From: Patescibacteria group bacterium | Lineage (GTDB): Bacteria > Patescibacteriota > Patescibacteriia > UBA1558 > S5-K13 | DNA: 33,283 nt | Direction of reading: 5' to 3' | NCBI GenBank assembly: GCA_028692545.1 | Contig: JAQUXC010000002.1 | Span: 92,082 to 125,364, forward strand | Shown: in pieces, positions 1 to 33,283 of the stretch | Position numbering within the stretch: position 1 is the first letter of the stretch | Layout of the letters: each line of letters opens with the position of its first letter | Position numbers and translations under genes: made by a program | The notes under the pieces: model-generated | Seen by the model: only the letters and a program-made list of their open reading frames with translations | Databases searched by the model: none | What the model was told of the DNA's origin: nothing

Positions 1-67
1 GTCCCGCAACAAGTGACATAATAAAGGTCCAAATGAATATAAAAGCGATTCTTACATGATTTATCAT
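1..67 (-). CDS. Partial small membrane or secreted peptide (N-terminus only)
   Basis: An ATG at 67 on the minus strand opens 22 codons that run off the left edge. A clear SD, GGAGG, lies a few bases upstream (plus positions 72-76). The peptide begins MINHVRIAF and continues as a hydrophobic stretch rich in I, F, W and V, so it is a signal anchor or single membrane helix. The function is unknown. The strong SD contrasts with the SD-less core genes of the window and resembles the microprotein operon near 8 kb. Confidence 0.5.
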   Translation of the reverse strand, partial: MINHVRIAFIFIWTFIMSLVAG

Positions 68-120
68 GACTTCCTCCATGATTAATATTTTTGTGAATAT
101 TGCATTTAATCACAAAGCAC

Positions 121-160
121 AAAAAAAATCAACTCTGAGCATTAAAACGGCCCAGAGTTG
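121..160 (-). terminator. Rho-independent terminator of the 115-aa gene
   Basis: On the minus strand the arms caactctg (153-160) and cagagttg (130-137) form an 8-bp stem, followed directly by a T tract read from 129-121. It lies just past the stop of the 181-528 gene. Confidence 0.8.
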
Positions 161-180
161 CACTAAAGATAGAAACTTGG

Positions 181-528
181 TTACATAAGCTTGATTGCGT
201 CTTCTCCTAAAAGACAATCAAACCTGTTTTCTAACAAACTGTTAAGTATTTGTTCTGTTTTACAAAAGATTTGTAATTCGCCACAATTCTCTTGGCAAAA
301 ATACTTATAAAACACTAATATTCTCGAAATAAGCGTTTGACACGGCACAGATAGAAGATATATCTGACAAAGGTCAAAAAATTTAGATTTTTCCAAGCAG
401 AGAGAAAAAACACGACTCAAATTTTCTCTTCTAACTTCAATTTGTGAAGATGTATTATCAAAATTTGACAAAAAATCAAATTTCAAAATACACAAATTAC
501 CTTCAAAAAAATAATATATTCCTTGCAT
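181..528 (-). CDS. Hypothetical 115-aa protein, weakly STAS-like
   Basis: This is an intact short gene with a strong SD (AAAGGAGG, six bases before the ATG) and its own terminator downstream. I do not recognise it firmly. The second half alternates beta-like and helical segments and ends with a GELQIF strand and a C-terminal acidic helix. That order recalls STAS/anti-sigma-antagonist domains, but no diagnostic phosphoserine motif is visible. It has six cysteines, unusual for so short a protein, and no membrane segment or signal peptide. It sits in a left-edge cluster with strong SDs and may be part of an acquired island. The STAS idea is a guess from pattern only. Confidence 0.55.
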   Translation of the reverse strand: MQGIYYFFEGNLCILKFDFLSNFDNTSSQIEVRRENLSRVFSLCLEKSKFFDLCQIYLLSVPCQTLISRILVFYKYFCQENCGELQIFCKTEQILNSLLENRFDCLLGEDAIKLM

Positions 529-578
529 TATTTCCTCCTTTTTTTAAAAAATACATTTCTTAAAATAACCTTAATACT

Positions 579-1010
579 TTAGTTAAAAAAAGTAAATACA
601 TCTAATATCTTCCTTTTCCCATTGTAATTATATGAATGTTTCCATGGAGATTTTTTATACCAAGAATTGCTTATTGCTTTTTTATTTCCAATATAAAAAC
701 CTATATGAAAACGGGACTTTTCATCATCTTGTCTTTTTTTCTCCCATACTATCACATCACCTCTCCTAATATCTTCTAGATCTATTTTTTTCCAACCAAA
801 ATCATCCATATCTTTTATAGTATTTCTAACAGTTGCATGAATATTTTTTATCATTCTAAATTTAAATAATACTGAAGAAAGAAAAAAAGCACATGATAAT
901 CGCCCATCTTTTAAAACATCAATTTTATCATTATCTCTCGTAATAAAATAATTCCTATACTTTTTGGATTCAATACTATTTTTTATATCATCTATATAAT
1001 CCTTATTCAT
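579..1010 (-). CDS. NlpC/P60-like cysteine hydrolase domain protein
   Basis: A 143-aa protein that is probably a papain-fold amidase or peptidase. The middle carries a Cys-bearing helix start (LSCAFFLSS). It is followed by a segment typical of NlpC/P60 and CHAP proteins, RRGDVIVWE, and then a strand with the likely catalytic His (FHIGFYIGNKKAISNS). The Cys, GDVIVW and HIGFYIG order is the usual one for this fold. No signal peptide is visible. An upstream TTG could extend it by 14 residues, but the ATG at 1010 (MNKDYIDD) is more plausible because the longer form overlaps the end of the preceding pilin gene. The target could be peptidoglycan or a protein; the exact family is uncertain. Confidence 0.6.
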   Translation of the reverse strand: MNKDYIDDIKNSIESKKYRNYFITRDNDKIDVLKDGRLSCAFFLSSVLFKFRMIKNIHATVRNTIKDMDDFGWKKIDLEDIRRGDVIVWEKKRQDDEKSRFHIGFYIGNKKAISNSWYKKSPWKHSYNYNGKRKILDVFTFFN

Positions 1011-1036
1011 AAAATAATTCTTAACAAATATTCTAA

Positions 1037-1536
1037 TTAATGTATACACCAAGTTGGATCTCCTTGTTTACATTTTTCACGTGTACAACAAAAATATATA
1101 TCATCAGAAAGTACATTTACAGCTTCAAGACTATAAGAACATATACAAATAGGATTTTCATAATATATTATATAACTTTCATCATCTGTTGGTGGTATTG
1201 GGATTGGATTTAAATATAACTCATCTTCATACTTTAAAGGTACATTACCTTTACAAATAGTGGCCCCAAAATTACTAGATATAATACCGTTATCAGAACC
1301 ACAGTTCCAAGCATAGACTTCTTCATCCATTGGATATTCATTATGATCAATATTATATATTTCCAATGTATCAGATATTATTTTTATATCATTAATTCTT
1401 TTTGCATCTCTTGCTTTTTTCTTGCAGAATTAAGTGCAAAAATAGCAAGAGTTGATAGTAGCCCAATAATAGTTATTACTACCAATAACTCAATAAGAGT
1501 AAAACCTTGTTTTTTATCTTTTTTGTATATTTGCAT
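1037..1536 (-). CDS. Type IV pilin-like protein interrupted by a -1 frameshift
   Basis: The first reading frame (1536 to a TAA at 1384-1386, 50 aa) holds the prepilin signature KKQGFTLIELLVVI, with cleavage expected between G and F. The rest of the pilin lies in the -1 frame down to 1037. The join is at AGA AAA AAG (1422-1414), a dnaX-type A AAA AAG heptamer. A -1 slip there gives ...SARKK-ARDAKRIND..., matching the paralog at 14.5 kb, which reads SARMKARDAKRMSD. The shifted product would be about 166 aa with a Cys-containing C-terminal domain ending GDPTWCIH. The gene is a frameshifted pseudogene, a sequencing indel, or a product of programmed frameshifting. It overlaps the upstream membrane-protein gene by 23 bases. 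Confidence 0.75.
1414..1420 (-). other. Slippery heptamer A AAA AAG at the pilin frameshift
   Basis: Read on the minus strand in frame from the ATG at 1536, the heptamer falls as ..A AAA AAG, the same phase as the known dnaX frameshift site. Slipping back one base makes the next codon GCA and enters the open pilin frame. No obvious internal SD precedes it. Confidence 0.5.
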
Positions 1537-1825
1537 TTGCCTTTATCTTACTTTGCATTTCTTGTCTTGTTTTTTCTATCTGTTGTTTTCTCTTTTGACT
1601 ACTATTCCATGCTGATAATGCAAAAGATATTATTATAATCCATCCTACAATAATTATCGCCATATATATCTTTTTTTTCTTGGCTTTTTTAACATCTATA
1701 ATTGAAGATTTGATATACGCATTCTGTTGTCTTCTCTGCACTACTTCGTCAAAAGAATCACTCAAATCTATAGATTGATTTTCATTTTCTTGATTATTCT
1801 GTTCTCCGTAATAATTATTTTCCAT
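1514..1825 (-). CDS. Single-pass membrane protein upstream of pilin
   Basis: 103 aa. Residues 1-50 are polar and rich in N, Q and E. A basic patch (KKAKKKK) is followed by one strong membrane helix (about residues 54-72) and then a charged tail likely to be coiled coil. With the lysine-rich side inside, the Asn/Gln-rich N-terminus would be cytoplasmic and the tail outside. Its 3' end overlaps the start of the pilin gene by 23 bases, so the two are probably co-translated, and it may be a pilus-assembly or accessory protein by association. I do not recognise the family. Confidence 0.6.
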   Translation of the reverse strand: MENNYYGEQNNQENENQSIDLSDSFDEVVQRRQQNAYIKSSIIDVKKAKKKKIYMAIIIVGWIIIISFALSAWNSSQKRKQQIEKTRQEMQSKIKANANIQKR

Positions 1826-1855
1826 ATTTTTGATTTTAAATTATTATTTACATTG

Positions 1856-1861
1856 ATTATA
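1856..1861 (-). promoter_or_regulatory. Extended -10 promoter for the membrane protein-pilin operon
   Basis: The minus strand reads TGCTATAAT, a TGn-extended consensus -10. No good -35 is visible. It abuts the T tract of the tRNA terminator, so one transcript ends where the next begins. The start point should lie near 1849, about 24 bases before the ATG. Confidence 0.5.
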
Positions 1862-1865
1862 GCAT

Positions 1866-1888
1866 AAAAAAAACAGCTATAATAGCTG
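1866..1888 (-). terminator. Terminator of the tRNA-Val/tRNA-Ile transcript
   Basis: Minus strand: cagcta-tta-tagctg (1888-1874) followed by eight T (1873-1866). It lies downstream of tRNA-Ile on the same strand. Confidence 0.75.
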
Positions 1889-1941
1889 ATATAATAATAG
1901 TCACAGTAAATAAGTTAGATTAATTTAAAACAAAATTATTT

Positions 1942-2018
1942 TGGTGGGTGTAGATGGACTTGAACCATCGACCTCGACTTTATAAGAGTCGCGCTCTAAC
2001 CAGCTGAGCTATACACCC
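1942..2018 (-). tRNA. tRNA-Ile with anticodon UAU
   Basis: The minus strand folds into a full cloverleaf. The acceptor GGGTGTA/TACACCC is 7 bp, the discriminator is A, and CCA is encoded. The D arm is GCTC/GAGC, the anticodon stem CGACT/AGTCG and the T arm GATGG/CCATC. The anticodon loop is CTTATAA, giving anticodon UAU, which reads AUA (Ile). Most bacteria read AUA with a CAU tRNA modified by TilS, so a UAU tRNA is uncommon. AUA is a very frequent codon in the genes of this window. Confidence 0.93.
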
Positions 2019-2060
2019 ATAGTATTTTTATTTTAATTTACATTTACTGAAATAACAATT

Positions 2061-2110
2061 CAGCTGCCTGTCCGCCGAAATGCAATAAAGGCGGAAGCTA
2101 TACACCCATA
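2061..2110 (-). repeat. tRNA-Ile 5' fragment interrupted by a hairpin insert
   Basis: Plus-strand cagctg (2061-2066) and agctatacacccata (2096-2110) together reproduce 21 contiguous bases of the nearby tRNA-Ile (2001-2021). They are separated here by 29 bases that contain the inverted repeat tccgcc/ggcgga (2071-2076, 2090-2095). It looks like a partial tRNA copy carrying a GC-rich palindromic insert. It is not a functional tRNA. Confidence 0.65.
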
Positions 2111-2235
2111 ATATAATTCTAAATTTTAAATTATAAATCACAAATTGTAAAGTATAATTCGCAAAGTTGTAATTTAAAATATAAAAAACAATCTATTAAG
2201 CGGGACAAACTCCACACTCTAATATAAACATATTA

Positions 2236-2312
2236 TGGTGGGTCCGAGGGGACTCGAACCTCTGACCTCTACGATGTCAACGTAGCGCTCTAACCAGCTG
2301 AGCTACGAACCC
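2236..2312 (-). tRNA. tRNA-Val with anticodon GAC
   Basis: The minus strand folds as a cloverleaf with acceptor GGGTTCG/CGGACCC (one T-G wobble), D arm GCTC/GAGC and anticodon stem CTACG/CGTAG. The loop TTGACAT gives anticodon GAC. The T arm AGAGG/CCCCT has one A-C mismatch. The discriminator is A and CCA is encoded. It lies between the DHH paralog and tRNA-Ile on the same strand, so it is probably part of one transcript ending at 1866. Confidence 0.93.
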
Positions 2313-2372
2313 ACAAAAAATTTTATTTATCTTATTAAGCAATATTTAGTATATCTAATAAGTAAAGTTTTG

Positions 2373-3512
2373 TTAAATATTTTTTGATATATTTACTTTC
2401 AAAATATCTAATACCTTTTGCCTTACTTCACTTACATCACCTCTTACTTCAAAGCTTAATAAATCACAATTTCCAAGAAAATCATTATTACCAACAAGAC
2501 CACTAACAAGACCTATAGAATCATGTTTATAATTTGAATAAATATAAATTCTTGATAAATCTTCTTTTAAAACTTGAAAAAGAGCGACTACTTCTGCTTG
2601 AGATGCTTTTGATACTATTTCTTCTACAAGATCATCAATCTCAATTTTGTTTTCTTCTGTATCTTCTAGCTCTAAAGTAGACCAAGCTATTTTATAATTC
2701 TGGTCATAATTCAATTCAGATAAAATTTGACCCCAAACTTTCAAAAGAGATATCGATTTTGTTCTATAAATATTTGAAATAATTTTTTCTCTATCGGCGC
2801 CTTGTTCTATCAACTTCCCTGCTATGTCTAATATTCTTGGAGTAACTTTTTGATTACTAAAACCCTTTGTGGCTAAAACCAACCCAGTAAATAAACATTC
2901 TGCAATCTCTTTACTAATTTGTTTTTTATTCAAATACAATAAATTAAATATTTGTTCTGAAATACAGCTTGAACCAATATCTATAAAATTTATTTGACCA
3001 TATCTTTCATTAGAAGCCTCATTATCTATATTTATAACTGGTACTTGCTGAAAAAAGTCTACGTGATTTAAAAATGTTTTACCAATAGACTTTAAGTCTG
3101 GAGAATTAAAAACCAAAATCAAATCATAGTAATTTGCAAAATACACAAGTACATCTTTTGGATCAATCTCAAATGGATTAGAATCCAAAAAAATCTTTAA
3201 TTTATTACCTTCTTCAGTATAATTAATTTCTTTTATTTTTGTCTTTGTGGTATCTACAGAAAAAACTAATCTTCTTAAATGTCTATCTTCAAACTTTGCA
3301 TTTTCTATATTTGGCAAAAAGTTATGTATTTTTTTAGGTTTTTGGGGTAAAATAAAATCAATATTACTTTCATTTTTTTTGCTTATCAAATAATTATAAA
3401 AACCAAGCATTCCTGACAAACAATCTCCAGAATAATTATCTGGAACCGTTAACAAAATACTTTTAGCATTTCTTATTGACTCAAAAATTTGCTGATCAAT
3501 ATCTAAACTCAT
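2373..3512 (-). CDS. Degenerate DHH-family (NrnA-like) pseudoenzyme
   Basis: 379 aa, clearly related in layout to nrnA at 5975-6943. The N-terminus AKSILLTV...GFYNYL aligns with QSILIVTHRNPDGDAIGS...AFYNFL, and INIDNEASNERYGQINF aligns with ANIDHHETNPEYGKINI. The metal ligands are lost: HRNPDGDA is replaced by PDNYSGDC and DHH by DNE. The C-terminal GGGGHKKAAGF of the DHHA1 domain is also absent. It should therefore bind a ligand or partner rather than hydrolyse phosphodiesters. It is divergent from infB, so the two may share regulation. The full-length, uninterrupted frame argues against simple decay. Fold assignment is good; role unknown. Confidence 0.75.
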   Translation of the reverse strand: MSLDIDQQIFESIRNAKSILLTVPDNYSGDCLSGMLGFYNYLISKKNESNIDFILPQKPKKIHNFLPNIENAKFEDRHLRRLVFSVDTTKTKIKEINYTEEGNKLKIFLDSNPFEIDPKDVLVYFANYYDLILVFNSPDLKSIGKTFLNHVDFFQQVPVINIDNEASNERYGQINFIDIGSSCISEQIFNLLYLNKKQISKEIAECLFTGLVLATKGFSNQKVTPRILDIAGKLIEQGADREKIISNIYRTKSISLLKVWGQILSELNYDQNYKIAWSTLELEDTEENKIEIDDLVEEIVSKASQAEVVALFQVLKEDLSRIYIYSNYKHDSIGLVSGLVGNNDFLGNCDLLSFEVRGDVSEVRQKVLDILKVNISKNI

Positions 3513-3543
3513 TATTTTATTTTAATCATTTAAAAAATAGGTA

Positions 3544-3549
3544 TTATAG
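3544..3549 (-). promoter_or_regulatory. Extended -10 promoter of the DHH pseudoenzyme gene
   Basis: Minus-strand TTGCTATAAT has a consensus -10 with an upstream TG and no recognisable -35. The implied start is about 25 bases before the ATG at 3512. Confidence 0.5.
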
Positions 3550-3601
3550 CAATATATGAAATATTTCATAATTAGTCAATAGATATATAATAATATCTAC
3601 C

Positions 3602-3630
3602 TTGACTAAAAACTATAAAACAACTAATAT
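3602..3630 (+). promoter_or_regulatory. Sigma70-type promoter of the infB operon
   Basis: TTGACT (3602-3607), a 17-base spacer, then TAATAT (3625-3630). The expected start near 3637 leaves an 18-base leader with no clear SD before the infB ATG at 3655. Confidence 0.6.
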
Positions 3631-3654
3631 TAGAAACTAACCCTAAAAAATTCA

Positions 3655-5640
3655 ATGAATATAACAGAATTAGCAAGACAATTAAAAACAACAACCTCTG
3701 AACTTTTAGAAATACTACCTAAAATTGGCTTTGATATTGGGGCAAAAGCTATAAAAGTGGACGATTCTTTGGTAGATAAAATAAAATATGCATATAAAGC
3801 TTATCAAAGAAAACTAAAACTTATAGAGGAAGAAGCAAAAATAACTGAAATAAAAATAGAAAATAAAGATGATAAAGTAGAGGTTAAACGTAATAAAAAT
3901 ATTATAGTTTCAAATAATATAATAGTAAGAGATTTGGCTGATAAAATGGAACTCCCTATAAATAAGGTAATGACTGAACTTATAAAAAATGGGGTCATGG
4001 TATCATTAAACTCCACAATTGATTTTGAAACTGCAAGTATAATAGCTGAAGATTTAGGATTCTCTGTAGAAAAAGGAGAAGAAGAACAAAAAGATAGAGA
4101 AATGGAAGAAAAAAATATAAAAGAACTAGAAGCTCTATTATCAAAAGATAAATCTCAAACTAAAAAACCACCAGTTGTAGTGGTTATGGGGCATGTAGAT
4201 CATGGAAAAACTAAACTATTGGATACAATTAGAAAAACAAATGTTATAGACAATGAATCTGGAAATATTACTCAACACATAGGTGCATACAAAGTAAAAT
4301 TAGATGATCGTGAAATAACATTTTTAGATACTCCTGGACATGAGGCTTTTCGTGCAATGAGATCTCGTGGTACAAAAATAGCAGATGTAGCAATAATAGT
4401 AATTGCCGCAGATGAAGGATTAAAACCACAAACAATAGAATCAATAGAATTAGTTCAAAAAGAAGGTGTACCATTTATAATAGCAATAAACAAAATAGAT
4501 AAACCTGAAGCAGATTTAGATAGAGTGAAAAAAGAACTATCTGAAATAAATGTCATACCTGAAGATTGGGGTGGAAAGACAATATGTGTTCCAATATCTG
4601 CAAAAGAAGGCAAAAATATAAAAGAATTATTAGAAATGATTAATCTTGTAGCTGATATGGAAAATTTACAAGCAGACTCGTCTAGAAAAGCAATTGGAAC
4701 AATAATAGAATCTCATATAGATAGAAATCAGGGACCGATAGCTTCTGTATTAGTACAAACAGGCACGCTAAATCTTGGTGATGAATTCGTAGCTGGAAAT
4801 ACACATGGAAAAGTAAGGGCAATGGTTGATCATTTAGGACAAAAAATTGAACATGCTACCCCATCAACACCTGTTCAAATTTTAGGATTTAAAAATGCAC
4901 CTGAAGTAGGAGATGTTTTTAATGCAGATATGTCTCAAAATGAATTAAAAGATATAAGAAAACAAAATACATATCAAATCAACAAAACACAAATGTCTTC
5001 TGAAAAAGGTAAGTGTGGTGAAGAATCAGAAAATAAAAGTTCTTTAAATATAATATTAAAATCAGATTTTATAGGATCTCAAGAAGCTATAATGGAGGCA
5101 ATAAATAAACTTGGAAATATTGAAACAAAAGTAAAAATTGTAAAAACTGGTCTTGGAAATATAAATGATAAAGATATTTTTGATGCTGATGCTACAAAAT
5201 CTATCATACTAGGATTTCATATAAAAATAGATCAAAATGCCGAACTTATTGCAAAAGAAAAATGCGTAGAAATAAAAAATTACAAAATAATATATAAAAT
5301 GTTAGAAGACTTGGAAGAAAAAATAAAATCAATGAAATCAGAAGAAACAATAAGAGAACAAATTGGTGAACTATTAATCCTAGCAATATTTAGAGTAATG
5401 CCAAATGGAATAATTATAGGTGGAAAAATACAAAAAGGAAAAATAACAAAAGACTCAATTGCAAAAGTTATAAGAAATAATAACTTTATAACTACTGGTA
5501 AAATAAAAAGTCTCCAAAGTGGTAAACAAAATGTAAATGAAGTGGTAGAAGGACAAGAATGTGGATTAGAATTTTCAGGAGAAACAACAATAAAAGAAGG
5601 TGATATTTTAGAAATATATAATGAAAGAATAATAAATTAA
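3655..5640 (+). CDS. infB: Translation initiation factor IF-2
   Basis: This GTPase brings fMet-tRNA to the 30S subunit and promotes subunit joining. At 661 aa it is short, because the N-terminal extension is reduced to two IF2_N-like segments (about residues 1-55 and 80-130) plus a charged linker. The G domain shows GHVDHGKT (about 178-185), DTPGHEAF (about 225) and NKID (about 278). Domains II and III and the C-terminal fMet-tRNA-binding domain follow, ending GDILEIYNERIIN. Its TAA is immediately followed by the rbfA ATG (zero spacing), and nrnA follows, so the three form one operon. The start has no SD and fits the promoter at 3602-3630. Confidence 0.97.
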   Translation: MNITELARQLKTTTSELLEILPKIGFDIGAKAIKVDDSLVDKIKYAYKAYQRKLKLIEEEAKITEIKIENKDDKVEVKRNKNIIVSNNIIVRDLADKMELPINKVMTELIKNGVMVSLNSTIDFETASIIAEDLGFSVEKGEEEQKDREMEEKNIKELEALLSKDKSQTKKPPVVVVMGHVDHGKTKLLDTIRKTNVIDNESGNITQHIGAYKVKLDDREITFLDTPGHEAFRAMRSRGTKIADVAIIVIAADEGLKPQTIESIELVQKEGVPFIIAINKIDKPEADLDRVKKELSEINVIPEDWGGKTICVPISAKEGKNIKELLEMINLVADMENLQADSSRKAIGTIIESHIDRNQGPIASVLVQTGTLNLGDEFVAGNTHGKVRAMVDHLGQKIEHATPSTPVQILGFKNAPEVGDVFNADMSQNELKDIRKQNTYQINKTQMSSEKGKCGEESENKSSLNIILKSDFIGSQEAIMEAINKLGNIETKVKIVKTGLGNINDKDIFDADATKSIILGFHIKIDQNAELIAKEKCVEIKNYKIIYKMLEDLEEKIKSMKSEETIREQIGELLILAIFRVMPNGIIIGGKIQKGKITKDSIAKVIRNNNFITTGKIKSLQSGKQNVNEVVEGQECGLEFSGETTIKEGDILEIYNERIIN

Positions 5641-5973
5641 ATGAGTATAAGATGTGAGCAGGTATCAAATGAAATTAAACATTTATTATCAGAAATAATA
5701 ATAAAATATGTTGAAACAGTTGATTACCTCATAACCATTACAAATGTAGAAATAAGTCCTGATTTAAAATATGCAAAAGCATTTATTACTATAATTCCTG
5801 AAAATAAAAGTGGTAGCGCGCTAAATCAATTAAAAAAAAGTTATGGACTTATACAGAAACACTTAAAATCCAAAATAAGATTTTATACAATACCAAAAAT
5901 AACTTTTAATATAGACGAGGGCGATAAAAAAAGAAGAGAAATAAATGATGCATTAGATTCAATAAATAAATAA
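5641..5973 (+). CDS. rbfA: 30S ribosome-binding factor A
   Basis: 110 aa, normal for RbfA, which binds immature 30S subunits near the 5' helix of 16S rRNA during late maturation. It has the single KH-like fold pattern: an N-terminal helix (VSNEIKHLLSEII), the strand ITITNVEISPDLKYAKAFI, and RFYTIPKITFNIDEGDK near the end. It starts directly after the infB stop and ends one base before the nrnA start, so translation is probably coupled. The infB-rbfA order is widely conserved in bacteria. Confidence 0.95.
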   Translation: MSIRCEQVSNEIKHLLSEIIIKYVETVDYLITITNVEISPDLKYAKAFITIIPENKSGSALNQLKKSYGLIQKHLKSKIRFYTIPKITFNIDEGDKKRREINDALDSINK

Positions 5974-5974
5974 A

Positions 5975-6943
5975 ATGTTGGTCCAGGAAGCGAAAGAATT
6001 GTATACAGCAATTTCGCAATCACAAAGTATACTTATAGTTACACACAGGAATCCAGATGGAGACGCAATAGGAAGCAGTCTCGCTTTTTATAATTTCTTA
6101 AAATCTATAAATAAAAACGTGAAATGTTTTTGTAAAGATACTTCAACAGAAAATTTTAATTATCTAGAAAATATAGAACAAATACAAAGTGATATTTCAA
6201 TACTAAACGAAAAATATGAACTTTGTTTAATTGTGGATTGTGGAGATTTGAGCATGACCAAAATAAATGATATTTTAGAAAATAAAAATTTTGAATTTGG
6301 TATAGCAAATATAGATCATCACGAAACAAATCCAGAATATGGGAAAATAAATATAGTAATAAAAAATGCGTCCTCTACTTCAGAAATTATATATTTATTA
6401 CTAAACTCATGGAAGATAAATATAGACCCTAAAATAGCAACAAATCTTATAACCGGAATAATTACAGATACTAATAATTTTACAAATGGAGGAACGACAA
6501 AACAATCAATAGAAATATCTTCTAGATTGCTTAGCATAGGCGCAAATATAGGAGACGTTTTGAAAGCCCATGTTTACAATAAAACTATAAATATTCTAAA
6601 ATTATGGGGTATAATATTAAAGAGAATGATATTTTCAGAAAAACTATCAATGGTAAATACGGTACTATTTGATACAGATTTAGAAAATCTAAATTTAGAA
6701 AAAGATGCAGCAGAGGGTGTATCAAATTATTTAAACAATTTATCAAAAGATATAAAATTTAGTTTATTACTAAAAGATGATAATCGTGGCACTGTAAGAG
6801 GAAGTTTTAGAACAACAAGAGACGATATTGATGTATCAAAAATAGCAAAAACATTTGGTGGTGGTGGACATAAAAAAGCAGCTGGTTTTGAAACTAGTGG
6901 CCATGTAGAACTCAAAAATAATATTTGGCAAATAGTAAAGTAA
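5975..6943 (+). CDS. nrnA: DHH/DHHA1 phosphoesterase, NrnA-type nano-RNase/pAp phosphatase
   Basis: 322 aa, normal for the family. NrnA degrades 2-5-nt RNAs and can dephosphorylate pAp. All signature motifs are present: THRNPDGDAIGSS (about 23-35), VDCGD (about 88-92), NIDHHETN (about 112-119), a conserved ITGIITDTNNF and the C-terminal GGGGHKKAAGF (about 294-304) of DHHA1. It is the third gene of infB-rbfA-nrnA, an order seen in many Gram-positives. The window also holds a catalytically degenerate relative (2373-3512), so the pair may have divided functions. Confidence 0.9.
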   Translation: MLVQEAKELYTAISQSQSILIVTHRNPDGDAIGSSLAFYNFLKSINKNVKCFCKDTSTENFNYLENIEQIQSDISILNEKYELCLIVDCGDLSMTKINDILENKNFEFGIANIDHHETNPEYGKINIVIKNASSTSEIIYLLLNSWKINIDPKIATNLITGIITDTNNFTNGGTTKQSIEISSRLLSIGANIGDVLKAHVYNKTINILKLWGIILKRMIFSEKLSMVNTVLFDTDLENLNLEKDAAEGVSNYLNNLSKDIKFSLLLKDDNRGTVRGSFRTTRDDIDVSKIAKTFGGGGHKKAAGFETSGHVELKNNIWQIVK

Positions 6944-7071
6944 TACCAATCATACTAATTTCATTTGTATAATTAGTAAAATTCGTATATTAGTATTATA
7001 TATAAATAAAGTTAATAATATAAACTAAAAATCCACCACAAATTTGGTAGGATAGAAGGAACAATAATAAT

Positions 7072-7647
7072 ATGTTTTTAATACCAACGGTTATAGAAAA
7101 ATCAAATCAGGGTGAAAGAGCTTATGATATTTATTCTCGCCTTCTAAAAGAAAGAATAATATTTCTTGGCTCTCCTATAAATGACGCAGTAGCAAATACA
7201 ATAATAGCTCAGTTATTATTTCTAGAATCAGAAAATCCAAAAAAAGATATCAAACTATATATAAATTCTCCTGGCGGAAGTGTAACAGATGGTCTAGCAA
7301 TTTATGACACAATGCAATATATAAAATGTGATGTCTCAACAATAGCAGTTGGCATGGCAGCTTCAATGGCTGCAGTTTTGCTTTGTGCTGGAGCTCCAAA
7401 TAAAAGACTTGCGCTTCCAAATGCAGAAATATTACTCCACCAAGTAATGGGTGGGGCTGAGGGACAAGCAACTGATATAAAAATAAAGGCCGAACAAATT
7501 CTAAAAATAAAAGAAAAATTAAATAAAATTTTAGCAAAGCATACAGGACAAGATATCAAAAAAATAGAAAGAGATTCTGACAGAGATTATTATTTAAACA
7601 CACAAGACGCAATGAAATATGGACTTATTGATAAAATTATAAAATAA
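7072..7647 (+). CDS. clpP: ATP-dependent Clp protease proteolytic subunit
   Basis: 191 aa, the usual length for this serine protease that forms a two-ring tetradecamer and works with a ClpX/ClpA/ClpC unfoldase. The catalytic triad is Ser98 (GMAASMA), His123 (LLHQVMGG) and Asp172 (SDRDYY), and the oxyanion segment [14 protein letters not shown] is intact. It has a modest SD (GAAGGA). No partner ATPase is adjacent in the window. It seems to be transcribed alone, and repeats and a terminator lie downstream. Confidence 0.97.
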
Positions 7648-7659
7648 TACTTAGTCACT

Positions 7660-7795
7660 TCGACTGAAGTCAAACTGAAGCTTTAGCGAAAGTTGACGGA
7701 GCGGAGAAGTCTCGAAATTTTTATATTATATAAAAAATGCTGAATGCGAGGTTTCTCGACTCGCCCCGCTTAGCGGGACTTCGCTCGAAACGACA
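7660..7795. repeat. Dispersed GC-rich palindromic repeat region after clpP
   Basis: A 275-base gap between clpP and the microprotein operon holds no gene. It contains several short inverted repeats that stand out from the AT-rich background: cgaggtttctcg (7747-7758), cccgcttagcggg (7765-7777), and gtttc/gaaac closing 7751-7791. The left half carries related words (ctttagcgaaag, gcggagaagtctcga). The string cgcttagcggg recurs in the terminator at 7868-7900. This is the look of a dispersed intergenic repeat family. Confidence 0.55.
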
Positions 7796-7867
7796 AACAA
7801 AAAAACTCAATGATAAACAAAAAATAAAAATGGATTTTAAAAAATTAAAATAAAATTACACAAAAAC

Positions 7868-7900
7868 AAAAATCACCACGCTTAGCGGGGCGATTTTTTT
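7868..7900. terminator. Bidirectional terminator after the microprotein operon
   Basis: The arms aaaaatc and gattttt, with cc/gg and cgc/gcg inside, form an imperfect hairpin with loop tta. A T7 tail follows on the plus strand (7894-7900) and a T-rich tail on the minus strand (7872-7862). It sits 23 bases past the last microprotein stop. Confidence 0.75.
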
Positions 7901-7923
7901 GATTAAAATGTTTAGTTTTATTT

Positions 7924-8010
7924 TTATCCATATGATGGTAGGTCATCAAACCAACCAAAGACACATCCAAAACAGAATGCAACGATAACCAACATGATTA
8001 TCTTCTTCAT
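7924..8010 (-). CDS. 28-aa membrane microprotein (operon position 5)
   Basis: ATG at 8010 with SD GGAGA upstream and a TAA stop. The peptide starts MKKIIMLVIVAFCFGC and has one hydrophobic helix with two cysteines (residues 13 and 16), followed by a short acidic/aromatic tail (GWFDDLPSYG). FGC is a weak lipobox-like string, so a lipoprotein is possible but unproven. It is the last gene of a five-gene minus-strand operon and precedes the terminator at 7900-7868. The function is unknown. Confidence 0.6.
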   Translation of the reverse strand: MKKIIMLVIVAFCFGCVFGWFDDLPSYG

Positions 8011-8027
8011 ATTCTCTCCTTTTTTAA

Positions 8028-8162
8028 TTACCACTCACGAAAGCAGCGCTCGCAGGGGCAATAATCACTTTTACAATTGTCACATGGGCAATGGAGTAAA
8101 AGCTTATCAAACAACAACCAAGCAAGTATTGATAGTAGAATGAAGATAATTATGTTTTTCAT
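8028..8162 (-). CDS. 44-aa membrane-anchored CPCxxC-repeat microprotein (position 4)
   Basis: ATG at 8162. Residues 1-18 (MKNIIIFILL...) are an N-terminal membrane helix. The tail contains CPCDNCKSDYCPCERC, two CPCxxC units separated by four residues. Six cysteines within 16 residues suggest metal binding (for example zinc or a small cluster) or redox exchange at the membrane surface. Its start lies nine bases after the previous gene's stop, with a GTGTGGAAG leader as a weak SD. The function is unknown. Confidence 0.6.
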   Translation of the reverse strand: MKNIIIFILLSILAWLLFDKLLLHCPCDNCKSDYCPCERCFREW

Positions 8163-8170
8163 CTTCCACA

Positions 8171-8266
8171 CTACTTATCCATGAAAACAAGTATAATTAA
8201 TACCATAAATGATGCAGCCATGGTGACAATACTACCACCGATAAATCCAAAAATAAAATTCTTCAT
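8171..8266 (-). CDS. 31-aa single-helix microprotein (position 3)
   Basis: ATG at 8266 preceded by AAAGGAGAA. The peptide begins MKNFIFGFIGGSIVTM and is almost entirely one membrane helix with a GxxGG packing motif and a basic end. The opening MKxFIxGFxxG is shared with the next gene upstream (8312-8392), so the two look like paralogs. It is part of the five-gene operon; role unknown. Confidence 0.6.
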   Translation of the reverse strand: MKNFIFGFIGGSIVTMAASFMVLIILVFMDK

Positions 8267-8311
8267 TCCATTCTCCTTTTTTTGGTATGACATCTTTATT
8301 TTTCGACACCT

Positions 8312-8392
8312 CTAATCTTCTTTAACTATAAGTATAAAGGCGATGAAAATAAATATAATGCCTGTTACAAATCCTGAAATAAAATATTTCAT
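8312..8392 (-). CDS. 26-aa single-helix microprotein (position 2)
   Basis: ATG at 8392 with a near-perfect SD (AAGGAGG, six bases before the ATG) and a TAG stop. The peptide begins MKYFISGFVTGIIFIF and is a single membrane helix ending KED. It resembles the 8171-8266 peptide at the N-terminus (MKxFIxGF). It begins 30 bases after the stop of the 203-aa gene in the same operon. Peptides this short with strong SDs are often regulators or subunits of membrane complexes, or toxins; nothing here decides which. Confidence 0.6.
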   Translation of the reverse strand: MKYFISGFVTGIIFIFIAFILIVKED

Positions 8393-8422
8393 TTTTTACC
8401 TCCTTATTGATATAATTTAAAT

Positions 8423-9034
8423 TCATTTCCAAAATTCAGCAATGCTACTGTCCTGACCTTGAAGAAGTCCACACCCTTCAAAGTGAGGACATTGACATAA
8501 CATTTTACTCCACTCAATATCATAAATAGTAGTAATAACTGAAGACCAAGAATACTCAACATCAGACCAAACAATCACTTTTATATCACTATCGTCTTTA
8601 GTAATATAGGTATGTATATCCTCAATACATGTTGGCCTAAATTTCTCAAGTTCGTCGTCATCGAAGTGAATATTTCTTGGTAGAAGATATGCACAAAGAA
8701 TTTCATAAATATCCGATCTACCATTTATCTTTTCTGTCTTAGTTAAATACCATGTCTTCCAAAATTTTCCTTCCGGAGTATCTTCTTTTATAAGACTTTC
8801 ATAATAGATGCTGGCGGGAATATAAACAACTTCAAATTTAGAATCCTTTAACCTAGCATTAGCCTCTCTGAGTAATTCAGATAAGTACCCAAAAACGTCT
8901 GCTGGACAAATTAAGTCCATGTTGGATCTTACAACCTTATCCAAATTATTTAAACGAAGCATGGTATTAGCTTCATCAAGAGCAATACTAAGTTGCGCAA
9001 CTAACAGGAAAAGTCTGGATCTTTTTTGTTCCAT
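8423..9034 (-). CDS. Unknown 203-aa protein heading the microprotein operon
   Basis: The ATG at 9034 is chosen because GGAGG (9047-9043) sits eight bases upstream. A longer reading from a GTG at 9049 would overlap that SD. The protein is soluble, opens with a helix (MEQKRSRLFLLVAQL) and is rich in D, E and W. It ends with a CQCPHFEGCG cluster, whose cysteines echo the CPCxxC microprotein in the same operon. I recognise no family. Codon use is visibly less AT-biased than in neighbouring rny or clpP, and there is a consensus-like promoter just upstream. It is probably acquired. Confidence 0.65.
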   Translation of the reverse strand: MEQKRSRLFLLVAQLSIALDEANTMLRLNNLDKVVRSNMDLICPADVFGYLSELLREANARLKDSKFEVVYIPASIYYESLIKEDTPEGKFWKTWYLTKTEKINGRSDIYEILCAYLLPRNIHFDDDELEKFRPTCIEDIHTYITKDDSDIKVIVWSDVEYSWSSVITTIYDIEWSKMLCQCPHFEGCGLLQGQDSSIAEFWK

Positions 9035-9066
9035 TACAATATCCTCCACTTATATATTTTTTCTTT

Positions 9067-9094
9067 ATCTTACACTTTGGAAACTTCTTGTCAA
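9067..9094 (-). promoter_or_regulatory. Sigma70 promoter of the microprotein operon
   Basis: Minus strand TTGACA (9094-9089), a 16-base spacer, TAAGAT (9072-9067). The start should lie near 9060, about 25 bases before the ATG at 9034. Confidence 0.65.
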
Positions 9095-9160
9095 CACACA
9101 AAAACCAAAGAACTTCAACAAAATTATATTAAAATAATTACCTTAAAATTAGTATTATTT

Positions 9161-9188
9161 CCGCCAGAGGCGCCTGCCTACCGGCAGG
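9161..9188. repeat. Paired GC-rich hairpins upstream of rny
   Basis: Two adjacent small palindromes, cgcc-aga-ggcg (9162-9172) and cctgcc-tacc-ggcagg (9173-9188), lie in an otherwise AT-rich gap. They resemble the insert in the tRNA fragment at 2067-2095 in composition (cctg, ccgcc), and are probably members of a dispersed repeat family. Confidence 0.5.
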
Positions 9189-9208
9189 TAAGCATTTACA
9201 TCTAATAC

Positions 9209-9237
9209 TTGAAAAAAATAGACTAATGTGATAATAT
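9209..9237 (+). promoter_or_regulatory. Promoter of rny-ymdB-HU
   Basis: TTGAAA (9209-9214), a 17-base spacer, then TAATAT (9232-9237), with TGA forming an extended -10. The start near 9244 implies a leader of about 210 bases before the rny ATG, unusually long for this window. Confidence 0.65.
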
Positions 9238-9365
9238 GAGTTTATTGTTAATTAATAACTAAGTTTTGGATAAAGAATTCTAGGATATTAAAGTCAAAAA
9301 TATCAGTAAACAAGCCAAAAATTACGAAATATAGAAATGCTCAAATTAACTCTATTAAATAATAT

Positions 9366-9406
9366 AGAACTAAAATTACTGAAAATACGAATTTTAGAAA
9401 AGTTCT
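9366..9406 (+). promoter_or_regulatory. Hairpin in the long rny 5' leader
   Basis: taaaatt (9371-9377) pairs with aatttta (9390-9396), and agaac (9366-9370) pairs with gttct (9402-9406) across a small asymmetric loop. The stem ends about 50 bases before the rny ATG and could affect rny mRNA stability. The regulatory role is inference only. The rest of 9244-9455 shows nothing else I can name. Confidence 0.35.
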
Positions 9407-9455
9407 AATTTTTGTTATACAAATTCTTTGTTCAAAATTCGAAAGATAAATCAAA

Positions 9456-10985
9456 ATGATAGAAACACTATCCTATGCGCTAGCGTCTATGTTGCTTTTA
9501 GGTTTGGGAATATTTCTAGGTTACAAATTAAGACAAACAGTAGCAAAAAATGCCGTAAATAGTGCTGAAAAAAAAGCAGAAGAAATACTTGAAAAAGCAA
9601 AAGAAAAACAACAAGACATATTAATTCAAGCAAAAGAAAAATCAATAACTATAATTGATGAAGCAAAAAAAGATGAGCAAGAAAGAAGAAAAGAAATACA
9701 TCACACTCAACAAAGATTAGAACAAAGAGAATCTCTTTTCGACAAAAAATTACTTGATTTAGAAAATAGAAATCAAGAAATAAAAGACAAAGAAGAAAAA
9801 ACAGAAAAACTCAAGGAAGAAATAAAACAAATTCAACTCATGCAACTTGAAAGATTAGAAAATATTTCTAAAATGTCTCAAGATGATGCAAAGACTTTGC
9901 TCTTAGAAAAAACGGAAAATATAATGAAAGATGAGCTTGTTGCAAAAATAAAAAAAATAGAACAAGAATCAACAGAAGAAATAGACAAAAGAGCAAAGGA
10001 TTTATTATCAAATGCAATACAAAGATGTGCTATAAATCATGCCACAGAAACTACTACAACAACTGTAAATATTAGTTCAGATGAAATGAAGGGCAGAATC
10101 ATTGGAAGAGAAGGTAGAAATATAAGAACAATAGAAAAACTTACAGGAGTGGAAATTATAATAGATGATACACCTGATGTAATAGTAATATCTGGTTTTA
10201 ATCCAATTAGACGTCATTTGGCAAAAAAAGTTATAGACAAACTTGTATTAGATGGAAGAATACACCCAGGGAGAATTGAACAAACAATAGAAGAAGCAAA
10301 AAAAGAAATAGCATTAGACATAAAAAAAGCCGGAGAAGAATCAATATATGAAGCTGGAATCCCTTCTGTTGACCCAAAACTCGTTCAAATACTTGGAAGA
10401 CTTAAATATAGAACTTCTTATGGTCAAAACCAATTAAAACATTCTGTAGAAGTATCTCTTTTATCTGGACTTATCGCAGAAGATTTAGGTGCAGATGTAG
10501 CAATAGCAAAAAAGGGTGGTCTATTTCATGATATAGGCAAGGCACTTGATCACGAAATAAAAGGAACTCATCCAGAAATAGGTTATGATATACTTAAAAA
10601 ATTTGAAATAAGCGAAGATGTGGCACTCTGTGCAAAAACTCATCATGATGACAAACCAGCAACACTTGAAGCAACAATAGTAAAAGTCGCTGATGCAATA
10701 TCTGGCGCAAGACCAGGAGCAAGAAAAGACAATTATGAAAACTTCTTACAAAGATTAGATGAACTTGAAAAAATTACAAATTCATTTGAAGGTGTAGATA
10801 AATCATACGCTATTCAAGCTGGCCGTGAAATTAGAATATTTGTTCGCCCTGAAGAAATAGATGATCTAAAAGCTATAAAACTAGCTCAAAGTATAGCTGG
10901 AAAAATAGAGGAAGAATTAAAATATCCTGGAGAAATAAGAGTAACTGTTATAAGAGAAACTAGAATTACTGAATACGCTAGATAA
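9456..10985 (+). CDS. rny: Ribonuclease Y
   Basis: 509 aa, the usual length for this membrane-anchored endoribonuclease that starts mRNA decay. The order is an N-terminal helix (residues 4-24), a long K/E-rich coiled coil (about 30-190), a KH RNA-binding domain with GRIIGREGRNIRTIE (about 211-225), and an HD domain with the metal-binding HDIGKALDHE (about 356) and later KTHHDD. It ends in the conserved ITEYAR. The start has no SD but matches the family N-terminus. ymdB follows 14 bases later and HU after that, so all three are probably co-transcribed. Confidence 0.97.
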   Translation: MIETLSYALASMLLLGLGIFLGYKLRQTVAKNAVNSAEKKAEEILEKAKEKQQDILIQAKEKSITIIDEAKKDEQERRKEIHHTQQRLEQRESLFDKKLLDLENRNQEIKDKEEKTEKLKEEIKQIQLMQLERLENISKMSQDDAKTLLLEKTENIMKDELVAKIKKIEQESTEEIDKRAKDLLSNAIQRCAINHATETTTTTVNISSDEMKGRIIGREGRNIRTIEKLTGVEIIIDDTPDVIVISGFNPIRRHLAKKVIDKLVLDGRIHPGRIEQTIEEAKKEIALDIKKAGEESIYEAGIPSVDPKLVQILGRLKYRTSYGQNQLKHSVEVSLLSGLIAEDLGADVAIAKKGGLFHDIGKALDHEIKGTHPEIGYDILKKFEISEDVALCAKTHHDDKPATLEATIVKVADAISGARPGARKDNYENFLQRLDELEKITNSFEGVDKSYAIQAGREIRIFVRPEEIDDLKAIKLAQSIAGKIEEELKYPGEIRVTVIRETRITEYAR

Positions 10986-10999
10986 TTAATATAAAATCT

Positions 11000-11800
11000 A
11001 TGCTAAAAGTATTATTCTTTGGAGACGTAATGGGCTCTATTGGTAGAAAAGCTATAACTTCTACTTTGCCAATACTAAAAAACAAATACAAGATAGATTT
11101 TGTGATAACAAATGCTGAAAATCTTGCTCATGGCAAAGGAGTAACTACAAAAACACTAGACCAGTTAAAAAATATTGGAGTAGATTTTTTTACATCTGGA
11201 AATCATGTATATTCAAAAGGAAACTACAAAAAAATAGTTGATTCAAATGAATATAATATTATAGCACCAGCCAACGATCCAAGAACTCCAAAAAACAATG
11301 GATATAAAATTATAGATGTAAGTGGGAAAAAAATATTCATATTCAATTTATTGGGTAGAACATTTATAAATGAAAAAAATATTGAATGTCCATTCAAAAC
11401 TTTTGATAAAATATATAAAAAAATCAAGGAACTCAAACCTGATTTCACAATTCTAGATTTTCATGCTGAAGCAACTAGTGAAAAAGTTGCAATGGGACAT
11501 TATGTAGATGGAAAAATTGATGTACAAATTGGAACACACACACATATTCAAACAAATGATGCTAGGGTGTTACCAAATGGAACATTATATGTTACAGATA
11601 TTGGTATGGCTGGAGCAAAAGAATCTGTAATAGGAATAGAAAAAGAAATAATAATAGAAAAATTCATAAAAAATTCTAAAATTATATTTGACTTACCAAA
11701 AAATGGTGAAGCGATAGTAAATGGTGTCTATCTAGAATTAAATAAAAATAAAAAAAATAATTCCATACAACTTATAAATGAATTTATAGAAATAAAATAA
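11000..11800 (+). CDS. ymdB: YmdB-family metallophosphoesterase
   Basis: 266 aa, full length for this cyclic-nucleotide phosphodiesterase-like family. Metal and phosphate motifs are in order: FFGDVMGSIGRKA (about 6-18), TNAENLAHGKG (about 38-48), TSGNHVYSKGNY (about 65-76), DFHAEATSEK (about 153) and GTHTHIQTNDAR (about 178-189). In Bacillus, YmdB influences motility versus biofilm gene expression. The rny-ymdB pairing is conserved across many bacteria and is kept here, pointing to linked RNA-decay or second-messenger control. Confidence 0.93.
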   Translation: MLKVLFFGDVMGSIGRKAITSTLPILKNKYKIDFVITNAENLAHGKGVTTKTLDQLKNIGVDFFTSGNHVYSKGNYKKIVDSNEYNIIAPANDPRTPKNNGYKIIDVSGKKIFIFNLLGRTFINEKNIECPFKTFDKIYKKIKELKPDFTILDFHAEATSEKVAMGHYVDGKIDVQIGTHTHIQTNDARVLPNGTLYVTDIGMAGAKESVIGIEKEIIIEKFIKNSKIIFDLPKNGEAIVNGVYLELNKNKKNNSIQLINEFIEIK

Positions 11801-11804
11801 ATAT

Positions 11805-12080
11805 ATGAACAAAGTAGAATTAATAAATACTATAGCTTCAAAAATTAATCTAACAAAAAAAGACATTGAAAATGTAATAAACTCTTTTGAAGAAATAGTA
11901 ATAAATGTTTTACAAAAAGGCGACAAAGTAACACTTACCGGTTTTGGTGGATTTGAAGCTAGAATAATGAAATCAAGAACTGGTGTAAACCCACAAACTG
12001 GCGCAAAAATTGTTATTCCTACTACAACTGTACCAAAATTCCGTGCAGGAAAATCGTTCAAAGATGCCTTAAAAAAATAA
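11805..12080 (+). CDS. HU-family DNA-binding protein
   Basis: 91 aa, typical for HU/IHF. It begins MNKVELINTIASKINLTKKD and has the conserved GDKVTLTGFGGFE turn. A DNA-binding beta-arm includes the conserved TGVNPQTGAKI, and the end FRAGKSFKDAL is characteristic. It compacts and bends DNA as a dimer. It starts four bases after ymdB, so it is likely transcribed from the rny promoter, and ends before a strong bidirectional terminator. Whether it is HU or IHF-like cannot be decided from one subunit. Confidence 0.95.
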   Translation: MNKVELINTIASKINLTKKDIENVINSFEEIVINVLQKGDKVTLTGFGGFEARIMKSRTGVNPQTGAKIVIPTTTVPKFRAGKSFKDALKK

Positions 12081-12117
12081 ATTCAAACTTTGGCAATATT
12101 ATTATAAAGATTCAAAA

Positions 12118-12151
12118 ATAAAAAATACGGAAATATTATCGTATTTTTTAT
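12118..12151. terminator. Bidirectional terminator between HU and the C39 peptidase gene
   Basis: The perfect 12-bp arms ataaaaaatacg (12118-12129) and cgtattttttat (12140-12151) enclose a 10-base loop. T tracts lie on both strands, and it serves the convergent genes on either side. Confidence 0.85.
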
Positions 12152-12167
12152 TATATGCTTCTAAAAT

Positions 12168-13022
12168 TTATTTTAATATAATTCCAATTTTTTTATTTAC
12201 ATTTAAATTTTTTAATCCACTATCCCAATCAGCAATTGCATTCCATAAAATATTTTCATCATAAATATAATCTTTCCCCTTTCTTGTACCTGGATCATTT
12301 GTAATCATCATACCTTCCTTTGTAAAACCCTTTACAACAAGCATGTGGTAGAGTGGTCCAACTCCCTTGAAGTTTGGATTTTTTAGTTCTCTCCCTGCAG
12401 TTGGAAGTATAAGTGGGACGCCACTACTTAAAATATCTTTCATATCTTCTATAGAATTAAATTCTATTATCTCTCCACTCACATTAAAAAAATTCTCTGC
12501 AAGCTCTATTGTAGTAGTTGCTGACAAATCAAATTGACTACCAAAACTTTCTTTTTGCCAACTTATCATATCTCCAATATCTTTCATAGCTGATTCAACT
12601 GTAATATCCTTATTTTCCAAAAACGAATAAACCATTAAAATACTTGCCTCTTCACAACCCTCTTTGTAATCTTCATCCCATTTTTGATCTGGTGATTGAA
12701 TTGTAAAAGGAATTTTTAAATTTATTTCTAACTTTGTTTGTGGGCGCGGATTTGGGACAATTTCATTATTATTATTTGTGGTATTTATATCATCACGTAG
12801 AGATGATTCATGAATCATCTCTACGTTTTCATTTAAAATATTTTTACTATTTTCTCCCAAATCTGCGCCCGAAGAATTTATTTCATTCAGTGACATTTCA
12901 TTTGGCAATTCTACTTTTTTTTCAAAAAATAGTTCTTTTATCTTTATTCTATTACTATAAAAAATAAATCCTAAAAATATTAGGACAAAAATTATTAACA
13001 AAATTTTTATTTTTTTACTCAT
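12168..13022 (-). CDS. Membrane-anchored C39-like (papain-fold) peptidase
   Basis: 284 aa. The order is a membrane anchor (residues 6-22), a low-complexity Ser/Asn-rich linker (about 38-95), then a Peptidase_C39_2-type domain. Likely catalytic residues are Cys123 (YKEGCEEAS), His226 (LYHMLVVKGF) and Asp243 (TNDPGTRKGK). It should act outside the membrane, possibly on peptides or peptidoglycan-linked peptides. The ATG overlaps the end of the murE-like gene by eight bases, so it closes the ruvA operon. A perfect 30-bp palindrome sits in frame inside the linker at 12796-12825, encoding about residues 66-76. Confidence 0.85.
   Translation of the reverse strand: MSKKIKILLIIFVLIFLGFIFYSNRIKIKELFFEKKVELPNEMSLNEINSSGADLGENSKNILNENVEMIHESSLRDDINTTNNNNEIVPNPRPQTKLEINLKIPFTIQSPDQKWDEDYKEGCEEASILMVYSFLENKDITVESAMKDIGDMISWQKESFGSQFDLSATTTIELAENFFNVSGEIIEFNSIEDMKDILSSGVPLILPTAGRELKNPNFKGVGPLYHMLVVKGFTKEGMMITNDPGTRKGKDYIYDENILWNAIADWDSGLKNLNVNKKIGIILK
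12796..12825. repeat. Perfect 30-bp palindrome inside the C39 peptidase linker
   Basis: The half-site cgtagagatgattca is followed directly by its exact reverse complement, with no loop. It is 30 bp, a multiple of three, and leaves the reading frame open in a poorly constrained linker. Compare the 30-bp palindrome at 23567-23596. Confidence 0.85.
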
Positions 13023-14322
13023 TTTTTAAATTGGTCAATATTTCTCTTACAACCTTTCTATCATCCCATCTTATTTTTTTATTATCTTTTATGCATATAA
13101 ATTGCTCTGCTCCTTTTCCTGTGATAAGAATTAGATCATCTTCGCCAGCAATATTTATTGCATATTCAATAGCTTTTTTTCTGTCCTCTATTTTAAACAA
13201 ATTTTCATTCAATATTTTTCCCTTTTCTATTGCCCCACTTGCCACATTATCTATAATACCTATTGGATCATCATCATATGGATCTTCATTTGTCACAATT
13301 ACAATATCAGCCTTTTCTCCAGCCATGGCACCCATTATTGGCTGTCTGTCTTTGTCTCTACCACCTCCGCACGATCCAAGAATATGAATTAATCTTTGAT
13401 AATAAAATAAATCTATTGTTTTATATAACTGCTTCAAACTCTCTATTTCAGGAGCATAGTCTATCATCACTTTGAAATTTTGTCCTTCATTTATAAACTC
13501 CATCCTTCCTGGTGTACCAATAAAATCTTTTAGAGGCTCTACAAGTTTTGAAATATCAATTTCCTGTGAATATATTACAGACATTGCCGCAAGAACATTA
13601 TATATATTAAATTCTCCTATTAATTTGTCTTCAAATTCAATTCCATTTACACTAAACTTTGTAATTGGTTTTAATTCTATATCCTCGGCTTGAATAGCGC
13701 TTTCTTTATTTATAGAAAAATCTATTTTTTTATCAGCATCAAATGCCATAAATTCACTAGAATAATTATCGTCTCTATTTGCTATTACAACTTTTTCTAT
13801 TGTTTTTCCATTTATAATTTTCTTTCCGTATTTTGTGAGGTGTTTAAATAATTCCAATTTGCAATTCTTGTAATTATCAAAACCTCCGTGAGACTCCAAA
13901 TGTTCTGGAGTAAGATTTGTGAAAACTACTACATCATAATTTATTCCCGAGTGACGAAATTGTTTTATACCTTCTGATGATGTTTCTATTACAGCATATT
14001 GACATCCAGTTTTTACCATTTGATGCAACATTTTTTGCAAACCAAACCTACCAATCATAGTCATTTTTTTGTCATTGAGCCATGTTTTGTTTCCTATTTT
14101 AAATCCAACTGTAGAAGTGGATCCAACTTTATATCCCAAATTTTCCAAAAAATAAGAAATCATATCCGTAACCGTGGACTTTCCATTTGTACCTGTTACT
14201 CCTATTACTATCATTTTATTTGAGGGACAAAAAAATAAATTTGCACCCAAAAGAGACATAGTTTTGTGATAACTATTTAATATACTTTTTGGCAAAACTT
14301 TTTTTATTATTTTTTTTAACAT
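13015..14322 (-). CDS. MurE-like Mur ligase lacking the N-terminal domain
   Basis: 435 aa from the ATG at 14322 (MLKKIIKKVLP); an upstream start would add 12 hydrophobic residues. It begins almost at the ATP-binding loop VTGTNGKSTVTD (about 41-52), so the UDP-sugar-binding N-terminal domain of MurE is missing or replaced by a short helix. The central domain (ETSSEG, TNLTPEHLESHG) and C-terminal ligase domain (DYAPEIESL, GSCGGGRDKDRQP, TNEDPYDDDP, GKGAEQ) are complete. The DNPR motif that MurE uses to select meso-diaminopimelate reads EDPY, so the added amino acid cannot be predicted. Downstream of femX-like and pilin, and overlapping the C39 gene. Confidence 0.85.
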   Translation of the reverse strand: MLKKIIKKVLPKSILNSYHKTMSLLGANLFFCPSNKMIVIGVTGTNGKSTVTDMISYFLENLGYKVGSTSTVGFKIGNKTWLNDKKMTMIGRFGLQKMLHQMVKTGCQYAVIETSSEGIKQFRHSGINYDVVVFTNLTPEHLESHGGFDNYKNCKLELFKHLTKYGKKIINGKTIEKVVIANRDDNYSSEFMAFDADKKIDFSINKESAIQAEDIELKPITKFSVNGIEFEDKLIGEFNIYNVLAAMSVIYSQEIDISKLVEPLKDFIGTPGRMEFINEGQNFKVMIDYAPEIESLKQLYKTIDLFYYQRLIHILGSCGGGRDKDRQPIMGAMAGEKADIVIVTNEDPYDDDPIGIIDNVASGAIEKGKILNENLFKIEDRKKAIEYAINIAGEDDLILITGKGAEQFICIKDNKKIRWDDRKVVREILTNLKNE

Positions 14323-14339
14323 TATATAAAAACAACAAA

Positions 14340-14555
14340 TTATAAACCATAATAACACGAATTAGAATATTCATTCCAATTACTAGTTTTTTTACAATTT
14401 CCATTTTGGCAATAAAACATAACCCAATTCTCACTACCAACATCTTCTAAATATCCCCAAATACATGGCGGTCTAGGTATGTCTTGATAAGTAGAAGTAT
14501 CATCATAAGTATACCAATCGTTAGGATATTCTGGATCTTCTGGTATAGAATTCAT
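14340..14555 (-). CDS. C-terminal half of pilin 2 in a shifted frame
   Basis: 71 aa. Its ATG overlaps the TGA of the upstream pilin in an ATGA string at the end of a TA repeat. The sequence starts NSIPEDPEYPNDW, which is how pilin globular domains often continue. It has four cysteines and many Tyr/Trp residues, matching the Cys-rich C-terminal domain of pilin 1 (1037-1536). It could be a separately initiated product (GGAGA lies about 17 bases before the ATG), or the true C-terminus of one pilin cut off by a repeat-length change. It has no signal or membrane segment, so alone it could not enter a pilus. Confidence 0.6.
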   Translation of the reverse strand: MNSIPEDPEYPNDWYTYDDTSTYQDIPRPPCIWGYLEDVGSENWVMFYCQNGNCKKTSNWNEYSNSCYYGL

Positions 14556-14896
14556 ATATATATATTATCTCCTTTTTTTAAAGAATATCCAGAACACAAA
14601 TAACCATTATAACTCTCTTCATCTATATAATCTAAAACTCCGTCATTTCCACAATCACTTTGATAATAACTCCATGTATTTATTGACCCAATAGGATATC
14701 CATTATTATCTATATGATACATTTCTAATGCCTGCGATACGATTTTCAAATCACTCATTCTTTTTGCATCTCTTGCCTTCATTCTTGCAGAATTAAGTGC
14801 AAAAATAGCAAGAGTTGAAAGTAGCCCAATAATAGTTATCACTACTAATAGCTCTATGAGAGTAAAGCCTTGTCTTTTATTATTTATATTTACCAT
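14552..14896 (-). CDS. Type IV pilin-like protein (N-terminal part), pilin 2
   Basis: 114 aa up to a TGA. The prepilin signature is KRQGFTLIELLVVITIIGLL, with a short basic leader (MVNINNKRQG), and it is followed by the conserved helix ARMKARDAKRMSDLKIVSQALEM. It is processed by prepilin peptidase after G and assembled in a pilus or pseudopilus. The first ~100 bases are nearly identical to pilin 1, including a 35-base exact match (14784-14818 versus 1421-1455), so the two are recent duplicates or share by gene conversion. The start overlaps the femX-like stop (ATGGTAA). The frame ends in a TA run at 14554-14565. Confidence 0.85.
   Translation of the reverse strand: MVNINNKRQGFTLIELLVVITIIGLLSTLAIFALNSARMKARDAKRMSDLKIVSQALEMYHIDNNGYPIGSINTWSYYQSDCGNDGVLDYIDEESYNGYLCSGYSLKKGDNIYI
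14554..14565 (-). repeat. TA dinucleotide tract at the pilin 2 frame break
   Basis: Six AT units (14554-14565) span the point where the upstream frame stops (TGA 14554-14552) and the downstream frame begins (ATG 14555). Losing one two-base unit would fuse the two frames into a single pilin of about 185 aa. Confidence 0.7.
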
Positions 14897-15885
14897 TTTT
14901 TTAATCTCTTTAATATATTATATATTTTATAATATTTTGACTTGAAAATTAAATCATAGGTACCATCATATTCTTTTTCAAATCCACCAAAACCTTTCTT
15001 GAATCTTGTAAATCCAGCCCACTTATCATTTTTTTTGTCCGTTTTAGACACTCCCCAAAAGTCATAATATTTATACTCTTTATCTTTTGCCCATTTTATT
15101 TGTTTCCATTGTAGTAAATGTGGAGCCATAAAATTTTTATGTAAATTTGAAGATGCACCATGAGTATATGTAACAGTGTCACCATATGACATTACTATAT
15201 TTGTAGCAAGTACATCATTTCCATGTTTTGCAATCCACAAATTTGCTCCACCAGCCTTCGTTTTCAAAATATTTTCATAATATTCCCTTGGATGTGACAA
15301 AAATTTATCTCTACCAGATGTCTCACTCATAAGACGCCAAAAATCTTCAAAATATTCTTTGTAATCAACTGGTTGAAATACTTCTACGCCTTTTTTTTCT
15401 GCCAATCTTATGTTATATCTTGTCTTCTGATGCATTTGTGATAACAGTTTTTCTTCTGGCCATGACAAATCTATAATCTGAGTCTTTGATGGTTGATAAT
15501 CTTTTACTTTTTTTATTCTTTCAAAGCTTTTTATATTCAAATATTCTGGTTCAAATCTAAAAAACACAGATCCTTTCTTTTTTCTACAAACACATATGTC
15601 TCGTACTCCTTTGAATATCAATTTTATACATTCATCACTATTTTGTACTTTTTTGGAAACTATTGGACCTCTTGGGGAATATAAATAAGTAAAATCAAAA
15701 AACAATTTTTTCTCTACAATAAGTGCGACTGACAAAATTTCTCCATTTTCTTCAAGTCCTATGTACCAAACTTTGTTTCCTATTTCTTTTTGAAAATCTC
15801 CCCAGGATGAACTTTGTAAAAACTGTGAATACTCACAAGAAGAAACAAATTTATCCAATTCTAATTTTGATATATCTCTAATCAT
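14890..15885 (-). CDS. FemAB/FemX-like peptidyltransferase (GNAT fold)
   Basis: 331 aa. FemAB proteins add amino acids from aminoacyl-tRNA to the peptidoglycan stem peptide. The N-terminal half (FLQSSSWGDFQKEIG, YLYSPRGPIV) and the C-terminal half (QKTRYNIRLAEKKGVEV, MAPHLLQWKQIKWAKDKEYKYYDFWGV, GFTRFKKGFGG) are the two GNAT-like lobes in the usual order. It sits between ruvA (4-base ATGA overlap) and a pilin (7-base overlap), and upstream of a Mur ligase, which supports a cell-wall role. The amino acid added cannot be told from sequence; annotation as a bridge-forming transferase is family-level. Confidence 0.88.
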   Translation of the reverse strand: MIRDISKLELDKFVSSCEYSQFLQSSSWGDFQKEIGNKVWYIGLEENGEILSVALIVEKKLFFDFTYLYSPRGPIVSKKVQNSDECIKLIFKGVRDICVCRKKKGSVFFRFEPEYLNIKSFERIKKVKDYQPSKTQIIDLSWPEEKLLSQMHQKTRYNIRLAEKKGVEVFQPVDYKEYFEDFWRLMSETSGRDKFLSHPREYYENILKTKAGGANLWIAKHGNDVLATNIVMSYGDTVTYTHGASSNLHKNFMAPHLLQWKQIKWAKDKEYKYYDFWGVSKTDKKNDKWAGFTRFKKGFGGFEKEYDGTYDLIFKSKYYKIYNILKRLKKW

Positions 15886-16454
15886 TTTTTTAGCAATTGA
15901 AGTGCTGATTTTATTCTATCAGAACTTTTTTCCAAGTTTTCTGGTATCTTTTTGTATACATCTCTTATTTGAGAATCTGTAAATCCCAAAGCATTTAATG
16001 CTTCAAAGACTTCATCAAATTGTCCATTGTCAGGACTTGTGTTTACAAAATCCAAAATACTTAATTTATTTTTTAATTCGACTACAATTCTCTCAGCGGT
16101 TTTTGATCCAATGCCAGATACTTTTTTAAACATTTCAGCATCTCCTCTTGATATAGAATGTTTCAAATCATCTACATTTGCAATAGACATTACTGAAAGA
16201 GCAGATTTTGGACCAACACCTGATACAGAAATAAGAGAAATAAAAAAATCTCTTTCTATAAATGCTTCAAATCCATAAAGTTCTTGTGCATCCTCTCTTT
16301 GCTTATGATAAATATATAGTTCCAAATCCTGGTCTTGACTTGTTTTGGTCAATATTTTTTCTGGCAAAAATATTTCATAACCAACATTATTTACCTCCAA
16401 AATTACAAATTTTTCGGTTCTTTTTATAACCTTTCCTTTTAAATAAGCTATCAT
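15882..16454 (-). CDS. ruvA: Holliday junction DNA helicase subunit RuvA
   Basis: 190 aa, normal length. RuvA binds four-way junctions and recruits the RuvB motor. It has an N-terminal OB-fold (MIAYLKGKVIKRTEKFVIL, NNVGYEIFLP), the two helix-hairpin-helix motifs LISVSGVGPKSALSVMS and VSGIGSKTAERIVVEL, and a C-terminal RuvB-contacting domain (EALNALGFTDSQI). It is the first gene of a minus-strand operon with a good promoter at 16517-16545. ruvB and ruvC are not in the window. A small tcgag/ctcga hairpin lies in its leader (16478-16492). Confidence 0.96.
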   Translation of the reverse strand: MIAYLKGKVIKRTEKFVILEVNNVGYEIFLPEKILTKTSQDQDLELYIYHKQREDAQELYGFEAFIERDFFISLISVSGVGPKSALSVMSIANVDDLKHSISRGDAEMFKKVSGIGSKTAERIVVELKNKLSILDFVNTSPDNGQFDEVFEALNALGFTDSQIRDVYKKIPENLEKSSDRIKSALQLLKK

Positions 16455-16516
16455 ATTAATTTTCTTGTCCCGTTTTTTCGAGCTTAACTCGATTTGCGGA
16501 ATTGTTTATATACTTA

Positions 16517-16545
16517 ATAATACAGGAAAAATGAGCTAGTATCAA
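16517..16545 (-). promoter_or_regulatory. Promoter of the ruvA operon
   Basis: Minus strand TTGATA (16545-16540), a 17-base spacer, TATTAT (16522-16517). The predicted start is about 55 bases before the ruvA ATG. Confidence 0.6.
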
Positions 16546-16574
16546 TTGACAAAAAATGATTAATAATCATAAAT
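16546..16574 (+). promoter_or_regulatory. Candidate promoter of the TruB fusion gene
   Basis: Consensus TTGACA (16546-16551), a 17-base spacer, then a weak -10 ATAAAT (16569-16574). It is divergent from and directly abuts the ruvA -35. Confidence 0.4.
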
Positions 16575-16635
16575 AAAACACAAAACTAATATTAGTCATC
16601 TTTGCTATTTTTTATCTATCTGCTAATCTATTTAT

Positions 16636-17736
16636 ATGCAAAAGAAATATAAAAAAGCTGTAGTATTTGGCACTTTTGATATAGTTCATCCTGGACATAT
16701 ATATTTATTTAATTATGCAAAAAATTTAGCAGAAAAATTATTCGTTATAATTGCAAGAGATAAAAACTTAGAAAAAGAAACATTTTTTAATGAAGAACAA
16801 AGATTAAAAAATATTTCAAAATACAAAGTTGTTGACTGTGCATATTTAGGAAGTTTAGACAATCCATTAGAATTTTACAAAAAACTAAATCCTGACTTAA
16901 TAATTTTGGGCTACGATCAATACAAAAATGTAGAATTACTAAAAAATATAAAAATCACAACCAAAAGAGCTCCTAGCTACAGGGAAGAATTATTCAAATC
17001 TCAAAAAATAAGAAATATTTTGAGTGATCAAAATGCAAATTTTTTCCTTATAGACAAAGACAAGGATAAAACTTCTTTTTCTATAATTTCTCAACTTAGA
17101 AAAATATTAAACCTAAAAAAAGTAGGATTTTCTGGAACTCTTGATCCTATGGCTAGTGGCCTTATGATTGTAGCCTCTAGTCATGCTACAAAATTTTTAG
17201 ATGCTTTTCATATATTAAACAAAGTTTACAAAGCAAAAATAGAATTTGGAAAAATCTCTGACTCATATGATGCAAAGGGAATTATTACTAAAATAAATGT
17301 AAAAAAAATTCCAACTATAAATGAAATAAAAAATATTATAGATAAAAAATTTAGCGGAGAAATACTTCAGGCTCCACCGATATTTAGTGCAAAAAAAGTA
17401 AATGGCAAAAAAATGTACGAATTTGCAAGAGCTGGAAAAAATTTAGACATAAAAAAAGAAAAAATAACTATAAATAATATAAAAATATCAAAATATAAAT
17501 ATCCATTTTTGGAACTCATTATAGATTGTTCAAAAGGAACTTATATTAGATCAATTGCAAATGATTTAGGAAAAATATTAAAAACTGGTGCAATACTGGT
17601 AAAATTACAAAGAACAAAAATTGGAAATTTTGATTTAAAAAATTCAACAAAACAAAAAATATTACATAAAGATAATATAGATAAAGTCAAAATTAATATT
17701 TTAGAAATTTTAGATAATATAAATAAAGCTCTATAA
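16636..17736 (+). CDS. truB: Fusion of a RibL/TagD-type nucleotidyltransferase with TruB pseudouridine synthase
   Basis: 366 aa in one uninterrupted frame. Residues 1-~130 are a cytidylyltransferase-fold domain with GTFDIVHPGH (HxGH motif), VIIARDKN, EEQRL and LGYDQ, closest in pattern to archaeal RibL-type FAD synthetases or TagD. Residues ~133-366 are TruB, which makes pseudouridine 55 in tRNA. They include KKVGFSGTLDPMASGLM with the catalytic Asp, KVYKAKIEFGKISDSYDAKG, and CSKGTYIRSIANDLG. In many bacteria truB is next to ribF (FAD synthetase), so this fusion joins activities that are usually neighbours. The N-terminal substrate is unproven. Confidence 0.93.
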   Translation: MQKKYKKAVVFGTFDIVHPGHIYLFNYAKNLAEKLFVIIARDKNLEKETFFNEEQRLKNISKYKVVDCAYLGSLDNPLEFYKKLNPDLIILGYDQYKNVELLKNIKITTKRAPSYREELFKSQKIRNILSDQNANFFLIDKDKDKTSFSIISQLRKILNLKKVGFSGTLDPMASGLMIVASSHATKFLDAFHILNKVYKAKIEFGKISDSYDAKGIITKINVKKIPTINEIKNIIDKKFSGEILQAPPIFSAKKVNGKKMYEFARAGKNLDIKKEKITINNIKISKYKYPFLELIIDCSKGTYIRSIANDLGKILKTGAILVKLQRTKIGNFDLKNSTKQKILHKDNIDKVKINILEILDNINKAL

Positions 17737-17750
17737 ATGCAAATAAGCGC

Positions 17751-17779
17751 TTGAAATAATAAGACTATTATGTTATATT
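17751..17779 (+). promoter_or_regulatory. Promoter P1 of rpsT
   Basis: TTGAAA (17751-17756), a 17-base spacer and TATATT (17774-17779), with TGT giving an extended -10. It implies a leader of about 110 bases. Confidence 0.55.
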
Positions 17780-17804
17780 ATGTTCACGTTTGCAAAAACA
17801 AGGT

Positions 17805-17810
17805 TATAAT
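17805..17810 (+). promoter_or_regulatory. Possible second -10 (P2) of rpsT
   Basis: A consensus TATAAT with only a weak TTCACG 16 bases upstream. It would give a leader of about 80 bases. Confidence 0.35.
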
Positions 17811-17899
17811 CGCTCTAAACTTATAACCTAAAAAATACACAAAAATTAGATTAAAAACTATTAATCAACTAAACCGTTAAGCAATTAACAATTATATTT

Positions 17900-18187
17900 A
17901 TGCCAAATAAAAAATCCGCAATCAAAGATTTGCGAAAAGCAACAAAAAAAACAGCAAGAAACCAACAAATCAAAAGAAGACTCAAAGAGTTGATAAAAAA
18001 AGTAGATAAATTAGTAGATACTAGTCAAAAAGAAGAAGCTACAAAATTGTATGACAAAATTCAAAAAATAGTAGATAAAGCCTCAAAAAGAGATAATCCA
18101 TTTAAAACTGGAAAAGCCGATAGAATTAAATCTCGTATAGCAAAAAGAATAAACAAAATTGAAAAATCAGATACTGATAAAAAATAA
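17900..18187 (+). CDS. rpsT: 30S ribosomal protein S20
   Basis: 95 aa, typical for bS20, which binds 16S rRNA early in 30S assembly. It begins MPNKKSAIKDLRKATKKTARNQ and contains the family core LYDKIQKIVDKASKRDNPFKTGKADRIKSR (written here across the helix pair) with mostly K, R, A and E. Its 3' end overlaps the convergent holA gene by 21 bases, an unusual tail-to-tail overlap with no terminator between them. Two promoter candidates lie upstream, and the long leader could carry autoregulation, as for some S20 genes. Confidence 0.95.
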   Translation: MPNKKSAIKDLRKATKKTARNQQIKRRLKELIKKVDKLVDTSQKEEATKLYDKIQKIVDKASKRDNPFKTGKADRIKSRIAKRINKIEKSDTDKK

Positions 18188-19138
18188 GTTTAGTAGTGTC
18201 TCCTGTTTCAATTTAGAAGACTTCATTTGCCTATCAAGATTTAAAAGTTTATTATATATATTTTTTAATTCTTCAAAAGAGTATTTATTCACAAGATCAA
18301 TACTCTTTTTTATTACAAATGGATGAAGTGACAAATATTTTGGCAAATTATTTATAGAAACCTTTTCATCTATTGCCGATCTCACTTGAATCAAAATTCT
18401 GTATTGTCTTACAATCATCGTAAGTAAATAATATGGATTTATACCGAGTTCCATTTGTCCTCCCAAAAGATCAATTGCTTCTTTTGTTTTTTTGTTTGCA
18501 AGCTTTTCACAAAGAAGAAATATATTGTCATCTATAGAAGCACAAATTATATCTGTTATATCATCTTCTACCACAGAGTCTGACTTACTATGGTTTGAAA
18601 TTTTTTCTATCTCTGAGCTAATAAGCCATAAATCATTTCCAACAAGTGATAAAATTTTATTTGCCAGATTTTTGTCAATATGTTTTCCATTTTCCAAAAA
18701 TTTATTTCTAATCCATTCTATTACCTTTTGATCTGGCAATTTTTTAAATTCTATACTAAATTCTGATTGCGTAAGTTTTTTCCAAATTTTTAATTTTTCC
18801 CCACTTAAAGATTGTTTTATAGAGTGTGGCAAATTATCTTCATAAAAAATTATTATATTACCTTCATCATTATATGATTTATCAATATATTCCTGCACGA
18901 CTTCTGATAATTGTTTTGTAATATTTTGTTTTAACAAATATTTTATTATAATAAGTTTTTTGCTCACAAAAAAACCTGCCTGAGAAAATTCCTTTGTAAA
19001 ATTTTCTACTGTAATTCCATCATCAAGTGTTACAATATTATAACCATGAGAGTCTACTTCCCTTATAAACTTATCTTTTATTTGATTCAATTTTTCACTA
19101 GAGCGATAGCTATCATCTCCATACAAAAAAAACAACAT
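18167..19138 (-). CDS. holA: DNA polymerase III delta subunit
   Basis: 323 aa, normal for delta, the clamp-loader subunit that opens the sliding clamp. It starts MLFFLYGDDSYRSSEKLNQIKDKF, the usual N-terminus with the GDDSY nucleotide-binding-like loop. The central FSIEFKKLPDQKVIEWIRNKF and the helical C-terminal collar domain (LGINPYYLLTMIVRQYRILI, LHPFVIKKSIDLV) match the family order. It lies 26 bases after polA on the same strand and is probably in the same transcript. It overlaps rpsT tail-to-tail. Confidence 0.93.
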   Translation of the reverse strand: MLFFLYGDDSYRSSEKLNQIKDKFIREVDSHGYNIVTLDDGITVENFTKEFSQAGFFVSKKLIIIKYLLKQNITKQLSEVVQEYIDKSYNDEGNIIIFYEDNLPHSIKQSLSGEKLKIWKKLTQSEFSIEFKKLPDQKVIEWIRNKFLENGKHIDKNLANKILSLVGNDLWLISSEIEKISNHSKSDSVVEDDITDIICASIDDNIFLLCEKLANKKTKEAIDLLGGQMELGINPYYLLTMIVRQYRILIQVRSAIDEKVSINNLPKYLSLHPFVIKKSIDLVNKYSFEELKNIYNKLLNLDRQMKSSKLKQETLLNLFFISI

Positions 19139-19164
19139 ATATTTTAAATTTCTATTTATAAATT

Positions 19165-21867
19165 TTATTTACATTCTCCCCAATTTTTTCCTAATGAAAC
19201 ATCAACCCTTATAGGAACTTTTAATTTGAAAATGTCTTCCATTATATATTCCACCTTTTTTGCTACTTTTTCTATATCATCATTTGGCACTTCTATTACA
19301 ACTTCATCATGAACCTGTAAAAGCATTTTAGATTTTTTGGATATTTTTGGCAATTCTGCATATATTCTAATTAATGCCATTTTCATAAGATCGGCTGCTG
19401 TGCCCTGAACAGGCATATTTATCGCCACACGCTCAGATGCGGCACGAATCATAGGAACACTAGAATTTATCTCCGAAATATATCTTCGTCTTCCAAAAAG
19501 CGTTTGAACATAACCTTTGTCATGTGCGTATTCCTTTGTTTTATCCAAATATTTTTTTACATTTTTATAAAGTTCAAAATATTTTGTTATAAAATCTTTT
19601 GCCTCCTGGAAATTCATTTCTGTTCTCTGTGCAAGTCCACGAGCTCCAAGTCCGTATATAACTCCAAAGTTTACTTCTTTTGCTTTTCTTCTGTCTTGAC
19701 TACTTACATTATCAATTGGTTTTCCAAAAATTTCTGCCGCTGTTCTAGCGTGGATGTCTTCATTATTATTAAAAGATTTTATCATTTTTTCATCATTTGA
19801 TAGAGACGCAATTACACGAAGCTCAATTTGAGAATAATCAGCACAAAGCAATTTATAACCCTTCTTTGCAACAAAGGCTCGTCTTATTTCTTTTCCAAGT
19901 TCTGTTCTTATTGGAATATTTTGTAAATTTGGATCAGATGAGGAAAGCCTTCCAGTAGCAGTTACTGCTTGATTGAAATTTGTATGAATTCTATTTTTAA
20001 GGTCCACTTGTTTTATGAGAGACTCTACATAAGTAGATTGTAATTTTGATAATTCTCTATATTCAAAAATAAGATCTATCACAGGATGAAGTCCACGCAT
20101 TTTTTCAAGTTCAGATGCTGCGGTAGATATTCCAGTTTTTCCTTTTTTCAAACCCTTTGAAGATATCTGTAATTTTTCAAAAAGAATTTCTTTGAGTTGA
20201 AGTGGTGAAGCGATATTGAATTCTTCGCCACAACACTTATATATTTTTTTTGTAAGTTGAATGATTCTTTTTTTCAAAATAACCCCAAATTCTCTCAAAA
20301 ATTTTACATCTATTTCTATTCCTTCTAGTTCCATATCTGAGAGAATTTTTGTAAGTGGCATCTCCAATTTTTCAAAAAGATCTGTAAATTTTTGTTTTTC
20401 TAATTCTTTTTCATATTTTTTGTACAATCTAAATGTATAGTCAACATCTTCACATGAATAATATGAAACTTTTTCTATATCAACACTACCCATATTCAAC
20501 TGATCTTTTCCCTTTTTTCCAATCAAATCTTGTATCGGTTGCATCCTGTAGCCAAGCTCTGAAAAAACCAAATCATCCAATTTCAAACTTCGCTCTGTAG
20601 TTGAAAGTAAATATGCTGATACAAGTGTATCAAAATACAAATCTTCTATTTCAAATCCATGAAGTTTCAAAATTTTGTAATCATATTTAATATTATGTCC
20701 TATTAATTTTGATTTTTTTAGAATAGGTTTCAATTTTTCCAAAAATTCTTTTTTGGCATTTACATAATACGCATGTCCTTCTTTAAAACAAAAACTTATT
20801 CCCAATAATTTTGCATCATATACGTTTATAGATGTCGTTTCGGTATCAATACAAAATTTGTCATATTTTATTAATTCTTTATAAAAAATATTAAAATCTG
20901 GAATATTATTTATTAATTTATAATTTTTTAAATTTTTATTATCTTTTACAAATTCAATATTTAAAAAATTATTTTCTACTCCTTTGCTTTTTTTTGGAAT
21001 TTTTGAAAGCAAACTTCTAAATTCATACTTTTGAAAAACATCAAAAACTTTTTTTTCTATGTCATTTTTGGAGTCATAATCCCAACTATTTTTATCAAAA
21101 TCAAAATCAATATTTACATTTTTATCTATTATAGAAAGTTCTTTGCTAAGATATGCTTTTTCTTTTTCATCTTTTAATTTGTTTTTCAAGTTGTCTTTCA
21201 AATCAGATTTATCAAGATTTTTGTACATATTATCTATATCACGAAATTTTGTTATGAGAAGTATTGCAGTCTTTTCTCCAATTCCTGAAACTCCCGGAAT
21301 ATTGTCAGATGGATCCCCTCTTAAAGCTTTGTAATCAATCATTTGCTCTGGAGATAAGGAAAATCTTTCTTTTACAGCTTCTATATCATAAATTACTATA
21401 TCATTTATTCCTTTTCTGAAAGTCAAAATTTTTGTGTTTTTGTTTACAAGTTGTAAGGTATCTAAATCTCCAGTGAGAATAAAAATTTCTAAATCTTTTT
21501 TGTCTTTCAAACTATGAGATATTGTACCAATTACATCGTCTGCTTCAAATCCAGATTTTTCATATATTGGCACATCAAAAGCCTCTAACATTTCTTTGAT
21601 AATAGAAATTTGACTATAAAGTTCATCTGGTTGTTTTACACGTTGTGCTTTGTATTCTTTATATTTTTCATGACGAAAAGTTGGTGCTCTCATATCAAAG
21701 GTAGCACAAATATAATCTGGCTTCTGTTCACTTATAATTTTCAAAAAAATAGATGTAAAGCCATATGCAGCATTTATTAAAATACCACTCTTTGTAGTAA
21801 GTAGCGGAATCGCGTGCCATGCTCTATGAAGCAATGCATTTCCATCTATTATTATAAATTTTTTCAT
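19165..21867 (-). CDS. polA: DNA polymerase I with all three domains
   Basis: 900 aa. The 5' nuclease is residues 1-~290 (IIDGNALLHRAWHA, FEADDVIGT, LRGDPSDNIPGVSGIG). The 3'-5' proofreading domain keeps its DEDD residues: CIDTETTS at about 340, GHNIKYDYKIL, and YSCEDVDYTFRLY. The polymerase domain has motif A DYSQIELR (about 676), the O-helix KAKEVNFGVIYG (about 725) and motif C VHDEV (about 852). It fills gaps in repair and removes RNA primers, and the intact proofreading site contrasts with many Gram-positive homologs that have lost it. It lies 9 bases after a small membrane-protein gene and before holA. Confidence 0.97.
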   Translation of the reverse strand: MKKFIIIDGNALLHRAWHAIPLLTTKSGILINAAYGFTSIFLKIISEQKPDYICATFDMRAPTFRHEKYKEYKAQRVKQPDELYSQISIIKEMLEAFDVPIYEKSGFEADDVIGTISHSLKDKKDLEIFILTGDLDTLQLVNKNTKILTFRKGINDIVIYDIEAVKERFSLSPEQMIDYKALRGDPSDNIPGVSGIGEKTAILLITKFRDIDNMYKNLDKSDLKDNLKNKLKDEKEKAYLSKELSIIDKNVNIDFDFDKNSWDYDSKNDIEKKVFDVFQKYEFRSLLSKIPKKSKGVENNFLNIEFVKDNKNLKNYKLINNIPDFNIFYKELIKYDKFCIDTETTSINVYDAKLLGISFCFKEGHAYYVNAKKEFLEKLKPILKKSKLIGHNIKYDYKILKLHGFEIEDLYFDTLVSAYLLSTTERSLKLDDLVFSELGYRMQPIQDLIGKKGKDQLNMGSVDIEKVSYYSCEDVDYTFRLYKKYEKELEKQKFTDLFEKLEMPLTKILSDMELEGIEIDVKFLREFGVILKKRIIQLTKKIYKCCGEEFNIASPLQLKEILFEKLQISSKGLKKGKTGISTAASELEKMRGLHPVIDLIFEYRELSKLQSTYVESLIKQVDLKNRIHTNFNQAVTATGRLSSSDPNLQNIPIRTELGKEIRRAFVAKKGYKLLCADYSQIELRVIASLSNDEKMIKSFNNNEDIHARTAAEIFGKPIDNVSSQDRRKAKEVNFGVIYGLGARGLAQRTEMNFQEAKDFITKYFELYKNVKKYLDKTKEYAHDKGYVQTLFGRRRYISEINSSVPMIRAASERVAINMPVQGTAADLMKMALIRIYAELPKISKKSKMLLQVHDEVVIEVPNDDIEKVAKKVEYIMEDIFKLKVPIRVDVSLGKNWGECK

Positions 21868-21876
21868 ATAAGTAAT

Positions 21877-22233
21877 TTAAAACATTCCTGCGATAAAAAA
21901 GAAAAATATAATTAATCCAAAAATATAAAAACTCAACATAAAAATACCTTTTGGAAATATATTTTTCAAAATTACATTAAAAAATATGGGCTTGTAATTT
22001 ATATAATTATTGAAACATGATAAAAAAATTTTCTTAAAAACTATGGAAAAAACTATAAGTAAATATATTTCTAAAAAAATTATTATCACATTACTTGGAA
22101 AACTCAATATAAGTGGATAAAATATTGTAAGAACAAAAATTATTCCTGAAAATACACCAAAAATGCTTATTATAACTTTAAAAATATAATAAAATGGACT
22201 AAATTTGACTAATTTTTCCTTATGTTCTTCCAT
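21877..22233 (-). CDS. Small three-helix membrane protein upstream of polA
   Basis: 118 aa, mostly hydrophobic. Three predicted membrane helices are at about residues 14-40, 43-63 and 88-115, with a polar N-terminus (MEEHKEKLVKF) and a short basic loop after helix 2. I do not recognise a family. It is the first gene of a putative unit with polA and holA, with 9 bases between. The -10 candidate at 22241-22246 would place the mRNA start at or within a few bases of the ATG, so it may be read leaderless. Confidence 0.6.
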   Translation of the reverse strand: MEEHKEKLVKFSPFYYIFKVIISIFGVFSGIIFVLTIFYPLILSFPSNVIIIFLEIYLLIVFSIVFKKIFLSCFNNYINYKPIFFNVILKNIFPKGIFMLSFYIFGLIIFFFFIAGMF

Positions 22234-22240
22234 ATATAAT

Positions 22241-22246
22241 ATTTTA
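22241..22246 (-). promoter_or_regulatory. Extended -10 upstream of the membrane protein-polA-holA unit
   Basis: Minus strand TGGTAAAAT, with a poor TTCGAC 17 bases upstream. The -10 ends only eight bases from the ATG at 22233. Confidence 0.4.
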
Positions 22247-22356
22247 CCACATCTATGATTCTAGTCGAACTATAATTGTGATACAAATGCTTTTAACTTC
22301 CCTATATTTTTGTTAAAATACATACAACTAATATAAATAATAAACAAAAAAATAAT

Positions 22357-22554
22357 ATGCCTGCTCAAAATATTGGAATAAGCCCATTATCTTTATATAT
22401 AGGAATGGCAATAAGTGGTATATTCACTGGCATTGGTGTTGCACTTGGTACATATATAGCAAACAAATATATACTAGAAAAAACAAAAAAAATAGCAAAG
22501 GCACTAGAAGATAAACTTTCAAATAAAGGTTATAAAGATCAAATAGATCAATAA
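22357..22554 (+). CDS. Small single-helix membrane protein
   Basis: 65 aa. Residues ~10-35 form one Gly-rich membrane helix (IGMAISGIFTGIGVALG) with GxxxG-type spacing suited to helix packing. A cytoplasmic-looking K/E-rich amphipathic tail follows (TKKIAKALEDKLSN). A TGTTAAAAT extended -10 lies at about 22310-22318, but there is no SD. It is a lone gene between divergent minus-strand genes and tRNA-Cys. The function is unknown. Confidence 0.55.
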   Translation: MPAQNIGISPLSLYIGMAISGIFTGIGVALGTYIANKYILEKTKKIAKALEDKLSNKGYKDQIDQ

Positions 22555-22670
22555 TTAAAACCTTGAATTAATAAGTATTTTTTGATAATATAAACAAACT
22601 CAAAGTCCAGCTAGTAAATATGTTATAAGATATAAAGTTGAAAAAGATAATAGATAAAACATGGTCTTTT

Positions 22671-22778
<108 letters not shown>

Positions 22779-22864
22779 TTATTTATGAATAAATAATTCT
22801 TAATTTTTTAACTTACAGGTGTTGAAATTACTGTAATATCAATAAAATTAAAATTTTATAGTGT

Positions 22865-22896
22865 AAAAAAATCCCTAATTAAAATAGGGCTTTTTT
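22865..22896. terminator. Terminator of the 3D-domain gene
   Basis: ccct/aggg with flanking A6 and T6 tracts (aaaaaa-t-cccta, tagggc-tttttt). It works in both directions and lies 14 bases past the 22910 stop. Confidence 0.75.
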
Positions 22897-22909
22897 AAAA
22901 ATTATTATT

Positions 22910-23482
22910 CTAGTATATTTCTACGGTTATATTACGTTTTACCCCAAATTTTCTTGCATTACCATAATCCTTCATCCAAATATCCAAAGTATTTGTATAT
23001 CTAGCATTCATTCTATCTTCAATTATAAACTGCCTATCACCAAAAAGTTCGGGAATTCTTATTATTGTACCAAATGGCAGATTCATGTAATTTGTAGCAA
23101 CTATATCTTCTACATTTCTTTTGCAAACATCAAGTCCAGAAGCTGTAATACAAGGACTATCATCAGTTTGAGCAGAATCTGAATTATAAGCAGTAAGAGT
23201 CATTTTTACGACCTTTGTAGGCTTTTTTTGCTCTATTTGTGGCAATCTTGGGTTGTTTTCAGATAAGATACTGAATTCCTCAATATTAGCTTGAAAATCA
23301 CCTGAAATAAGCTCTATTTCACCATTTTTTAGACTATTTTCAATTTCAACAGCCAAACTATGCTGTGGAAGACATAATGAGGATAACAAAGCTACTACAA
23401 GTATAGATAAGTTAACCTTTAAATAATAGCTATTTATAAGCTTTTTTGCTGATTTTTTGAACTTTTTTATTCTTTTTGACAT
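22910..23482 (-). CDS. Secreted 3D (Asp-box) domain protein
   Basis: 190 aa. The basic N-terminus is followed by a signal-anchor helix (about residues 24-44, ending SLAVEI). The C-terminal domain (about 95-190) is a 3D/double-psi barrel of the type found in Rpf2/YabE/MltA-like proteins: TLTAYNSDSAQTDDSPC, TASGLDVCKRNVED, VATNYMNLPFGTIIRIPEL, and IEDRMNARYTNTLDIWM with the conserved Asp residues. The family cleaves or binds peptidoglycan glycan strands, consistent with resuscitation-like wall remodelling. Two extra Cys in the domain could form a disulfide. It has a consensus-like promoter (23533-23561) and its own terminator, so it is monocistronic. Confidence 0.85.
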   Translation of the reverse strand: MSKRIKKFKKSAKKLINSYYLKVNLSILVVALLSSLCLPQHSLAVEIENSLKNGEIELISGDFQANIEEFSILSENNPRLPQIEQKKPTKVVKMTLTAYNSDSAQTDDSPCITASGLDVCKRNVEDIVATNYMNLPFGTIIRIPELFGDRQFIIEDRMNARYTNTLDIWMKDYGNARKFGVKRNITVEIY

Positions 23483-23532
23483 AAAATTATTCTAAATAAA
23501 AAACATCTAATAGATTAGATATTTAACCAGCT

Positions 23533-23561
23533 ACTATAGCATATATAAAAATTTGTGTCAA
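23533..23561 (-). promoter_or_regulatory. Promoter of the 3D-domain gene
   Basis: Minus strand TTGACA (23561-23556), a 17-base spacer ending TGC, then TATAGT (23538-23533). This is one of the strongest promoters in the window. The start is about 45 bases before the ATG. Confidence 0.75.
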
Positions 23562-23566
23562 TGACG

Positions 23567-23596
23567 CTACGTCCGACGTTGCAACGTCGGACGTAG
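23567..23596. repeat. Perfect 30-bp GC-rich palindrome
   Basis: The half-site ctacgtccgacgttg is followed directly by its reverse complement. It is GC-rich in an AT-rich gap, between the 3' end of the O-antigen ligase-like gene and the 3D-gene promoter. It has no T tail, so it is not a terminator. Confidence 0.85.
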
Positions 23597-23624
23597 TATA
23601 AATTTTTAAATTTTTTGAAGAATT

Positions 23625-24914
23625 CTAAATATTCCTATCTTCTTTCAAAGATAAAATAAGAAATAGGAGTATCAAGGACGACCAAGATGTCCAAAAATAA
23701 TGATCAAATAGACTGATTATCAAAATTAGAATCAAAATTGATAAAAAAATATAATTTTCAAAATTCTTACTCCTAATATGTTCCAAAATCTTAAATACAA
23801 AAATCATAAAATAAACAATAAAACCCAAAACTCCCATTTCACACAAAACTAAAACATAAACATTGTGAACTGGCTGATAATCCCAAATACTCAATGTATT
23901 ATCTATTTTGTTATTTACCGCATACACATAATTATTTAAACCAATTCCTCCAATATAATCATTCTTCACTAATTGTAATGATTGATTCATCAAAACAGAT
24001 CTTTCATTGTATGATTTTATTTCCAACCTATCTTCATTTCCAAGTCTTGTATAAAACAAATCTCTAAATATAAAAAAATTAGTTATTAATATAAAAATAG
24101 CTACGAGTATAACAGGATATATTTTCTTTAAATTTTTTGAGTACAAAGAAAATGCAAAAATTATAAAAAACGATATAAAAAGTGCAAGAATAGCACTTCT
24201 TGAAAATGTAATACAAAGACAATACAAAAAAACTGACAAGACAAACCAAAAAATACCCTTTTTGAATATACCCAAGTCTCTATATTTCTTAAAATATACA
24301 AAAACCATTAATAATATTGCAATACTCAAAAATCCTGCAAATATGTTTGGATGTGAAAATCCTCCATATACCCTTAAAAATCTTCCAGAAATATTTGAAA
24401 CCACAGAAACTCCCCCTAAATATGACAATTGTTCTGAAATTCCCAAATATTTACTAGGAAACACATATTGATTTACAAATTGAAATATAGCCAATACGCA
24501 ATTTAAAAAAATACTACAAATAAAAACATATATTAGTTTGAATTTATCAAAATTTATTTTTTGCAATATAAAAAAGAATATAATACACTCAGTAAGTTTG
24601 AAAAGTCCATAAAAATACAATTCCAAGTTAAGCGCAAATAAATAATTTATAGAAGCAAGTACTAAAAACAAAAATGAATACAAAAAAATTCTCGACAGCT
24701 TATCTTTTTTCTTACCCGATAATATAAAAACAAATATTAAAATTAAAAATATTAATTCACTAAAATAAAATGATAATTTTCCATATTCATAAATTTGATT
24801 ATTCAGGGTCAAATACTCATAAATATATCTTGTTTGCCATGACAAAAAAAATACAAATATATAGAATACATATTCTGTTATTAAATTGAAATTAAATTTG
24901 AAACTTGTCTTCAT
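23625..24914 (-). CDS. O-antigen ligase/polymerase-like membrane protein
   Basis: 429 aa with about 11-12 hydrophobic helices. The pattern fits the Wzy_C/WaaL family, which polymerises or transfers glycans on the outer side of the membrane. The best signature is the periplasmic-side RVYGGFSHPNIFAGFLSI, with the GxxxHPNxFA motif typical of the family. Near the C-terminus, GGIGLNNYVYAVNNK and QPVHNVYVLVLCEMGVLGF match the conserved loop with the essential His. It starts one base after the stop of an unusual nucleotidyltransferase gene, so a surface-glycan job is likely. The donor is unknown. Confidence 0.85.
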   Translation of the reverse strand: MKTSFKFNFNLITEYVFYIFVFFLSWQTRYIYEYLTLNNQIYEYGKLSFYFSELIFLILIFVFILSGKKKDKLSRIFLYSFLFLVLASINYLFALNLELYFYGLFKLTECIIFFFILQKINFDKFKLIYVFICSIFLNCVLAIFQFVNQYVFPSKYLGISEQLSYLGGVSVVSNISGRFLRVYGGFSHPNIFAGFLSIAILLMVFVYFKKYRDLGIFKKGIFWFVLSVFLYCLCITFSRSAILALFISFFIIFAFSLYSKNLKKIYPVILVAIFILITNFFIFRDLFYTRLGNEDRLEIKSYNERSVLMNQSLQLVKNDYIGGIGLNNYVYAVNNKIDNTLSIWDYQPVHNVYVLVLCEMGVLGFIVYFMIFVFKILEHIRSKNFENYIFLSILILILIISLFDHYFWTSWSSLILLFLILSLKEDRNI

Positions 24915-24915
24915 T

Positions 24916-25848
24916 TCATTTATTATTTATTTTCTTAAGAAAAATATCTCTATAATATTTTCTTCTATCATTTTCATGAAATTTGAGTATATTATCATTT
25001 ATAACAACATCTTTATCATCATGAACAATGTTTCTTTTGAAAGACATTTTTGCTAATTGTAAATTTTTTAATAAAAGGTTAAAAGATATACCTAAAAAAT
25101 TATCTAAAATTTTTTCCAAAAATAATCTAAAATTTTTACTAAACCTGGAATCAGATACAATAAATGAGTCTATTGGATCATTTTTTTCAAAATTAAATAT
25201 TCTATCTTTTACCCAAATATTTTTTTTCATAAAGTCTATATATGTTTTATAGCCAAATATTGGCATAAGATGTATCATCCAATAATAAAAATATATATCA
25301 TTTTTATATTGCAAATTTTCTATGTTTAAATTTTCATCTGTAATATAAAAACTCAAACATATTCTATCTTCAATTTTTTTCCCATGCCTTCTTACGCCAG
25401 ATAATTGAACAATTAAAGTAATAAAAAAACGAGAAAACCAAATATATTTTCCCCTTATTATAATAAATAAATCTATATCGCTTTCTTTGTTTAAATTAAA
25501 ATAACCAATAGAATTACAAAGCGCTACCATTTTCACAAATGGTAAAAATTTTATTCTATTTACAATTTTTAAAGCTTTTTTCCATTTTATAATACTAAAA
25601 TCTCTATGATCTTTTCTAATTTTTATAATATCGCGTCTGCCTTTTATAAAGTAAAAACTATCTTTTGACTCTATATATCTAAAAATATTTGCACTATTTG
25701 ATAAACAATTTTCTACATCATATAGACTACATTTATAATCTAAAAGCCACGTCCATAATTCAAAAGAAGTAAGTGGATAATCAAAAATATCATAATAAAA
25801 TATGGTTCTAACTATCGCCCTTTCCAATTTTTCTAGATTTTTTAACAT
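24916..25848 (-). CDS. Nucleotidyltransferase-fold protein with winged-helix-like N-terminus
   Basis: 310 aa. The N-terminal ~85 residues look like a winged-helix domain (AIVRTIFYYDIFDYPLTSFELWTWL). The centre carries a minimal NTase signature, LCNSIGYFNLNKESDIDLFIII, equivalent to the GSxxxGxxxxxSDxDLxV motif with its two catalytic Asp. A third acidic residue may be in DRICLSFYI. The substrate could be a nucleotide, sugar or tRNA. Because it is sandwiched between uvrA and an O-antigen ligase-like gene with 10- and 1-base gaps, it may serve glycan synthesis or act as a regulator. Family beyond NTase is uncertain. Confidence 0.7.
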   Translation of the reverse strand: MLKNLEKLERAIVRTIFYYDIFDYPLTSFELWTWLLDYKCSLYDVENCLSNSANIFRYIESKDSFYFIKGRRDIIKIRKDHRDFSIIKWKKALKIVNRIKFLPFVKMVALCNSIGYFNLNKESDIDLFIIIRGKYIWFSRFFITLIVQLSGVRRHGKKIEDRICLSFYITDENLNIENLQYKNDIYFYYWMIHLMPIFGYKTYIDFMKKNIWVKDRIFNFEKNDPIDSFIVSDSRFSKNFRLFLEKILDNFLGISFNLLLKNLQLAKMSFKRNIVHDDKDVVINDNILKFHENDRRKYYRDIFLKKINNK

Positions 25849-25858
25849 CTTAATAAAA

Positions 25859-28651
25859 TCAGGAGATTAGATCTGAAAGATATTGCCCTGTGTATGATTT
25901 TTTAATTTTTATAATATCTTTTGGTGTACCTTGTGCAACTATTTCCCCTCCTTTATCTCCACCATCAGGACCTAAATCAATAATCCAATCAGCACACTTT
26001 ATGACGTCAAGATTGTGTTCTATTATAAGAACACTATTTCCTTTATCAACTAATTTTTGTAAAACATCTATCAATTTTTTAATATCATCAAAATGTAATC
26101 CTGTAGTTGGCTCATCTAATATGTAAAGTGTTTTGCCAGTTGCTTTTCTAGAAAGCTCCGAAGCAAGCTTTACACGTTGTGCTTCTCCTCCCGATAATGT
26201 TGTTGCTGATTGGCCAAGTCTTACATATCCAAGACCTACATCATTCAATGTTTTCAATTTTCTATATATATTTTCTTTATCTCTAAAAAATACAATAGCC
26301 TCACTCACGGTCATATCCAAAACATCTGCAATATCTTTACCTTTGTAATGAATTTCCAATATATCTTTATTATATCTCTTGCCTAAACATTCCTCACAAT
26401 CAACATAAATATCTGGCAAAAAATTCATTTCTATTTTGATAAGTCCATTACCCTGACATGTTTCACATCTTCCACCCCTTACATTAAAACTAAATTTACC
26501 AATACTATAACCTCTTATTTTTGATTCCGGTAGTGTTGCAAACAAATCTCTAATATATGTAAAAACACCAGTATAAGTTGCTGGGTTAGACCTTGGAGTT
26601 CTTCCAATTGGAGATTGGTCTATATTTATAACTTTATCTATATTTTCAAGACCGCATATTTCTTTGTGTTTTCCAGGAATATCTTTGGAACGAGTTAGTG
26701 CATTTGAAAGTGCTCTACCTAAAATATCAAATATAAGAGTAGACTTACCAGATCCAGACACACCAGTAACACAAACCAATTTCCCAAGTGGGATTTTTAC
26801 ATCAACATTCTTTAAATTAAATTCATTTGCACCAAAAACTTCTAAATATTTATCATTTCCTTTTCTAACTTTTTTTGGAGCTTCTATATTTATTGCTTTT
26901 GATAAATATTGTCCTGTGATAGATTTTTTATTTTTCTTTATTTCCATTGGAGTACCAACTGCTATAATATTTCCACCCTTTTCTCCAGCTCCAGGACCCA
27001 CATCAACAACATAGTCAGCACAAAGTATTGTCTCTCTATCATGTTCTATTACCACAACTGTATTTCCAAGATTTTTTAAATCTTTTAAAGTGTTTATCAA
27101 TTTATAATTATCCTTTTGATGAAGACCAATAGAAGGCTCGTCCAATATATACAAAACTCCTGACAAAGATGAATTGATTTGTGTTGCAAGTCTAAGTCTT
27201 TGCATTTCTCCACCTGACAATGTAACAGAAGTTCTATCTAATCCAATATATGAAAGTCCCACGTCATAAATAGACTTTATTCTAGATAATATTTCTTTTA
27301 CAAGTCTTGTAGATATTTCAAAATCTTTTTTATTCAAAACATTATCCTTATTTTTTGATAAAGCTTCAAAAAATTTCTTGGCTTGATCTATTGTAAGAGA
27401 TGTTATTTCACTTATATTTTTGTCTAATATTTTTACAGCCAAAGATTCTTTTTTAAGTCTTTTTCCATTACAAGATAAACAAAGATGTACTCTCATACAT
27501 TTCTCAACCTCAGATTTTACATATTCAGAATCCGTCTCTTTGTATTTTTTTTCTAAATAGGAAATTATTCCATCATAATTTGAATTACCATTCAACAATA
27601 TATCTATTTTGGACTTTGATAAATCTTTTAAAGGAATATTCATGTTTATATTATTTGGCCCTGTAATTTTTTCTAATACCTTGAAATATATATTTTGATT
27701 TACACAAATTTTAAATAATAATCTAAGCGCCCCTTCAGATAAACTAAGTTTTTTGTTTGGAATAATAAGTTCTGGATCTATTTTTAATTTTATTCCAAGC
27801 CCACCACAATCTGGACAAGCTCCATGAGGAGAATTGAAAGAAAAATTTCTAGGTTCAAGTTTTGGAAAACTCAAATCACATTTAAGACAATACAATTGAT
27901 TACTATAGACGTGATCTTTAGAAATATCTTTTTCACAAATAATTAAATATCCATTTGAAAGATCAATTGCTATAGAAATAGCATTTGAAAGAGCACTCAA
28001 AGACTCTCTTTTATCTTCTACTTTTAATTTGTCTACTACTATATCTACATGAGAATCATCACATAATCCCAAATTTGCAGTATCATTTATTGAATAAAAT
28101 TCTCCATCTATTCTTACCAAATCATAACTACTCTTTTTTATTTTTGAAATAAGTTTTTGAGTATCTTGTGTAAAATTTTTGTTAATTGGAGAAAGTATAA
28201 TTATTTCCTTATCTTTAAAATCATTTTTTACTCTATTTAATATTTGTTTAAAATCTTGTTTTTCTAAAATTGTATTACATTTAGTACAATGAACTTTGCC
28301 TATATTTGTATACAAAATTCTAAGATAATCATAAATTTCACTTACAGTACCAACGGTAGATCTTGGACTTCTGTTATTCACCCCTTGATCTATTGATATT
28401 GCTGGTGGGAGACCTTCAATACTGTCTACATCTGGCTTATCCATCAAATCTAAAAACTGCTTTGAATAAGCAGACAAAGATTCCATATATCTTCTTTGAC
28501 TTTCGGCAAACAATGTATCAAAAGCAAGTGAGGATTTTCCACTTCCTGATAAGCCACTGATTACAATAAATTTATTCCTTGGTAACTCGAGATCTATATT
28601 TTTTAGATTATGAACTCTAGCTCCACGTATGATTATTTTCTTTGTATCCAT
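25859..28651 (-). CDS. uvrA: Excinuclease ABC subunit A
   Basis: 930 aa, normal for the damage-sensing ATPase of nucleotide excision repair. It contains two ABC modules: Walker A GLSGSGKSSLAFDTL (about 32-46) and GVSGSGKSTLIFD (about 640), and signatures LSGGEMQRLRLATQ and LSGGEAQRVKLASEL with Walker B ILDEPSIGLH and ILDEPTTGLH. Zinc sites are CTKC / YCLKCDL / ACPDCGG and CETCQGNG / DCEECLGKR. The start MDTKKIIIRGARVHNLKN is the usual N-terminus. It has no SD but is well placed 29 bases from a consensus promoter. It ends in TGA, and NTase and O-antigen ligase-like genes follow in the same operon. Confidence 0.98.
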   Translation of the reverse strand: MDTKKIIIRGARVHNLKNIDLELPRNKFIVISGLSGSGKSSLAFDTLFAESQRRYMESLSAYSKQFLDLMDKPDVDSIEGLPPAISIDQGVNNRSPRSTVGTVSEIYDYLRILYTNIGKVHCTKCNTILEKQDFKQILNRVKNDFKDKEIIILSPINKNFTQDTQKLISKIKKSSYDLVRIDGEFYSINDTANLGLCDDSHVDIVVDKLKVEDKRESLSALSNAISIAIDLSNGYLIICEKDISKDHVYSNQLYCLKCDLSFPKLEPRNFSFNSPHGACPDCGGLGIKLKIDPELIIPNKKLSLSEGALRLLFKICVNQNIYFKVLEKITGPNNINMNIPLKDLSKSKIDILLNGNSNYDGIISYLEKKYKETDSEYVKSEVEKCMRVHLCLSCNGKRLKKESLAVKILDKNISEITSLTIDQAKKFFEALSKNKDNVLNKKDFEISTRLVKEILSRIKSIYDVGLSYIGLDRTSVTLSGGEMQRLRLATQINSSLSGVLYILDEPSIGLHQKDNYKLINTLKDLKNLGNTVVVIEHDRETILCADYVVDVGPGAGEKGGNIIAVGTPMEIKKNKKSITGQYLSKAINIEAPKKVRKGNDKYLEVFGANEFNLKNVDVKIPLGKLVCVTGVSGSGKSTLIFDILGRALSNALTRSKDIPGKHKEICGLENIDKVINIDQSPIGRTPRSNPATYTGVFTYIRDLFATLPESKIRGYSIGKFSFNVRGGRCETCQGNGLIKIEMNFLPDIYVDCEECLGKRYNKDILEIHYKGKDIADVLDMTVSEAIVFFRDKENIYRKLKTLNDVGLGYVRLGQSATTLSGGEAQRVKLASELSRKATGKTLYILDEPTTGLHFDDIKKLIDVLQKLVDKGNSVLIIEHNLDVIKCADWIIDLGPDGGDKGGEIVAQGTPKDIIKIKKSYTGQYLSDLIS

Positions 28652-28679
28652 TGGCGAAGTTTAATATAAAGTAAGTTCT

Positions 28680-28708
28680 ATTTTAGTACCGAATGGCTTT
28701 TTTGTCAA
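28680..28708 (-). promoter_or_regulatory. Promoter of uvrA and downstream genes
   Basis: Minus strand TTGACA (28708-28703), a 17-base spacer and TAAAAT (28685-28680). It directly abuts the tandem repeat at 28713-28800. No SOS-box-like palindrome is evident. Confidence 0.75.
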
Positions 28709-28712
28709 CGAG

Positions 28713-28800
28713 TCATACAACTCGTTTCACTAGATCATTCGACTCATTTTACTAAGTTATTTGACTTATTTATATAAATTATGTGACTTATAAAGTCTAG
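28713..28800. repeat. Four degenerate 22-bp tandem repeats upstream of the uvrA promoter
   Basis: Units start at 28713, 28735, 28757 and 28779, each 22 bp. They share the scheme tcat-ncgactcattt-actaa, with weaker conservation in the last two (ttat-ttgacttattt, ttat-gtgacttataa). The four units align without gaps. Confidence 0.6.
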
Positions 28801-28822
28801 TTATGTTTATCCAATTTTCCAC

Positions 28823-28853
28823 AAAAAAACAACTATAAAAATTCATAGTTGTT
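28823..28853 (-). terminator. Terminator of the 353-aa gene
   Basis: Minus strand: aacaactat (28853-28845), an 8-base loop, atagttgtt (28836-28828), then a T tract (28829-28823). Confidence 0.8.
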
Positions 28854-28895
28854 AATTTTATTCAAAATATATAACGTAAAAATATAAAAAATCTC

Positions 28896-29957
28896 TTATT
28901 TATTTTCTGTCTTTTTCCTATATACCCCTATTCTTGATTGATTTGTTCCAGATTTTTCAAAATTATCTGATATTCCTGCCATTCTTTTTCGGCACCTCAA
29001 CATATTATACGAATAAAAATCACACTTCTTACCAATACATCCTTCTTTTGAAGGACACATTCCTTTTGCCATTTTCAAAGTATCAAGACCTATAAGCATT
29101 GCTCTTTTTATAGCAAGTTTATCGAGATGAGATGGTTTTACTGATTCTAATAAGTTTCCTGAATTATCAAAATCCCAACATTCGAGTCCTGGCATCAAAC
29201 CTTTTCTATTTAAAATATGTTTATTTAATTTATCAAATGGAATTTTCTTTTTTCTAGCCGTCTCTACACGAAGAATTGCTACAACATCCAAAAAATCTAT
29301 ATTTATCTCATCTTTTGTTTTTATAAAAACATTTCCATCTTTTTTAAAAACTACTACAACATCTGCAAGAACCTCTTTTTTATAAAACAAATATTCCCAA
29401 ATGTTTATATCATCATAATCAATAAATACTATTTTTAAATCTTTCTCATTTTGTTTTACATTGAACGATATAAGCCTTCCGTCTTTTATTGCTTCTTTAC
29501 AATATTCAAAAAACTTTTCTCTAAGCTTATCCTGAATATCAACACATTGTTTTAAAATTGGTAAAACAAGTTCTAATAACTTTTTTGGGTTATCTTTCAT
29601 AACTTGAGTGAGATAACTCCATGTAAATATAGCTCCACGTTTAAAAAATAAATGCTTTGAATGTTTTAGAGATGCTATTGTTTGATTAATTACGGGATAG
29701 TTATCAAAACCGAGCGGTTCATAATCTGCTAACTGTTTTAATACCATGCTATTTTCTTTTAATGGAAAAAGTGGTAATATTTTGTTTGATATAAAATAAT
29801 TCAAATCTTTTTCCTTTGGAAGAGATGCGCGAAACTCCAATTCTGCCTTTGAAATTCCAGTAAATGCATTTGAACCATAGTGATAAACCATAGCTAAACT
29901 TACTATAGTATCAACTTCTAATTCTTTTGGTAATAAAATTTTTTCTATTTTTTTCAT
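28896..29957 (-). CDS. Unknown 353-aa protein with C-terminal cysteine cluster
   Basis: An intact gene with its own promoter (30001-30028), an SD-like GAGGG and a terminator. I do not recognise the family. It is soluble and mostly helical in the N-terminal half (about 1-180), then a strand-rich region (DLKIVFIDYDD, VLADVVVVFKKDGNVFIK, DFLDVVAILRVETARKK). The C-terminus holds CPSKEGCIGKKC then NMLRCRK, a C-x5-C-x4-C-x8-C pattern that could bind zinc or an iron-sulfur cluster. The charged tail after it has no structure cue. It could be a nucleic-acid or metabolic enzyme; there is no operon context to narrow this. Confidence 0.6.
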   Translation of the reverse strand: MKKIEKILLPKELEVDTIVSLAMVYHYGSNAFTGISKAELEFRASLPKEKDLNYFISNKILPLFPLKENSMVLKQLADYEPLGFDNYPVINQTIASLKHSKHLFFKRGAIFTWSYLTQVMKDNPKKLLELVLPILKQCVDIQDKLREKFFEYCKEAIKDGRLISFNVKQNEKDLKIVFIDYDDINIWEYLFYKKEVLADVVVVFKKDGNVFIKTKDEINIDFLDVVAILRVETARKKKIPFDKLNKHILNRKGLMPGLECWDFDNSGNLLESVKPSHLDKLAIKRAMLIGLDTLKMAKGMCPSKEGCIGKKCDFYSYNMLRCRKRMAGISDNFEKSGTNQSRIGVYRKKTENK

Positions 29958-30000
29958 AATTCCCTCTTAATTTATAAAATTATTTTTATATACTACTTAA

Positions 30001-30028
30001 GTTATATCACAAAGATGAGCCTTGTCAA
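30001..30028 (-). promoter_or_regulatory. Promoter of the 353-aa gene
   Basis: Minus strand TTGACA (30028-30023), a 16-base spacer ending TGA, then TATAAC (30006-30001). Confidence 0.6.
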
Positions 30029-30064
30029 TAATTTAAAATATATTAAGCACTAAACTAATATAAG

Positions 30065-30688
30065 TCACAAAAAATGTATAAAACTTTTTCGATGTAGCGA
30101 ACACATTCCATATTTTTTGATATTTTCAATATGGTTTTTTGTACCATATCCATAATGTTTTTCAAATCCATATTCAGGAAAACTTGTTGCAATATTTTCC
30201 ATATATTCATCTCTAAAAACTTTTGCGATAATAGAAGCAGAAGCAATTATAAAATGTTTTGCATCACCATCAACAATTATTTTATAATTTCCAAATTCAA
30301 GATTAAAATATTTTTTGAACCCACCAATATAATCTATTAAAGCATAATCAATTTCTGACTCATGTTTATAAATAATATTTTCTACAATCTTTACATTTGC
30401 AGTTTGAATACCAATTTTATCAATTTGCATATTGTCTATCATAGAAACACCAGCGTGAAATCGTTTTTTTATTTCATCTGATAATTCTTTTCTTTTTTTA
30501 TGTGTAAGTTTTTTGGAATCATTTATATGCGGAATCAGGTCAAGATTGTTGTTCAATTCATCGCTAGACAAAAAAACATAACCACAAACAATAGGCCCAG
30601 CAAGTGGTCCACGACCAGCTTCATCAAATCCAATTATATTTTTATTACCTTCTTCAAAAAGTGCTTTTTCCAAATCAATACTTATCAT
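30065..30688 (-). CDS. rnhB: Ribonuclease HII
   Basis: 207 aa, normal for RNase HII, which removes RNA from RNA:DNA hybrids and single misincorporated ribonucleotides. It has the N-terminal IIGFDEAGRGPLAGPIV with catalytic Asp22-Glu23, the later acidic residue in YALIDYIGG, and IIASASIIAKVFRDEYM with the final Asp. The usual helices follow, ending YGMCSLHRKSF. It is probably transcribed alone. TATAAT at 30695-30700 (minus strand) would give an almost leaderless mRNA. Confidence 0.96.
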   Translation of the reverse strand: MISIDLEKALFEEGNKNIIGFDEAGRGPLAGPIVCGYVFLSSDELNNNLDLIPHINDSKKLTHKKRKELSDEIKKRFHAGVSMIDNMQIDKIGIQTANVKIVENIIYKHESEIDYALIDYIGGFKKYFNLEFGNYKIIVDGDAKHFIIASASIIAKVFRDEYMENIATSFPEYGFEKHYGYGTKNHIENIKKYGMCSLHRKSFIHFL

Positions 30689-30718
30689 AAAGTTATTATA
30701 ATGTAATTATAATAAATA

Positions 30719-30750
30719 AAAAACCATCTATTAAAAAACAGATGATTTTT
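30719..30750 (-). terminator. Weak terminator after gdhA
   Basis: On the minus strand catct/agatg flanked by A and T runs, with one internal mismatch and a T-rich tail (30723-30718). It lies 25 bases past the gdhA stop. Confidence 0.5.
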
Positions 30751-30774
30751 AAAAAAATATAATAGTAAGAAATA

Positions 30775-31980
30775 TTATATTTTCATTTTATTTGCAATTC
30801 TCCTCAAAGCTGAAACAAATGCTGCCATTCTAAGGCTAATATTATTTTCTTTTGAAATATCATAAATTTCATCAAAAGATTTATACATTATTTCTTTTAA
30901 CTTAGAATTTACTTCTTCTAAGCTCCATTTTTCATCTTTTATATTTTGAAGCCACTCAAAATACGAAACCGTTACACCACCTGCATTTGTAAGTACATCA
31001 GGAAGAAGTAAAATTCCTTTTGATTTCAAAATCAAATCTGCTTCTGGACAAACAGGACCATTTGCCAATTCAAAAACAATTTTTGCTTTTATATTTTCTA
31101 CATTTCCACTAGTAATTTGATTTTCAAGAGCGCAAAGAGCCAACACCTCTGTATCTAATTCCAATAATTCTTCGTTTGTAATTGTTTTAATATTTACAAA
31201 ATCTATTACACTACCTGTATCTTTTTTAAATTCCAAAATTTTATCAATATCAAGTCCATCCTCACAATGTATTGCACCCTTTGAATCTGATACTGCAATA
31301 ATTTTGTAACCAGCATCAAACAAAATTTTTGAGAATACCGCTCCTGCATTTCCAAATCCCTGAACAACAACCCTAGAATCCTTTTGAAGTTTCAATTTCT
31401 CTATTGCTTTTTCAAAAATATAAAATGCCCCTTGAGCAGTAGCATTGTCTCTTCCAAGTGATCCACCATTTTCAATCGGCTTTCCTGTAAATGTAGCAAA
31501 ATCACCAAATTCATCTGCCATTATTGACATTATTTTAGGATTTGTATAAACATCTGGAGCTGGAATATCTTTGTCTCTACCAATTATTTCTTTTATTTTT
31601 TGTATAAATCCACGAGACAATTTTTCAAGCTCATTTTCAGATAATAATTTTGGATCAACTGTTATTCCACCTTTAGCACCACCGAGTGGAATTCCTACAA
31701 CACTACATTTTATTGTCATCCAAAAAGCAAGAGCTTTTACTTCACTCAAATCTGTTTGAAAATGAAATCTTATCCCACCTTTATATGGGCCCATTGTATT
31801 ATCATATTGAACACGATATCCTGTAAAAACTTTTAACTCTCCATTATCCATTCTTATTGGAATAGAAACTTGAATGAATTTATCAGGATTTTGAAGTTTT
31901 AGAAGAACATCCTTGTTCAAATTTGCAATTTCACCAGCATTTCTTAACTGTTCCATTGCATTGTCAAATGGATTTATCAT
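30775..31980 (-). CDS. gdhA: Glu/Leu/Phe/Val-family dehydrogenase, likely glutamate dehydrogenase
   Basis: 401 aa. It interconverts glutamate and 2-oxoglutarate plus ammonia using NAD(P). The N-terminal substrate domain carries GGIRFHFQTDLSEVKALAFWMT, KCSVVGIPLGGAKGGI (catalytic Lys) and DIPAPDVYTN. The Rossmann domain has VVVQGFGNAGAVF, then LANGPVCPEAD and DVLTNAGGVTVSYFEWLQN. This length and the PAPDV segment fit the hexameric small GDH type, though Leu or Val dehydrogenase cannot be fully excluded. It follows trxA by ten bases, so it is probably in one transcript with it. One of the few central-metabolism genes in the window. Confidence 0.9.
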   Translation of the reverse strand: MINPFDNAMEQLRNAGEIANLNKDVLLKLQNPDKFIQVSIPIRMDNGELKVFTGYRVQYDNTMGPYKGGIRFHFQTDLSEVKALAFWMTIKCSVVGIPLGGAKGGITVDPKLLSENELEKLSRGFIQKIKEIIGRDKDIPAPDVYTNPKIMSIMADEFGDFATFTGKPIENGGSLGRDNATAQGAFYIFEKAIEKLKLQKDSRVVVQGFGNAGAVFSKILFDAGYKIIAVSDSKGAIHCEDGLDIDKILEFKKDTGSVIDFVNIKTITNEELLELDTEVLALCALENQITSGNVENIKAKIVFELANGPVCPEADLILKSKGILLLPDVLTNAGGVTVSYFEWLQNIKDEKWSLEEVNSKLKEIMYKSFDEIYDISKENNISLRMAAFVSALRRIANKMKI

Positions 31981-31990
31981 ATTATAAAAA

Positions 31991-32311
31991 TTATTTTATG
32001 AGTTCTTCTATCTTATTTTTAAGCACATCTTTTGGTAGAAGTCCCATTGTGGTATCTTTAAGTTCACCATTTTTGAAATACAAAACAGTTGGAATGCTCA
32101 TAATATCAAACTTTTCTGCGGTGGCACTTGCTTGATCTACATCAAGTTTTACAATTTTTACGCCTTTTCCTTCAAATTCTTTTGCAAGCTCATCTATTAT
32201 AGGAGCAAGTGCCTTGCATGGTCCACACCAATCTGCAAAACAATCCACGACAAGATTATTATTATTTTTTACAAATTCATCAAAATTTGTGTCATTTAAA
32301 ATTTCTGCCAT
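31991..32311 (-). CDS. trxA: Thioredoxin
   Basis: 106 aa, classical size. It has FADWCGPCKALAPII with the active-site CGPC, the conserved VKLDVDQASATAEKFDIMSIPTVLYFKNGE (cis-Pro segment SIPT) and a C-terminal helix. It reduces protein disulfides and supplies electrons to reductases. It is positioned between a Cys-rich small protein gene (78 bases upstream) and gdhA (10 bases downstream). No thioredoxin reductase is in the window. Confidence 0.97.
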   Translation of the reverse strand: MAEILNDTNFDEFVKNNNNLVVDCFADWCGPCKALAPIIDELAKEFEGKGVKIVKLDVDQASATAEKFDIMSIPTVLYFKNGELKDTTMGLLPKDVLKNKIEELIK

Positions 32312-32390
32312 TTTATTAGCCCTTGGTTATCAGTCATTAGCAATTAAGTAGAACCTAGTACCTAAAACTGATATTAATTATTAAACAAAA

Positions 32391-32636
32391 TTATAATTCA
32401 AATTTATCTTCTTTTTCATTTGGAAAATAAAATTGAGCTTTTGTCTCTACAATACACTTTTCTATTGTAACAAAAATCTTATCAATTTGCTCTCTATTAT
32501 AAACATATGCACTTCTATTTGCACAATTTCCAAGTGTTTTTATTTTTTTCAAAATTCCATTTGTCCTGCAAGTTGCAAGACATTTAAATTTTTCTTCTTT
32601 GTTTGTAGTTCCCAAACATTTTTGTTCCTGTTTCAT
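32391..32636 (-). CDS. Small Cys-rich protein of unknown function upstream of trxA
   Basis: 81 aa with five cysteines spaced CLGTTNKEEKFKCLATC, NCANRS and KCIVETKA. Charged, soluble and probably helical, with no signal peptide. It has no SD. It has a good divergent promoter (32675-32703) and is followed by trxA and gdhA on the same strand, so it could be a thioredoxin target or a metal- or redox-sensing protein, but this is inference only. Family not recognised. Confidence 0.6.
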   Translation of the reverse strand: MKQEQKCLGTTNKEEKFKCLATCRTNGILKKIKTLGNCANRSAYVYNREQIDKIFVTIEKCIVETKAQFYFPNEKEDKFEL

Positions 32637-32674
32637 AAATATAAAATATTTATAAATATATAACTATACATATA

Positions 32675-32703
32675 AATATATAGTATATTTATATTTATGT
32701 CAA
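32675..32703 (-). promoter_or_regulatory. Promoter of the Cys-rich protein-trxA-gdhA unit
   Basis: Minus strand TTGACA (32703-32698), a 17-base spacer, TATATT (32680-32675). It is back to back with the plus-strand promoter at 32721-32749; the two -35 elements form an inverted TGTCAATA...TATTGACA pair. Confidence 0.65.
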
Positions 32704-32720
32704 TAATAATTAAATAAATA

Positions 32721-32749
32721 TTGACATTTATATCAAAATATGATATAAT
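32721..32749 (+). promoter_or_regulatory. Perfect consensus sigma70 promoter
   Basis: TTGACA (32721-32726), exactly 17 bases, TATAAT (32744-32749), and an upstream TGA extended -10. It is the best promoter in the window and drives the plus-strand RNA locus starting near 32756. Confidence 0.85.
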
Positions 32750-32755
32750 TATATA

Positions 32756-33118
32756 TTAATCTAAAATGTACCTTGAAAAAATTTTAACGATTAAAAAAGC
32801 GCAGAGATTACAAAAAACAGCTATTCCTATCATGTTTGCGAGATGGAAATAGCCACAGACATGAGACAAAAAGACGATAAAAACATCATTTATGACTATG
32901 TATCGCCAAAATCTCATACAACTCTGCTCTACTTTGATCGTTGAAAAAAAACGTACTTGTTTGTAAAAATGGACAATAAATAATATTGTCCAATAAGCTG
33001 ATTGTTTCATGTCAGCAACCAAGAACAGTTTCATCGCCAAATGGAGGTAAAAAATGAAGCTAAAAACAATTTACTCAAAAAAATTAAGACCGGTCTCTAT
33101 GGGATCGGTTCTTTTTTT
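32756..33118 (+). ncRNA. Putative structured RNA, unassigned (about 360 nt)
   Basis: It runs from the consensus promoter to a hairpin-T7 terminator. P1: 32786-32806 pairs with 32922-32942 (18 of 21 positions, counting one G-U). Inside it lie P2, 32820-32827 with 32845-32853 (gctattcc/ggaaatagc), and P3, atgaga/tctcat (32861-32866, 32912-32917) capped by cgata/tatcg (32875-32879, 32901-32905). Together these form a three-way junction. A further hairpin ggacaata/tattgtcc is at 32971-32991. No RNase P, tmRNA, SRP or T-box signature is present. The alternative is short ORFs (32766-32852, 32843-32944, 33054-33170). Confidence 0.45.
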
Positions 33119-33170
33119 ACTAAAAACTGCCATATGTATTTGCACATTACCAATAAATATGTACAGTTAA
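33054..33170 (+). CDS. Possible 38-aa peptide with strong SD overlapping a terminator
   Basis: The ATG at 33054 is preceded by TGGAGG with good spacing. The peptide begins MKLKTIYSKKLRPVSMG and has a short hydrophobic stretch (SVLFLLK, AICICTL). Its first third runs into the terminator hairpin (33086-33112), so full translation would need readthrough. The 3' end overlaps the transposase gene on the other strand and probably includes IS sequence, so it may be a truncated gene or a leader peptide. Doubtful as a mature protein. Confidence 0.3.
   Translation: MKLKTIYSKKLRPVSMGSVLFLLKTAICICTLPINMYS
33086..33118 (+). terminator. Terminator of the plus-strand RNA locus
   Basis: accggtc (33089-33095) pairs with gatcggt (33103-33109), with one G-T wobble, extended outward by a/t and g/c pairs. 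It is followed by T7 (33112-33118). Confidence 0.75.
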
Positions 33171-33283
33171 CAGTCAAGGGTTACACTTTCTAAATACTTT
33201 TCATGAGGAGTAAGTCCGTTAAGGGTTAAATGTATTCTTTTAAAATTGTAATAATTTAGCCATTCATAAGGAGTGTTCCAAAT
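33167..33283 (-). CDS. IS transposase (DDE integrase-core) C-terminal fragment
   Basis: 38 codons in frame from the window edge to a TAA at 33169-33167. The sequence WLNYYNFKRIHLTLNGLTPHEKYL is split here as WLNYYNFKRIH and LNGLTPHEKYL. It matches the end of IS3/IS481-type integrase-core transposases (usually YYNxxRPHxxLxxLTPxE). The rest lies beyond the window. No terminal inverted repeat can be paired because the other end is unseen. The element end should lie between about 33120 and 33166. Confidence 0.85.
   Translation of the reverse strand: MWNTPYEWLNYYNFKRIHLTLNGLTPHEKYLESVTLDC

Follow-up and report, generated by a model that had tools for sequence, protein, structure and literature searches.

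To address what is encoded between a strong promoter and a terminator that enclose no convincing gene, we studied positions 32721-33118 of the window (the whole stretch of 33,283 nucleotides that was analysed), a region at the end of contig C2 of the 1.07-Mb genome G000. An earlier note had proposed here a candidate novel structured RNA behind a perfect promoter. The promoter is indeed perfect: TTGACA starts at 32721 and, after a 17-nt spacer, TATAAT runs up to 32749, with TG preceding the -10 box (an extended -10, TGA), giving 12 of 12 consensus positions on the plus strand (32721-32749) and the only score of 12 within 31500-33283. Transcription of the window copy is predicted to start at about 32756. 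The terminator was also rightly called good, as an intrinsic terminator lies at 33088-33118 on the plus strand, with a stem of 10 pairs (5 of them G-C) at 33088-33110 followed by a T run. None of the open reading frames (ORFs) in the region matched any Pfam family. A 94-codon antisense ORF covers the RNA region, and a Shine-Dalgarno GGAGG (33043-33047) with an ATG at 33054 (33043-33056, plus strand) opens a 38-codon ORF, MKLKTIYSKKLRPV..., which overlaps the terminator and has its stop codon within the adjoining insertion sequence.

The RNA is flanked on the left by minus-strand genes, an 81-aa ORF, a thioredoxin-like gene and a glutamate-dehydrogenase-like gene (names assigned by eye). The 81-aa ORF (32391-32636, minus strand) contains cysteines and has no Pfam match; a promoter-like site, TTGACA-17-TATATT from 32703, faces it and stands back to back with the RNA promoter. 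On the right, the region is bounded by mobile-element DNA. The 23-nt GCCATATGTATTTGCACATTACC (33129-33151, plus strand), which lies outside the RNA, is the end motif of an IS-like repeat and is found as a repeat end in related genomes. The end of another, multicopy insertion sequence, with a transposase C-terminus, occupies 33160-33283 on the minus strand; it begins TGTACAGTTAAC and breaks the assembly, and the contig stops there. The RNA and its terminator lie outside this insertion sequence. The multicopy insertion sequence with the start TGTACAGTTAACAGTCAAGG has about 15 copies in G000 (33160-33283 of the window and 14 other places); nearly every copy lies at the end of a contig, most contig ends carry one, and the assembly is fragmented by them.

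Folding of 32756-33118 gave -88.2 kcal/mol compared with -57.9 ± 4.8 kcal/mol for dinucleotide shuffles (z = -6.35), and 0 of 100 shuffles folded as well; the folding-energy z was -4.85 for the core (32766-32964) and -5.23 for the 3' tail of the window RNA. The fold contains the closing stem, three-way junction and extra hairpin that had been described before. The closing stem P1 has 22 pairs, formed by 32782-32806 with 32922-32946, and inside it the P2 hairpin arm (32820-32853) and the P3 arm (32861-32917) form the three-way junction. Accessory hairpins fold in the window copy at 32970-32992, with no aligned counterpart in the homologs, and at 32997-33016, both in the variable 3' tail (all features on the plus strand). 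The further claim that such long-range stems are hard to get by chance holds only modestly for stem length: long-range helices of 22 pairs or more arose in 3 of 300 shuffles, so that the length of P1, taken alone, is only about a 1% event. It holds for energy, since none of these shuffles matched the observed value (0/300), and the homologs decide the matter.

We searched for relatives of the RNA with covariance models. A DNA similarity search over the order matched only the promoter and therefore cannot find the RNA. Model R1 was built from the window core alone; a scan of 381 class-level genomes with it brought up a further copy in G000 itself (G000:C11:20527-20747; E = 1.3e-8, and 1.5e-10 in the scan of G000), and when nearly the whole of G000 was taken as stretches only the window and C11 copies stood out. 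Model R2, built from these two copies, found one copy each in G001 (C51), G003 (C15) and G002 (C101), with E values from 5e-31 to 4e-18, and model R3 agrees with these matches. Family f1 is represented in the sample by G000 to G003 only; each of them carries the RNA, with five copies in total, and the covariance models gave no convincing copy outside this family in 381 class-level and 380 phylum-level genomes. The exact conserved-core pattern AAAATAGTGYGGAGGGAN{0,1}CTAT, run over 84,980 species genomes, hit exactly three contigs, those of G001, G002 and G003. Several weaker matches were set aside. An intergenic R1 match in G066:C10 (30.5 bits) fell to 21.6 bits with R3 while the true copies stayed high, had no promoter that we noticed and was judged to be chance, as were matches in G049 and G309, which lie within groL and dnaE genes; a match in G077 was a plain hairpin, and one in G000 (L136:5665) a short hairpin, each resembling P1 only.

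The five copies share a closing stem of 22-24 bp, the three-way junction and the two arms, and all five loci have a promoter of the form TTGACA-17-TAnnnT with TGn before the -10 box. The junction nucleotides are the most conserved part of the RNA. In four copies P1 and the junction read AUYAAAAUAGUGYGGAGGGAACUAU or near it, and the opposite strand of P1 reads CUCURCACUGCUUUGAUU or a close variant.

The earlier note had proposed looking for compensatory changes in related genomes, and relatives exist in which the closing stem and arms are preserved in this way. Between the window and C11 copies, 22 of 22 P1 pairs are kept and 4 are changed on both sides. Over the five copies, 90.8% of cells were paired with 23 double-changed pairs, which 0 of 500 shuffles reached, while controls with slid partners gave 39-48% of cells paired and at most 4 double changes. 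RNAalifold independently proposed the same P1, P2 and P3, with 22 doubly changed pairs. Because the alignments had been fitted to the structure, we added a partner-swap null, in which the columns were kept and 3' partners with the same base in the window copy were swapped; for the whole structure, 0 of 5000 draws reached the observed values. P1 had 85 of 88 cells paired compared with 74.2 ± 2.6 under this null (0/5000 for cells paired) and, over five copies, 97.3% of cells paired with 7 pairs changed on both sides; its arms are gap-free in the copies shown in the alignment, so this result is independent of alignment freedom. P3 was also strong, and P2 was weaker, with 2-6% of null draws reaching the observed values. 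For the whole structure, the compensatory changes exceed every null used, as in a conserved structured RNA family.

These changes refute a chance fold or an overlooked protein gene. Such an explanation could draw on the AT-rich intergenic DNA and on the antisense ORF across the region, and it would have to account for homologs with compensatory changes, for length differences among copies that are not all multiples of three and for the lack of any Pfam match; we give it practically no weight. By sequence and structure this is a new RNA family, restricted to one bacterial family among the genomes sampled, which supports the earlier note's interpretation.

The window copy itself is a divergent paralog. 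It is 51-57% identical to the other copies, which are 63-87% identical among themselves, and it keeps the helices. Its conserved junction string GGAGGGAACUAU has been lost, as have about 60 nt at the tip of P3, by which this arm is longer in the four homologs, and P1 contains two mismatches. It is possible, though we doubt it, that within a real family the window copy is decaying, a paralog left behind among insertion sequences, and that only the C11 copy works in G000. Besides the low identity and the lost junction consensus and P3 tip, the adjoining mobile elements and the resemblance of the copies in single-copy genomes to the C11 copy, not to the window copy, fit with decay. However, the window promoter and terminator are perfect, all P1 pairs are kept with respect to C11 with four double changes, and the window fold retains its z of -6.35. 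Decay would be compatible with action of the RNA either in trans or in cis.

What follows P1 differs from copy to copy. In G001 a terminator comes straight after P1, the next gene is convergent and there is no downstream ORF, so that a downstream gene is not needed there. In G003, GGAGG is followed by ATGAAACTCAAATTTCCCTAA and then a terminator, and the window copy has GGAGG, the 38-codon ORF and the terminator inside this ORF. In C11, the promoter, the RNA, GGAGG-ATG, an orphan of 277 aa whose cysteines resemble a zinc ribbon, and a terminator (L114:4293-4320) make up one apparent transcript, while in G002 GGAGG precedes a 185-aa orphan with no terminator found in between. The 3' side thus comes as a terminator directly (one copy), as a Shine-Dalgarno with a tiny ORF and a terminator (two copies) or as a Shine-Dalgarno with an unrelated orphan gene (two copies). 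GGAGG-ATG lies 3' of P1, apparently on one transcript with it, at four of the five loci (the window and three of the four homologs) and is absent in G001. Our estimate from site counts puts the chance expectation of GGAGG-N4-9-ATG at about 0.5% per such stretch, so its presence at four loci is not chance, and it points to a leader role.

The RNA could accordingly be read as a cis-acting 5' leader, riboswitch-like or protein-binding, which regulates the following gene at the level of translation or termination, the gene having been lost or shortened in G001, G003 and the window. The single apparent transcript in C11, the GGAGG and 185-aa ORF of G002, the GGAGG, short ORF and terminator of G003 and the window, and the strongly conserved junction all agree with such a leader. 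Yet there is no conserved set of related downstream genes: the 277-aa and 185-aa orphans did not align with each other, G001 has no ORF, and even G001 and G003, which belong to one genus and whose RNAs are 87% identical, have unrelated sequences after P1. Neither orphan had a Pfam or PHROG match above the cut-off, and the C11 orphan had no relative in the 381 genomes, in viral contigs or in phages. We consider regulation in cis less likely than not, but it is the main rival reading and a serious one. Both orphans (L114:3427-4257 and L190:3679-4233), which lie directly behind RNA copies, contain CxxC motifs.

The neighbourhood of the copies also bears on whether the RNA is part of a mobile element, as a transposon guide or scaffold RNA or as IS cargo. 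IS ends lie immediately to the right of the window copy, G000 has two RNA copies, and the positions vary between genera, with no neighbour gene shared across them; the RNA may be connected with the repeat whose end lies at 33129-33151. However, no protein gene recurs beside the five copies, the other copies have no recognised IS end next to them, the copy number is low, and the G001 and G003 copies share a position, divergent from lepB-hisS (gene names assigned by eye). In addition, the core pattern was found in no viral contig, and phage records gave short chance matches only. A mobile-element RNA is therefore very improbable. The repeat itself has the end GC[CA]ATATGTGTGTGCACATTACC (window 33129-33151; loci L091-L108), with at most 10 copies in G007; TTGACA stands 8 nt further out in most copies seen, and TTG about 8 nt outside the end in essentially all of them, as if an IS-like element with this end always inserted equally far upstream of -35 boxes.

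We then compared the RNA with known classes. The earlier note had seen no signature of a known RNA class by eye, and this agrees with Rfam 15, which matched only tRNAs in the window, gave noise far below the gathering cut-off in a permissive scan of the RNA stretch and had no RNA match at the gathering cut-off for the four homologs. The Rfam models work on this genome, since in G000 they recognised RNase P RNA, tmRNA, rRNAs, tRNAs, a SAM riboswitch and LOOT RNA. RNase P RNA and tmRNA, which are similar in length to the new RNA, sit elsewhere (C7:43255-43720 and C8:45602-45983), so the window locus is neither of these, and ARAGORN found no tmRNA in the window. No 6S or SRP RNA was found in the roughly two thirds of G000 that were scanned. 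Like the new RNA, 6S RNA (RF00013) is a stand-alone transcript a few hundred nucleotides long; both have a promoter to themselves and a long closing stem leading into a large, asymmetric loop. In contrast to 6S RNA, the new RNA has the P2 arm on the 5' side of the junction and only 2-4 nt on the 3' side, and no copy matches the RF00013 model.

Three-way-junction riboswitch leaders likewise have a closing stem, conserved junction nucleotides and variable outer helices, and the likeness extends to those copies in which P1 is followed by a terminator that resembles an expression platform or, downstream, by a Shine-Dalgarno. Here the downstream genes are unrelated orphans or absent, and there is no Rfam riboswitch match although the SAM riboswitch of G000 was recognised. 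As a kind, orphan structured RNAs and leaders are already known, and the new RNA resembles LOOT RNA (RF03000) and other orphan bacterial Rfam RNAs in being one; LOOT RNA has a separate locus in G000 and matches no copy of the new RNA. The LOOT RNA (L138:3400-3528, 75.5 bits) and the SAM riboswitch (L139:4444-4555, 52.2 bits) lie on contig C3. On contig C1 of G000, L126:4007-4235 (about 124007-124235) is another non-coding leader with strong structure; it is about 230 nt long, has a TTGACA promoter to itself, precedes a GGAGG-ATG ORF of 142 aa and is unrelated to the new RNA by covariance model.

Taken together, these results favour, at slightly better than even odds (about 0.5), the reading that this locus is one member of a new structured RNA family, an RNA that acts autonomously in trans and carries a replaceable tail. 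The tail is often mRNA-like, yet it is unconserved and can be absent, and we therefore read the RNA as the selected unit. The RNA would be transcribed from its own strong promoter, and its 5' domain of about 170-235 nt folds into P1, the three-way junction, P2 and P3. This folded domain would be the functional unit, acting by itself in trans, with a protein or the machinery of transcription or translation as its most likely binding partner, and whatever lies 3' of P1 would be needed only to terminate the transcript or to connect it to the next gene. We infer the trans action and the binding partner, and likewise that the window copy still functions and is not decaying.

More speculatively, and with little confidence, we suggest that the RNA might be a family-specific housekeeping regulator of reduced-genome bacteria, and also a fixed 5' module placed before interchangeable orphan genes. 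As such it might act, for example, on RNA polymerase or the ribosome in place of a standard RNA, such as 6S, that is missing or unrecognisable; a 6S-like role is possible, although the shape differs as described above.

To our knowledge, little is known about structured RNAs in the candidate phyla radiation, and a search of open-licence papers found no mention, for this lineage, of an RNA of this kind. The observation on a single sequence has become a covariation-supported family of five copies; every genome sampled from one bacterial family has it, and none of the other genomes searched does. The presence of one stand-alone copy beside copies fused to orphan genes makes action in trans or in cis directly testable. 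The distribution of the RNA, in all sampled genomes of the family and in none of the others searched, suggests an important lineage-specific function.
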